Source of the DNA: Acidobacteriota bacterium
GTDB lineage: Bacteria; Acidobacteriota; Terriglobia; Acidiferrales; UBA7541
Assembly: GCA_003224525.1 (NCBI GenBank)
Contig: QHZB01000185.1
Coordinates: 1 to 50,782 of the forward strand
Reading direction: 5' to 3'
Length of the DNA stretch: 50,782 bases
Below, one piece after another: positions 1 to 50,782 of this stretch. The notes under the pieces are model-generated. The model worked only from the letters and a program-made list of their open reading frames with translations, did not search any database and was not told where the DNA came from. Position numbers and translations under genes: made by a program. Numbering within the stretch: the first letter of the stretch is position 1; the number at the start of each line of letters is the position of its first letter.

Positions 1-604
1 CGGGTTCGAATCGCAAAGTGGGCGCGGCAACGGGCGGAAACTTTTGGGTGTGCGCGACAATCACGTATCCCCTGGCTTGAACGCTCGGGTCGGCTGCAAA
101 TTGCAACTCTTCGCGCGTGAGCAGTACCGGCAGAGGCGGCAGATCCATCAAGCCGCCGGCGTGATCCAAGTGCACATGCGACAGGATGGCCCAGCGCAGT
201 TTCCCGGGATCTTCACCGATGCGGCGCAACAAATCCGGAAGCGGCACTTTCGGCTTTAGCTGCCCGGCCAGGGATTTGAGTTTGAGCCACGTCGCAAAGG
301 GGAACCCGGAAATTTCCTGGTCGTAGTAGCTGGAGTTTCCGGTGTCGATCAGCAGGTCGCCCGCGGGATGCCTTACGAGGACGCTTCCGGCAGTCGAGCC
401 GAAAGGAAAACTGCTAAACGTTTTCGCCGTTTCCACCCAGCACGCGGATAGCCCCGGAATCGCGGAAATCACCGGCACGGTGTGCTCGTGAGGAGCCGCC
501 GGAGGCAGTGGCGTTCGCCGGAAGTAGAGCAGGTATAGGGCGGCAGCCATTACGGCTACGAACGCTAAAAGGAGCAGGGTAATGCGTTTGAGCGCGCGGA
601 GCAT
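1..604 (-). CDS. Membrane-anchored metallo-beta-lactamase-fold hydrolase, partial
   Basis: Reading the minus strand from an ATG at 602-604 gives an open frame that runs off the left edge of the window after about 201 codons. Residues about 8-27 form one hydrophobic segment, so this is a signal anchor or uncleaved signal peptide. Near residue 143 is SHVHLDHAGG, the HxHxDH metal-binding motif of the metallo-beta-lactamase fold, preceded by LLIDTG, the strand that usually comes just before it. The family includes lactonases, glyoxalase II and other hydrolases, so the substrate is open. The C-terminal half is missing only because the window ends. It diverges from obgE; about 100 bases lie between them. 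Confidence 0.8.
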   Translation of the reverse strand, partial: MLRALKRITLLLLAFVAVMAAALYLLYFRRTPLPPAAPHEHTVPVISAIPGLSACWVETAKTFSSFPFGSTAGSVLVRHPAGDLLIDTGNSSYYDQEISGFPFATWLKLKSLAGQLKPKVPLPDLLRRIGEDPGKLRWAILSHVHLDHAGGLMDLPPLPVLLTREELQFAADPSVQARGYVIVAHTQKFPPVAAPTLRFEP

Positions 605-670
605 CGGGGGTCGGCCTCCGTTGGGGGTCTGGCGTTTCGATAGTTTGCTTATGTTATCTTTTTCACGGTT

Positions 671-2640
<1,970 letters not shown>

Positions 2641-2644
<4 letters not shown>

Positions 2645-3108
2645 AATTCGAATCCTTGCCTCAGGGCGTCCGCCTCGCTGTCGAAGCCGCACAAGAAAAA
2701 AAAGCCGCGGGCATCACCGTGCTGGACCTCACGGCAGCGAGCGCCTTCACCGATTATTTTGTGGTCTGCACGGGGTTCAGCACGCCGCAGGTGCAGGCTA
2801 TCTGCACCGAAGTCGAGGCGCAGCTATACAAGAGTCTCAGCCGCTCGCCCGAACATCGCGAGGGATATCGCTCCGCCGAATGGGCGCTGCTCGATTTCGG
2901 CGGTTTTGTCGTGCACGTTTTCAGCGAGCAGGCCCGGCGCTACTACGATCTCGAGCGCCTCTGGCGCACGGCGCCCAAGCTCGATATCCCCGACCGGCCT
3001 GAAGGTCCTTCTTCCGAACGAAACATGTCTGATTCGCCATTCGGGCACGAACACTTTTCCGGCGAAGCCGTTTCCCGCCGGCCGCACAGTGGCCGTTCGC
3101 GGCAATGA
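2641..3108 (+). CDS. rsfS: Ribosomal silencing factor RsfS
   Basis: RsfS binds L14 of the 50S subunit and blocks subunit joining under starvation. The family signatures are visible: VLDLTAASAFTDYFVVCTG near residues 27-45 and SAEWALLDFGGFVVHVF near 78-94, then YYDLERLW. The start is GTG inside the four-base overlap with nadD. The length of 155 is longer than the usual 105-120 residues because of a C-terminal tail rich in Ser, Arg and Pro after about residue 115, which has no recognisable domain. It ends in an ATGA overlap with the next gene, implying translational coupling. Confidence 0.95.
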
Positions 3109-4073
3109 CCGCGGAACGATTGCCGTGGATCACCGCCGACCCCGCATCACTCCGTCTATTTGAACTCGCCGAAAAAGTCGCGGTCGCTCCCGCCACTCTT
3201 TTGATCACCGGTGAAAGCGGCACCGGTAAGGACCATCTCGCCCGGCTGGTTCATGAACTCGGTCCGCGACGTGACGCGCCGTTCCTGAAAATCGATTGCG
3301 CCAGTCTTCCGCCGCAGCTCGTCGAAAGCGAACTCTTCGGCCACGAACGCGGCGCCTTTACCGGTGCGGTCGAGCGCAAGCTCGGCCGCTTCGAGCTCGG
3401 GGGCAACGGCAGCATCGTTCTCGATGAAGTCGCCGCGCTCTCGCCTGGAGCCCAGGGCAAGCTCCTCCGCATTTTGCAGGAGCGCACTTTCGAACGCCTC
3501 GGCGGCACGGAAACCCTGCGCATCGAAGCTCGCCTTATCGCCCTCACCAACGTCGATCTTCCCGCCGCCGTGAAGTCAGGCAGCTTCCGCGAGGATCTCT
3601 ATTTTCGGCTAAACGTCCTCACTCTCGAGGTTCCACCGCTCCGCCAGCGCCGCGCCGATATTCTGCCTCTCGCCGATCATCTTCTTGTGATGATTCGCTT
3701 CGTCCATGCCCGCCCTACGGTGCAATTGAGCGACTCTGCGCGCCGCATGCTCGCGGCCTACGCCTGGCCCGGCAATGTCCGTGAACTCCGCAATGCTCTC
3801 GAGCGCGCGGTGGTTTTCTCGCGTCCCGGCCACGGCACAGCGACAGCCAAGAGCGATTTACTCGAGCCCGAAAATTTTCCGCAAAATATGCGCGCCGCTG
3901 CGCCCGGCGCCGCCAGCCCGGTCGCCGGCCTCCGTTCCCTGGAGGAAGTGGAGCGCGAAGTCATCGCCGCTACGCTCGAAGCCACGCATTACCAGATCAG
4001 CCGCTCCGCCGCCGCCCTCGGCATCAGCCGCAAAACCCTCCTCGAAAAGCGCAAAAAGTACGGTTTGAAATGA
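3105..4073 (+). CDS. Sigma-54-dependent activator, no sensory domain
   Basis: An AAA+ enhancer-binding protein that would remodel RpoN-RNA polymerase. Walker A GESGTGKD is at about 36-43 and the sigma54-contacting loop GAFTGA at 83-88. A Walker B-like VLDEV, the arginine-finger region FREDLYFRLNV, WPGNVREL near 222-229 and a Fis-type helix-turn-helix at the C-terminus (SRSAAALGISRKTLLEKRKKYG) complete it. At 322 residues it has no receiver, GAF or PAS domain, so it is either constitutive or controlled by a partner protein. It overlaps rsfS by ATGA, which places it in the obgE operon. Its targets are unknown. Confidence 0.93.
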   Translation: MTAERLPWITADPASLRLFELAEKVAVAPATLLITGESGTGKDHLARLVHELGPRRDAPFLKIDCASLPPQLVESELFGHERGAFTGAVERKLGRFELGGNGSIVLDEVAALSPGAQGKLLRILQERTFERLGGTETLRIEARLIALTNVDLPAAVKSGSFREDLYFRLNVLTLEVPPLRQRRADILPLADHLLVMIRFVHARPTVQLSDSARRMLAAYAWPGNVRELRNALERAVVFSRPGHGTATAKSDLLEPENFPQNMRAAAPGAASPVAGLRSLEEVEREVIAATLEATHYQISRSAAALGISRKTLLEKRKKYGLK

Positions 4074-4204
4074 TGTCGGAATGGCAGAGCCCGGTGTCAA
4101 AACTCTTCTTGCTGGCAGGAGAATTCTTCCTGGAGCGTGCAACCTCTCGACTGCAATTCATTTTTTCTTGCTGACAACTGAAAACTGACGACTGAGAACA
4201 TGCC

Positions 4205-4633
4205 ATGCGAATTCGCCTATTGATGATCGGCAAAACCCGTCATCCTGAAATGCGCGCCATCCTCGACGAATATGTGAAGCGCATCGGCCGCTCATGTCCT
4301 ATCGAAGTCACAGAGGTCCGCGATGGTGTCGCCGCCATCAAGAAACTTGACGCTGATCGCGCCGCCACCGTCGTCCTTCTCGACGCTGTCGGAAAGAACC
4401 TCGATTCGAACGCCCTCGCCAAATGGCTCCGCGAACTCCGCGACCGCGGCACCCGCGAACTCAGCTTCCTCTGCGGCGACGCCGACGGCTTCCCGGATGA
4501 CCTTCGCCAGCGCGCCCACCAGAAACTTTCTCTCAGCGCCATGACCCTTTCTCACGAACTCGCCCGCGTCGTGCTCGCCGAGCAGCTCTACCGCGCCTTC
4601 GCCATCCTCTCCGGCAGCCCCTATCCTAAATAG
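4205..4633 (+). CDS. rlmH: 23S rRNA pseudouridine-1915 N3-methyltransferase RlmH
   Basis: A SPOUT-class SAM methyltransferase acting on helix 69 of 23S rRNA. LDAVGKNLDSNALAKWL, FLCGDADGF and LSHELARVVLAEQLYRAF are typical of the family, and 142 residues is close to the usual length. The last residues read SGSPYPK, whereas most family members end in PYHK or PYHR, so the penultimate histidine is proline here. A 131-base gap separates it from the sigma54 activator. A near-copy of its last 23 bases recurs at 4914-4936. Confidence 0.94.
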   Translation: MRIRLLMIGKTRHPEMRAILDEYVKRIGRSCPIEVTEVRDGVAAIKKLDADRAATVVLLDAVGKNLDSNALAKWLRELRDRGTRELSFLCGDADGFPDDLRQRAHQKLSLSAMTLSHELARVVLAEQLYRAFAILSGSPYPK

Positions 4634-4687
4634 ATCGAATTGTTTATATGAATTATTCTGTGATTTGCGATTTTTATGGAGGCTTAA

Positions 4688-4882
4688 GTGGCCGCCCCAG
4701 CTTCAAGCTTACCTAATGGCATAGAATTGGGTTCCCTCGGCCTTCGCATGATAGCCGCGCTTTTTGACGCGTTCGTCGGAGCACTCATCTGGTATCCGTT
4801 TTTTCATTCTTGGGGCCATTACAACGAGGCTGAAAACCAGTACCAAGTGACCGGGAGCAAAGCCGAGCTTCCTATGGTCTAG
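4688..4882 (+). pseudogene. Truncated RDD-family membrane protein
   Basis: The GTG start is preceded by a good GGAGG six bases upstream. The 64-residue product begins like an RDD-family membrane protein: LGLRMIAALFDAFVGALIWYPFF matches the Arg/Asp-containing first helix. Normal RDD domains have three or more membrane helices over about 130 residues, but this frame stops after one. The 5' end looks intact and the 3' end is lost just before the duplicated rlmH tail, so it is probably a remnant. A genuine small membrane protein is possible but less likely. Confidence 0.55.
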
Positions 4883-4913
4883 CGTCCCAGAAGGCTGCTA
4901 ATCGAAACAGGAG

Positions 4914-4936
4914 TCGGCAGCCCCTACCCGAAATAG
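4914..4936 (+). repeat. Duplicated 3' end of rlmH
   Basis: This 23-base stretch matches 4611-4633, the last 23 bases of rlmH including its stop codon, at 20 of 23 positions. Both copies would read GSPYPK-stop in the rlmH frame. The truncated RDD gene lies exactly between the two copies, as expected if a segment inserted at or near the end of rlmH and left a duplicated end, or if a partial rlmH copy was brought in. Confidence 0.6.
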
Positions 4937-4962
4937 CCCGCGTGGTGCAAACTAGATGCACC

Positions 4963-5406
4963 ATGTCCGTACACATCTCTCCCGACGCCAATCGGCCCTC
5001 CGCGACAATCGAAATTCCTCTCGAGAATCCTCTCCCCGATTACGACCTTCTCCAACTCGAGCAGCCCACGCCCCGCGATGTGGACGCTGTCCTCGTCTCG
5101 CAGGGTTTCCGTGACCTCGTTGATGACGCCCGCGGCGTCCTCATGGATCTCCTCGCCCATCCTCCGTATCAGGCCAGCTCTCCGGAGCACGCCAATCTCG
5201 ATTTCACGCACTCGGCCCCGCTGCCTCTCGAACTCACGCAGTTGACCGGCGCCATTTGCCCCGGCGGTGATGAGAGCTACCGCCCCGGCTTGTGGATCGT
5301 TCTCCGAGATCCGCACGCCAAGCCAGGAACCTCTCTTCCTCCCGGGTCGCAAGAACGCGTCGCGTCCATCGCCGCGGAGCTCGTCAAACGCCTCCAGCTC
5401 GCGTGA
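4963..5406 (+). CDS. Hypothetical protein
   Basis: An open frame of 147 residues from ATG 4963; GTG codons at 4942 and 4945 would add seven residues. No family is recognised. The protein is soluble and proline-rich, with a central DYDLLQLEQPTPRDVDAVLV stretch and a conserved-looking GLWIVLRDP near the C-terminus. Third-position G/C preference in this frame resembles the neighbouring genes, which supports real coding. No clear ribosome-binding site is seen. Its 3' end overlaps a decayed DoxX gene on the other strand. Confidence 0.6.
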   Translation: MSVHISPDANRPSATIEIPLENPLPDYDLLQLEQPTPRDVDAVLVSQGFRDLVDDARGVLMDLLAHPPYQASSPEHANLDFTHSAPLPLELTQLTGAICPGGDESYRPGLWIVLRDPHAKPGTSLPPGSQERVASIAAELVKRLQLA

Positions 5407-5694
5407 TCGCTTCGCTCGCCGCCCACTCGTTGTGGACCAACACCGTCACGGCGGTCGAGTACCAGAACATCGCAAACGCCGCGATGCGCGCCTGTTATCC
5501 GGTCACCAGACAAACCGAACCGCCAGTTCAATCACCATCGCGATGGCCAGCAGCACCGGAATCATCGGCAAGTGCCGTGTATTCATGTACGCCGCGTCGT
5601 CGGACCATCCAAATTCGCTCCCAATTCCGCTGGTTGCGAAAATGTACGCCATCATCATCGTTGTGGAGTCGCGGAAATTCTCGCCACCCACCAC
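5384..5694 (-). pseudogene. Decayed DoxX-family membrane protein
   Basis: From a GTG at 5694 the minus strand reads AYIFATSGIGSEFGWS, then AAYMNTRHLPMIPVLLAIAM and VIEL, the hallmark of the DoxX/SURF4-type membrane family. The frame then breaks near 5515. In a second frame it continues as GSVCLVTG-stop-QARIAAFAMFWYSTA and VTVLVHNEWAA, which is the rest of the DoxX fold. One frameshift and one in-frame TAA where a Tyr codon is expected (TGY) disable it. The N-terminal helix is also incomplete. It lies between the hypothetical gene and the oxidoreductase, antisense to both. Confidence 0.7.
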
Positions 5695-5719
5695 GTTTCC
5701 TTTGCATCAAAGAAATGCC

Positions 5720-6949
5720 ATGCCTCGCAAAGCTCATACAAATGGCACGCTTCGCAAACCCCACCCATGGGGCGCGCCGCCCTGGACGGTCGATTTCCGT
5801 CCCGCCCCGCGCGCGCTCCCGGATCATGTAGACTTCGCCATAGTTGGCGCTGGCTTCTCTGGTCTTTCCGCCGCGGCGTGGTTGCGCCGGTTTGCTCCAG
5901 GGCGGTCCGTCCTTGTGCTTGAGTCTGCTTCGCTGGGTAACGGCGCCAGCGGCCGCACCGGCGGCATGGCTCTCTCGGAAACCGCGGCCGGAAATCTCCC
6001 CGGACTCGGCGACGTCCTCGCCGGCTACAAAAAAATCCTCCGCGCTTTCCGCATAGATTCACGTTTAACGCTTCCTGGCGTCTGGGAGCTTGGCCGCTCC
6101 GCTCCCGCGACCAAAGGTTCTGGCCCTGCCGGAAAACATTCGCCCATCTCCTGGAGCGATTCCGGCGAGCTGAAAGTCTTCCGCCGCGTGCCCGGCGGCA
6201 CGGTTGACCCGGGCAAAGTGCTCGCCGGCCTGGCGCGCGCCGCAGAAAACGCCGGCACCCGGATCGCTGAGCACGCCGAGGTTCGCGCGCTGGACTTCTC
6301 GAATCCGCCGCGGCTGCACGTCCGCCGCAACCATCGCGGCCGCATGCATCAGAAAGAAATCCGCGCGGAGCAAGTGCTTCTTGCCACCAACGCCTTCTCC
6401 CTGGAATTGTCCGGCCTCCGCGCCGCTGCCGTTCCTAAACTCACTTTTGCGCTAGCCACCGCTCCGCTGTCCACCGCGCAGCTCAAAACCATCGGCCTCT
6501 CCTCGCGCCGCCCGTTTTACACCGTGGACTTGCCCTATTTGTGGGGACGCTTGCTCGAATCAAATGGCGTCATCTTTGGCGCCGGCCTAGTTCCCCCGTA
6601 CGTTGGCCGGCCTTCTCGCTTTCCCATCGGTAATCGCTCGATCAAAAACGCCGTGCGCGATTTGCGCCGCTACGATGTTCGCAGGGGCGAATCCGCCGCG
6701 CGTCTCCGCTGGCTTGAAGACCGCGTCCGCCACTTGCACCCGGCCCTTGCATCTGTGCGCATCACGCACCGCTGGGGCGGCCCAATCCTTCTCACCAAAA
6801 AAATGCGCCCCATCTTCCAGCACCATCCGCGCAGCAAACAAGTAATCGTCCTTGCCGGCTACAACGGCCACGGCGTCGCTCTCTCCGTCTACCTCGGCCA
6901 ATGGGCCGCCCAAGCCCTCCTCGCCCGCCGCCCCCTCCCCCGCTGGTGA
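5720..6949 (+). CDS. FAD-dependent oxidoreductase (DadA/DAO family)
   Basis: A flavoprotein of the D-amino-acid dehydrogenase/glycine oxidase superfamily. The FAD dinucleotide-binding motif VDFAIVGAGFSGLSAA is at about residues 34-49, followed by GNGASGRTGG, the second FAD contact typical of this family. LLATNAFS and a C-terminal LAGYNGHGVALSVYLGQW complete the FAD site. The start chosen is ATG 5720; the frame stays open further upstream but that part crosses the DoxX remnant and has no family similarity. There is no signal peptide. The substrate is probably an amine or amino acid, but cannot be named. Confidence 0.88.
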   Translation: MPRKAHTNGTLRKPHPWGAPPWTVDFRPAPRALPDHVDFAIVGAGFSGLSAAAWLRRFAPGRSVLVLESASLGNGASGRTGGMALSETAAGNLPGLGDVLAGYKKILRAFRIDSRLTLPGVWELGRSAPATKGSGPAGKHSPISWSDSGELKVFRRVPGGTVDPGKVLAGLARAAENAGTRIAEHAEVRALDFSNPPRLHVRRNHRGRMHQKEIRAEQVLLATNAFSLELSGLRAAAVPKLTFALATAPLSTAQLKTIGLSSRRPFYTVDLPYLWGRLLESNGVIFGAGLVPPYVGRPSRFPIGNRSIKNAVRDLRRYDVRRGESAARLRWLEDRVRHLHPALASVRITHRWGGPILLTKKMRPIFQHHPRSKQVIVLAGYNGHGVALSVYLGQWAAQALLARRPLPRW

Positions 6950-7064
6950 GCCTCGATGGCTTATGGAGAACCGAATTAGGCCGGCGGTCGTGCAGCGCAG
7001 GTATAATCTACAGGACTCGTTTAGCTCTGCCCCAACTCTAGAAACTTAAACGAAGGGGAACTCT

Positions 7065-7335
7065 ATGGCTGAACGTTCAAGAATCGAGTGGACTGATTCC
7101 ACGTGGAATCCCGGAAGGAGTGGTACGAAGGTTAGCCCTGGATGCAAGCACTGTTGCGCTGAAGCCTTCGTTGAGCGATTCCGCGATGTCAAGGGGCATC
7201 CCTACGAGCAAGAATTTAGAAATTCTTCCGCTCTGGGCAAAATGGAAAGGCGATTTCGTCAACGAAGATGTGTTTATCGAGACGCTCTACAATTCGCTCA
7301 CCGGCCACAAAGGAGAATTCCTAAAGCACAACTGA
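7065..7335 (+). pseudogene. Remnant of a DUF5131 (phage Gp37/Gp68-like) gene
   Basis: The first 48 residues, MAERSRIEWTDSTWNP and then KVSPGCKHCCAE plus VKGHPYEQ, match the N-terminus of DUF5131 proteins, which carry a cysteine cluster. One cysteine of the usual GCTK segment is replaced (SGTK) and the normal CYAE is CCAE. After GHPYEQ the similarity ends. A different frame at 7216-7335 reads LPLWAKWKGDFVNEDVFIET and stops at 7335, perhaps the tail of the same or an adjacent gene after a deletion. AAGGGGAA precedes the start, and a TATAAT lies at 7002-7007. Confidence 0.6.
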
Positions 7336-7418
7336 AGGAGGCGAATGTTCTTGAATTGTCAGTCAATGTAGAGGCCGCGCTTGCCGTTACCTCGTTACTT
7401 CTTTACGCCGTTACGTCC

Positions 7419-8435
7419 TCACGGCCGCGCGTTAGGAGAAAAGAACCCGATGGGCAAATCGCGCGCCGTCCGCAAGCCGGCCGGCGCATCCAGAATCACG
7501 GGGATCGAATTCACGACCACCGAAGCCGTCGCAATGTCGCCATGCGAGCCGCCAGGAATCACCAGGCTGATGTTCGGATGCCCCGTGAGCGAAATCGTAT
7601 CCGCGGGGTCTTTCGCACCCAGGTACATCTGCAGTTCGAGGTACACGAGTTCTTTGCCGTCTTTCGAGAGGCCGCGCGCGATCTGGTGCACACCCGCCGC
7701 CTGCCCCGCTTCGACGGTGAGAAATTCGGTCTGCAGGCGCTCGGTGGCGATTTTCGGTTCGATCGTTTCTGAAATTTGTTCGACCGGCAAATTCAAGCTG
7801 TCCGCCACCATCGCCACGGATTCCGGCAAGCCAACGTGCTTGATCACGCCCTCCTTCACCTGCGCGCGAAATTCTTCGATGCTCATCCCCGCGCCGATTT
7901 TTTTCTGCAGCGGCAACCGCCGCTTCGAGGCGTCCACTACGCGCAGCGCTTTGGCGTGCTCGATGCGTTGTGAAACCGCCGCCAGCGTCACCACCAGCTT
8001 GTCCATCACGAAGCCGGGATTCACGCCTGTGCCGACCAGCGCCACGCCCCATTCCTTCGCCGCGCTATCCAGCTTCGCCGCGAGCTCCGGATGCGTGCGG
8101 AAGGGATACGACAATTCCTCGCAAGTCGAAACAATACAACACTCCGCTTCCAGGCACGTCAGCAACTGGTCCATTACTTGCACGAGCGAAGACGACGTCG
8201 AATGGATCACCACGTCCGCGTTTTGTTCCAGAACTTCTTTCGCTTCCGCAGACACTTTCACGCCCCACGGCGCGTCCTTCGCGCCGGCCACTTCGCCAAG
8301 ATCGCGCCCGACCTTCGCCGGATCCGTATCGATCGCGCCGATGATTTCAATGGCCTGTTTTTCCCGCATCAGCCGCACGATGGATGCGCCGATGGGGCCG
8401 ACACCATACTGGATGGCGCGAATTTTCTTTTTCAC
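7419..8435 (-). CDS. DapB-like NAD(P)H-dependent dehydrogenase
   Basis: 338 residues. The N-terminal Rossmann fold begins IRAIQYGVGPIGASIVRL, where GxGxxG is nearly canonical, followed by an acidic residue after IIGAID. The rest, including VVIHSTSSS and VALVGTGVNPGFVMDKL, resembles the dihydrodipicolinate reductase-like family that contains 2,4-diaminopentanoate dehydrogenases. The start is GTG at 8433-8435 with GGAG seven bases upstream. The frame extends 29 codons further, but that stretch crosses two palindromic repeats and is unlikely to be protein. The substrate is not readable. Confidence 0.85.
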   Translation of the reverse strand: MKKKIRAIQYGVGPIGASIVRLMREKQAIEIIGAIDTDPAKVGRDLGEVAGAKDAPWGVKVSAEAKEVLEQNADVVIHSTSSSLVQVMDQLLTCLEAECCIVSTCEELSYPFRTHPELAAKLDSAAKEWGVALVGTGVNPGFVMDKLVVTLAAVSQRIEHAKALRVVDASKRRLPLQKKIGAGMSIEEFRAQVKEGVIKHVGLPESVAMVADSLNLPVEQISETIEPKIATERLQTEFLTVEAGQAAGVHQIARGLSKDGKELVYLELQMYLGAKDPADTISLTGHPNISLVIPGGSHGDIATASVVVNSIPVILDAPAGLRTARDLPIGFFSPNARP

Positions 8436-8460
8436 TTCGTTCTCCGTCTCTTTGCGGCGT

Positions 8461-8502
8461 CGATCGCTCTGCGATCGCCAGAACCCTGACCGCTTTGCGG
8501 TC
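8461..8502. repeat. Small palindromic repeats, copies 3 and 4 in tandem
   Basis: Two adjacent palindromes with 27-base periodicity: CGATCGC-TCT-GCGATCG at 8461-8477 and GACCGC-TTT-GCGGTC at 8488-8502, each followed by GCCA. They sit in the 5' leader of the DapB-like gene on the minus strand. The shared GCCA flank after the right arm links them to copy 2 in obgE and, on the other strand, to copy 6 at 50503. Confidence 0.65.
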
Positions 8503-8707
8503 GCCAAAACAATGACACACACCGCGCATTTTTGTCTCAGGAGAAACCCCTACGATAATGGAATTCCCGTGCGCATTCAACGAAGAACCGCTCCAAGCGT
8601 TCACACCGTTTGCAGCTCGCGCTGGCGAAGCCAGAATTGTTGCTGGGGCAGCGCTTGCGCCGCATAATAGCCGGAGAGAGCCCAAACCGATCCCGGAGGA
8701 TGACGGC

Positions 8708-9037
8708 ATGCCAGCAAAAAAACTTTCCGAAGCCGAGATTAAAACGCTGCTTTCCAAGGCCAAGGGCTGGAGTCTTGTCAACGGCAAGCTCCACCGCGAG
8801 TTTGCGTGCAAGGATTTCGTCACCGCGTTCGGCAATATGACGCGCGTAGCGCTGGTGGCCGAGGCGATGAATCATCATCCCGAATGGTCCAACGTGTGGA
8901 ACAAGGTGGTGATCGACCTGAATACGCACAGCGTGAAGGGAATCAGTGACTTTGACTTTGTGTTGGCGGAAAAAATCAACGAAATCTTCGAGCCATTTCC
9001 GCCGCTGGGCCTTCCCGGCAGCGGAAAAGGCCAGTGA
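8708..9037 (+). CDS. 4a-hydroxytetrahydrobiopterin dehydratase
   Basis: A pterin-4a-carbinolamine dehydratase of 109 residues, the usual family size, which recycles the pterin cofactor of aromatic amino acid hydroxylases. The catalytic motif MNHHPEWSNVWNKVVIDLNT followed by H...GISDFD is intact, including both histidines and the downstream Thr-His. The start ATG 8708 follows GGAGGA at a good distance. The frame is open for 50 more codons upstream but without similarity. No hydroxylase gene is nearby, so the physiological partner is not shown. Confidence 0.92.
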   Translation: MPAKKLSEAEIKTLLSKAKGWSLVNGKLHREFACKDFVTAFGNMTRVALVAEAMNHHPEWSNVWNKVVIDLNTHSVKGISDFDFVLAEKINEIFEPFPPLGLPGSGKGQ

Positions 9038-9083
9038 TCTTTTCGACGTCTAATGTGTTCGCGTCGAAAACGATGTTCCGATA

Positions 9084-9380
9084 ATGAGCGCAGGCCGCCA
9101 GCCGCAAAAATCCAGCCGGAGCTGGATTTTTCTTATGGCGCGCTGGGCGGCGGCGCTGCTGATTCTTGGAATTCTTTTTTATCTGCTACCGGTGGCCCCG
9201 CTCCGGAACGCCTTGTCGCGCGTTCCTCTGACACGTTTTCTTGCCGTGCTGCTGATCTATCTGGTGGCGCTGACCGGCGGCATCGCCAAGTGGCATACGG
9301 TGGTGAATTCCGCGGGCGCGCAGACTCTGCGCCCGACGATCATGAATCTATCCGGGAGATGGCGCGCCAGGCGCTCATAA
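9084..9380 (+). pseudogene. 5' fragment of an LPG-synthase-like (UPF0104) membrane protein
   Basis: The N-terminus has two hydrophobic segments (WAAALLILGILFYLLP and LAVLLIYLVALTG) with KWHTVVNSAGAQ after them. This matches the first quarter of the lysylphosphatidylglycerol synthase transmembrane family, whose members normally have 300 or more residues and six or more helices. Similarity ends near 9320, where sequence from a response-regulator gene begins in another frame. The gene is therefore truncated by a rearrangement. Confidence 0.55.
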
Positions 9381-9686
9381 CCTCGGTTACCGTGTACTCT
9401 CTGCCTGCGATGGCGAGGAGGCCTTGCGACTCTGCGAAAAAGAAAGTCCCGCACTGGCGATTCTGGACCTCAGCATGCCCAAACTAGGCGGTCCGGCCGT
9501 GGCCTCGAGGCTCACGATTTTGTTCCCTGGTCTGTCCATTCTCTTTACCAACGGTTATTCACAGGATTCGGAGAGCGTTTCGCCCGCCACGCCTGGCGCC
9601 TGCAAAAACCATCCAGCCGCACGACACTCGGCCGCGTGGTGCGAGAAATTCTTGACCAAGTGAAAAAGCGAAAGGCATCGGGCTGA
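9321..9686 (+). pseudogene. Frameshifted response-regulator receiver fragment
   Basis: Three reading frames must be joined. The first gives DDHESIREMARQAL. The second gives HNLGYRVLSACDGEEALRL, then LAILDLSMPKLGG and LFTNGYSQDSE. The third gives LQKPSSRTTLGRVVREILDQ and ends at TGA 9684. Together these form a CheY-like receiver (DD pair, phospho-Asp in LDLSMP, Lys in QKP) of the kind found at the C-terminus of hybrid kinases. At least two frameshifts lie at about 9382 and 9600, so it cannot make a working receiver. Confidence 0.7.
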
Positions 9687-9791
9687 ACCAAGGGCTCAAA
9701 ACGGCATTGAGTAAACAACGTCCTCATTTGCGATCCCGCGTGAAGCAGAGCAAGGTCGCGCTTTTCCCATCGATCTGTCCCTTTTTTACCG

Positions 9792-9820
9792 TTGACAGGT
9801 GCGTCCCGCGGTGCTAAAAA
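9792..9820 (+). promoter_or_regulatory. Candidate sigma70 promoter for the small RNA region
   Basis: A perfect -35 TTGACA at 9792-9797, a 17-base spacer and TAAAAA at 9815-9820 as a -10 (four of six consensus). Transcription would start near 9827. No convincing protein-coding gene follows before the terminator at 9962-9999. Confidence 0.45.
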
Positions 9821-9826
9821 CCGCAG

Positions 9827-9999
9827 AAAGACAAGCTCTTTGGTGGTGAGTCTCCTTACGAATTGCCGAGCGCAGTGCGCGAGCGAGGCCGCAGTCCTGC
9901 CTGGCAGGGCAGGCCTGCTGAGCCGCCGAGGGTCTTGTCATGCAACACCCCACCCACCCCGGGAGGTGAGAACGAACCTGTTTTCACCTCCTTTTTATT
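9827..9999 (+). ncRNA. Candidate structured small RNA, about 170 nt
   Basis: The gap 9687-10179 has no believable gene. The part between the promoter at 9792 and the terminator at 9962-9999 can fold. A closing helix pairs GACAAG (9830-9835) with CTTGTC (9934-9939), and after a small internal loop CTTTGG (9838-9843) pairs with CCGAGG (9926-9931). Inside, CCTGCC (9896-9901) pairs with GGCAGG (9908-9913). A long rod with internal bulges and a terminator recalls 6S-like RNAs, but no conserved motif of a named RNA family is recognised. The rest of the gap, 10000-10128, shows nothing notable. Confidence 0.35.
9962..9999 (+). terminator. Rho-independent terminator
   Basis: An eight-base-pair stem GGAGGTGA (9962-9969) / TCACCTCC (9984-9991) with a 14-base loop, followed directly by TTTTTATTT. 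The orientation is plus strand. It closes the candidate RNA and lies 180 bases before the ABC ATPase gene. Confidence 0.75.
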
Positions 10000-10128
10000 T
10001 GCCCGGACCTTGACGACGAGTTCTGGTTCCAAAATGGAACTGAGTGGGCTTTCGACGGTTCATGGCATCGCAGCGGCCCACTTCTTGGATTCCTTGCTTC
10101 CTTTAACTCCAATATTTTCAATCGGTTC

Positions 10129-10156
10129 TTGCAGGTAATCCCTTCTGAGCTAAAAT
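10129..10156 (+). promoter_or_regulatory. Candidate promoter of the ABC ATPase gene
   Basis: TTGCAG at 10129-10134 and TAAAAT at 10151-10156 with a 16-base spacer resemble sigma70 elements. The start codon of the ABC gene is at 10180, so the leader would be short, about 18 bases. Confidence 0.45.
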
Positions 10157-10179
10157 GGGCTGAGTAACTTCCATCAAAA

Positions 10180-10977
10180 ATGACCGCCTCGGCGCTTCCA
10201 CTCCTCTCCCTGGAACACGTGACCGTCCTGCGCGGCACGCGGGAGCAGCGGCCCGCCCTCGACGACGTCACATTGCAAATCGGGGCCGGCGAACACCTTT
10301 GTATTCTTGGGCCCAACGGATGCGGCAAGTCCACGCTGATCAAGACCATTACCCGGGAGTGCTATCCACTCGCCCGCGAAGGATCTTCCATCTCTATCCT
10401 GGGGCGCGAGAGATGGGATATTTTCGAACTGCGCTCGTTGCTCGGAATTGTATCGCCGGACCTGCTGGCTTCGTGCACCACGGGCGCCACCGGACGGGAT
10501 GTGGTGCTATCTGGGTTCTTCAGCAGCACATGCATCTTTCCACATCAACAACCCGATCCCGGGCATCTTGCTCGCGCCAACGAAACGCTCTCGCGGCTTG
10601 GCATCTCGTATCTGGCCAATCGTCCAGTTGTAGAGATGTCTTCCGGCGAGGCTAAGCGGACGCTGATTGCGCGGGCGCTGGTGCACGAGCCAAGAACTTT
10701 GTTATTTGATGAGCCGAGCAACGCACTGGACATCGGCGCGCAGATGCAGCTCCGTGACGCCATGCGGAAGCTGGCGCGATCCGGCGTCAGCATCTTGCTA
10801 GTCACGCATCATGTTTCAGAAATCATTCCAGAGATCGAGCGCGTGATCCTCTTGCGCGAAGGGCGCGTTCTCGCGGACGGGCCAAAGTGCTTCGTTCTCA
10901 CTGAGGAACATCTTTCGAATTTGTTCGGCGTGGCCGTTCGGCTCGGCCAACAAGACGGCTTCTTCCATCTATATTGA
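10180..10977 (+). CDS. ABC transporter ATP-binding protein (ModF-like)
   Basis: A single nucleotide-binding domain of 265 residues: Walker A LGPNGCGKST near 44-53, the signature MSSGEAKR in place of LSGGQ, Walker B LLFDEPSNALD, and a switch histidine in LLVTHHVSEI. The FELRSLLGIVSPDL segment and PEIERVILLREGRV resemble the ModF/iron-type soluble ATPases rather than typical importers. No permease or binding protein is adjacent, so its transporter partner, if any, is elsewhere. It has its own candidate promoter and stands alone. Confidence 0.85.
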   Translation: MTASALPLLSLEHVTVLRGTREQRPALDDVTLQIGAGEHLCILGPNGCGKSTLIKTITRECYPLAREGSSISILGRERWDIFELRSLLGIVSPDLLASCTTGATGRDVVLSGFFSSTCIFPHQQPDPGHLARANETLSRLGISYLANRPVVEMSSGEAKRTLIARALVHEPRTLLFDEPSNALDIGAQMQLRDAMRKLARSGVSILLVTHHVSEIIPEIERVILLREGRVLADGPKCFVLTEEHLSNLFGVAVRLGQQDGFFHLY

Positions 10978-11036
10978 CGGGTGAACCACCCAAGAGTAAG
11001 AAGACCCATGGCAAAGTAAGGGATTGGAAAGACGCT

Positions 11037-11227
11037 ATGAAGATGCAAGCGAAGATCACCAGCAAAGGCCAAATCACAGTGCCTGTCAAAGTGCGGCGTC
11101 GTTGGGGGTGCGAGCCGGCGATAAGCTTCTCTTCGGGAAGGACGGCGACAATTTCCGCTTTCGGCCGATGAAAACCAAGAGCCCGTTTGCAAAATATCGC
11201 GGCATCGGCATACCAGGATCCAAGTAG
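11037..11227 (+). pseudogene. AbrB/MazE-type antitoxin, frameshifted
   Basis: The frame from ATG 11037 reads MKMQAKITSKGQITVPVKVR, the swapped-hairpin DNA-binding motif of AbrB-family antitoxins. Near 11097 the frame is lost, and the continuation is in a second frame as SLGVRAGDKLLFG and SPFAKYRGIG, with a stop at 11225-11227. A one-base deletion explains this. The tail SPFAKYRGIG is typical of antitoxins paired with PIN toxins, and a PIN-like start follows at 11273. Confidence 0.7.
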
Positions 11228-11272
11228 GCGGGAGGAAAACGATCATCCGCCAGATTCGCAAAATGCGCGCCA

Positions 11273-11341
11273 ATGACAATTTCGATTGACGCCAACAACT
11301 TGGTCGCCTTCGGTAAGGGAAAAGATGCCGTTCCCGTCTAG
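11273..11341 (+). pseudogene. 5' stub of a PIN-domain toxin
   Basis: ATG 11273 begins MTISIDANNLVAF, resembling the first strand and catalytic Asp of VapC toxins (IDANVLVA), and stops after 22 codons at 11339-11341. It follows the broken AbrB antitoxin at the usual distance. Everything after the first strand is missing. The stop overlaps the 3' end of the M20-like gene on the other strand, which may be where the deletion ended. Confidence 0.5.
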
Positions 11342-12957
11342 TTCGCTTGCGCAAGCCCGTACAGAAGCTCGACGAACGAGCGAACGGCGCCGTCCATGCC
11401 GTGGACCTTGGGATTTTTCGATTCGATGACGTAGTACTCGTCGGGAGCATGCGCGCCGCTTCCGTGGCCGAGACCAAACGGGCCCGCCGCCAGGTGGAGC
11501 GGCTCGCCGGTGAACACGTAGCCGGGCCACGAGCCCGCGCTGCGCGGAAGAATGACCGGATCGATTCCGCCTTTGCGATACACCTCGGTCTCAACGTGGA
11601 TGAGCGCGGCATCGGCAGCCGTGCTGTTGGGATCGTATCCTCCGGTCATGCGGACTTCGATGTCACCGAAGCCTTTTTTCGCAAGATGAGCTTTGAGCGC
11701 GGCGAGCGCTTCGGCCGCCGTCATGTCCGGAACAAGGCGCAGGTCGAGCTTGGCCACGGCTTTTCCGGGAAGAATGGTTTTTCCGCCGGGTCCGGTGTAG
11801 CCGCCGACGAGGCCTTCGATGTTCACGGTGGGCCGCGACATCAAGAGTTCCAGGGCCTCGCGCCAGCTTACGTCGTGAACCCAGTGCTCCACGCCAAGAA
11901 GTTTTTTTGCTTCCGCCTCGCTCAAGCGGCGCGCCGCTTCCGCGATCATTTTCTTCTCGGCTTCGGAAATCGGGCGGGCCTTATCGGCAAAGCTTTCGAT
12001 GGCGGGATCGTTGCCGTCGGGCGAGACAAGAGTCGCGAGGGCTTCGACGAGGTGCCACGCGGGACTGTCCAGCCGTGCTTTGTTGCTGGAGTGCACGTCC
12101 TTCCGCGGGCCGCGGCCCCAGTGTTCGCCGCTGGAAATCAGTTCGCATTCGATGACGCCCTTTGCGCCCAGCGTCATAGTAACTTCGCCGTCCAGACCTT
12201 GCGAGGCACTAGGCATGAAAATTCCAAGGCAGTTCTTCAAGGCCGCCATCGCCTCCGGCCGGCGCACAATTTGCGGAAAGTGCGGTGAACCGATTTCCTC
12301 CTCTCCTTCGGCCACGAACACCAAATTTACGGGGAGCTTTTTGCCGGCGCCGTGAATTGCGTGCAGCGCGGCTAGAAACGACGCTTCCGGACCTTTCTGA
12401 TTTACGGCGCCGCGACCCATGACGACTTTTCCCAGGCCGGGTTTATCAACCAGAGCCGCTTCGAATGGCGGCGAAGACCACTCGGCGGGATCTGCCTGCT
12501 TCACGTCGTACATGTAATAAAGGCCGAGGGTTCGCGGAGCGCCGGCATCCAGCGTGGCGAAGATGCCGGGCTGGCCGTCGGTGGGCACTTTCACCGCTTG
12601 CTGGAATCCTGCTTCGCGCAGCATGCGCACGGTCAGCTCGCAGCCCTCGTTCATTCCGCGGTTTTCGGCGGCGATGGACGGCTGGCGGATCCAGTCCTGC
12701 AGACGCTTCACGGATGCGTCGTGGCGCTTTTCGATTTCGGCGCGAATCGCGTCCATGTCGCCGGGATGAGCGGACGCCCAGCGGGGCATCGCCAGAGCTG
12801 CCGCGGCAGCAGCGGCTCCCTGGAGGAAGGCACGGCGGTCTGCTGACGGAAAGTTCTCAGCGGAAGGCGCGTCGTTAGTCGTGGTCGCGCATTTTTCCTC
12901 GGCGCGATTCTTTGCCCGCTCGCCCCTGCTGTCCTCGAAGTGAGAGGAATTTGACAT
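11338..12957 (-). CDS. Tat-exported M20-family peptidase-like protein
   Basis: 539 residues. After about 40 N-terminal residues a twin-arginine signal appears (DRRAFLQGAAAAAAALAMP, cut near WASA), so the protein is exported folded. The body matches M20/ArgE/DapE-type peptidases: WSSPPFEAAL, MGRGAVNQKG, AEGEEEIGSPH and a C-terminal GSGAHAPDEYY. The usual GHYDV is YMYDV and the usual bridging Asp in GRGxxDxKG is Asn, so two metal ligands are replaced while the Glu pair and late His remain. The start is ATG 12957 with AGGAGG upstream; GTG 12960 is also possible. Confidence 0.85.
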   Translation of the reverse strand: MSNSSHFEDSRGERAKNRAEEKCATTTNDAPSAENFPSADRRAFLQGAAAAAAALAMPRWASAHPGDMDAIRAEIEKRHDASVKRLQDWIRQPSIAAENRGMNEGCELTVRMLREAGFQQAVKVPTDGQPGIFATLDAGAPRTLGLYYMYDVKQADPAEWSSPPFEAALVDKPGLGKVVMGRGAVNQKGPEASFLAALHAIHGAGKKLPVNLVFVAEGEEEIGSPHFPQIVRRPEAMAALKNCLGIFMPSASQGLDGEVTMTLGAKGVIECELISSGEHWGRGPRKDVHSSNKARLDSPAWHLVEALATLVSPDGNDPAIESFADKARPISEAEKKMIAEAARRLSEAEAKKLLGVEHWVHDVSWREALELLMSRPTVNIEGLVGGYTGPGGKTILPGKAVAKLDLRLVPDMTAAEALAALKAHLAKKGFGDIEVRMTGGYDPNSTAADAALIHVETEVYRKGGIDPVILPRSAGSWPGYVFTGEPLHLAAGPFGLGHGSGAHAPDEYYVIESKNPKVHGMDGAVRSFVELLYGLAQAN

Positions 12958-13034
12958 CACTGCCTCCTGTTGCGCGTTAAGTGGAATGATTCACTGTGCG
13001 GCCATTTCAACGCGGCAGAGTACACCTTTTGGAT

Positions 13035-14141
13035 TTAGTGGGCAATGGCGGAGGCGGCGGGCTGCTGGCGACCATGCGGCTTGCGGTAATGAATTTCGTA
13101 TCCGTAGCGATTGAGGAAGCGCGCGATGGTGCCGTTGGGTCCCACCGCCCACCCGGTCCAGATGTCCAGGAGAGCTGCGGCATTGAGATTCAGCGAATCC
13201 GTGCGCTTCCAGTGAACGCCGAAATCATCGCTAATGTCTTCGCCGGTGGGTCCGACGACCACCCACCGCCCATCATTGATGTGAGCCACAGCAGAGCGGT
13301 AGCCACCGGGCTGCTGCGCGGCGAGTTGCCAGGTCTTGCCTTCGTCGAGGGAATACGCAGCAACGCCCGACGTGCGCTTGGGATCCTGATAGTCGCCCCC
13401 GACAACAGCGATGGTCTTTTCGTTCGCGCGAACGATGGAAAAGATTCCAGAGGAGGCGTTGCCGTGGGTGATGGGTGTTTCCGCGACGCTCCAGGTGCGC
13501 CCCGAGTCAGAGGAGTGAAAGACACGGGCGGCCGGGCCGCCGGTGCCGAAAAAAATGTCGGCGCCGGAGAGCGCTAGGCAAGTATTGCTGGCGGCAAACG
13601 CGCCTTCACTGGGCAGCGCCGCGGGCATATTGCTGCTGGAGAGCGGATTCCAGAGCTGGCCGTCCGTTGTGTTCAGTAAGAGGAATTTCCCATCGATGGG
13701 ATCGCTGAGCGCAAAACAGTGCGTTTCTGAGAGGCAGGCGATGGAGTCGAGAAAGAATTCCTTGCGTTTGTCCGTGTATTGCAAAGTCCAGGTTTCGCCG
13801 CCGTCGGCCGTTTTGTAGATGCGCGATTTTTCGCCTTCGCCGCTGGACATGACGTAGGCAGTGGAAGCGTTGAACGCCACGATGCCGCGAAAGTCGAGCG
13901 CGTCGCCGCCAGCCACGTGCAGGCGTTTCCACGTCGTACCTTCGTCGATAGATTTCAGAATCGCGCCGTTCGAACCGGACGCCCAAACGACCGGCGCAGG
14001 TACGCTTTTTGCGTTCGGCGCATAGGCCAGGCTCACGCCGCGCAAATTCGTATCGAGTCCGTTCGCCTGAACCTTCCACCACTGAACCTCGGCAGGAATA
14101 GTGACGAGCATCAAGAGCAAGAGTATGCGCATAGCGCGCAT
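13035..14141 (-). CDS. Secreted YCF48/BNR-repeat beta-propeller protein
   Basis: 368 residues from ATG 14141. RILLLLMLVTIPAEVQ is a signal peptide. The mature part is built of repeated bladed units with Asp-box-like motifs: DEGTTWKRL, DGGETWTLQ, SDSGRTWSV and DEGKTWQLA. This is the sialidase/YCF48-type propeller fold found in photosystem-stability-like and exo-glycosidase-like proteins. No catalytic residues of a sialidase can be assigned. It probably binds a ligand or scaffolds in the periplasm. It lies downstream of nothing obvious and is divergent from the aldolase gene. Confidence 0.75.
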   Translation of the reverse strand: MRAMRILLLLMLVTIPAEVQWWKVQANGLDTNLRGVSLAYAPNAKSVPAPVVWASGSNGAILKSIDEGTTWKRLHVAGGDALDFRGIVAFNASTAYVMSSGEGEKSRIYKTADGGETWTLQYTDKRKEFFLDSIACLSETHCFALSDPIDGKFLLLNTTDGQLWNPLSSSNMPAALPSEGAFAASNTCLALSGADIFFGTGGPAARVFHSSDSGRTWSVAETPITHGNASSGIFSIVRANEKTIAVVGGDYQDPKRTSGVAAYSLDEGKTWQLAAQQPGGYRSAVAHINDGRWVVVGPTGEDISDDFGVHWKRTDSLNLNAAALLDIWTGWAVGPNGTIARFLNRYGYEIHYRKPHGRQQPAASAIAH

Positions 14142-14282
14142 TCTAGCAGGAGGCGGTACTTCCTGAACGAAGTGCGGTCCATTTCCGGAGTTCCCTGTAT
14201 TTGCTCGGAATAATTTCCAATCCAGGATTGTGCCAACGGCCATAGCTAACTTCTACATGGCGGCGAGTCCTAAACGAAACAT

Positions 14283-14311
14283 TTGTTTCTGGCACTCCGC
14301 TGGCTTAGACT
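14283..14311 (+). promoter_or_regulatory. Candidate promoter of the aldolase-PQQ module
   Basis: TTGTTT (14283-14288), 17 bases, TAGACT (14306-14311), 29 bases before the start of the DapA-like gene. Each box has only three or four consensus matches, so this is a weak call based on spacing and position. Confidence 0.3.
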
Positions 14312-14340
14312 TTCGCGGGCTTCTTACCAGGGAGGGAATC

Positions 14341-15348
14341 ATGCAAACCACGAGAAGAACTTTTCTGGGTGCCGTCGGAGCGACCGCCGCGCTGGGAGTT
14401 GCCGGCGGCGCAAGAATTCCGGAAGCGCTGGTGGCCGAGCCACGCGTAGCAAATGTTCCCGCCGCATCGGGCGAAAAGGTTTTGTTCTGGGTCGCGGCCT
14501 CGACGCCTTGTAACAAGAATCTGAAATTCGATGAAGAACTGTACAAGGATCTGCTCGCCTACTTGAAATCGAGCGGCGCCGACGGCGTAGTCGTCCTCGG
14601 AACGACCGGCGAATTCCCCTCCTTCTCGGTGGCCGAACGAAAGAAAGTAGCCGAGACCGCCTTCAAGCACAGAAACGGCTTGAACATTATCGTATCCCCG
14701 GGTACCGCGAATTTTCCCGAGACGCTGGAACTCTCTCAACATGCGGAAGCCAATGGTGCGGACGGCCTGCTCGTGGTGCCGCCGTTTTATTACAAGCATC
14801 CGCGGCTGGATGGATTGACGAAATATTTTTCGATGCTTTTCGAGCAAGTAAAAATTCCCATCAATCTTTACCACATTCCGTTTGCCACAGGCGTGCCCAT
14901 CAGTCATGAATTGTTGCAGGCCATGGAGAAATATCCGAACCTTGCGGGGATCAAGGATTCCGCAAGCGATCCCACGGTCTATCAGCAATTCGTCGCGGAG
15001 TTCCCGAAGCTGAACATGCGTACCGGCACAACGGAGAATCTGAAGTACGCGCTGGACCACAACATGGGCGCTATCCTCGCCGAAGGCAACAACTTCACGA
15101 AACAGATCGCCTCGGTATTCGCCGCGAAGCGCTCCGGCAAGGACCTCAGCGAATCCATCGCCAAGCTGGAAGCCGCGATGAAACTGCTGCGCGAGGGCGG
15201 CGTCGATGAATATGGCCCCATGAAGTACGCTCTCAGTTTGCAAATGGGGACGCGGCAGTTTTATCAGCGGCCGCCGAACTCCGACGTGACGGACGAGCAA
15301 AAAGCAAAAATCAAGCAGGCGGTGGAACAAATCAAGCAGATGGGATAA
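14341..15348 (+). CDS. Tat-exported DapA-family aldolase/lyase
   Basis: 335 residues with ATG 14341 after GGGAGGG. The N-terminus is a clear twin-arginine signal, TTRRTFLGAVGATAALGVAGG. The mature domain is a class I (Schiff-base) aldolase of the dihydrodipicolinate synthase family: VVLGTTGEFPSFS, VVPPFYY, NLYHIP with the catalytic Tyr, and AGIKDSASD with the Schiff-base Lys. DapA relatives are normally cytoplasmic, so an exported one suggests a periplasmic 2-keto-acid aldolase or lyase rather than lysine synthesis. It is followed 40 bases later by the PQQ dehydrogenase on the same strand. Confidence 0.88.
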   Translation: MQTTRRTFLGAVGATAALGVAGGARIPEALVAEPRVANVPAASGEKVLFWVAASTPCNKNLKFDEELYKDLLAYLKSSGADGVVVLGTTGEFPSFSVAERKKVAETAFKHRNGLNIIVSPGTANFPETLELSQHAEANGADGLLVVPPFYYKHPRLDGLTKYFSMLFEQVKIPINLYHIPFATGVPISHELLQAMEKYPNLAGIKDSASDPTVYQQFVAEFPKLNMRTGTTENLKYALDHNMGAILAEGNNFTKQIASVFAAKRSGKDLSESIAKLEAAMKLLREGGVDEYGPMKYALSLQMGTRQFYQRPPNSDVTDEQKAKIKQAVEQIKQMG

Positions 15349-15388
15349 GCGGATAACGACAGGCGAGAAACTCAGCGGAGGAGCGAAG

Positions 15389-17458
15389 ATGCGCGAGAGG
15401 AAACCAAAGCGCCTAGACGTTTTGTTGTTCTTGTTTCTTGCAGGATTCCTGTGCTGGCCTGTGGTTGCATCCGCTCAGTTTCATCCGAAGGACACGGAGT
15501 GGCCGTCCTACGCCGCCGATCTTGCGGGGACTCGATACCGGCCGCTGGACCAGATCAACGCCGCCAACTTCAGCGACTTGGAAATCGCCTGGCGCATCAA
15601 GACGGACAACTTCGGTGACCGGCCGGAGTACAAGCTCGAAGGTACGCCGCTCATGGTGAACGGCGTTTTGTACGCGACGGCGGGGTCGCGGCGAGCGGTG
15701 ATTGCGCTGGATCCGGCCACCGGAGAATTGCTCTGGATCCACGGCGAGCATGAGGGAAAACGCGGCGGCGCCGCTCCTCGCCAGCTTTCCGGCCGCGGGC
15801 TGGCTTATTGGTCCGATGGCAAAGAAGAGCGAATCCTGTATGTGACGCCGGGGTTTCGGCTCATTTGCCTGGATGCGAAGACTGGCGTTCGAATTCCTTC
15901 TTTTGGAAACACTGGCGAAGTGGATTTGAAACTGAATGACGATCAGGACATTTTCCCGGATTTGATCACCGGCGAAATCGGCATCCAGTCCGCGCCGGTG
16001 GTGGCGAAGGACACGGTGATTATCGGCGCGGCTTTCCGCGAAGGGATGACGCCGAAGAGCATGCGCAACAATAAGGGATACGTGCGTGGATTCGACGTTC
16101 GAACCGGCAAGCGGCTCTGGATTTTCCATACCATCCCGAAGAAGGGCGAGTTTGGCTACGACACGTGGGAAAAGAGTTCGGCGGAATATACGGGCAACAC
16201 CGGTGTGTGGACACAAATCACCGTGGACGAACAACTCGGCCTGGTCTATCTGCCGGTGGAATCACCGACCAGCGATTTTTACGGCGGGCACCGGCCGGGC
16301 AATAATTTGTTCGGCGAGACGCTGGTTTGTGTGGATTTGAAAACCGGTGAGCGCAAGTGGCACTTTCAATTGGTGCACCACCCTTTGTGGGACATGGATA
16401 TTTCCTCCGCGCCTATTCTTGCGGACATCACCGTCGACGGAAAACCCGTCAAGGCCGTGGCCCAGCCGTCGAAGCAAGGATTTCTTTACGTCTTCGATCG
16501 CGCGACCGGCAAACCTATCTGGCCGATTCCTGAGCGGCCAGTGGAAGTCGGCAACGTGCCGGGCGAGTGGTATTCGCCCACGCAGCCGATTCCGTCGAAA
16601 CCTGCGGCCTACAGCCGCAATGGCGTTTCCATCGACGACTTGATCGACTTCACGCCTGCACTTCGCGAACAGGCAACAGAGATTGCCTCAAAGTTTCACC
16701 TCGGGCCGGTGTACACCCCTCCGACCATGAGCAAACTGGAAGGTCCGCTCGGCACGCTCACGATGGGGACTGCCTCCGGCGGGACGAACTGGCCAGGCGG
16801 ATCTTACGATCCGGAAACTCACAACGTTTATGTCTACGCTTGCAACTCCTGCATCGAGCCGATCGGACTCGTGCCGGCGCCCAAAGAAGTCTCCGACATC
16901 AACTACGTCGCGGGTACCGCCGGAAGAACGGTTGAAATCCTTCATGGTCCAGGTGAAAACGCCGGAGCTGATTCTCCCAAGCCTCCAAGAAGACCTGCTG
17001 GCGGCGGCTTTGTGCGCTTGGATGTCGATGGTTTGCCGCTGGTCAAACCTCCGTACGGAACAATAACGGCGATCAATCTCGATAAAGGTGAGTTCGTCTG
17101 GCAGATCGCACACGGCGAAACGCCGGATGTCGTTCGCAACTACGAGGCTCTCAAAGGCCTGAACATCGCGCGCACCGGGCAGGAGACGTACAACATCGGC
17201 ACGCTGGTGACCAAGACGCTGGTCATCGCGGGGGAAGGGCATGTGACGACGACTGCGGATCATCCGCGCGGCGCGATGTTGCGCGCCTACGATAAGGCCA
17301 CCGGCAAAGAGGTCGGCGCGGTCTACATGCCGGCTCCGCAGACCGGATCGCCGATGACCTACATGGTGAACGGAAAACAGTACATCGTTGTTGCCGTCAG
17401 CGGAGGGCCTTACTCGGGCGAGTACATTGCCTACGCGCTGCCATCGACGGGGGAGTGA
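15389..17458 (+). CDS. Periplasmic PQQ-dependent dehydrogenase (glucose-dehydrogenase-like)
   Basis: 689 residues with a signal peptide (LLFLFLAGFLCWPVVASAQ). The rest is an eight-bladed quinoprotein propeller: repeated ALDPATGELLW, CLDAKTG, FDVRTGKRLW and CVDLKTGERKW units, HHPLWDMDISSAPIL, and SKQGFLYVFDRATGKP followed by IPERPV. These last segments are typical of membrane glucose dehydrogenase, but the five N-terminal membrane helices of that enzyme are absent, so this form is soluble. It would oxidise a sugar or alcohol and hand electrons to the cytochrome c encoded next. Confidence 0.92.
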   Translation: MRERKPKRLDVLLFLFLAGFLCWPVVASAQFHPKDTEWPSYAADLAGTRYRPLDQINAANFSDLEIAWRIKTDNFGDRPEYKLEGTPLMVNGVLYATAGSRRAVIALDPATGELLWIHGEHEGKRGGAAPRQLSGRGLAYWSDGKEERILYVTPGFRLICLDAKTGVRIPSFGNTGEVDLKLNDDQDIFPDLITGEIGIQSAPVVAKDTVIIGAAFREGMTPKSMRNNKGYVRGFDVRTGKRLWIFHTIPKKGEFGYDTWEKSSAEYTGNTGVWTQITVDEQLGLVYLPVESPTSDFYGGHRPGNNLFGETLVCVDLKTGERKWHFQLVHHPLWDMDISSAPILADITVDGKPVKAVAQPSKQGFLYVFDRATGKPIWPIPERPVEVGNVPGEWYSPTQPIPSKPAAYSRNGVSIDDLIDFTPALREQATEIASKFHLGPVYTPPTMSKLEGPLGTLTMGTASGGTNWPGGSYDPETHNVYVYACNSCIEPIGLVPAPKEVSDINYVAGTAGRTVEILHGPGENAGADSPKPPRRPAGGGFVRLDVDGLPLVKPPYGTITAINLDKGEFVWQIAHGETPDVVRNYEALKGLNIARTGQETYNIGTLVTKTLVIAGEGHVTTTADHPRGAMLRAYDKATGKEVGAVYMPAPQTGSPMTYMVNGKQYIVVAVSGGPYSGEYIAYALPSTGE

Positions 17459-17511
17459 ACGCGCTGCCGCGCGGCCGTTCCATCGGATGGGAAAGCGATG
17501 ACGACTCGGAG

Positions 17512-17961
17512 ATGAGAAACGCAGCGGCAATAGTTGGTTTACTTGTGATCACTTCGCCGCTTTGCCTGCTTCGAGCGCAAGCACCAGCGGCGGAGTCGCG
17601 CTCCGTGTGGGACGGCGTGTACACCGAGGACCAGGCCAAGCGCGGGGAGCCGATTTACCACAAGGAATGCGCGACTTGCCACGGCGACATGCTCACCGGA
17701 GGTGAATCCGCGCCCCCGCTGACAGGCGGAGCATTCCTCGCGAATTGGAGCGGCCTCACGATGGGTGACTTGTTCGACAGAATTCGCAAGACCATGCCTC
17801 AGAGCGCTCCGGGACGCCTCACCCGGCAACAAGACGCGGACATTCTGGCCTTCATGCTGAGTGTTAACAAGTTTCCGGCCGGAAAAACGGAGCTCTACCG
17901 GCAGTTGGAGATGCTCAAAGAAATTCGCTTCGAATCGGCGAAGCCGGCTCCCAAGAAATAG
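17512..17961 (+). CDS. Exported cytochrome c, single haem
   Basis: 149 residues. A signal peptide (AAAIVGLLVITSPLCLLRAQA) is followed by a class I cytochrome c with the haem motif CATCH and a distal Met in the KTMPQSAPG region. The start at ATG 17512 puts the signal peptide at the N-terminus; a GTG at 17455 overlapping the previous stop by GTGA is an alternative and would imply coupling. Its position right after the PQQ dehydrogenase makes it the probable electron acceptor. Confidence 0.9.
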   Translation: MRNAAAIVGLLVITSPLCLLRAQAPAAESRSVWDGVYTEDQAKRGEPIYHKECATCHGDMLTGGESAPPLTGGAFLANWSGLTMGDLFDRIRKTMPQSAPGRLTRQQDADILAFMLSVNKFPAGKTELYRQLEMLKEIRFESAKPAPKK

Positions 17962-18036
17962 CGAGAATGAAAATTTGGACTCGAACGTATCAACACAAAC
18001 TCGGTTTTCGAGATTTCACGCACGGAGGATTGCTTT

Positions 18037-18765
18037 ATGAAAAGAATGCTTCCCGTACTCTTAATTGGCGCGGCACTTCTCGGCTACTTGGTCAGCTACG
18101 CTTCAAAATCTTCTCCGCAACCCATTCTCAGCGGCCACTTCGACGATCTTTCGATGATCCCCAGCACCAACGCCCAGGACAGCAAAAACGAAGTCATGCC
18201 CTTCGGTTTCAATTCTCCCAAAGAACCACCTCTCGCGCCCGATGCTCCGCCCGTCACGTACTGGAACATCGACGACATTCGCAAAGCGCACACCGATATG
18301 GCCGAGAGAGCCGCCAAAATGGTCAAAGAAGCCGGCAGCGGAAGTTCCCAGTCGTTTGGCGGCGGGCCGGTGCACGTCCAGACGCGCAACTTCAGCATGT
18401 TTATGCTCTACCGCATGTATCGCGACAAGCCCGTCCTCAGCTTGACCAAAGTCGACAGCGTTCTTGATGACGCCGAGCAGCACGCCGGTGCCTACGATTT
18501 CTATGTTTTCACCGGTGGTTCGGGCGAAATGATCCTCGGCGGAAAAATTGCCAACCGCCAGAACCTTAAGGATAAGGACGGGATCATCCCAGGGGAATAC
18601 CGCGGCCAGCCGGTCGTCGGTGGGCAAACCTACAAAGTGAAAGCCGGCGATTGGCTGCTGATTCCGCCTGACACGCCGCACCAGCCCAAGCCGGATCCCG
18701 GCGGCTTCAGCTACTTCATCATGAAAATTAACGTTGGCGTTTATCCCTGGAGCCTGATTCGCTAG
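18037..18765 (+). CDS. Exported cupin-domain protein
   Basis: 242 residues with GGAGGA upstream of ATG 18037. The N-terminal membrane segment MLPVLLIGAALLGYLVSYA directs export or anchoring. The C-terminal half is a cupin: AYDFYVFTGGSGEMILGGK and AGDWLLIPPDTPHQPKPD, with the His and acidic positions that hold a metal in this fold. It is the fourth gene of the aldolase-PQQ-cytochrome run, 75 bases after the cytochrome gene. A role in binding or isomerising the same substrate is inference. Confidence 0.75.
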   Translation: MKRMLPVLLIGAALLGYLVSYASKSSPQPILSGHFDDLSMIPSTNAQDSKNEVMPFGFNSPKEPPLAPDAPPVTYWNIDDIRKAHTDMAERAAKMVKEAGSGSSQSFGGGPVHVQTRNFSMFMLYRMYRDKPVLSLTKVDSVLDDAEQHAGAYDFYVFTGGSGEMILGGKIANRQNLKDKDGIIPGEYRGQPVVGGQTYKVKAGDWLLIPPDTPHQPKPDPGGFSYFIMKINVGVYPWSLIR

Positions 18766-18801
18766 TCAAGTGCAGCAAACGGAGCACGCGACGAGGGGGA
18801 A

Positions 18802-19293
18802 TCAGCGCAGCTCGCTGGACTCGATGCCTTTCTTGCGGGCTTCGTCGAGGAGTGCGTCGATTTTGGACACCAGATCTTTCTTCTTGTCCTGCAAGGCGCG
18901 CATTTGGACCTCGATGGGTTCGCGCTCGTAGCTTTTGTTGAGTTTGACGCCGCTCGCGGACGTCGACGGTTCGCCTTCGCTGAAATTCTTCAGATCGAGG
19001 AGCTGTCTTTCGATATCGGCGATCTCTCCCTGCAGCTTGTCGAGTTGCTTGCGAACCGATGCGACATATTGTGCGTTTGCGGGCTTGGAGGATGCCGGTT
19101 TCGGCTTGTTCTTGAGGTCGCCGACGACGGAGACGGCGCCATTCGCGCCGGAGAGGTTTTCGTTGGTCCAGACTTTTTTTGGTTTCTTGGTCTCGGCAGG
19201 CGGTGCAGGGGCACCGCGGTCCTGAGATTGCGCAGCAGGGGAGAAAGCTGCGAAAAGCGTCAAGATCATTGCAAATGAGAGCGAACGGGGCAT
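18802..19293 (-). CDS. Secreted coiled-coil protein, unknown function
   Basis: 163 residues; TTGGAGGT precedes ATG 19293. A signal peptide (LSFAMILTLFAAFSPAAQSQ) is followed by a low-complexity Pro/Lys segment with KKVWTNENLSG, then a predicted coiled coil from about residue 75 (VRKQLDKLQGEIADIERQLL) and a second helix at the C-terminus. The KVWTNxxL stretch followed by a helical part looks like a family of small secreted proteins, but I cannot name it. It is convergent with the cupin gene. Confidence 0.7.
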   Translation of the reverse strand: MPRSLSFAMILTLFAAFSPAAQSQDRGAPAPPAETKKPKKVWTNENLSGANGAVSVVGDLKNKPKPASSKPANAQYVASVRKQLDKLQGEIADIERQLLDLKNFSEGEPSTSASGVKLNKSYEREPIEVQMRALQDKKKDLVSKIDALLDEARKKGIESSELR

Positions 19294-19357
19294 GCCACCT
19301 CCAATCTCTCAAGGTCGAGGACTCTACCGTCTTAAACCCATTCTAGGAGGAAAAGTT

Positions 19358-20272
19358 TCACCGATCGGTATCGTCTGCGTGCGGCTTGTCCGACTCGGCA
19401 AGCCCGAGTTCCTGGTGAATGGCTGCAAGGGCTTCCTTGGGCGGGCCGATGTAGCGATAGTTCGAATAGAAGGTACGCTCGTGGACGGAGAAGCTCAAAA
19501 ACAATTTGCGGCCGTCGAAATCGTATTGCGAGAAGCTTGCGAGCCACAGCCCAGGTAGAAATTCGTAGCGCTCCTGCATGAAGTGGCTGCCCTTGTAGAT
19601 CTTTCCCAGAAACAGGCCGACGGAAATGTCTTCGATGACGTTGCCTTCGACGCGAGCAAGTTCGCCGGAGGCTTCGTCGACCCACACAAAGCCACGCACC
19701 TTGGGGAAGATGGCGCTGAACCGTGATGTGCGTTTGAAGGCGGGGTTGGGCTCCATTTTGTATTTGGAAAGCATGCGGTCGCCGCGCTGCTCATAGGCGG
19801 CAAAAGTGAACAGGAACGCATTGTGCGCAGCGTCGATGAGATCGTTTCGATCTTTCTTTTTCTTTGCATATTTTTCCAAGGCGTCGCGCTGAGATGCGGC
19901 GTCGTTGACAAGCAGCGCCAGTGCGCGCGCCAGACTCTCGAGATCGCCGCGATAAGCGGCGGAATCCTTGGGCTTGCCGTCGTCGCCGACGGGAATGCGA
20001 AACATGCCCGTTCCTGAAGGAACGACGCGCAAGATTTTTATCACCGGGGGAGCGGGATCGCCGGGATTCTTGCGGGTCTCGACGCGTTCGATGCGCTCGT
20101 ACAAGTCGAGGGCGGCCTCGCCTTTCTTCTGGTTGGCGATGACGCGGTTGAAGAAATCCGGTCTCGCCAGCCCGATCGCGGGCGTGGAATCCGGCACGAC
20201 GGATTGCGCGGCGGAGTCAGCAGCGAGAGCCAAACACAGAACCGCGACGAAAATAAAAGCACGTTTAAGCAT
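19358..20272 (-). CDS. Secreted protein of unknown function (outer-membrane lipoprotein-sorting-like)
   Basis: 304 residues from ATG 20272. The signal peptide is KRAFIFVAVLCLALAADSAA. The mature part has an Arg/Lys-rich helical N-terminus and a beta-rich C-terminal half (FVWVDEASGELARVEGNVIE, LPGLWLASFSQYDF) that resembles the folded half-barrel of LolA/LolB-like proteins. No catalytic motif is seen. It lies 64 bases upstream of the 18802-19293 gene on the same strand, so they may form a two-gene unit. An inverted repeat GTACA-7-TGTAC lies near 20323-20339. Confidence 0.6.
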   Translation of the reverse strand: MLKRAFIFVAVLCLALAADSAAQSVVPDSTPAIGLARPDFFNRVIANQKKGEAALDLYERIERVETRKNPGDPAPPVIKILRVVPSGTGMFRIPVGDDGKPKDSAAYRGDLESLARALALLVNDAASQRDALEKYAKKKKDRNDLIDAAHNAFLFTFAAYEQRGDRMLSKYKMEPNPAFKRTSRFSAIFPKVRGFVWVDEASGELARVEGNVIEDISVGLFLGKIYKGSHFMQERYEFLPGLWLASFSQYDFDGRKLFLSFSVHERTFYSNYRYIGPPKEALAAIHQELGLAESDKPHADDTDR

Positions 20273-20385
20273 AAGGCGAAGTGGCGAGAGAGCCACCAAT
20301 GTCCACTCTGATTTGATTCGCATTCGTACATAATTGTTGTACACCGCCAGAACCCCGGAATGTACTTGTAGATGTGAATCTATAA

Positions 20386-20820
20386 CTAACGGATCGCTCG
20401 ATCCGCCAGGGTCCTACGGCTTCGCTTTCTCCACCGGCTCTTGGTTTGCTGCTGCGCCGCTTCCGTCCAGGGCGGCACGATCCCCTTCAAGCGCGCGTAG
20501 GCGATGGACTGGCCGAGATGCTCACCAAAATGTCCCGTGATGATGATGAAGGAACCGCGCAGGGTGGTTTCGCGATTGAACATTTTTTGAGGCTTGGCGG
20601 TATCGGCGTCGTTAAGGGCCACGATGGCATTGCGGAAATGCGCGAAGGAATCCTTCATAGCCTGCAGGACTTTAGATTTGTCACCGGAGAGGAAGCCTGC
20701 TGGTGGGGCGGTACCCAGTGCCCCGGCAATGCCATAATTTGCCGCCGTAATGTGGTCCTGAACCAGGATTCGCCAGTCGATCTCGCGATTGTCGAACGGG
20801 AGCTTTTGAAACTTCTCCAT
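20386..20820 (-). CDS. DinB-like protein, N-terminally short
   Basis: 144 residues. The DinB four-helix-bundle metal-binding fold is recognised by ILVQDHITAANYGIAGAL, the GTAPPAG loop and HFGEHLGQSIAYARLKGIVP. The first helix present in most DinB proteins is missing, and an in-frame stop lies just upstream, so the gene is probably truncated at its 5' end. The basic C-terminal tail (SRWRKRSRRTLADRAIR) runs through a palindromic repeat at 20391 and is not part of the family. It may be inactive. Confidence 0.6.
   Translation of the reverse strand: MEKFQKLPFDNREIDWRILVQDHITAANYGIAGALGTAPPAGFLSGDKSKVLQAMKDSFAHFRNAIVALNDADTAKPQKMFNRETTLRGSFIIITGHFGEHLGQSIAYARLKGIVPPWTEAAQQQTKSRWRKRSRRTLADRAIR
20391..20410. 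repeat. Small palindromic repeat, copy 5 (variant)
   Basis: CGGATC-GCTC-GATCCG followed by GCCAG, a variant of the family with a compact loop. The GATCGCTC...CGCCAG arrangement mirrors copy 3 at 8461. It is read through by the tail of the DinB-like frame. Confidence 0.45.
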
Positions 20821-20869
20821 GCCAAGGGCTCATCTGTTCTAGAATTGTCGCTGGGTGGCGGAGTGAAGA

Positions 20870-22246
20870 ATGACCAGCGACGTTGCGATAAGACGCTATT
20901 TGGCGCTCGGGGGTCTTTTTCTCGAACTGGTTGTTTGTCCGACTCTGACGAGCCAGGCGACTAAATCTCCCTCCTCGATTTCCGTCCCGCGCGAAGTCAC
21001 GTCGTGGTTTAAGAGCGCTGCAATGCCTCTGGACAGCACGAATCCCGAGAGCGGACTGGACGACCTGCGTCAGATGGAGTCAACCATTGGGAATGCCCGC
21101 ATAGTTGCCATGGGAGAGGCGACGCATGGCACCCGGGAATTCTTCCAACTGAAGCACCGCATGCTGGAGTTTCTCGTCGAGAAAAAAGGCTTCACTGTAT
21201 TCGGTATTGAGGCGAACTGGCCGGAATCCCTGGCGATCAACGATTATGTGTTGAACGGTACCAGTGATGCGGTGGAGGCGCTCGACGGTTTGTATTTTTG
21301 GACCTGGAACACGGGAGAAATGCTGGACATGATCCAATGGATGCGCAAGTACAACCGGGATCCGAAGCACACGAACAAGGTAAAGTTTTTCGGATTCGAT
21401 ATGCAGGTGGCGCACCTGGCAGTAAGGAATGCGGAAAGGTACCTGGAAAAGGTTGACCCCGGAGAAGCCAAACTGGCCTCGACGCTACTTGCTCCTTTGA
21501 GTGATGCCAACCGGGAACGCGAATCTGCAAACAAATCGAAGTACTTCTGGCAGAAGACCGCGGGGATGATCGAATCCTTCTTGGGGTCGCTTGAACGCCG
21601 GAAGAAAGTGTACGTGGAGGCGTCCTCGCTCGAGGAGTGGACATTGGCTCGACACAATCTGGAGATTGTGCGACAGGCTGTGGAAATGCATTCCGTGGAC
21701 CGGTCGGGCAATTTTTCGCCTCGCGACCAGTCCATGGCAACGAATGTGGAATGGATTCTTGACCAGGAGGGGCCGGAGTCAAAAATCATGCTATGGGCGC
21801 ACAACGGACATGTGTCCACGGCGCCGCTCGGTGAGGGGGAGTCCATGGGCATGGTCCTCCGGAAGACTTACGGGGCGAGAATGGTGGTGTGTGGATTTTC
21901 TTTTGACCAGGGTTCTTTTCAAGCGCTGCAGAGAGGCAAAGGGCTTCGGCAATTCACGGTAGGTCCGGCAATTCCGGGTTCGCTGGATGCGGCCCTGGCA
22001 GCGGCGGGAATTCCCCTGTTTGCCGTTGATCTGCGGAGAGCGCCATCGAGCGGAACGGTTGCGGATTGGTTGAATACCCCCCAACCAATGAGAAGTATCG
22101 GGGCGATTTACAGCGAGAGTGCGCCCGACGCATATTTCGTTCCCGTGACTCCACACAGCTTTGATGTGATTTTATTCGTCAGGCGCACAACCGCGGCGCA
22201 TGAAAATCCAAAGTTCTCGGAAATTGAATTTCGCGGAGGGCCGTGA
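20870..22246 (+). CDS. Erythromycin-esterase-family protein
   Basis: 458 residues, with a hydrophobic N-terminus that may be a signal peptide. The family signatures are present: ARIVAMGEATHGTREFFQLK near residues 76-95, GIEANWPESLAINDYV, FFGFDMQ, RDQSMATNVEWIL and LWAHNGHVS. The Glu and His residues used by Ere-type hydrolases are kept. Such proteins are widespread in soil bacteria, and few are known to open macrolides. The stop at 22246 falls exactly where a helicase remnant on the other strand loses similarity. Confidence 0.85.
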   Translation: MTSDVAIRRYLALGGLFLELVVCPTLTSQATKSPSSISVPREVTSWFKSAAMPLDSTNPESGLDDLRQMESTIGNARIVAMGEATHGTREFFQLKHRMLEFLVEKKGFTVFGIEANWPESLAINDYVLNGTSDAVEALDGLYFWTWNTGEMLDMIQWMRKYNRDPKHTNKVKFFGFDMQVAHLAVRNAERYLEKVDPGEAKLASTLLAPLSDANRERESANKSKYFWQKTAGMIESFLGSLERRKKVYVEASSLEEWTLARHNLEIVRQAVEMHSVDRSGNFSPRDQSMATNVEWILDQEGPESKIMLWAHNGHVSTAPLGEGESMGMVLRKTYGARMVVCGFSFDQGSFQALQRGKGLRQFTVGPAIPGSLDAALAAAGIPLFAVDLRRAPSSGTVADWLNTPQPMRSIGAIYSESAPDAYFVPVTPHSFDVILFVRRTTAAHENPKFSEIEFRGGP

Positions 22247-23225
22247 TCGACGCGCCCGCGACCTTGAAGGCATTGGCAGCGCCAAGCATTCCAGGGTTGA
22301 GAAACTCGAATAAAGTCCACGGCTCACCGAGGTGGTTTTCCACCGGAGTGCCGCTCACTGCCAGGCGGTGTCGTCCGCGCAGAAGCCGCGCGGCCTTCGA
22401 CGATTCGGTTTCCGCAGTCTTGACCACCTGCGCCTCGTCGAGCACGACGTAATCAAACTCGGCGTCTTTGAACCGCCAGGCGTCCCGGCGCAGCGTGCCG
22501 TAGGTGGTGAGCACCAGGTCGTAAGCGGTGAAGTCATTGCCGTTGTGCTCCAAGCCGGTATGATCGAGCACGCGCAGCTGCGGAGTGAAGCGTGCCGCTT
22601 CCTCCTTCCAGTTGAATACGAGCGACTTCGGAACGACCACCAGGGACGGACCGACGGGCTCGTCTGCGGCGCGCAGTTCGCGTCGGGATTCGAGCAGCGC
22701 CAATACCTGCGCGGTCTTGCTCATACCCATGTCGTCCGCCAGGCAGCCACCGAAGGAGAAACGCTGCAGGAAGTACATCCAACCCAAGCCTTCGCTTTGA
22801 TAATCACGCAGGCGACCCACAAATCCCGCGGGCTGTGCCGCAGGTTCGACGCTGTGAAACCGTCGTAGCTCCTCGCGCACGCGTGCGAAGGTCTCATCGC
22901 AGCGGGTTTCTGGTTGCGCCGCCACTAGGGCGTCAAGCAGCCCCGCTTGGCTCTGACGGAAGCGCACGTGACCTCGCTCTGGCTCACCCATTCCAGCCAG
23001 CGGGCCAATACGGCGGAGGTTCAGATCCTCAAGCGCGAGGCGTGCGTCCGCTTCAGAAAGTCCTAGCTTGCCGAGAGCCGCTTTGATAGCGATTTCGGAA
23101 AGGGGAATGCGCTCAGTTCTAGGATGTTTTCGGTATTTTGCAAAAGAGTGGTCGCGCGTTTCGTGAGTCGTTGTAGTGACTCGGCTGCGGAGGATCAGAA
23201 CGACCGTGTCCAGGAGCAACCGCAC
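22179..23225 (-). pseudogene. SNF2 helicase fragment fused to a PIN toxin remnant
   Basis: The frame opens with RLLLDTVVLI and, 30 residues on, SEIAIKAALGKLGL, both hallmarks of a VapC PIN toxin with the middle scrambled. From about residue 100 it is an SNF2/Swi2 ATPase: LRDYQSEGLGWMYFL, GGCLADDMGMSKTAQVLALL, VVPKSLVFNW, DEAQ and SGTPVENHLGEPWTLFEFLN. The usual DMGLGKT is DMGMSKT. The N-terminal regions and the whole second helicase lobe are missing; similarity ends near 22250 beside the esterase stop. The chimera spans at least two deletion or recombination joins and is presumably inactive. Confidence 0.75.
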
Positions 23226-23351
23226 CTAGTCTCGTCCTTCGACGAAGGTGTCGACTTCGTCGTCCGACATGGGCTTCCACCATTCCGGTTCGAGCACTTG
23301 AGTCTTGCCCTTGAGGGTTCCGAGCAACCGCTTTTTGCTGGGCTTTTGGTG
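23226..23351 (-). pseudogene. C-terminal remnant of a Phd-type antitoxin
   Basis: This frame reads KKRLLGTLKGKTQVLEP and then MSDDEVDTFVEGRD-stop. The stop directly abuts the GTG of the PIN remnant. The KRLLGxLKGK...F-E-G-R ending is that of prevent-host-death antitoxins paired with PIN toxins. An in-frame stop at 23352-23354 removes the DNA-binding half. The remaining stretch up to 23573 has no recognisable gene. Confidence 0.5.
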
Positions 23352-23573
23352 TCATTCGACTGTGATGCAGTCAAATACCGACGGGCTGACCCACAGGGAA
23401 CTCCCGAGAAACTTACGGTGTGTATTTCTCGCTGAATGAGAATCTTCACGGAGTCATCCTGGCATTCTCGTCCAGATTGAAAACTACACACTAAAAGTAT
23501 GACTTTATCGGCCTATGCGAGAAGCCTATTCGTTCTGACCTGTCGCCAGGCTTTGCCTTTACCTTAGCTTGTC

Positions 23574-23602
23574 TTGCACACCCGCCGGAGATGTAATACA
23601 AT
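23574..23602 (+). promoter_or_regulatory. Candidate promoter of the RHH/PIN operon, possibly leaderless
   Basis: TACAAT at 23597-23602 (five of six -10 consensus) with TTGCAC 17 bases upstream. The start codon of the antitoxin is at 23609, only six bases after the -10, which is where transcription would begin. No ribosome-binding site is visible, so the mRNA may be leaderless. Confidence 0.45.
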
Positions 23603-23608
23603 TAGTTC

Positions 23609-23863
23609 ATGAAAAGTCTCACCGTACGATTGCCCGAGCCACTGGTGGCGGACATTGAGGCGGAATCGCGCGGACGGAAGATCTCGAAGTCGGATGTAGT
23701 TCGCGAAAGGCTCGAGCGTGCGCCTCGCCAGCGGCGCCGCACTGCCTCCCTCACTGCCATCGCCGACCTTATCGGATCGGTGGATGGCCTACCTACCGAC
23801 CTAACTGCGCGGAAGAAGGAATATTTGCAAGCCACTGGTTATGGCCAGAAACGTCCTCGTTGA
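23609..23863 (+). CDS. Ribbon-helix-helix antitoxin
   Basis: 84 residues. The N-terminus KSLTVRLPEPLVADIEAESR followed by KISKSDVVRERLER is a MetJ/Arc/CopG ribbon-helix-helix: a beta strand that contacts DNA and two helices. The C-terminal 40 residues would bind the toxin. The gene overlaps the PIN toxin by 23 bases, and as in other type II modules the antitoxin comes first, consistent with autoregulation of the pair. Confidence 0.85.
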   Translation: MKSLTVRLPEPLVADIEAESRGRKISKSDVVRERLERAPRQRRRTASLTAIADLIGSVDGLPTDLTARKKEYLQATGYGQKRPR

Positions 23864-24251
23864 CGCTGGATTTGTTGTAGCGTTGCTTAGCCGTCGCGAC
23901 GCTCACCACCAATGGGCCGTGACGCAAGCCTCCGAACTGCCTCCGCCTTGGTCCACGTGCGAAGCCGTTCTGTCCGAGGCTTTCCACCTTCTCGGAAAGC
24001 TTGGTACTCCCAATCTCGGCGCACTACTTCGCCGCGGCGCTCTGCTGGTCGCCTTCACACTTACCGAGAACGTGGAGCCAGTCGTGAAGCTGATCGAGAA
24101 GTATTCTAACGTTCCCATGGGCTTCGCCGATGCTTGCCTCGTTCGCTTGACCGAAACGCTTGCCGATCCCATCATCCTCACGACCGACCAAGATTTCCGA
24201 GTTTACCGTCGCCATAGCCGGCAAGTGGTTCCCTGTGTGACACCCGAGTGA
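23841..24251 (+). CDS. PIN-domain toxin (VapC-like ribonuclease)
   Basis: 136 residues. PIN acidic residues are in place: the first Asp in NVLVDAGFVVAL, a Glu in LSEAFHLL, Asp residues in MGFADACLVRL and a last acidic pair in LTTDQDF. These coordinate the metal of a ribonuclease, and VapC toxins typically cut tRNA or rRNA. It overlaps the upstream RHH antitoxin gene, forming a complete type II toxin-antitoxin pair. The target RNA is unknown. Confidence 0.88.
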   Translation: MARNVLVDAGFVVALLSRRDAHHQWAVTQASELPPPWSTCEAVLSEAFHLLGKLGTPNLGALLRRGALLVAFTLTENVEPVVKLIEKYSNVPMGFADACLVRLTETLADPIILTTDQDFRVYRRHSRQVVPCVTPE

Positions 24252-24314
24252 TCTTGTCGCCGCTCATTCCTGCTGAAAGTGAACCCGCAAGCCGCTTAGG
24301 CTCGTACTCACAGT

Positions 24315-25568
24315 CTAGCTTTTCTTTCGCTTTGGTTTTCCGCTGACGACATGCTCCTTGAAAAGTGGCACGAGCCGGAGTTGCTCGTCGATCTTGCGGC
24401 GTCCGAGATCGTCGATTGGCAATCCTGCGTTGTGCTGCGACCACGTATGAGTGAACACGCGCGCAGTTTCGTGCGCTACGTCTTTCACCAGGCCTCGAGG
24501 AACACCCGCTTGCACAGATGTTTTTTCCAAGAGTTCATCGTCCAGGCGGGATACATCCTTCGTTCGGGCGAGCGGCAGGCCCAAGCCTCGGTCCGGCAGA
24601 TACCGCATTGTGGAAACGTAATCGTAACCGGGCGCAAGTGTCGGCGTTCGGCCGTCGCGGTAAAGCAGAGACCAGTTTTTTAGATGCATATCGGCGTTCC
24701 CGATCGCCGCATTGAAAACAATACGCCGAATGAATTCCCTCAGCCCTTTCTCGCCGAGAAGCGCCCAGATGTCTTTGGCCATTCCGGTGTATCCGTGCTC
24801 CTCGTATTTCTTTTCCGGATACTGTCCGTAGATCTGATTGAAATCCTCCGCGTGAATCCGCTCTCCGTCCGGTCCGCGATCGAAACGCCGGATGAAGTAC
24901 GCGTTCGTTTTGTTTTCCGCGAATTCAGGCGGAAGGTTCTCGATCGAGCCGACCGGTATGAGCCCGAATTCCGGCACATCGATTCCCACTTCCTTGGCCA
25001 GCGTCATCATCGCGAATTCGTTTTCCGGCACCTTGGGGAATCTTGGCGACGGCAGTTTTACGATCCACTGGCCGTCCCGCCCCTGGGCTGGAATGCGAAG
25101 TTGTTTTCCGCCCCGGCCTATCGTGGAGAATTTTAGCTGAACTCCGGCGAGAGAGAAGCGCAGCACTTCTTCCTTGTTCGCTTCGCGCGTTTCCGATTTC
25201 TCTTCCGGCGGCGGCAGCGGTTGTCCTTCACTGTCTTCGGCGATGACGGCGCCCGGCAAATCGGCCCCGACGAGCCACAACAACGGAAATTCTCTCTCCG
25301 GACTGATTCCGGCGCGCTGCGCGAGATAGTCGCGCAACACGCCGTCGCGCTCGGGCAGGAGATTCGAGAAAAAAGGAGGCAGGCGCCGTTGAACCTCTCT
25401 CGGCCTCGTGACGAGCTTTCGCTCGATATCGTAATAGCTCAGGCTGAGTACCGGGCGGCGCTCGTCTCCGACATATCCCGGATCAAACACAAAGATATTC
25501 TTGTCGGTTACGACATTCGTGATCGTGCCGACGAGACGGTTCCCAAGTTTGATTCTGAGCGTAGGCAT
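24315..25568 (-). CDS. hipA: HipA serine/threonine kinase toxin
   Basis: 417 residues. HipA kinases phosphorylate aminoacyl-tRNA synthetases or other targets and trigger dormancy. The N-terminal HipA_N region (residues 1-100) ends with LLPERDGVLRDYLAQRAGI. The kinase core includes the ATP-binding loop SLAGVQLKFS, VKLP with the ATP-site Lys, FIRRFDR, the catalytic GNADMHLKNWSLLY and a metal-binding YDYVST. All catalytic positions look intact. It follows hipB with a 13-base gap. Confidence 0.93.
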   Translation of the reverse strand: MPTLRIKLGNRLVGTITNVVTDKNIFVFDPGYVGDERRPVLSLSYYDIERKLVTRPREVQRRLPPFFSNLLPERDGVLRDYLAQRAGISPEREFPLLWLVGADLPGAVIAEDSEGQPLPPPEEKSETREANKEEVLRFSLAGVQLKFSTIGRGGKQLRIPAQGRDGQWIVKLPSPRFPKVPENEFAMMTLAKEVGIDVPEFGLIPVGSIENLPPEFAENKTNAYFIRRFDRGPDGERIHAEDFNQIYGQYPEKKYEEHGYTGMAKDIWALLGEKGLREFIRRIVFNAAIGNADMHLKNWSLLYRDGRTPTLAPGYDYVSTMRYLPDRGLGLPLARTKDVSRLDDELLEKTSVQAGVPRGLVKDVAHETARVFTHTWSQHNAGLPIDDLGRRKIDEQLRLVPLFKEHVVSGKPKRKKS

Positions 25569-25581
25569 CTCAAATTTCCTT

Positions 25582-25878
25582 CTATCCTTCCGTTTCCGTC
25601 AGGCTTCCGACGAGCGGTACCGGCTCATCTTCGCTTTTTCCTTCGCGTCCGTTCATGAGGCTTTCCACCAAGGGAACCAGCCCGGTGGGGACAAGAATAG
25701 GGGAGAGCCCAACAGCGTTGGCAATCTGTTCTAGCGTCGTCCATTGAAAGTCAGTTTCCCCGCGCTCGATTTTCGAAATATGCGATTGCGGCAGGCCGAC
25801 CAGAGCCCCCAGTTCCGCCTGCGTCAAACCCCGGGCGGTTCGCGTCTGCTGCAGGCTCTTTCCAATCTGCTTAAGCAT
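25582..25878 (-). CDS. hipB: HipB-like antitoxin, XRE-family regulator
   Basis: 98 residues with an HTH_XRE domain at about 8-62: LQQTRTARGLTQAELGALVG and LPQSHISKIERGETDFQW. It should bind the operators just upstream, neutralise HipA and repress the pair. The C-terminal 30 residues are acidic and may contact HipA. The ATG at 25878 has a GGAG-like GAGTCTC complement region only weakly placed, so the ribosome-binding site is not obvious. Confidence 0.9.
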   Translation of the reverse strand: MLKQIGKSLQQTRTARGLTQAELGALVGLPQSHISKIERGETDFQWTTLEQIANAVGLSPILVPTGLVPLVESLMNGREGKSEDEPVPLVGSLTETEG

Positions 25879-25899
25879 ATGAGACTCCTTGTACAGCTA

Positions 25900-25976
25900 C
25901 TATAGCATATTACGACTACCATCAGTGATATGTCTTAGCATCTATATTGTAAAAATATATGCCATAGCATCTATAT
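25900..25976. promoter_or_regulatory. hipBA operator array
   Basis: Two direct 20-base repeats at 25928-25947 and 25957-25976, identical at 18 of 20 positions and spaced 29 bases apart, share ATATG and TAGCATCTATAT. A third, inverted half-site CTATAGCATAT is at 25900-25910. The region is much more A/T-rich than its surroundings and sits directly upstream of hipB, as expected for cooperative autorepression. Confidence 0.65.
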
Positions 25977-26135
25977 GACAGGCACTGACAGTCGGGGACC
26001 CAGCGATACGGATCTGCGACTGTCCCGGAGTGGCTTTGCAGTGGAAGCATCAACCCAACGAATGCTCGTGGCCTATTTCACTTTACGCGCTCTTGCTCAA
26101 CGCCGCCCCGCTCAGCAGCGGCTCCAGCGCCGCGC

Positions 26136-26460
26136 CAGTCTGCCGCTAGTCTCAGGAACGCCGCGCCTCGGGCCTTGTGTCAGCCATGTAGGCAAGTTCA
26201 TTTGCTTCGGTCTCAACTACTCGGATCATGCCGCCGAGACCGGGATGGCCGTGCCCGCCAAACCTGTCGACTCTATGAAAGCCACCTCATCCGTCTGCGG
26301 CCCAACGACAAGGTGGTGATTCCCAAGGGCTCTAAGAAAGCCGATTGGGAAGTCGAAATCGGGTGATCGGCAACCCCGCCAAGTACGTAAGCGAGTCCGA
26401 TGCTTTATCGCACGTTGCGGGCTATTGCGTGGTCAATGACGTTTCGGAACGTGGCTTCCA
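26136..26460 (+). pseudogene. Fumarylacetoacetate-hydrolase-family gene, twice frameshifted
   Basis: Three frames must be joined. The first is LGPCVSHVGKFICFGLNYSD with ETGMAVPAKP and MKATSSVCGP. The second is NDKVVIPKGSKKADWEVEIG. The third is VIGNPAKYVSESDALSHVAG and YCVVNDVSERGF. This is the core of a 2-keto-3-deoxy sugar-acid hydrolase of the FAH family, shifted near 26300 and 26362. Similarity stops near 26460, so the C-terminal third is gone. In related bacteria such genes stand beside SMP-30 lactonases and SDR dehydrogenases of sugar-acid pathways, which is exactly what follows here. Confidence 0.75.
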
Positions 26461-26546
26461 TTGCTGCTACGGCCAGAGCTTCCAAGACGATCTCCGGCTC
26501 AATACTGAGGTGTTATTGGGAGGCATCGAAGCGTTTTCTTGGATGC

Positions 26547-27497
26547 TCACCGCGGTTCTCTCGAAGCTTGCGTGACTCGGGAGCGATATTCTTTCTTTCC
26601 GCGTATATTCGTACTCAACTGATACAAAGGCCCTCCGACATATAGTTTTTCCGGTTCATAGCCAAGTGGCGCAAGCGAGAGCACGTTGCTTGCCGCAGCC
26701 GATGTGATAAAAATTTCGTTCAGGTTCGGCCCGCCAAAAGTGAGAGATGAAGTCTGTGCAGCCGGGGTGGTGATTCGCCGTTCGAGCTTACCGTCCGGAT
26801 CATAGCGTGTCAGGCATCCACCAAACCAGTGGGCACACCAGACAAAACCTTGGGCGTCCGCGGTCAAGCCGTCAGGCAATCCCTCCTCGCGGGGCACGCG
26901 CACGAACACACGGCGATTCCTGAGGGCTCCATCCTCGCGATGCCAATCGTAAGCATAGATGCAGCGCGCGACAGTATCCGCAAAATACAAGGTGCTGCAG
27001 TCGGGAGAAAATGCAAGTCCATTCGAGAACTGAACGCCGTCGTCGGCGACGTGAACTGAACCGTCAACGTCTACTCGAAACAGAAAGCTGGGCGGATAAT
27101 CCCCGCTGGGGTCGTAGTGGCACGAACCGGAGTACACTCTGCCTTCGGGGTCGGCGATGCAGTCGTTCATGACGCACTCTTTTCCCTCGGCTTCCGATGC
27201 CAGCAGTACAGGTTTGCCCCCCGGGCTCCACAGCCAGATTCCTTGGCTGTTTGTCACCACGAAGCCGCCGCCTTCTTGTATGCAGAATCCTCCGACTTCG
27301 AAACCCTCATGAATTGGTTCGTGCCGCTGGTTCTTCCACCAATATCGAAAGAATCGTTTTCCCGTTATGTCCGTCCAATACAAAACTTGGTTTCTATCGT
27401 CCCACAACGGCCCTTCACCACAGAGATTCCCGTAGTCCGCAACCAAACGGATACCCGGATTCGAGGGCCCTTTTTCAATGCTCGTTCCAGGTGCCAT
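26547..27497 (-). CDS. SMP-30/gluconolactonase-family lactonase
   Basis: 316 residues from ATG 27497. A six-bladed calcium-dependent lactonase fold: CGEGPLWDDRNQVLYWTDI at the N-terminus with the metal-binding Glu, then NDCIADPEGRVYSGS, FSNGLAFSPDCSTLYFADT and GLPDGLTADAQGFVWCAHWF, each carrying the Asn/Asp ligands. It would hydrolyse a sugar lactone to its acid. The frame is open for 28 more codons upstream without similarity. Divergent from the SDR gene, with which it likely shares regulation. Confidence 0.87.
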   Translation of the reverse strand: MAPGTSIEKGPSNPGIRLVADYGNLCGEGPLWDDRNQVLYWTDITGKRFFRYWWKNQRHEPIHEGFEVGGFCIQEGGGFVVTNSQGIWLWSPGGKPVLLASEAEGKECVMNDCIADPEGRVYSGSCHYDPSGDYPPSFLFRVDVDGSVHVADDGVQFSNGLAFSPDCSTLYFADTVARCIYAYDWHREDGALRNRRVFVRVPREEGLPDGLTADAQGFVWCAHWFGGCLTRYDPDGKLERRITTPAAQTSSLTFGGPNLNEIFITSAAASNVLSLAPLGYEPEKLYVGGPLYQLSTNIRGKKEYRSRVTQASREPR

Positions 27498-27641
27498 GGT
27501 GCAGTGTCCAACGATTAAGTCAATGGCGACAACCAATCTTCGCCCGACGCACTGTATACCGCGAGCCACCAACCATGTCAAACAGTGGATGAACGAAACG
27601 CGCCAATTACAGCACTATCAAATACGTTTATCTGCCATTTC

Positions 27642-27657
27642 ATTCACAAGAGTGAAT
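27642..27657. promoter_or_regulatory. Inverted repeat in the lactonase/SDR divergent gap
   Basis: ATTCAC-AAGA-GTGAAT, a perfect six-base palindrome in the 234-base gap between two divergent genes, with a second palindrome GAACGTTC 11 bases further at 27669-27676. Either could be an operator. No regulator is identified. Confidence 0.35.
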
Positions 27658-27731
27658 TGTTTCTTGTAGAACGTTCATACACCGTGGTAGTTTTTTCCGG
27701 GACGTGGCGACGAATTTCAGGAGACTCAACG

Positions 27732-28502
27732 GTGCGCCTAGAGGGCCGGGTTGCTCTTGTAACCGGAGCAGCAATGGGAATCGGCAACGCCATCGCGCAA
27801 TTATTCGCGCAAGAAGGCGCTCGCGTCGTTGCGGCCGATATTGACGGGCATGCCGGAGCTGCAACGGCCAAGAAGATTCAGGAGGCAGGCGGACACTGTT
27901 TTTTTCGTCATTGTGACGTGAGCGAAGAGAGTGAAGTCAAAGCAGTGGTGGCATCGGGAAGCAAAGAATTTGGCCAGGCCATCGATGTCTTGTTGAATGT
28001 GGTCGGAATCGCTCATGAGTCCCCAGCTCATCTTCTCGATTTGGCCGACTGGGAGCGGATCTTGAAGGTGAATTTGACGAGCATGTTTCTATGCTCGAAG
28101 CATGTGTTACCCGGAATGCTGGCCGCAAGACGCGGAGCAATCGTAAACATTGCTTCCGTGCAGGGGCTGTTTGGGTTTCCCAGCAATCCACACTATGCCG
28201 CCAGCAAAGGCGGCATCATTAGCTTGACGCGGCAGATGGCCCGAGAATACGCCAGTCAAGGAATACGTGTGAACTGCATCGCACCGGGAACAGTGGAGAC
28301 ACCGATGACCGCGCAGGTCATAGCGCGGGCGCCGAACCCCGCCGACCTGCGAGCAGCCTGGGAGAAGATGCACCCGCTGGGAAGAGTCGGACGTCCGATC
28401 GATATCGCCAGGGGGGCGCTGTTTCTGGCGAGCGATGAAAGCTCTTGGGTCACTGGACAGTGTCTTGTGATCGACGGGGGCTTGTCCTCCGCAGTCCTTT
28501 AG
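27732..28502 (+). CDS. Short-chain dehydrogenase/reductase, sugar-acid type
   Basis: 256 residues from GTG 27732, which follows AGGAG at eight bases; the longer frame to 27585 has no similarity. Classical SDR: the nucleotide motif TGAAMGIG, an Asp after VVAADI that favours NAD, NVVG in place of NNAG, and the catalytic Ser and YAASK (PHYAASKGG). IRVNCIAPGTVETPM is typical. Next to a lactonase and a broken FAH hydrolase it may oxidise a 2-keto-3-deoxy sugar acid as in L-fucose or L-rhamnose pathways; that role is inference. Confidence 0.9.
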   Translation: MRLEGRVALVTGAAMGIGNAIAQLFAQEGARVVAADIDGHAGAATAKKIQEAGGHCFFRHCDVSEESEVKAVVASGSKEFGQAIDVLLNVVGIAHESPAHLLDLADWERILKVNLTSMFLCSKHVLPGMLAARRGAIVNIASVQGLFGFPSNPHYAASKGGIISLTRQMAREYASQGIRVNCIAPGTVETPMTAQVIARAPNPADLRAAWEKMHPLGRVGRPIDIARGALFLASDESSWVTGQCLVIDGGLSSAVL

Positions 28503-28738
28503 AGTGCGGCTCACAAACGGTTATTTTGCCGCCATTCTTCAGGTACTCGAGAGCGGATGGTTGCGCCTTCGATTTGCGCGCTTGGCAAATTTCCAGAGTG
28601 GCGTGCCGGAAGCCATCGCGCGGTTCTTGAGAAACGAACATTCTTGTCGCAGAACTCTCGAATCTTTGAAGGAGCTTTCTCGCCGCTCTTTAAAATGATC
28701 AGCGGATTTGGTTTTGGATTCAATGGAGGACTCTCGCG

Positions 28739-29929
28739 ATGCGTTGTGACCGAATAAGGTGGCGCGGTCGAGAAGCCTGCTTAGTCGGAAATGACCTCGT
28801 AGAATTAATACATCTCACAGGCGGCGGGCACATCGTGGACTACCATTTCAGAGAAAAGAATTGCGACGTCAACCCGTTCTGGGTGCCACGTTGGAAGACG
28901 CTGGAGCCGTTTAGGTTCAAACCTGAAAAGCACACAAGGATTTATGGAGAGCCGGAAACGGGAAGAGTCTTGAGCGGTATTGCAGGGCATAGCTTATGTC
29001 TCGACCTGTTTGGAATGCCCTCGCCTGAGGAAAGCAAATTCGGAGAAACAATTCACGGCGAAGCGGGAGTTTCAAAGTGGAAGTTCTCTCTCAAAACACG
29101 CAAGGACCAGGCGACTCTGTTGTTTTCGGTTCGGCTGCCGCGAGCAGCTCTGGCCTTTAGACGTTCTCTGTTCCTCAGAAGGGGAGAATCGGTCATTTAC
29201 GTGCGCGAAACGGTCAAGAATGAACGCAAGCTGGACCAATTCTTTCAATGGCAACAGCACGCCACGCTGGGTGCGCCTTTTCTCTCGAGAGACTGTGTGA
29301 TTGAAGTACCTGGGGCTCGAGGGCGGACCTACCCTTCAGGGTACGAAGGGCGCGAACTGTTGAAGAGTGACACCGAATTCCAATGGCCAAATGCGCCGCG
29401 TTTTGATCGCGGCCGCGTGGATTTGCGCCGGGCACTCACCACCCCCTCACGGGGTTTCGTTGCTGGCGTCCAGATTGCCCCGAACCGCAATCATGCATTT
29501 GCTTGTGCCCTCAATTGGAGGTTGTCGCTCGTAATCGGATACTGCTTCCGGCGTGATGATTTTCCCTGGATCGCTCTGTGGGAGGAGAACGGCTCGCGCC
29601 GCTACTCACCCTGGAGAGGCCGGGAAAAGACGCGAGGGCTCGAGTTTGGTACCAGCCCCCTACCTCTCACTCGTGCTGAGAATTTCTTGCAAGGGCAGAT
29701 GTTTGGCACGCCGACACTAAAGCATATTCCGGCCGGAGGAACGCGAACCGTGAACTATGTCCTTTTCCTTGCGCGCGTGCCTCAGGGATCGCGCTCAATT
29801 GCAAATGTGGCAGTTAAATGGGATTCGCTAGAGCTGGTCAGCCCTTCTGACAGGGTCATTAGCTCACTGTCGGCCGGTGCTATCCGGGAATACCTGCCAC
29901 TCGCCCAGCCAGCACAGGGCTGCTCCTAG
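28739..29929 (+). CDS. Galactose-mutarotase-like protein
   Basis: 396 residues, ATG 28739 after GGAGGA. A largely beta protein with WRGREACLVGNDLVELIHLT at the start, FFQWQQHATLGAPFL in the middle and a C-terminal LKHIPAGGTRTVNYVLFLAR. This layout resembles the aldose-1-epimerase-like superfamily. The catalytic residues are not confidently placed; a His in QQHATLG is a candidate. No signal peptide, so it is cytoplasmic. It could interconvert sugar anomers for the neighbouring dehydrogenase and lactonase. Confidence 0.55.
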   Translation: MRCDRIRWRGREACLVGNDLVELIHLTGGGHIVDYHFREKNCDVNPFWVPRWKTLEPFRFKPEKHTRIYGEPETGRVLSGIAGHSLCLDLFGMPSPEESKFGETIHGEAGVSKWKFSLKTRKDQATLLFSVRLPRAALAFRRSLFLRRGESVIYVRETVKNERKLDQFFQWQQHATLGAPFLSRDCVIEVPGARGRTYPSGYEGRELLKSDTEFQWPNAPRFDRGRVDLRRALTTPSRGFVAGVQIAPNRNHAFACALNWRLSLVIGYCFRRDDFPWIALWEENGSRRYSPWRGREKTRGLEFGTSPLPLTRAENFLQGQMFGTPTLKHIPAGGTRTVNYVLFLARVPQGSRSIANVAVKWDSLELVSPSDRVISSLSAGAIREYLPLAQPAQGCS

Positions 29930-29931
29930 AC

Positions 29932-30747
29932 TCACGGTAGGAATTGTTGCCACAGACTGCGAAGGCTTGCTGGATCGGATACCCACTGAACGGAGTCGGG
30001 ATGACGACGAAACTGTTCATAAATGGGCGCTGTGGCGGAAAGACCGAGTTCCGGGTAATTTCTTGTTTTCCTGCATTCCAGTTTGGAAACGAAATAGGTT
30101 GGGTTTGGTTCCCAGCTAATCTCTCCATCGTCAGACAGCAGCGGGTACCAGGCGAGGCCGTGATGCGCACGCACTTGGGTGTAATCAAAGGCGTATTGCC
30201 GATCGCACCAGGCGCCGAAGATCAACGGCGAATTCATATCTGCATTTGCAACGTAGTGCGCCCAACCGGGTGGCATTACCACCTGTTCGCCTGGGCTGGC
30301 CTCGACGGCAATGCAACGGCCGGGGGCATCGCCGGATTTTTCCTGGCCATAGATGATTCCACGCCCTTCCCAGATCTCGAACAATTCGGGCGTTGACCAT
30401 CCGCAATGGGGAGCGACTGCGTGGACGTGACCTTGACTCCGAACAGGACCGTCACCCAGCCTCCCGCTGGCGTAAATGACAACCCCGAAGAGCAACATGC
30501 GTCTCCTCAGCTCTTGCAGGTCTTCTAAGCGGCCGACATCCATGGCGATGGCATAAACCGGGTCTGGTCCAGTGCAATTCGGATCCCGCAAGCTGCCACG
30601 GATAGCATCAAGCGAACGGTATTCCGGTTTTGGCCCAAACACTCCAACGCCATAATCAAATTCCAGAGTTTCTTTCAGAAATCGTATGTCGAGGCCGGGA
30701 TCGAACTCCCGCCCAGGTGCCGAGGATTTGGACAAGTACGAGTTCAC
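29932..30747 (-). CDS. Cupin phosphoglucose-isomerase-like protein, copy B
   Basis: 271 residues from GTG 30747, which overlaps the stop of the upstream copy by GTGA; the longer open frame to 30954 is inside that gene and unlikely. The cupin metal site reads SQGHVHAVAPHCGWSTPELFEIW, followed by EGRGIIYGQ and VVMPPGWAHYVANAD, the pattern of archaeal-type (cupin) glucose-6-phosphate isomerases. It is longer than the usual 190 residues, with an extra C-terminal part. Coupled translation with copy A suggests the two products act together. Convergent with the mutarotase-like gene, only two bases apart. Confidence 0.72.
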   Translation of the reverse strand: MNSYLSKSSAPGREFDPGLDIRFLKETLEFDYGVGVFGPKPEYRSLDAIRGSLRDPNCTGPDPVYAIAMDVGRLEDLQELRRRMLLFGVVIYASGRLGDGPVRSQGHVHAVAPHCGWSTPELFEIWEGRGIIYGQEKSGDAPGRCIAVEASPGEQVVMPPGWAHYVANADMNSPLIFGAWCDRQYAFDYTQVRAHHGLAWYPLLSDDGEISWEPNPTYFVSKLECRKTRNYPELGLSATAPIYEQFRRHPDSVQWVSDPASLRSLWQQFLP

Positions 30748-31295
30748 ACGGCACTCCGCACTAGAGTAGCTTTCCCATCGACACAGACAACGCGGGCGCC
30801 AAAGCCGTGCTTGCGAATTGATTCGTAGTCGTGCCCCGCATCGCTTGGCCAGCAGGCCACAAACCGAAGAGCATTGCTGCCAGTGTTGGCGACGCGATGG
30901 GCCACATGGGGAGGCACGAGATGTACGCTTCCGGGCGACATCGGCTCCATCCATGTTGTTCGAGTCTCATTCATCAAGATCAGCGCCCCCTCGCCTTCGA
31001 CCGTCGCGTAGCATTCGGTGCGGTCCCGTTTGAGGTGAAAATGTCCGTGAGTCATAAAGTACTCAGAATCGACTCGACCGGGCTCGACGACTGTGGTCCC
31101 CCAAAACAGCCCACCCTCCGTGCCCTCCGGCACAGGGCACCACGCTTGAACCCGGTAGACGGCTGTCCGTGGGTCCAAGGCTTTCAACGCAGCAGCGTTC
31201 TCGAATATTCCTTCCAACTGACCGAGCTTCTTCACACTTTCATGGACTTCTTTGCTGGGTTGCAAGAGACCGCTAGTCCAATCGATTCGGACCAT
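30744..31295 (-). CDS. Cupin-type glucose-6-phosphate isomerase, copy A
   Basis: 183 residues, close to the archaeal PGI length of about 190. The metal-binding motif YFMTHGHFHLKRDRTECYAT with EGEGALIL is diagnostic of the cupin phosphoglucose isomerase family, and VHLVPPHVAHRVANTG gives the last histidine. ATG 31295 has GGAG seven bases upstream. It would interconvert glucose-6-phosphate and fructose-6-phosphate, or a related phosphosugar pair. Copy B overlaps its end by four bases. Confidence 0.85.
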   Translation of the reverse strand: MVRIDWTSGLLQPSKEVHESVKKLGQLEGIFENAAALKALDPRTAVYRVQAWCPVPEGTEGGLFWGTTVVEPGRVDSEYFMTHGHFHLKRDRTECYATVEGEGALILMNETRTTWMEPMSPGSVHLVPPHVAHRVANTGSNALRFVACWPSDAGHDYESIRKHGFGARVVCVDGKATLVRSAV

Positions 31296-31384
31296 AGACT
31301 ATCTCCAAGATCTGACCGCTTGTCTCGAACTCGGCATATCTTTTCGCTGCATAACAAAACAGATTGGGAATAAGACGCGCTGCC

Positions 31385-31432
31385 GGAGGATGGAGAGGTG
31401 GGATTCGAAGTTCCCACCTCATAGGATCCTCC
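31385..31432. repeat. Long hairpin between receptor and isomerase genes
   Basis: A 48-base structure: outer arms GGAGGAT / ATCCTCC and inner arms GAGGTGGGA / TCCCACCTC around an eight-base loop containing TTCGAA. It lies in the 246-base gap between the stop of the TonB receptor and the start of the first isomerase, both on the minus strand. There is no T-run on either side, so it is not a classical terminator. It could stop, process or protect the mRNA. Confidence 0.5.
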
Positions 31433-31541
31433 GCCGCGGTAAATCCGCGTTCTCGAAAGCAAGACTACGATGAGAAGCCGACCTTTCCCTTTCGAGATCA
31501 AATCGAGTCTCCGTGCTTGCCAGAGGGGGCGGTTCTCCGTC

Positions 31542-34500
31542 TCAGAACATAAGCTTCAGCGCGAATTGGGTCTGGCGCGCGGTGCCCGTGCCGATCTGAC
31601 TTCCGTTCACGTCGGCGATTGTCTGGCCAACCCTGCCGAAATTGGCGTTGAGTGCAGGGATTGGGGATTGCTGTCCCGTAGCGGGGTCGGTCACGATGTT
31701 ATAGCAACCCGCCCCAAACCTAGCTGTTGTTGGCTGAACCGTCGTGCAAATACCGGCGTCCGGGGGGCCGAAATTCGGATGGTTCAAGATATTGAAGAGG
31801 TCTGCGCGGAATTGCAGCTTTAGCCTTTCCGTAACCCGAAAATCCTTCATCACGGACCAGTCCCATTGAAAGAATGCCGGGCCGCGAACGGCATTGCGCC
31901 CGACGTTTCCAATCACGTTACCCCATGTGCCGTCGTAATTCGATTCAAGCTGGAAGGCACCGATGCCGGCGCCGACGCCGTTGTTGACGTGTTGCGCATT
32001 GTTGAAGCTTGCGTCCGGCCAATGAACGCTGGAAAGGTACAGCGGCTGCCCCGATATGTAGTCCGGCCGCATGGGGATGCCAAAGAAACCGCTTATGAGT
32101 TGGACGTTCGCGGGCAGACCCGAGCGAGTCTGCAGGATCGTGGACGTCTGCCATCCACCGAGAGCTGCGCGAGCAAACGAATTGGAGTTTTTCAGTTCCG
32201 GCAAGCTATAAACAGCGCTGGCAGTCAGATTGTGACGCACATCCCAATCTCCGCTGCCGCGATCGAGGCCGGGATTCAACGGATCCGACCAGCCGCCGAA
32301 GACGTTGACCAAATCGTCGATTTCGTGCGACCAAGTATAGTTTGCTTCGAGACTGAGCCGTCCCACATTGCGGCGGAGCTGCACTTGCAGCGCGTTGTAA
32401 TTCGAGGAAAGCGTGTCGGAATCGAGGTTCTCGTTGGCAAAGCCCGAAAAAGGCCGGGCTTGGGTGACGATGTTGGCGGGATTGGCATTTGGAGCAGCAA
32501 AACTAACGCCCGCTTGCATATGCTGTGTTTTGTTCCCTGTGTAATTTACGGTGAGAACCGTGTTCCTCGCCACTTCCTGCTGTATGCCGAACAGCCAATT
32601 TGTGGAGTAAGGGTCCTTGGGGTTTTGAGGAAAGGCGTTTACGTTTTGGGTCCCCGGAGGCAATGGTGGATTGGGCGAGGGGTAGGCAATAGAAAAGGGT
32701 GGGTTCGCAAAGATGGCTTGAAAGACATTTACGTTGTAACTCGAAAGCGCCGGTATGTTGGTGACCAGTCCGAAACCGAACTGCATCGGCATGAAGAATA
32801 TTCCGCCATAGCCGTGGACCACAGTTTTTCCCTTGCCAAATGGATCCCAGGAAAAACCGATGCGGGGCGCAAAATCAGTTTTCGGCACGTTGTAAGTTTG
32901 GCCGGCGGGAAGAAACGACTGGGAGGCAACATCAAAATTCTGGAAGCGGCCGTGGCCCTCCGTCCAGGCGGTGTTGTACTCATACCGAAGCGCGATGTTA
33001 AAGGTGAGTCTGCGCGTAACCTTCCAGTCGTCCTGCGCGTAAAAATCCCAGTTGGAATTTCGGATGCCCACAAAGCCGGGGAATCCAAGTTTCGCCAAGA
33101 CAAAGGGATTATCGTTTTCAAGGTCAGAAAAACTGCCGAAATAGTAGGTTTGCTGCGGACGCAGCCATTCATTTAGCCTGTTAATGCGGATTTGCGTGCC
33201 GAATTTAATCGTATGGTTCCCCATCGTTTTGCTCACGCTGTCAAACACCTCAAAGACCGCGAAGGGAGTGATCTGGTTGAAGGTATTCGGTCCCGGCAGA
33301 GAGCCGAGATTGGTAAAGAAACCGGAGAACCCCACAAGGGGTTTGGGTGTGTTTGAATTTGTGTCGGAATAGAAACGATTAAGGCCCACGCTGAACTCGT
33401 TAAAAAGCGTCGGACTGAAGGTGTGGGTTTCGTCGAGTTTCCCAAATTGCGTTCGCAGCGCCTGGGGCGAAACCTGGCCCTGGTTTAGTCCAAGGGTGTC
33501 ATTGGTTAATGAGTCGTTGAGGTTGTACCGACCCATCAAGCGGTCGTTGTCTGAGATTTGATAATCGACGCGAATAGACCCGGTATCCTCTCGCAGAGTT
33601 ACCGGAAGAGCAGCGGGATCGAAAACCAGGTTGGCGCCATGGCCGCCTCCGGCATCCGTGCTTGGGACGGCACAGGAGGCCGGCGCAGGAATGGCAGTGC
33701 AGCCGGCGGGCAGCGGCGCCATCTGGGCCAAAACGGGCTGCATGTCGGCATTGAATTGCGATCGAGCATACGCGCTCAGAGTCTCATTGAGCGCGTTGAT
33801 GTTGGTGATGCGCTGGCGAACGCCTTCATAATTCACGAAAAAGAAAACCTTATTCCTGGCGATCGGGCCGGCGAAACTGCCGCCGAACTGGTTGAGCCTC
33901 AAGGGCTGTTTAGGCAGGCCGGTCGTCGCATTCTCGAAGAAATCCTTGGCGTCCAGAGCGTCGTTGCGAAGAAATTCAAATAGCGCGCCATGATAATCAT
34001 TGGTCCCGGACTTGGTGATGATGTTCATCTGCGGGCCCAGCGAGAAACCGTTTTCGCCGTTGTAGCCGCTGTTGGTAAAGTCAATTTCCTGGATGCTATC
34101 CACGCTCGCCCGCGTAACCCGGGCTTGTTCTTGCCCTTCCGTTTCCAAAAAGCCGTTGATGTCGCCGCGCGAGGCATTTTGGCCGTCCACCTTGATATTC
34201 AGTCCGGTGAAAATGTTCTCCAGGCCGTTGACGCTGCCTTGGAAAAATCCGGTCGAGCTTATCGAACCAGGCGCTATCTCGAGAAAGGAACTCACGTCCC
34301 TGCCATTGATTGGCAAGTTCGCGATCTGATTCGAGTCCAGAGTCGTGCCCATCGCCGTCGAAGCGGTATCCACAGTCGTGGACGTACCGGTGACTTCAAC
34401 CTGCTCTGAGGCGGCACCCACGGTCAGACCCAGGTTCACCTGCACCGTCCCGCCCACGTTGAGCACAATCGGTTTGCTGGTGGCTGTTCCGAATCCGCTC

Positions 34501-34793
34501 GCGGTGGCGGAAACAACGTAGCTTCCGAAAGGCAGAGCGGAGGCGACAAAACTTCCACCGCTATCTGTCTGCAAGGTTCGCTGGATCCCTGTCCCAACAT
34601 TGGTGATGGTGACAGTGGCATGGGGAACTACGGCGCCCGAAGGATCGGTCACCAAACCGCCAAGCGTGCCGGTGTCGAACACTTGTGCGGAGACCGGCAG
34701 CGAAAATTGGAAAAAGAATGACAGCAGAAACAAGATGGGGCACAACGCCTTGACTTCCTGCCTTAACCTCTGGAGATGCGCTTTTCGTCTCAT
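31542..34793 (-). CDS. Oar-type TonB-dependent outer-membrane receptor
   Basis: 1083 residues with GAGAGGAG upstream of ATG 34793. The signal peptide is LCPILFLLSFFFQFSLPVSAQ. Residues about 36-125 are a carboxypeptidase-regulatory-like Ig domain (GTLGGLVTDPSGAVVPHATV through LPFGSYVVSA), followed by a plug (NLPINGRDVSSFLEIAPG) and a 22-strand-type barrel ending QTQFALKLMF with C-terminal Phe. Such receptors are highly expanded in Acidobacteriota and are thought to import oligosaccharides or peptides. The surrounding sugar genes suggest a carbohydrate ligand, which is inference. Confidence 0.92.
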   Translation of the reverse strand: MRRKAHLQRLRQEVKALCPILFLLSFFFQFSLPVSAQVFDTGTLGGLVTDPSGAVVPHATVTITNVGTGIQRTLQTDSGGSFVASALPFGSYVVSATASGFGTATSKPIVLNVGGTVQVNLGLTVGAASEQVEVTGTSTTVDTASTAMGTTLDSNQIANLPINGRDVSSFLEIAPGSISSTGFFQGSVNGLENIFTGLNIKVDGQNASRGDINGFLETEGQEQARVTRASVDSIQEIDFTNSGYNGENGFSLGPQMNIITKSGTNDYHGALFEFLRNDALDAKDFFENATTGLPKQPLRLNQFGGSFAGPIARNKVFFFVNYEGVRQRITNINALNETLSAYARSQFNADMQPVLAQMAPLPAGCTAIPAPASCAVPSTDAGGGHGANLVFDPAALPVTLREDTGSIRVDYQISDNDRLMGRYNLNDSLTNDTLGLNQGQVSPQALRTQFGKLDETHTFSPTLFNEFSVGLNRFYSDTNSNTPKPLVGFSGFFTNLGSLPGPNTFNQITPFAVFEVFDSVSKTMGNHTIKFGTQIRINRLNEWLRPQQTYYFGSFSDLENDNPFVLAKLGFPGFVGIRNSNWDFYAQDDWKVTRRLTFNIALRYEYNTAWTEGHGRFQNFDVASQSFLPAGQTYNVPKTDFAPRIGFSWDPFGKGKTVVHGYGGIFFMPMQFGFGLVTNIPALSSYNVNVFQAIFANPPFSIAYPSPNPPLPPGTQNVNAFPQNPKDPYSTNWLFGIQQEVARNTVLTVNYTGNKTQHMQAGVSFAAPNANPANIVTQARPFSGFANENLDSDTLSSNYNALQVQLRRNVGRLSLEANYTWSHEIDDLVNVFGGWSDPLNPGLDRGSGDWDVRHNLTASAVYSLPELKNSNSFARAALGGWQTSTILQTRSGLPANVQLISGFFGIPMRPDYISGQPLYLSSVHWPDASFNNAQHVNNGVGAGIGAFQLESNYDGTWGNVIGNVGRNAVRGPAFFQWDWSVMKDFRVTERLKLQFRADLFNILNHPNFGPPDAGICTTVQPTTARFGAGCYNIVTDPATGQQSPIPALNANFGRVGQTIADVNGSQIGTGTARQTQFALKLMF

Positions 34794-34981
34794 ATGGAAC
34801 TCCTCTCGGTTCAGTGCTCAAACGATCTTGATTTCTTATGAGAGGGAATTGCACAAGCTAGTCATCGGCTCGACTTCTGAAATGTGCAACCCCTTTCCTT
34901 TGCGTTATCCCCTGAAATTCTTCTAGCAAGCACCAGAAAACCCGATAGCACCTGAGATGGCGAGGATGTTAACGCTACAGT

Positions 34982-34995
34982 TTGACCCCAGTCAA
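34982..34995. promoter_or_regulatory. Inverted repeat upstream of the receptor gene
   Basis: TTGAC-CCCA-GTCAA, a perfect five-base inverted repeat about 190 bases upstream of the receptor start, in the 362-base gap 34794-35155. On the minus strand its left arm doubles as TTGACT, a good -35, but no matching -10 follows at 17 bases. The rest of the gap holds no gene; it is A/T-richer than the neighbours. Confidence 0.3.
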
Positions 34996-35155
34996 TCTTT
35001 TTCTGTGTCTTTTACCGGCGAAACGCTCTTATCTTGTTGCGTTATAGATCAAAACACACAAACTTGCGTACTTGGGAGTCTAAGCCCTTAGATGGCAACA
35101 ATTTACAGAATCGGAAGCTCATCAGAACAGGAGAAGTGGCGGACCGTTCTAGAAC

Positions 35156-37383
35156 TCAGCGCCAGAAGCCGGTCCATTCTCTGGCTTCCGGATCCACCAA
35201 TACGTTTCGACCTTGTATTTGATGTTTTGCGCCCAGTACTCGGTCGAACTGTTGCCCCCCGATTGAAATTGGAACTTCCACTGTCTCGGCATGCAGCGCG
35301 GGTTCGACTGAAAAGTCCAGTTTCCATCCTTTATTGATGACTGGCTCAATCTGGAGGGTCACGCGTCCGAATCGCGTTGGCGTGTGTTCAAGACGAAAGG
35401 GTTGCCGCGGGGAGAAGTTTGCAGGGATCATCCCATCAAGGAGTCGCATGCGCGGACCATCTTCGAGCAAAAGCATGTGCCGTAAATAGCGAACGCATTC
35501 AGCACTGGCCCAGTTGTGCGGCATGTCACCCCAGTCTTGACCCACGAGTGCATGTTGCAATGGTTGCTCTTCCCGCCAGCAAAATAGAGGCGAAGCATGA
35601 TTCAGGAATCCGTGAAAAGTTCGATCAGCCCAATCCGGCAAACCCGCCCATAGATAAACGTGCGCCGCAAACGAAGCGTTGTAAGTCCAAACGCTGTCAT
35701 GCCATAGCCAGCCCGTTTCAGCAGGAACATCTTCCCGTGTGCAAGACTGCAGGAGCGCAATGTGCCCGGCCACGATGGGATCGTCTTTCTCAAAGGCCAC
35801 GCCGGGAAAAATAGCGTGGGAAAGCGCCCATTGTGCGGTCTGCGGGCGTGGCCGATTCCAAGGGTCCGCCTCTCGCCATGCGGGATCATCGTGCGCGAGC
35901 ATGGGAAGATAGTCGAATCCATCAGGATGCCGAACCATTTCCTTTTTGGCGGCTGCGAGAAATGATGCGCGGAGTTCTTCGTAGAAAGTGCGGGCGGGCC
36001 TGAGTGAATCCATTCCCAGGCGATCAGCAGCATTGGCGACACTCTTCAGTCCCGCAAGAGTCCACACTGTATTCGTGAACTCCGAGCGCACACCGCCAAT
36101 TCCGCCGTCGGCAAATCCGGGAGCCAGCAAACTGTAACGTCCATTGTGCTGTCGCCGGCGCGCGACTTATCACGCAACTGCATCAGGAAATTGACAGCGC
36201 GGAGGACGTTTGGCTCCATATCCTTGAAGAATGGCCAACCTTGCTTCAGTTCACACTGTCGAACCAGGGTGAACATGGCGATGGCGGTGTCCTTCCAATG
36301 TTCTCCGCCACCCGCAGCCACGACCTGACCGGAGGGCTCCTGCTTAGCCCACTCGGAGAGCAAACCGTCATCGGCTTCCTTGTCGTATCCCAGGTAGCGC
36401 GCTGCCTCGAGCAAGAAATTCCCGTCCACAATCCAAAGATTGCGGTACACCGTTGGACCGACCTGGAATACCAGTCTTCCCTCTTTGACCTCTCTGGCTT
36501 GTTGAATATTTCGCGCGCAGGAAATCAGGAACTCTCCATGCTTGCCCGGATAGTTCCAAGCCGCGCTCCCAAACGGCCTCCACTGTTTCCAGAATTGCCG
36601 CGCCTCCTCGGCCAGCGCATCGGGATGTTGCAGCATTCCTTGAACAACCTCGACGGACTGACCGTCCTGAGGAAAACGGATCAGGTAGCGCAAGGGCTCA
36701 CTGCGCGAGGTTTCTCCATGAGGCAAGTACAGGGTATAACCAGCTTCGTCCCACAGCGTTGCGAAATCGAGAGAAGGACTCAATTTTGCCGCCACGAGAA
36801 AAGGAGCGTTCGTGTTCGTGTCAAGCACGACGATCGTCGGCGGGCCGGAACTCAACTTAAAGGGAAGACATGTTCGAACATGTACGCGCGGACTCGCAGC
36901 TATGGCGTCCTGCTTGGGCAGAATCGTCATGAGCACGTTGTCCACGCGGCCCTCATCGGCATGCCGGGTGGCGAAAGCTGTCAGCTCGAGGGTGGCCGTG
37001 GGGCGTTCGATTAACGTGTGTACAATCGGGATATTAGGAGCTTCGAGCCACTGGCGAACTACCCGGTCGTCCTGCATTCCCGCCAGTGAGAACGCGCAAA
37101 CGGTGCCAAAATCCTCCATGCCCACCAGAAGATTCTTTGCGAAGCCGTAGCGCAACTCGCCGGCTTGGCCTACCAGGCTTTTCTTCGGATCATCAGGAAA
37201 ACAAATGGTTGTTTGGGACAGACGCGGTGCATAGCGAAAATCAACGGCGGTATCGGAAATGTTTTCTGGTACAAGGTTCGCATTTCTCGCCGTATGTTCA
37301 AGTGTTTCTTTGCGACCTGCGGCCACTGCTGCGCCCGAGGCTAATAAACCTCCTAAGAATCCCCGGCGGCCGAAGCTGCCCAT
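35156..37383 (-). pseudogene. Tat-exported six-hairpin glycosidase-like gene with one frameshift
   Basis: Two frames, 37383 down to about 36120 and about 36130 down to 35156, join to one protein of about 740 residues. The N-terminus is a Tat signal (RRGFLGGLLASGAAVAAG). The first frame carries YRNLWIVDGNFLLEAARYLG and GEHWKDTAIAMFTL, and ends near residue 420. The second continues RYSLLAPGFADGGIGGVRSEFTNTVW (written here only as landmarks around 36110), ETGWLWHDSVWTYN and MPHNWASAE. This looks like an (alpha/alpha)6 glycosidase-like fold, with the same architecture as the gene at 42879. A single-base deletion near 36120 accounts for the break; a sequencing error is possible. Confidence 0.75.
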
Positions 37384-37392
37384 AAAGGCCCC

Positions 37393-38772
37393 CTATTTAC
37401 CCCAAGCCTCCTGAATTTGCTCCAAGGTTCGCCCCTTGGTTTCTGGAACAGCTTTCCACACGTAGAAGAAGCAGACAAACGAGAGCGCTCCGTAGATGGC
37501 GAACGTACCCCAAAGATTTAGGAGGTTTACGAGAGTCAGAAAAGTGAACGTGACGACTAGTGTTCCGGTCCAAAGAGTGGACGTTGCTATGGAAGCCGCC
37601 CGGCCTCTCACTTTAGTCGGAAAGATTTCGGAAATAATCAACCATGGGCCTGGTCCCATTCCCAAAGCAAAAAAGGCTACATACAAGAGGATGCTACCAA
37701 GCACTAAGCCTGCCGGCGCATTGTGAACGTGCAAACCGATCACCAGTAGAGTCAGGGCCAGCCCCATGCCACCGCTTGCGGTCATCAAAATCGCTCGTCG
37801 TCCCCATCGATCCAGGAAGACCATTGCGACGATCGTAAAAATCAGGTTCACGGCACCAATAATGACATTTGAGGCCAATGCCATGCCCGTAGATTGCCCG
37901 GGGAAGTGTTCGCTAATGATGATGGAACCGTAATAAAGCACAGTATTAATGCCGGTTACCTGTGAGAACAGCGCGAGGGCCATTCCAACTCCGAGACGCT
38001 TGCGCATTGCCGGAGAAAACACCTCATGCCAGGAGCCTTCTTCGCCGGCTGCGGCCTTTTGCACCGAGCGAACTTGCTCTTCAGCGGCCTTCGCGCCAAA
38101 GATTCGCGCTAGAATCCGCTGACCTTCGCCATACCGACCTCTGCTGATCAACCAGCGAGGACTCTCGGGAATCGCAAAAAGTCCCGCGAAAAACGCCACA
38201 GCGGGGATGGCCGCGACGGCCAGCATCCATCTCCAACTCGCTTCTCCCATTTTCGATAGTTGCCAGTTGACGAGATAAGCCGCCAGAATGCCAATCACAA
38301 TCGCGAGTTGATTCATCGAGACTAGCGTCCCCCGATTCTTCGAAGGAGAAATTTCCGCAATGTAAACGGGCGTAAGAACAGATGCCAGGCCAATTGCAAG
38401 TCCACCTATAAGTCGCGCTATGGAGAAAAATGCAATCGTACTTGCCGCTGCCGCACCCAAAGAGGAAAGCGCAAACAGCACGGCAGAGAGGATAAGGGAC
38501 TTCCTGCGGCCGTAGCGGTCTCCGATCATGCTGGCACCGGCTGCCCCTAGCAAACACCCCAACAATAACGAACTGGCAGCTACTTCGGTTTGCAGATTAG
38601 AAAGCGTAAACTGGCGGCGCAGGAGAAGCAGCACTCCGTTAATTACCGCGGTGTCGAAACCGAAAAGAAATCCCGAGATCGCCGTTGTTATCGCCAAGAG
38701 CACGACGTAGCCCATGGATTGCGCTTTCGCATCGATCGTGTTCGACTCCATGTTCCCGGACGATGAGTGCAC
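37393..38772 (-). CDS. Sugar-porter family MFS transporter
   Basis: 459 residues, 12 hydrophobic segments. Sugar-porter signatures are clear: GFLFGFDTAVINGVL in helix 1, DRYGRRKSL between helices 2 and 3, IPESPRWLISRGR after helix 6, QVTGINTVLYYG in helix 7, DRWGRRAIL, and the final VPETKGRTLEQI. It resembles XylE/GalP-type sugar-proton symporters. The GTG start at 38772 has CGGAGGA five bases upstream; an ATG eight codons later is an alternative. It ends nine bases before the glycosidase gene, so the two are probably one transcript. Confidence 0.93.
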   Translation of the reverse strand: MHSSSGNMESNTIDAKAQSMGYVVLLAITTAISGFLFGFDTAVINGVLLLLRRQFTLSNLQTEVAASSLLLGCLLGAAGASMIGDRYGRRKSLILSAVLFALSSLGAAAASTIAFFSIARLIGGLAIGLASVLTPVYIAEISPSKNRGTLVSMNQLAIVIGILAAYLVNWQLSKMGEASWRWMLAVAAIPAVAFFAGLFAIPESPRWLISRGRYGEGQRILARIFGAKAAEEQVRSVQKAAAGEEGSWHEVFSPAMRKRLGVGMALALFSQVTGINTVLYYGSIIISEHFPGQSTGMALASNVIIGAVNLIFTIVAMVFLDRWGRRAILMTASGGMGLALTLLVIGLHVHNAPAGLVLGSILLYVAFFALGMGPGPWLIISEIFPTKVRGRAASIATSTLWTGTLVVTFTFLTLVNLLNLWGTFAIYGALSFVCFFYVWKAVPETKGRTLEQIQEAWGK

Positions 38773-38879
38773 AAATCCTCCGAAGCGAAATCCATTCGCT
38801 CACGTTCGAGATTCGGACTCGCCGCCTTGCAAGACCAGGGGCGCGCCGTTCTTTTTCCGAAGCGAACGCGCCGGCGAGT

Positions 38880-40631
38880 TCATTTCGTCCTGACGGAGGC
38901 TTTGATCGTCGCGCAATTTGATCCCTCGGACTCTCCACTGGGACGGATGGTGTACGCACCGACGGCAGCCGGAACAATAAATGTTTCCGCATAATGGACC
39001 GCAAATGGGTCAAAGTCTCCCGTCGGACTCTCCACCGTTGCTTCTCTTCCTTCCACCAGATTTAGTACGTTCACCGTGGCCTCAGTGTGATGCCGAGTGA
39101 TATCCGTGAACCAACGCCGGCGAGTTTCGATGAATTCGAGTTCGTGAAGCCCGGTTCGCTCTTCCCTCCACCCCTGGCCGCTGCCAACAAACTCTACACG
39201 GTTAATCAGGCTCTTCCGGACCCACTCGGTATCCCTCTCCCAAGCGATGTTTGCTATTCCATGATCAATGTGGATCGGCCGCGGCAAACCATTCAGGCCC
39301 AGCCGGCCCCAGTCCCAGAGTTTGAAAGTGAAGATATAAGGGGTTGCGCTAATCTCGAGAACCATGCTGTTCCGGCCCGAGCAATGGACAGTACCGGCAG
39401 GGATAAGGAAATGATCGTGTTTTCGCGCGGGAAATCTGTTCACGTAACCCTCCGCGTGGAACGGCGGGCCACCATCTTGGGCCGCCCGCAATTCGCGGAT
39501 CATGGCTTCGCGATCGATACCGGTTTTCACTCCGAGATAAACGCAACCGTCGTCACCCGCATCCAGCAGGTAATAGCTCTCGTCCTGGGTGTAGCCCATG
39601 CCAAACTGCCGGCGGATGTACTCTGTCCGCGGATGCACCTGGAGAGACAGGTTGCCGCCACCCATGGTGTCGAGAAAATCAAAACGGATCGGAAACTCGG
39701 CGCCGAACCGGGAATGGATGAAATCTCCGAGCAGTTCCCTCGGCTGCAGGAATGTGAGATCGATAGCAGGTAACTCCACTCGAGTGTCGCCAAATCCGAG
39801 CAGGAGGCTGTTCTCCTCGGTCACGCAATCAAAACACCACGCATGATTCGGTGCGTCATTGGGCAGGTCACATACTTCTTCCATCCAATGGCCTCCCCAC
39901 GGTCCGGGGTCGAAATAAGGAACTACCCGAAACGGACGAGTCGCGGTCCTTTTCAAGCCCTCGCGCACCGCCATGCCGCTCACTAATTTCGGAACCGCAC
40001 TGTTGGTATCGAGCAGAAAATCAACTTTCGCGAGAATTTCCTTCTTCAGCCGGTCGGCGGCTCGCCAATCGACGAAAAAAGCCCTCTTGTATTTTAGGTT
40101 GGAGCTCTCCGTTAGATTGTCAGTTCCAAAATTCGCGATCTGGTTGCGCCGCTGGCGGCCCTGTATTTCCCAGCGCGCCATGTCTGCGTACACCAGGACG
40201 TCGGGGGCAGGAGAAACGAGTGCGGCACCGACTCCTAGGATGAGCAGTAGGCCCCCGGGCCAATTAACTGCCTTGGCGCGCGCCTGGTTGAGTTTGCCCG
40301 GATCGAAGAAGTCTCCCAGGGTAATGTCGTTCATCGAGCCAAACACTGGATCGTCTCCTAGGATCGGCTGCAACATATGATCCACATCGCGCGGGGGCTT
40401 CAGCAAATCTCCCGCGTAGATTACGGCCTCCGGTCGCAAACCTTCTTCCAGCGCGGTCCTGACCGAGCTTTCGAATACGCCCGGATAGCACTCGACGCAA
40501 AGGACACAGCGGCTCTGTCCAGAACACTCCCTCATCCTCTGGAGGATCTCAGGCCAGCCTACCCAGCATTCCGACCTGGAGTTGGACACAGGAACGCATG
40601 GATGCTTGTCGTAGTTTGAGTGCTTAGCCAT
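38880..40631 (-). CDS. Long class I mannose-6-phosphate-isomerase-like protein
   Basis: 583 residues from ATG 40631; a TTG at 40649 is also possible. The C-terminal half holds a type I phosphomannose isomerase cupin: NLSLQVHPRTEYIRRQFG with Gln-x-His, ESYYLLDAG, KHDHFLIPAGTVHCSG and a terminal cupin repeat. The N-terminal 230 residues are an extra domain (VLCVECYPGVFESSVRTALE, PPRDVDHMLQPILGDDPVFG, NWPGGLLLILGVGAALV) of P-loop-like layout but without a textbook Walker A. Several long ManA-like proteins share such a front domain. Probably interconverts phosphosugars made from the imported sugar. Confidence 0.75.
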   Translation of the reverse strand: MAKHSNYDKHPCVPVSNSRSECWVGWPEILQRMRECSGQSRCVLCVECYPGVFESSVRTALEEGLRPEAVIYAGDLLKPPRDVDHMLQPILGDDPVFGSMNDITLGDFFDPGKLNQARAKAVNWPGGLLLILGVGAALVSPAPDVLVYADMARWEIQGRQRRNQIANFGTDNLTESSNLKYKRAFFVDWRAADRLKKEILAKVDFLLDTNSAVPKLVSGMAVREGLKRTATRPFRVVPYFDPGPWGGHWMEEVCDLPNDAPNHAWCFDCVTEENSLLLGFGDTRVELPAIDLTFLQPRELLGDFIHSRFGAEFPIRFDFLDTMGGGNLSLQVHPRTEYIRRQFGMGYTQDESYYLLDAGDDGCVYLGVKTGIDREAMIRELRAAQDGGPPFHAEGYVNRFPARKHDHFLIPAGTVHCSGRNSMVLEISATPYIFTFKLWDWGRLGLNGLPRPIHIDHGIANIAWERDTEWVRKSLINRVEFVGSGQGWREERTGLHELEFIETRRRWFTDITRHHTEATVNVLNLVEGREATVESPTGDFDPFAVHYAETFIVPAAVGAYTIRPSGESEGSNCATIKASVRTK

Positions 40632-41023
40632 CTGCTTGTTATTGAGCAACTGGTCGGACTACAACGTTTAGCATGCGCCCGCTGACACGGTTCGCTCTGG
40701 GACGTATCTTTAAGTCTTTCTGGCAGAAAATCCGAAGGTTTCATGCAATAGTCGAACGAAACCAGTCGCACCTTCGTTTTCCATACAATCGCAAGTAAAA
40801 AGTATCCTTATGTAGGCTTTCTGTCAAGAAGTACCCACTTGAAAGCCCCTACAAGCGGTTCTCCTGTGGCAGTATCGTGGATTTGCGATATGCCATCAGG
40901 CCTGGAATTTATATGAGGTTCGGGATATAACGCTACTACGATTATTGGCAAGCTCAATGAGTGGGGCTTGCGGTTAGATTTTTCTCTCGCGAATGAAAAT
41001 CAATTCCTTGGGGAGGTCCGATA
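40632..41023. other. Intergenic region with inverted repeats before deoR-type gene
   Basis: 392 bases without a gene between the divergent ManA-like and DeoR genes, A/T-rich in its centre. GGCAGTATCG (40868-40877) faces CGATATGCC (40886-40894) with one bulged base, and CGAAGGT/ACCTTCG plus GGTTTC/GAAACC form a nested pair at 40733-40776. Both are candidate binding sites for the DeoR regulator or leader hairpins. No clear sigma70 promoter is seen. Confidence 0.4.
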
Positions 41024-41875
41024 TTGATCAAGCGAAGCCGGGAGGAAAGGGCTCTAACCGATTTTGGCGATTCTCCCAGTCCAGACTCAGACAGCCCAGA
41101 TAAACAACAGGTGAGGCTCGCCCATATTCTCACTTCGCTGCAACAGTCAGGGTCGGTGTCGGTAGAAGGGTTGAGCAAAGAACTGACTGTTTCACTAGTG
41201 ACGATTCGCCGGGACCTGGACGCACTGGAAAAGCAGGGCTTGCTCCGTCGAACGCACGGCGGAGCTGTCTCTATCGAGCCCCTGTTTTACGAGCCATTTC
41301 GCAACGACCGTTCATTTCAAGCGCAAGTCGAAAGATTCGCGGAGGAAAAACGGCGAATCGGGAGGGCGGCAGCATCGCTAATAAGAGATGGAGAGATCAT
41401 CGCGCTGACTCCAGGGACTACAAGCACAGAAGTAATTCGCGGACTCCCTCTCAATCGCAAAATTACAGTGGTCACGAGCACCGTCAATGTAGCCATGGAA
41501 CTTTCAAAGCGCAAGGACTTGGACATCTTCGTCACGGGAGGGCATTTGCGTGGAGACTGGTTCTCGCTGGTAGGGCCAACAGCCGCCGACAGTCTCTCTC
41601 ATCTGTTGATTCATACGCTTTTCATCGGCGCCGATGGAATCGACCCGAAATGGGGGGTCAGTTGCTACATCCCAGAGGAAGCCGAGCTTAATTCCGCGAT
41701 GGTTAAGCACGCGCAAAGGAGAATCGCGGTTCTTGATCACAGCAAATTCGGCGTGATTGCTGGTTGGCGGATCTGCCCCACCTCTGACCTGCACATTCTT
41801 ATCACCGATTCAGGTGCAACAGACGAGATGATCGCGCCTTTTGAAAAAGCGCAAATTCAAGTTATGCGTGTCTGA
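41024..41875 (+). CDS. DeoR-family transcriptional regulator
   Basis: 283 residues from TTG 41024 with GGGGAGG seven bases upstream. After a polar N-terminal stretch, the winged helix reads RLAHILTSLQQSGSVSVEGL and VSLVTIRRDLDALEKQGLLR followed by RTHGGA, the DeoR signature. The C-terminal domain is the phosphosugar-sensing isomerase-like fold (ALTPGTTSTEVIRGL, FIGADGID, KHAQRRIAVLDHSKFG). It very likely represses some of the surrounding sugar genes and is released by a phosphosugar. It is divergent from the ManA-like gene. Confidence 0.92.
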   Translation: MIKRSREERALTDFGDSPSPDSDSPDKQQVRLAHILTSLQQSGSVSVEGLSKELTVSLVTIRRDLDALEKQGLLRRTHGGAVSIEPLFYEPFRNDRSFQAQVERFAEEKRRIGRAAASLIRDGEIIALTPGTTSTEVIRGLPLNRKITVVTSTVNVAMELSKRKDLDIFVTGGHLRGDWFSLVGPTAADSLSHLLIHTLFIGADGIDPKWGVSCYIPEEAELNSAMVKHAQRRIAVLDHSKFGVIAGWRICPTSDLHILITDSGATDEMIAPFEKAQIQVMRV

Positions 41876-41923
41876 CGCTGCAAGCTACAACTTGAATCTG
41901 CCCAAACGGGCAGCGCTAATTTC

Positions 41924-42865
41924 TCAGTCTAATTTTTCCGAGAGCAGCGGAACCGCTCCGAGGAGTGCCGCGTCATTGCCCAGTTCGGCAGCGCGGACTT
42001 GCACTTTGCCCCATGGCGTCCACGCGTGCTTCCGTACGTGGGACTGAATAATCGGAATAATGTTCGCGGCGCTTTTCATTACGCCTCCTCCGATCACGAT
42101 GACTTCGGGATCATAAGCGTGAACTAGGGCAATGGCATCCGCGCACCAGACGCTCAGGCAGCGATCACGAACAGCAAGCGCAACTTCGTCTCCCGCCGCT
42201 GCTTCTTCAAACAGTTCCTTGAAGCCCACTTTCTGGTATTTCGAAAGTGTGCTTCCCGATGCCCCTGGCCACTCTCTCAGGATGAGCGGCAGCGACCATC
42301 CAGCCGCTTCCGCCTCTGCGCAGCCAATCGCACCGCAGGTGCAGCAACGCCCAGTGAACAGAATTGGGAAGTGTCCACCGAGGCATCCGGCCTGGGCATG
42401 TTTTCCGCGAAGCAGCCTCCCCTCAATCATCGCCACGCCGCCGATACCCGTGCCCAGAGTCATCATCACGACTTCGGTCACACCCATTGCTGCACCGGCA
42501 TAGCACTCGCCAAGCAGAGCCATCCGAGCATCGTTTTCGATCCTCAGCGGCAGGCCAAGAGCCTCCCGGCCCCAAGCGGCAAAATCGACTTTTGGGGCAT
42601 CTTCATACTTAGCGTTAGTCGAGAGCACACGTCCCACACGGGCATCGACAAGCCCTGGAAATCCCACAGCGACTCCTTTACAGTCCGCGAGTGAGAGTTT
42701 CGTTCTTTTTGCGAGCTGATCGAAGGTGTCCACAATGAGGGGCAGCAACGGTCGGAGGCCTTCTGCACAGTCGACGGCAATCGCGTCGTTCGCCAGAATC
42801 GCCCGTTCTTCGACGATGCCGCAGTTGGCGTGGCTGCCTCCCAAGTCGATTGCCAGAGCCCTCAT
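41924..42865 (-). CDS. ROK-family sugar kinase
   Basis: 313 residues; ATG 42865 with AGAGG seven bases upstream. The phosphate-binding motif LAIDLGGSHANCGI opens the protein, IENDARMALLGE gives the catalytic Asp, LGTGIGG follows, and a zinc site GRCCTCGAIGCAEAEAAG with an upstream His in KHAQAGC is complete. No DNA-binding domain, so it is a kinase, not a NagC-type repressor. It would phosphorylate glucose, mannose, N-acetyl sugars or similar. It follows the glycosidase-like gene by 13 bases on the same strand and is convergent with the DeoR gene. Confidence 0.93.
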   Translation of the reverse strand: MRALAIDLGGSHANCGIVEERAILANDAIAVDCAEGLRPLLPLIVDTFDQLAKRTKLSLADCKGVAVGFPGLVDARVGRVLSTNAKYEDAPKVDFAAWGREALGLPLRIENDARMALLGECYAGAAMGVTEVVMMTLGTGIGGVAMIEGRLLRGKHAQAGCLGGHFPILFTGRCCTCGAIGCAEAEAAGWSLPLILREWPGASGSTLSKYQKVGFKELFEEAAAGDEVALAVRDRCLSVWCADAIALVHAYDPEVIVIGGGVMKSAANIIPIIQSHVRKHAWTPWGKVQVRAAELGNDAALLGAVPLLSEKLD

Positions 42866-42878
42866 GCGCAACCTCTTC

Positions 42879-45104
42879 TCACGCTGTGGAAAGTGTTGCG
42901 CGGTTCGATGAAATCACGTGGCTTTTGCCTTGATGCCGCAGATTCACCAGCCGCGCCTTAGGATCAAAGTCTGCGAGGCGCGACTGAACCCTAATCCCGT
43001 CAAAAAGAGTCAAGTTCGCGCCGAATATAGTGTTGATGACCAGATCCATGAAACCTCCACCGGAGATGCAGCACCAGTCATTAAGGTAGGGTGCATCCGT
43101 GGGACACTTATATGCAGCTCCGTGTTCCAGTGGAAACGCAGTCTCAACAAAGTGTGCCTGCCCGATTGGACCCTGGTTCCCGGCCTTTCCCAGATTTTTT
43201 ACCCAAGCCGAAACCCGTGCTGATGAATCCGTACTGTACAGTCCTTTAGCCGTTGCGGGAGGCCATGCCGAGTATGCGCCCAACCAACTATGGTCCGGCC
43301 GAATATTCCATGTCGCGTCCACGTCGTCAGGTGAGAGCGCTCGCATCCAGTAATTGCTGTGGAGTTGCTCCCAGAAGAATCCGCTCATCTCCCGCTTCTG
43401 TGCATCGCTGAGATCTTCAAGCATGTTGTCCAGCACGGAAAGGAAGTCGTAACAGTGTCGGACCTCCAGGAAGGAGCCATCCGGTTGCCCACATTTCCAC
43501 CAGCCCTTCCCTGGAACATACAGTTTTTCATTGATGCGTTGCGCGAGGTTCTTTGCCTCAGCGCGTAATTGGGAAGCATGCGACGAATTACCGCGCCGTT
43601 CGAGCAAGTCCGCAACGAAGCGCATGGAAGACACGTTGCCGGCATTCATTCCGGCGGTTTCGTGCAGATATGTGCTCACAACTTCGAGCAAGTTTTCCAG
43701 TTTTCCATAATCGCCCAGGCCGTGGGAAGCCTTGTCGAGCAGTTTCCAGTAGGTAGCGTGAAATAGCAGATGATCCAGAGCTGTCTTGTCGTGAATGCGT
43801 TTATCGAGCCACGCGAGGTCGCCGGTGACTCGCAGATAGTTTTGAGCGCATCGTACGATGGCCATGTCGTTCACGCCATACCATGGTCCGACGGCCTCAC
43901 CGGTGACGTAGTCGGTCGCGAGATGCTGATGCATGTCCTGCACAAACCAGTTTTCGACCAGCCGGCGCAGCGCATCCGGATCGAGCAGTGCAAGGCTCAA
44001 TGAAGTCAGTGATGTATCCCAGGGAAAGCTAAGAGTCGGAAGCACCCGGCCGCCCAGCGTGATGTAAGTAGTTCCATACTTCGAATCCGGGGAGACCCGC
44101 CGCGCAAATATTAGGTTTCTGAAACCCGCCATATAGAGTTGCCACAGGGATTCGTCATCGGTTTCGAGCTGCGGAAGATAGCCGGAAAAGTCCGAATTCC
44201 CCGGAGTGAATGCCGACCGCAATAAACTGTTGAACGCCTGCTCGTTCTCACGCAAGACCTGGCGGAAATTGGCCTGAAGATCGTCATAGGCCGTCAGTGC
44301 GGCTTGCCCGTCAGCGTCGACTACGTTTACATGATGGAGTTCTTTTGTTTCTCCGCGCCCGAGCGTCACTTCGACAACCAACATCCGACCTGAATCGACA
44401 CCGCTCACCTTTGGCGAGATCCCTTGTACGGAAACCGCCTGGCTGTGCTGCGCTTCGAATACGAGGCAGCCGCGAGTTTCATCCCAGTGGATCAGATTGT
44501 CCGGTTCTCCCGGCGAATACGTCATCCATTGTGTCGTCTTTTTGGCTACAGCTGCACGCATGTCGAAACCGAGTTTTATCTTCCGCGGCTCGTTGGCGAG
44601 GTTCTTGATGCGAATGGATTCAGCGACGGCACGACGTTTCGGGGGCATGAACATTTCGGTCGTGAATTTCAATCCATCGGCCTGGGTTTCACGCACGACC
44701 CGATGGGGGTGCCATGTATAGGCGACTTCATCACCGCCGTCCGGATACGAAATGAGGATGCGGCCATTCAAGAACAGTTCACAGGAAAGGAGAAAGCCGG
44801 GACTCCAGGGGGTGTCGGGAACTCCGCAACAGCCGAAAGGCGGCAATGACAGGGCCGTAATTCCGGAGACCGACTTTGCTGCTTGCACGTATCCGTATTC
44901 GTTTTGCGCGGTCGGCGAACTGTACAGGTCTCTAAGGCGATGAACCAGCCGATCACCAGACAGATCATGCAAAGTTGGGATAGCCGGCAGATGCGTGCGA
45001 ATTCGAGAAGCTGCAAGACTGGAGAGGCGGGAAAGCAGACCCGCTGCGGCACCTGCCTTCAAAAAAGATCTGCGATTCCATGTCAGTTGCGTTTGCCGGC
45101 TCAT
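42879..45104 (-). CDS. Tat-exported six-hairpin glycosidase-like protein
   Basis: 741 residues, ATG 45104 after GGAGGCGAG. The twin-arginine signal NRRSFLKAGAAAGLLSRL sends it out folded. A beta-sandwich N-terminal part (about 40-280) precedes an alpha-helical toroid: TLSFPWDTSLTSLSLALLD, YGVNDMAIVRCAQNYL, YDFLSVLDNMLEDLS, HSWLGAYSAWPPATAKG and CPTDAPYLNDWCCISGGGF. This domain order fits (alpha/alpha)6 glycoside hydrolases; candidate acids are Asp in PWDTS and in PDHSW, which is inference. It forms an operon with the ROK kinase and matches the broken gene at 35156 in size and signal. Confidence 0.82.
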   Translation of the reverse strand: MSRQTQLTWNRRSFLKAGAAAGLLSRLSSLAASRIRTHLPAIPTLHDLSGDRLVHRLRDLYSSPTAQNEYGYVQAAKSVSGITALSLPPFGCCGVPDTPWSPGFLLSCELFLNGRILISYPDGGDEVAYTWHPHRVVRETQADGLKFTTEMFMPPKRRAVAESIRIKNLANEPRKIKLGFDMRAAVAKKTTQWMTYSPGEPDNLIHWDETRGCLVFEAQHSQAVSVQGISPKVSGVDSGRMLVVEVTLGRGETKELHHVNVVDADGQAALTAYDDLQANFRQVLRENEQAFNSLLRSAFTPGNSDFSGYLPQLETDDESLWQLYMAGFRNLIFARRVSPDSKYGTTYITLGGRVLPTLSFPWDTSLTSLSLALLDPDALRRLVENWFVQDMHQHLATDYVTGEAVGPWYGVNDMAIVRCAQNYLRVTGDLAWLDKRIHDKTALDHLLFHATYWKLLDKASHGLGDYGKLENLLEVVSTYLHETAGMNAGNVSSMRFVADLLERRGNSSHASQLRAEAKNLAQRINEKLYVPGKGWWKCGQPDGSFLEVRHCYDFLSVLDNMLEDLSDAQKREMSGFFWEQLHSNYWMRALSPDDVDATWNIRPDHSWLGAYSAWPPATAKGLYSTDSSARVSAWVKNLGKAGNQGPIGQAHFVETAFPLEHGAAYKCPTDAPYLNDWCCISGGGFMDLVINTIFGANLTLFDGIRVQSRLADFDPKARLVNLRHQGKSHVISSNRATLSTA

Positions 45105-45308
45105 GCGATCTCGCCTCCAATGTCGAAAACCGCTAGCACCCTTCGAACAACCTGCATCTAGAATCCTTGCCCGACAGCATACAAGAATTAGGCGCGCCTG
45201 ACGGCAGTTTGTGTATCTTTACCACGAAAGTGAAGGAAACGATGATCTAAATAGCGTACTTCGATCAATTCTGTCTTGCCTTTTCAGTGAAAAGTTAGTA
45301 GCGTTTGG

Positions 45309-45326
45309 CGGAACTTACGCGTTCCG
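45309..45326. promoter_or_regulatory. Inverted repeat upstream of the DUF4185 operon
   Basis: CGGAAC-TTACGC-GTTCCG, perfect six-base arms, 44 bases before the start of the first DUF4185-like gene and in the 266-base gap after the divergent glycosidase gene. A candidate operator. No clear -35/-10 pair was found around it. Confidence 0.4.
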
Positions 45327-45370
45327 GGGCCTTCGTATTTTCTGCTACTGCGACTTGCAAGGAGGCTAAT

Positions 45371-46720
45371 ATGAGGCAAATCCGGCCAATGAAAAGCTTC
45401 CGGATATCCGTGGCGTTGTTACTCACTCTCGGTTTTTCGACGCTTGCTTCAAATCCTCTAGAGGCCCAAACCTGTACGGTGACTGCTGGAACGGGCACCC
45501 TAGATTCTCATTTCGATTCCGAATATACCGAGAATGGTCCAGGAACTGGGAAAGAGCCCTTAGGCATGCCCGGCTGGACCGGAGCTGACAGCAGCTACTC
45601 GGTGCTGTTGCCGAGCGGCGACAGCGCGTTTTTCTTTTCTGACTCGTATGTCGGTGAGTACCCGACGTTAAGCGGCGACGGAACGGTGAGTACGAATTCC
45701 AACGGGTTGCGTACACGTGCTGCGAACTGCGGTGCTCCGTTGTGCAATCCGCCCACGAACCTTTATCATGCGCACAACAGCATCGTCGTGCAGAGCGCGG
45801 CCACCGGACAATTGTCAACGCTCATGGGACCCAAGGATCTCACTTCCGGATACTCGACCTCGTACTTCGTACCCGCGACTGCCGCCGTCACGGGTCACTT
45901 CTATTGGATGGGAGACTCAGTGGTGGTGCAGGTGGACAGCACAGGAACAAAGAAACTTTGGACCTTTGTGATGGAGTGGGACAGCAGCTTCAATTACTAC
46001 GGCAGCGCAATTGCCCAGTTATCGTTGCCTAGTCTGGCCCTTGAGAGCATCACGCTCCTGAGCAATGTCCCGTCCGGCAATGTGGTTCATTGGGGAACTG
46101 CGATGTGGCTCGATGGAAGCTACGGCAACAACTATCTCTATGTCTACGGGATTGAGGACAACGCGCAAAACGGCAGATTTCCGTTCATCGCGCTCACGAA
46201 TCCAGCCGTTGGAGTTTCTGGGGTCGCCAACACGAACAACTGGTACGTTTGGAACGGAAATAGCTGGGTTACCGGGCTGACCAACGCGGTGCAGATCATC
46301 GGCGCACCAAACGACCCGAACAACGCGGGCGATTACGTCAGCAGCGAATATAGCGTGAAGAAAATCCACAGCAGTGCGGGGACGACTTACCTGTTGGTGG
46401 CCCAAGACACAAAGGTCCCGTTCGGAACGTGGAAAGATATCACTCTTTATTCTGCCTGCAGGCCACAGGGACCCTTTTCGGCGAAAGATGTAGTGTATTC
46501 AACGCCGGAAACCGGCTCCACGAAGGTACCAGGGATGACGTCGTCACAATCGCTCGCTGGGATTATTCTGACGTACAATCCGCATGCCCACCCGCAGTTC
46601 ACCAGCAATGGCCAGCTGCTGATTTCTTATGATTTGAACGCCAGCAACAGCGGAGATCTCCTTTACGCAGACACATATCGACCGAAGTTTATTCGCGTGA
46701 AGATTGCCGGATTGAAGTGA
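45371..46720 (+). CDS. Secreted DUF4185/DUF5005-like protein, copy 1
   Basis: 449 residues; AAGGAGG precedes ATG 45371. The signal peptide is RISVALLLTLGFSTLASNPLEAQ. Near the start of the mature part come WTGADSSYSVLLPSGDSAFFFSDSYVG (landmark at about residues 66-92), then YHAHNSIVVQS, FYWMGDSVVVQ, WGTAMWLDGSYGNNYLYVYG and FTSNGQLLISYDLNAS. This matches the five-bladed propeller family DUF4185/DUF5005, related to glycoside hydrolase folds and often near polysaccharide-degradation genes. The substrate is unknown. It begins a four-gene run. Confidence 0.72.
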   Translation: MRQIRPMKSFRISVALLLTLGFSTLASNPLEAQTCTVTAGTGTLDSHFDSEYTENGPGTGKEPLGMPGWTGADSSYSVLLPSGDSAFFFSDSYVGEYPTLSGDGTVSTNSNGLRTRAANCGAPLCNPPTNLYHAHNSIVVQSAATGQLSTLMGPKDLTSGYSTSYFVPATAAVTGHFYWMGDSVVVQVDSTGTKKLWTFVMEWDSSFNYYGSAIAQLSLPSLALESITLLSNVPSGNVVHWGTAMWLDGSYGNNYLYVYGIEDNAQNGRFPFIALTNPAVGVSGVANTNNWYVWNGNSWVTGLTNAVQIIGAPNDPNNAGDYVSSEYSVKKIHSSAGTTYLLVAQDTKVPFGTWKDITLYSACRPQGPFSAKDVVYSTPETGSTKVPGMTSSQSLAGIILTYNPHAHPQFTSNGQLLISYDLNASNSGDLLYADTYRPKFIRVKIAGLK

Positions 46721-46821
46721 GCTGAGTTGCGATGAGCACCTTGCGAGAACTAAGTTTTAGATTGATCTTGCGCGAGTTCTGAACCTTCGTTAGAGAGCTC
46801 TTTTAGCGACTCGAGGTATCC

Positions 46822-47946
46822 ATGAAACCGTTCGCATTTCTCCTTCTCTTTATCGGATCGCTTGCGGGCCAGTCGGATATCTCTTCTTCCGCAGTCGCGA
46901 CCAGCAGGCCAGGCACGATCCGGCCGCTGCCCGAGTTTGGTTATACAGATGGGTGGCTGGGAGCTGACGATGCCTACTCCATTCCGCTTACCTCCACCGA
47001 GAGCCTTTGGCTGTTCGGCGACACATTCGTAGGGACCGCCGAAACCAAGCTTAGGAATCAGGCCAAAACCATGGTTCATAACAGCGTCGGCATTTCTAAA
47101 TGTGAGCAGGGCAAGAACTGCACCCTGCGTTATTTCTGGAAGGCCCCCAACAGCCCTAAGCCGCGGTCGTTTTTCGATACCGGCACCGACGAACTGTATT
47201 ACTGGCCACTGGACGGATTTCTTGCGGGCAAGGCTCTCTATCTGTCTCTACTCGCGGTTCGCAACAAGCCCGGGGCCAGTCTCGGCGATGCTTTCGGATT
47301 CGAGATTGTCGGTACCAGGCTGGCGGCGATTGATAACGTGCGCACAGCGCCTGAAAAATGGCATGTCGGCATTCAAGACCTTACCGACGCCCATCTTTGG
47401 CCCGGCGTCTCCATGGTACCCGATGGCAAGTATGTGATCTGGTATACGCAGGTCAGTGAAGGTGAGGGCCGCGGGTTTATGACGGAGATGCGGCTGCCAC
47501 GAGATAAGATGGCGAAGCCTTCCGGTAACTGGGAGTACCTAAATAAAGATAATCACTGGGTTGCAGGACTGGCGAGCAAGGATGCCATGCACGTGATTGA
47601 ACAACCCATCAGCGAGATGTCCGTGCGCTATCATCCCTCACTCCAAAAGTGGCTGGCGCTTTCGCCTGGGCCCGATTTCCCTTCCCCGCGGGCAGTTGCA
47701 CGATTCGCAGATTCGCCCATTGGCCCCTGGTCCAGTCCGCAAACGATTTATGAGTTCCCGGAAATGAAGCGCGACAACACGGGCTACGACAAGGACACAT
47801 TCTGCTACGCCGTGAAGGAACATATCGAATTTACCGAAAACAAAATTGCTTTGACCTATGCGTGCAATTCGATGATCCTGTCAAAGACAATAACCAATAT
47901 GAACATCTACCGGCCGCGGTCTGTGATTCTGGATCTCCCAAAATGA
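46822..47946 (+). CDS. Secreted DUF4185-like protein, copy 2
   Basis: 374 residues with a signal peptide (KPFAFLLLFIGSLAG). It repeats the layout of the preceding gene: DGWLGADDAYSIPLTSTESL followed by WLFGDTFVG, then MVHNSVGISK, YWPLDGFLAGKALYLSLLAV and MVPDGKYVIWY. The two are paralogues, though strongly diverged. Conserved acidic residues in ADDAYSI and FGDTFVG could be catalytic or calcium-binding. It ends in an ATGA overlap with the esterase gene. Confidence 0.75.
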   Translation: MKPFAFLLLFIGSLAGQSDISSSAVATSRPGTIRPLPEFGYTDGWLGADDAYSIPLTSTESLWLFGDTFVGTAETKLRNQAKTMVHNSVGISKCEQGKNCTLRYFWKAPNSPKPRSFFDTGTDELYYWPLDGFLAGKALYLSLLAVRNKPGASLGDAFGFEIVGTRLAAIDNVRTAPEKWHVGIQDLTDAHLWPGVSMVPDGKYVIWYTQVSEGEGRGFMTEMRLPRDKMAKPSGNWEYLNKDNHWVAGLASKDAMHVIEQPISEMSVRYHPSLQKWLALSPGPDFPSPRAVARFADSPIGPWSSPQTIYEFPEMKRDNTGYDKDTFCYAVKEHIEFTENKIALTYACNSMILSKTITNMNIYRPRSVILDLPK

Positions 47947-48917
47947 GAGCGTCCGGCGCAAGCTCGCCCTCCCCGTTCTCACTGGAACGATACAGAGCCA
48001 ACAGATCCAATATTTCCACCAAGAAATTAGCAGTCTATTGTCTGTTTCTGCTGACTTGGGTTTCAGCAGTCGAAGCCCAAACGACCGTCGCACACCCGCT
48101 CGCTGCAAGGGGTCGGAAAGCGCTTGTAAGGGACGCTGTTTTTCACAGCACCTCTCTCGAACGCGACATGCGTTATCGGGTGCTTCTTCCCCAACATTAC
48201 GAAAGCGGTGGAAGGTTCCCTGTGCTCTATTTGCTGCACGGTCTCTACGGCGACTATCTCAACTGGGACACCAGAACCAATCTGGAAAATTACGCACGAG
48301 ATATGCGTCTGCTGATCGTAATGCCGGATGCAGACAACTCCTGGTACACCGATTCTGCGACAGTTCCACAAGACAAGTTTGAAGATTACATCGCGAAAGA
48401 CCTGATATCCGAGGTCGATGAGAAATATCGCACTATTCGCGCGCGACACGGGCGCGCAATTGCCGGACTTTCGATGGGCGGGTATGGCGCGGCGAAATTG
48501 GCGCTCAAGTACCCTGAGTTGTTCGCATTCGCCGGCAGTCTAAGCGGTGCGTTGAATGCGCCTCACAATCTTGACACGCTCAGGCCCGAGTTCCGCACCA
48601 AGCTCCTGGAAGTTTTCGGCAATGAGGGGAGTCCACAGCGCGCCGACAATGACATTTTTCCGCTGTTGAACACTCCGCCACAGACTCCCTATCCGTATTT
48701 TTACTTGGCTTGCGGTACCGAAGATTTCTTTTTGGATACAAATCGCACCTTCACGTTGCAGCTCTCATCCCACAAACTTGCTTATGAGTACCATGAAACG
48801 CCGGGGGCGCACGCCTGGGAGTACTGGAACAGCGCGTTAGAACCAATGCTGCAGACCGTTGAGCAAATGATTGGCGAGTCTCCGAAGTCGGCACATTCAA
48901 AGCAGAAGAAACCATGA
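47943..48917 (+). CDS. Exported esterase of the esterase-D/S-formylglutathione-hydrolase type
   Basis: 324 residues from ATG 47943, which overlaps the previous stop. An internal hydrophobic signal ([18 protein letters not shown]) lies after 30 polar residues. The alpha/beta-hydrolase core has [15 protein letters not shown] for the oxyanion hole, the nucleophile in [10 protein letters not shown], an acid in CGTEDFF and the His in PGAHAWEYW. Members remove acetyl, feruloyl or similar esters from sugars, which fits a polysaccharide-trimming role. It overlaps the dehydratase gene by ATGA. Confidence 0.88.
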
Positions 48918-50185
48918 AGATCGTAGACCTTCGCGCAACCACCGTCGCCGTTCCTTTGGAAGCCCCTCTGCGTCATGCGAACGGAGCACACTGGGGAAGA
49001 TTTGTTCGTACCATCGTGGAGGTCGAAACTGACGATGGCTTGATCGGGTTGGGCGAGATGGGCGGAGGTGGAGAAGCTGCCGAGACCAGTATCCGTGCGC
49101 TGAAACCGTACCTAGTCGGCCACGATCCTCTGCAGCTAGAGCAGTTGTATTGGAAAATCTGCAATCCCACGGCATCCCTTTACAACAATCGGGCACAACT
49201 CCACGCTGCGATCGAATTCGCGTGCATGGATTTGGCCGGCAAGAAGCTTGGGATTCGAGCGTGCGATATGCTTGGCGGCGCATTACGAGAAGAAGTTCGC
49301 TTTGCTAGCTATCTCTTCTATCGCTACGCCGATCCGAAGACTGGACTGGGCGGCGAGGAAACCGCGGATCAGATGGTTGCGGCAGCAAGGAAACTGAAAC
49401 GGGAACACGGATTTCGCTCGCACAAATTGAAGGGCGGTGTTTTCCCTCCGGATCACGACTTGGAGGTTTACTTGGCGCTCGCAGCGGAATTTCCCGAGGA
49501 CTCGTTTCGGCTGGACCCCAATGCCGCCTGGAGCGTTGAGGAATCCATTCGCATCGGACGCGCCATAGAGACAGTCCGGAATGACTACTTCGAAGATCCC
49601 TGCTGGGGATTGGAGGGAATGCGCCGCGTCCGATCATTCGTTAAGATTCCCACCGCAACGAACACGGTGGTGGTTAATTTTGAACAGCTCGCCGCCTGCA
49701 TCCGACTGAATGCCATAGATGTAATCCTGCTGGACACGACTTTTTGGGGTGGACTGCGCCAAGCGTGGAAGGCGACGGTTGTCTGTGAAAAATTTCAGTG
49801 GGGAATCAGCATTCATTCGAGCGGAGAATTGGGAATTCAGTTAGCCACCATGCTTCATCTAGGAGCCGCTATCCCCAACCTGACTTTTGCAGCCGATGCC
49901 CATTATCACCATCTCACCGACGACATTCTGAAAGGCGGCAAGATGAAGTACGTTGACGGCAAGATTGCCGTTCCTACGGGCAATGGATTGGGCGTGGAGC
50001 TAGACCGCGATAAATTGCAACTATACGCAGAATTGTTTCGGAGCACCGGCGGCTATGCTTATGACCGCGACCCACAGCGCCCGCAATGGTTTGCCGTTGT
50101 TCCTGAAACGCGTTTCGCAGAACCGAACGAATGTCGTAGGGGACAGAAAAAGGAGCGATCTCAAAACATTTCCGGTCGCAAATAG
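48914..50185 (+). CDS. Enolase-superfamily sugar-acid dehydratase (glucarate-dehydratase-like)
   Basis: 423 residues. The N-terminal capping domain ([33 protein letters not shown]) precedes a TIM barrel with catalytic HKLKGG, metal ligands in RLDPNAAW and [12 protein letters not shown], and [20 protein letters not shown] with the catalytic His. [14 protein letters not shown] at the end resembles glucarate dehydratases. No signal peptide, so it works in the cytoplasm, dehydrating an aldonate or aldarate to a 2-keto-3-deoxy acid. The product would fit the lactonase, SDR and FAH genes at 26-28 kb. The C-terminal 30 residues are an unconserved basic tail. Confidence 0.9.
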
Positions 50186-50782
50186 GGCCTCGGATTTGCG
50201 TTCAAGAATCTTGGCCCAGTATGCATAGCCAGCTTTTCGAACGCATTTTGTGCGGTTACCCGTTTTCTTGCTTGCTGATCCCCCGCTCATTTCCAACTCG
50301 ATGGCCCATTGCCAGCGGCGCCTGGGGAACGAGCCTGGTTCCTGGACAAGAGCCCTTGCGCTGGCGCATCGGACCGCCGAACACGAATTACGCAACGCGT
50401 TATCCTGTTGGGCGACAACGCCACCGCTCGTGCGCCTCAAGTGCGCAACAGTTTCGGATTGGCGCTTGCCGACGGCATGAAGCGGATTGCTGACGCGATG
50501 GCGAGCGCAGAGCGCTCAGCGGAGGCCATTCGCGACCAATGAAACGTGCTGAGATGCCGACCCATCTTCTGTCATTCACAATCCTCCAAGGAAGCAATTG
50601 ATTGTCCAGGGGTGCCGAGCCGACGGTTCAGCTGGTCACGAAGGCGTCGCTGCCACCCGCGATACTCGCCTGGAAGGCGGCTAGTAAAGCTCATGCCGAC
50701 CGCCTCTCGGTTGGGATGCAGGATTGTCCTTGGAAGAGGTGGGGGTTGGCGGCTGAAGGTTGACAGTGGAAAGGCCGCGCCC
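50186..50782. other. Region without a supported gene
   Basis: 597 bases to the end of the window. Frames at 50309-50542 (plus, 77 residues, ending GMKRIADAMASAERSAEAIR) and 50572-50694 (minus, 40 residues with GAGAGG upstream) are open but match nothing recognised. The first may be the tail of a decayed gene. A palindromic repeat lies at 50503. Confidence 0.4.
50503..50517. repeat. Small palindromic repeat, copy 6
   Basis: GAGCGC-AGA-GCGCTC. On the minus strand it reads GAGCGC-TCT-GCGCTC followed by GCCA, the same loop and flank as copies 3 and 4 at 8461-8502, more than 40 kb away. Confidence 0.55.

Follow-up and report, generated by a model that had tools for sequence, protein, structure and literature searches.

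A predicted small RNA gene with a conserved C-rich linker, confined to one family of Acidobacteria

Related small RNAs and the candidate locus

6S RNA forms a long rod whose large central bubble imitates an open promoter, and the 6C/B11 RNAs consist of two hairpins whose loops carry six or more C. Pairing through C-rich segments has been described in two groups of bacterial small RNAs (sRNAs). As presented in PMC10470900, mycobacterial B11/6C uses its C-rich loops to pair with G tracts of mRNAs, and its hosts are described there as having no known Hfq or ProQ; for RoxS, the account in PMC5419742 has C-rich regions initiating pairing with G-rich mRNA segments, with Hfq generally not required. 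Among Acidobacteria, Acido-1 (RF01686) and Acido-Lenti-1 (RF01687) have been put forward as structured noncoding RNA candidates (PMC2864571).

The locus analyzed here lies in a 50,782-nucleotide stretch of acidobacterial DNA (the window). Positions 9792-9998 of the window hold a TTGACA/extended -10 promoter, followed by about 170 nt and an intrinsic terminator (Table 1), and the comparative evidence given below indicates that this segment is almost certainly a true stand-alone small RNA gene. The predicted sRNA forms a new family, though of a known kind, and its occurrence is restricted to a single family of Acidobacteria. No title or abstract describing this RNA was found in the open-licence PubMed Central literature on sRNAs and Hfq in Acidobacteria.

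Table 1. Positions of the predicted elements of the sRNA gene in the window.
Element	Position	Strand	Evidence or remark
-35 box TTGACA	9792..9797	+	identical in 29/29 home-genus loci compared
Extended -10 TGCTAAAAA (TGnTA)	9812..9820	+	TG at 9812-9813, TAAAAA at 9815-9820
Predicted sRNA transcript, ~170 nt	9827..9998	+	no conserved ORF; covariance model finds 34/36 genus genomes
P1 5' arm (GACAAG.CUCUUUGGUGGU)	9830..9847	+	pairs with 9922-9939
P1 3' arm	9922..9939	+	fold and model-fitted alignment; 11/17 P1 pairs changed on both sides (model-fitted alignment)
P2 hairpin (GUCUC...GAGGC, variable top)	9850..9889	+	8/15 pairs changed on both sides
P3 hairpin GCAG-CCUGCCUGGCAGGGCAGG-CUGC	9891..9918	+	8/11 pairs changed on both sides
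C-rich linker GCAACACCCCACCCACCCC, proposed seed	9942..9960	+	unpaired probability, conservation
Intrinsic terminator GGGAGGUGAGAACG-AACC-UGUUUUCACCUCCU and U tract	9961..9998	+	scan, alignment; stem-loop 9961-9992, T tract directly after

No Rfam family matched the segment at its gathering score, and none was credible at E values up to 5 over 551 bases. The covariance scan proposed in the initial annotation, with the 6S, SRP and other Rfam models, was likewise blank, as it was for tmRNA, and a tRNA/tmRNA search of the window found none. The sole Rfam match with E < 5 was osmY on the minus strand, which scored 13.4 bits (gathering score 46.9) and was dismissed as chance.

Each of the described systems shares something with the new RNA and departs from it elsewhere. 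The 6C/B11 RNAs of mycobacteria and other actinobacteria also have C-rich segments, but theirs are C runs in two hairpin loops, whereas the C-rich stretch of the new RNA is an unpaired linker before the terminator, in which the longest C run is four; moreover, the body of the new RNA is a three-way junction and there is no Rfam match between the two. RoxS/RsaE of Firmicutes is C-rich as well, but RoxS has four such regions and the new RNA one, with no sequence or Rfam match. Acido-1 and Acido-Lenti-1 are, like the new RNA, structured RNAs of Acidobacteria, but their models gave no match to it, whether the threshold was the gathering score or an E value of up to 5.

The segment had initially been likened to 6S RNA, a resemblance that did not survive comparison. 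In the reading that it is a divergent 6S RNA, or a second 6S copy, which binds RNA polymerase, its length, strong promoter and closing stem would be accounted for, and the two RNAs are indeed alike in size and closing stem. However, the new RNA is a three-way junction with neither the long rod nor the central bubble of 6S RNA, its most invariant part is a single-stranded C-rich linker, and its body is replaced between genera. The Rfam 6S model (RF00013) gave no match in the segment, even at E up to 5 over the 551 bases, and a separate 6S match was found in 40 of the 61 genomes searched, including the source genome (G000), where it lies on another contig. A 6S identity was therefore rejected, and a 6S function is considered very improbable. 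The 6S candidate of the source genome (G000:C161:28077-28303) scores 32.2 bits, below the Rfam gathering score, as do most 6S candidates of the genus; these are divergent and would be missed by Rfam-based annotation.

Conservation and borders of the gene

A terminator scan found one terminator against 2.5 in shuffled sequences, which is not significant for the scan alone, and a stricter sigma-70 scan listed no site at the candidate promoter because its -10 box has no final T. The 208 bases fold at -92.1 kcal/mol (z -3.63), which is only moderately better than shuffles, 1 of 200 being as good. As scans and folding energy are insufficient alone, the gene is called real on account of its comparative conservation. 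The scan results would be compatible with promoter-like and terminator-like sites that bracket a noncoding spacer by chance; this explanation is refuted by the conservation, that is, by all of the comparative evidence, and its probability is practically negligible.

Pairwise identity among 29 loci of the home genus is 37% just upstream of the -35 box, 100% in the box itself, 49% in the spacer, 82% in the extended -10 and 57-85% in the RNA (85% in P3, 85% in the linker and 80% in the terminator), and it falls to 26% just after the terminator. An identity profile with such sharp borders is that of one predicted transcription unit, and the borders are established by this computation. We infer that the unit is expressed, with transcription starting near 9827.

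The segment is single-copy in the source genome (6.5 Mb). A DNA search of 61 genomes recovered the sRNA in 32, all within the home genus (32/36 genomes, against 0/25 others), and a covariance model of the full RNA built from 29 loci (R1) raised this to 34 of the 36, with all 24 of the good-quality genomes included; R1 also recovered a locus (G021) at which the contig ends inside the terminator. Among 399 genomes of the class, R1 matched 68, every one in the home family. A second model, R2, which comprises the 3' module alone, had matches with E below 1e-10 in 66 of the family's 89 genomes. No match below 1e-4 was obtained in 6 other genomes of the order, and of the 17 matches at E <= 0.001 in 396 genomes of the phylum, only that in the source genome exceeded 33 bits. 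Two of the other 16 were inspected (L111 and L200) and are terminators after coding regions; G009 (two), G019 and G137 have additional R2 matches, which are terminators without the sRNA promoter. Within the family, genera g23, g24, g27 and g32 lack the sRNA.

Across 84,980 species genomes, the exact linker pattern occurred in 32 records, 31 of which are titled Acidobacteria, Terriglobia or Candidatus Acidiferrales (the taxonomy used places Candidatus Acidiferrum within the order Candidatus Acidiferrales). The remaining record, JAIMBE010000003.1 (L129), is a metagenome-assembled genome titled Bacillota (HOT.MB2.40); it is apparently G277 of the acidobacterial family, and the title looks wrong. 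The linker pattern was not found in viral contigs and there was no match in plasmids; a mobile element or repeat is ruled out by the single genomic copy and the lack of a plasmid match.

Conservation extends to the promoter. After removal of L106-L108, which duplicate genomes already included, 67 loci were compared. The pattern TTGAC(A/T) plus extended -10, drawn up after the home-genus alignment and the cross-genus loci had been inspected, lies upstream of the RNA in 65 of the 67 loci, across eight genera, and in all 33 loci outside the home genus; the background is 16 of 3365 random 320-nt windows. The two exceptions (L072 and L105) have TTGACA and a -10 that is one base off. Loci of other genera carry a different and often shorter RNA body, with predicted transcript lengths of 106-208 nt across loci, while the promoter, linker and terminator base are kept. 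In two genomes of genus g31 (L193 and L194), a gene is followed directly by CCACCCAAGACCACCCCGGGAAGC and a terminator, and the TTGACA pattern is missing; this is a possible distant variant of the sRNA 3' module.

No small protein was indicated: no ORF is common to the loci, which contain in-frame stops and frame-shifting length changes, so that the absence of a conserved ORF, established by computation, agrees with the original remark that protein-coding signal is lacking. The sequence thus holds an own promoter, an intrinsic terminator and no ORF, as is expected of a trans-acting sRNA. The TTGACA promoter with 17-base spacing, the strong terminator and the roughly 170 bases between them had been noted at the outset, and are present as described; the accompanying proposal, that the segment is a new small RNA bearing a promoter and a terminator of its own, is borne out by the genus-wide and cross-genus recurrence, the absent ORF, and the compensatory changes and independence from neighboring genes described below.

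Structure and the C-rich linker

The home-genus fold is a three-way junction (P1, P2 and P3) followed by the linker and then the terminator. The stem GACAAG/CTTGTC, described at first as closing a rod, is present, but it encloses the junction and no plain rod. One locus whose contig ends in the terminator (L022) was left out of the alignment, the identity table and the folding statistics. In a plain MAFFT alignment, which is not fitted to structure, 87.7% of cells are paired, against 46-51% when the structure is slid along the alignment. The compensatory changes that the initial annotation had suggested looking for in related genomes are present in that alignment: 14 pairs carry double changes, against 8.2 in shuffles (0/500 as high). 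A model-fitted alignment of 34 loci, which leans toward the structure, gives 31 such pairs against 14.1. The fold, like the gene itself and its conservation, is established by these computations.

The linker (CACCCCACCCACCCC) and the terminator base are nearly invariant across genera, contrary to the early impression that an obvious conserved motif was missing. CCACCCCGGGAG, which spans the linker and the terminator base, is found in 65 of 66 loci, with a slight bias since the module was placed by a CCGGGAG scan. Over 64 transcripts, the mean unpaired probability is 0.79 for the last 14 nt of the linker and 0.35 for the body; the linker is more open than the body in 59 of the 64, and its mean openness is at least 0.7 in 38. 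Genera g2 and g30 have a closed linker, and in g28 the linker is half closed. A conserved, accessible C-rich segment is thus present by calculation, more weakly in these three genera. The minimum-energy fold in several genera pairs a 5' GUGG with the linker, so the C-rich strand may be partly closed there.

This alternative pairing was considered further. RNAalifold, run on the plain alignment, returns another helix between GGUGG (5') and CCACC (linker) that is kept in nearly all 29 loci; because these columns hardly vary, the alignment neither proves nor excludes it, and energy tests give it no preference. GUGG is enriched in the 5' part of the transcripts (52/64, against 397/1828 random windows), but only 3 of 64 transcripts have a GUGG-linker duplex whose energy ranks within the best 5 of 100 shuffles. 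The idea that the 5' GUGG pairs specially with the linker was rejected, as duplex energy lends the enrichment no support.

Neighboring genes and proposed mode of action

In the window, an ABC ATPase gene (10180-10977) lies downstream of the sRNA. It is the next gene and co-directional in 26 of 30 home-genus loci (28/34 with four further loci of the genus), a synteny that leaves room for a cis role in that genus, in which the segment would be a leader or attenuator of the ABC gene: the structured RNA would sense a signal, and the terminator would be overcome when the transporter is needed. The 5' GGUGG able to pair with the linker CCACC could provide an alternative helix for such a switch, and a promoter search of the gap between the RNA and the ABC gene found none that beats shuffles (0/20), so read-through could matter. 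However, the gap after the terminator is as unconserved as the identity profile indicates, and 9 of 20 genus loci (gap 9999-10179 in the window) share a -10-like TAAGAT at 16-17 spacing ahead of the ABC gene, perhaps that gene's own promoter.

The ABC gene is, moreover, downstream in the home genus only. The next conserved gene is convergent in 26 of the 67 loci (not the scripted 27, L028 being excluded as the ABC gene is present there), and all but 3 of these are in other genera, where the arrangement is seen in 23 of 33 loci; promoter and linker are equally conserved at the convergent loci. With that gene pointing toward the terminator, those 26 loci offer no cis target, and a leader function is not general, as the next gene is mostly convergent in other genera. 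A co-directional downstream gene at every occurrence, as for a cis-regulatory leader or riboswitch, was accordingly not found. Independence of the neighbors is established on this computed basis; the case foreseen as fatal to the sRNA proposal, a segment that is only the leader of the ABC gene, did not materialize, and a leader function is improbable.

Upstream, the commonest neighbor (29/67 loci) is a hybrid PAS-histidine kinase-receiver gene. In the window, this kinase gene, found ahead of the RNA at other loci, is reduced to a frame-shifted remnant of its receiver domain at about 9343-9684, and 9084-9380 resembles the N-terminal part only of a 336-aa LPG_synthase_TM protein of relatives, a broken gene; together the broken genes span 9084-9690.

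The overall reading preferred here, and considered moderately probable, is that of a stand-alone sRNA gene of a family not in Rfam, which encodes a C-rich antisense regulator acting without canonical Hfq. A strong extended -10 promoter of the sigma-70 type would make a transcript of about 170 nt that folds as a three-way junction, leaves the C-rich single strand exposed and ends at the intrinsic terminator. The C-rich strand would pair with G-rich mRNA segments, probably near ribosome binding sites, and block translation without canonical Hfq, while the RNA body would protect the 5' end and present the C-rich strand. Pairing with G-rich mRNA is suggested by the conserved, accessible C-rich strand, as in B11/6C and RoxS.

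A canonical Hfq (PF17209, full-length, at least 80 bits) was found in 1 of 89 genomes of the sRNA-bearing family, against 14 of 16 genomes of other families. This absence fits an sRNA that acts independently of a chaperone. Common descent by itself would, however, produce such a correlation too, and some Hfq-less genera of this family lack the sRNA as well. The lone canonical Hfq of the family (G034:C118) may be real or contamination. A search of the 36 genus genomes for long sites complementary to the linker showed no excess: there were 51 non-self matches, while the backwards control yielded 62. As no target was found and the Hfq correlation is explicable by ancestry, C-rich antisense pairing is held to be only about an even prospect.

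The main rival to the antisense mechanism is protein binding, in which the linker and the GGGAG terminator base would be a site for a protein (for example a PF21979 Hfq-related protein, Rho, or a KH or CsrA-type protein) that the RNA titrates or tethers. The terminator base speaks for it: GGAGG is unvarying, and none of the 34 aligned loci shows a compensatory change there, which pairing by itself would permit, so the base seems constrained in sequence and not by pairing alone. The seed model does not need the invariant GGGAG base, a point against the antisense reading, and linker and base are conserved jointly while the bodies change. The source genome does encode an Hfq-related protein of 111 aa (PF21979, 33.7 bits; G000:C133, L190 983-1318, minus strand), but such a protein is also present in genomes without the RNA. 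Most genomes of the order have weak Hfq-like matches of the PF21979 kind, including genomes with a true Hfq. Protein binding is considered rather unlikely.

For the antisense regulator, a tentative history may be proposed. The sRNA family may have arisen in an acidobacterial family that lost canonical Hfq, as a chaperone-independent global regulator that works through an invariant 3' cassette (the C-rich strand and the terminator base), onto which each genus would have grafted a different structured body.

Few sRNAs of Acidobacteria are listed, although the phylum is among the commonest soil bacteria; Table 1 of PMC9029176 has four. Because it is family-wide and single-copy and has a strong conserved promoter, the predicted sRNA is a good first handle on RNA regulation in Acidobacteria, and because canonical Hfq is nearly absent from the family, it would make chaperone-free sRNA action testable outside the Firmicutes and actinobacteria.

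Follow-up and report, generated by a model that had tools for sequence, protein, structure and literature searches.

Four plus-strand genes on a contig of a soil acidobacterial metagenome-assembled genome (MAG) form one predicted operon that is conserved within the genus. A pair of genes for a PQQ dehydrogenase and a cytochrome c is its stable core, and the genes for a cupin and for a DapA/NAL-family lyase with a Tat signal (ald) are accessories, needed by some lineages and shed by others. The window, meaning the whole stretch of DNA that was analyzed, comprises 50,782 nucleotides. The same aldolase is present in named relatives, namely Gp2 Acidobacteria and Candidatus Acidoferrales / Acidiferrum MAGs. 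An earlier note on this DNA had described four consecutive plus-strand genes with export signals; we confirmed the coordinates and found hydrophobic N-termini in 4/4 products, with a Tat signal on that of ald. The features of the locus are as follows.

14276 to 14289, no strand: palindrome GAAACATTTGTTTC, which overlaps the promoter-like element and is confined to the window's subclade
14283 to 14311, plus strand: promoter-like element TTGTTT-N17-TAGACT, found in 20/20 syntenic loci (0.04 expected in shuffles)
14341 to 15348, plus strand: ald, putative Tat-signal DapA/NAL-family Schiff-base lyase, 335 aa (profile match; alignments with orthologues and E. coli proteins)
15389 to 17458, plus strand: soluble PQQ dehydrogenase, 689 aa, with a glucose-dehydrogenase-like propeller and without a membrane domain (profiles; Gcd alignment)
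17512 to 17961, plus strand: monohaem cytochrome c (CATCH) with an export signal (profile; adjoins the PQQ gene in 20/20 readable loci)
18037 to 18765, plus strand: cupin, exported or anchored, 242 aa, with candidate metal ligands Glu147, His149, Asp154 and His215 (profile)

The intergenic gaps from ald through the PQQ and cytochrome c genes to the cupin gene are 40, 53, and 75 bases. Gene order was identical in all eight ald-bearing genomes, one of which is missing the cupin gene. The promoter-like element lies 5′ of ald where ald is present and 5′ of the PQQ gene where ald is gone, in each of the 20 syntenic loci. The overlapping palindrome, also 5′ of ald, resembled a KDG-regulator box. A KdgR-like operator at this site was considered and dropped, since the palindrome occurs only in the window's subclade and is replaced elsewhere by unrelated sequence; because it is not conserved in other genomes, no regulator was assigned to it.

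We then surveyed the locus across the genus, the family and the phylum, using genomes that are all MAGs or drafts, in which single absences are uncertain. Among 36 genomes of the genus, 21 carried the PQQ gene, 14 the cupin gene and 8 ald, in a purely nested pattern: the PQQ gene was present in every ald genome and in every cupin genome. Loci with enough flanking sequence shared the same surroundings, with ABC, M20, and Ycf48 genes on one side and 163-aa and DUF genes on the other, and the cytochrome c gene directly followed the PQQ gene wherever the locus was readable. The earlier note named conserved adjacency of Tat-DapA, PQQ dehydrogenase, and cytochrome c as something to search for and a lack of co-occurrence as counting against its idea; in this genus, the three co-occur in 8/8 ald genomes. 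Searches in other genera of the family yielded no ald, and a sample of 396 genomes from the phylum contained a single, more distant Tat-bearing relative (G192, 42% identity). This relative sits among BNR-domain, glycosidase-like, and ceramidase-like genes, and no PQQ gene adjoins it. PQQ homologues of ~60% identity elsewhere in the phylum are accompanied neither by ald nor by this cupin. On these two grounds, we rejected the idea of a module conserved throughout the phylum.

Loss of ald is recorded in the genomes that retain the rest of the module. The PQQ–cytochrome pair without an intact ald was found in 13 genomes. In G018, G003, G019, G001, G002, and G015, ald is deleted or a pseudogene and PQQ and cytochrome c are kept. 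In all of these except G003, the leader joins a remnant of the ald 3′ end immediately 5′ of the PQQ gene, and each remnant was matched or outscored by at most one of 300 shuffles; in G003, ald is broken and still opens with a Tat-like start. G018 and G003 are sisters with a common 7-base deletion. Counting this pair together with the G019/G001/G002 group and G015, we arrive at a minimum of two and probably three independent losses, on a PQQ tree in which several forks are unresolved. No ald scar was recognized in the remaining PQQ genomes, and the argument rests on scars rather than absences because the genomes are MAGs or drafts. Genomes that lost ald have kept PQQ and cytochrome c, so the PQQ enzyme can do without the lyase; because relatives repeatedly lost only ald, we take the PQQ–cytochrome pair to be the core and ald to be accessory. 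Together, nesting and losses therefore favor genes that share a compartment and an operon and disfavor obligatory steps of one pathway. The single conserved operon is supported; the joint periplasmic pathway suggested in the earlier note, taken as a fixed one, is not, given the 13 genomes lacking an intact ald and its repeated loss.

The same observations lend weight to another reading, which we hold to be possible, if doubtful: the aldolase may be co-transcribed with the PQQ module and act on an unrelated compound, so that the two have the compartment and the promoter alone in common. The 13 genomes that have the PQQ–cytochrome pair without an intact ald fit this reading, as do the repeated losses of ald, the G192 relative, with its glycosidase-like and BNR-domain neighbors in place of a PQQ gene, and the other exported genes that border the operon. 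However, every ald in the genus is accompanied by the PQQ gene (8/8), and it has been kept as the first gene of the operon across long divergence.

Next, we examined what kind of enzyme ald encodes. The protein matched PF00701 over the whole domain with 136 bits (cut-off 22.1), which places it in the superfamily. The roles of the Schiff-base lysine, the catalytic tyrosine, and the DapA arginine are well established; an alignment with DapA, NanA, and YagE of E. coli shows that ald keeps these lysine and tyrosine residues (Lys205 and Tyr177) and the GTTGE motif, all invariant in the eight orthologues, and in the same alignment Ala182 occupies the position of DapA Arg138. Subfamily scores were below the cut-offs for dapA (TIGR00674, 129 vs 206 bits), archaeal KDG aldolase (NF040954, 96 vs 390 bits), and N-acetylneuraminate lyase (72 vs 382 bits for TIGR00683 and 92 vs 281 bits for NF003164), and no other NCBIfam subfamily cut-off was reached. 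The same genome also carries, on a different contig, a true dapA that has the arginine and belongs to what looks like a lysine-pathway gene cluster; on this ground, and given the alanine at the Arg138 position, we rejected a housekeeping DapA. The earlier identification of a DapA-family Schiff-base protein with a Tat signal was thus borne out by the PF00701 match, the Lys/Tyr pair, and the invariant twin arginine, and the protein is distinct from the lysine-pathway DapA. By profile, YagE is its best solved relative. An AlphaFold model of ald (mean pLDDT 56) was too poor for a fold search, and tblastn against plasmids gave, among the matches listed, relatives of ~27–32% identity only. The median dN/dS of 0.083 indicates strong purifying selection.

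The sequence reads most naturally as that of a pyruvate-type lyase, and because ald scores below every subfamily cut-off, an aldolase is not distinguished here from a related lyase, hydratase, or dehydratase. It is very improbable, in our view, that the fold serves another reaction, of a dehydratase, hydratase, or epimerase type, or binding only. The missing subfamily assignment and a superfamily that takes in dehydratases such as KdgD (in the profile's model list) would agree with such a role, but the lysine, the tyrosine, and the GTTGE motif are invariant among orthologues.

DapA-family enzymes are usually cytoplasmic. Translation of ald starts at ATG 14341 and gives the N-terminus MQTTRRTFLGAVGATAALG, in which the twin arginine and FLG are invariant in 8/8 orthologues and the linker that follows varies in both sequence and length. 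TatC is encoded in the same genome, so that a conserved twin-arginine signal and the Tat machinery, the two marks of a predicted Tat substrate, occur together. The Tat signal is well supported, and the protein would be exported. That the Tat motif is spurious and ald works in the cytoplasm like any ordinary member of the DapA family seems barely credible to us: the usual location of the family speaks for it, as does the lack of a Tat signal in the nearest relatives from outside the operon that the phylum sample contained, G192 excepted, but the twin arginine and the hydrophobic stretch are kept in all orthologues next to a variable linker, and the genome has its separate dapA in the lysine cluster, with the DapA arginine missing from ald. 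For the cupin, the N-terminus could be an uncleaved anchor rather than a signal peptide.

Export signals extend into the flanks of the operon. The flanking M20 peptidase has a Tat signal, 'ADRRAFLQGAAAAAAALA', and by inspection and hydrophobicity N-terminal export signals are also present on the flanking Ycf48-like, 163-aa, DUF-like, and erythromycin-esterase-like genes. Because flanking genes carry such signals too, a run of them is weak evidence for a pathway.

We next turned to the oxidation module. The PQQ dehydrogenase scored 594 bits against PF01011 and has the propeller and the catalytic Asp and Lys of this family; in the alignment with E. coli Gcd, its Asp335 and Lys362 fall on Asp466 and Lys493. 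It scored 365 bits against the glucose/quinate/shikimate family TIGR03074 (cut-off 833), whose membrane domain it lacks, and 243 bits against acido-empty-quinoprotein group A, TIGR04528 (cut-off 650). Because it falls below both cut-offs, we place it only as a PQQ-type enzyme. The source genome encodes PqqD and PqqE, and PqqE exceeded its cut-off in 7/8 ald-bearing genomes, the eighth being a 73% complete MAG; these genes make an apo-quinoprotein without PQQ unlikely. A published survey limits the PQQ importer PqqU in acidobacteria to the class Vicinamibacteria (PMC12124388), and home-made PQQ therefore fits the source genome. The cytochrome c matched PF13442 with 40 bits and has a single CATCH haem motif. 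The quinoprotein oxidation chain suggested by the earlier note accordingly appears complete at the level of predicted genes, with a PQQ dehydrogenase and cytochrome c pair and PQQ synthesis genes in the genome. The cupin matched PF02311 (AraC_binding) with 27 bits (cut-off 21) and fell below the cut-off of Cupin_2; its candidate ligands form an unusual Glu-His-Asp-His set, and its AlphaFold model (mean pLDDT 40) was too poor for a fold search. Median dN/dS was 0.058 for the PQQ gene, 0.12 for cytochrome c, and 0.086 for the cupin.

The reading that we favor, tentatively and a little short of an even chance, is that the operon encodes an oxidation module located beyond the inner membrane, composed of the PQQ–cytochrome core with the cupin and the lyase as accessories. 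The soluble PQQ dehydrogenase would hand electrons to the adjacent cytochrome c. Lys205 of the lyase would most likely form a Schiff base with a 2-keto acid, and the enzyme, working in the periplasm, would then most likely release pyruvate and an aldehyde from a 2-keto-3-deoxy-type acid. This aldehyde may be oxidized by the PQQ enzyme, which may alternatively act on another sugar or alcohol. In this scheme, export itself, the reaction of the lyase, the substrates, and any metabolite common to the two enzymes are inferred. The four genes of the operon include no dehydratase, no transporter, and no enzyme that makes the keto acid.

A reversed order of events is decidedly unlikely, namely that extracellular oxidation by the PQQ enzyme turns an aldose into an aldonate, from which a dehydratase makes the 2-keto-3-deoxy acid for cleavage by the aldolase, in a periplasmic, Dahms-like route. 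Such a route would be in keeping with YagE, the closest solved relative, whose gene adjoins a D-xylonate dehydratase gene in E. coli. A second ILVD/EDD-type dehydratase was present in 6/8 ald genomes vs 1/6 ald-loss genomes, a contrast that is only a lead: the comparison was post hoc, the difference was not significant (Fisher two-sided p = 0.10), and phylogeny, genome size, and completeness all confound it. However, we identified no dehydratase that bears an export signal, and because of this the middle step of a Dahms-like route would need two membrane crossings by the product.

We also considered periplasmic C–C splitting, in which the lyase would cut keto acids derived from soil polymers or from PQQ oxidation, the PQQ enzyme would oxidize the aldehyde and pass electrons to cytochrome c, and uptake would be limited to pyruvate and the acid. 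We regard this as unlikely. In the open-access literature that we searched, we found no description of an exported bacterial keto-acid aldolase and no tests of export, activity, or substrates; nor did we find the combination of a Tat-lyase, a cupin, and a PQQ–cytochrome pair in the literature searched. Central keto-acid aldolases are regarded as cytoplasmic, and a Tat-exported, strongly selected one tied to a quinoprotein respiratory module would widen extracytoplasmic oxidation from oxidizing sugars to splitting them in soil acidobacteria, which are abundant and mostly uncultured. The natural ald deletions supply ready-made comparisons between relatives that have the aldolase and relatives that do not.

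Finally, we compared the operon with known systems. E. coli Gcd aligns with the PQQ dehydrogenase along the propeller, and Asp466, Lys493, Trp404, Glu217, and Arg266 are kept; the two differ in that identity is 33%, the N-terminal membrane domain is absent, and Gcd His262 is replaced by Gln. As in periplasmic pairs of the alcohol-dehydrogenase type, the gene for a soluble quinoprotein with predicted export adjoins that for a monohaem cytochrome c, whereas here the pair is accompanied by a Tat-signal lyase and a cupin. DapA (4-hydroxy-tetrahydrodipicolinate synthase) of E. coli shares the PF00701 family and the catalytic Lys and Tyr with ald at 24% identity, but ald lacks the DapA arginine and bears a Tat signal. 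YagE, annotated as 2-dehydro-3-deoxygluconate aldolase in E. coli K-12, has the same fold family and the same Schiff-base Lys and Tyr, and likewise no Arg at the DapA Arg138 position. It differs from ald in sequence (28% identity), in having no signal peptide, and in its gene neighborhood, where a D-xylonate dehydratase gene stands next to yagE and a quinoprotein gene next to ald.

In G017, a genome carrying ald (the Tat-signal DapA-family lyase gene), the ald stop codon is missing and reading continues in frame into the signal peptide of the PQQ dehydrogenase, giving a joined open frame of 981 aa (L012:4795-6930), and the PQQ gene itself is frameshifted near residue 386. These lesions represent either decay or an assembly error.

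In several genomes lacking ald, a predicted exported amidohydrolase (PF01979) lies between the Ycf48-like gene and the PQQ gene on the opposite strand. Such an amidohydrolase also occurs close to the operon in G011, G022 and the distant G165.

Amidohydrolase loci:
L110, L111, L112, L114, L117, L118: ald position
L013, L116: further loci

Three genes in the window were also noted.

11338-12960, minus strand: M20-family peptidase neighbouring the operon
42879-45104, minus strand: large protein
48914-50185, plus strand: MR_MLE (enolase-superfamily) gene, ~30 kb from the operon

The peptidase, whose synteny is kept across the genus, bears a Tat-like signal (ADRRAFLQGAAAAAAALA), and the large protein, which looks like a glycoside hydrolase, a Tat signal (WNRRSFLKAGAAAGLLS). 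The MR_MLE product resembles a sugar-acid dehydratase and has no signal peptide.

In G192, from elsewhere in the phylum, one cluster adjoining BNR and glycosidase-like genes carries export signals on several normally cytoplasmic folds.

L031:9353-17302: signal-bearing Tat-DapA, FAH hydrolase, xylose-isomerase-like barrels and DJ-1/PfpI-like protein
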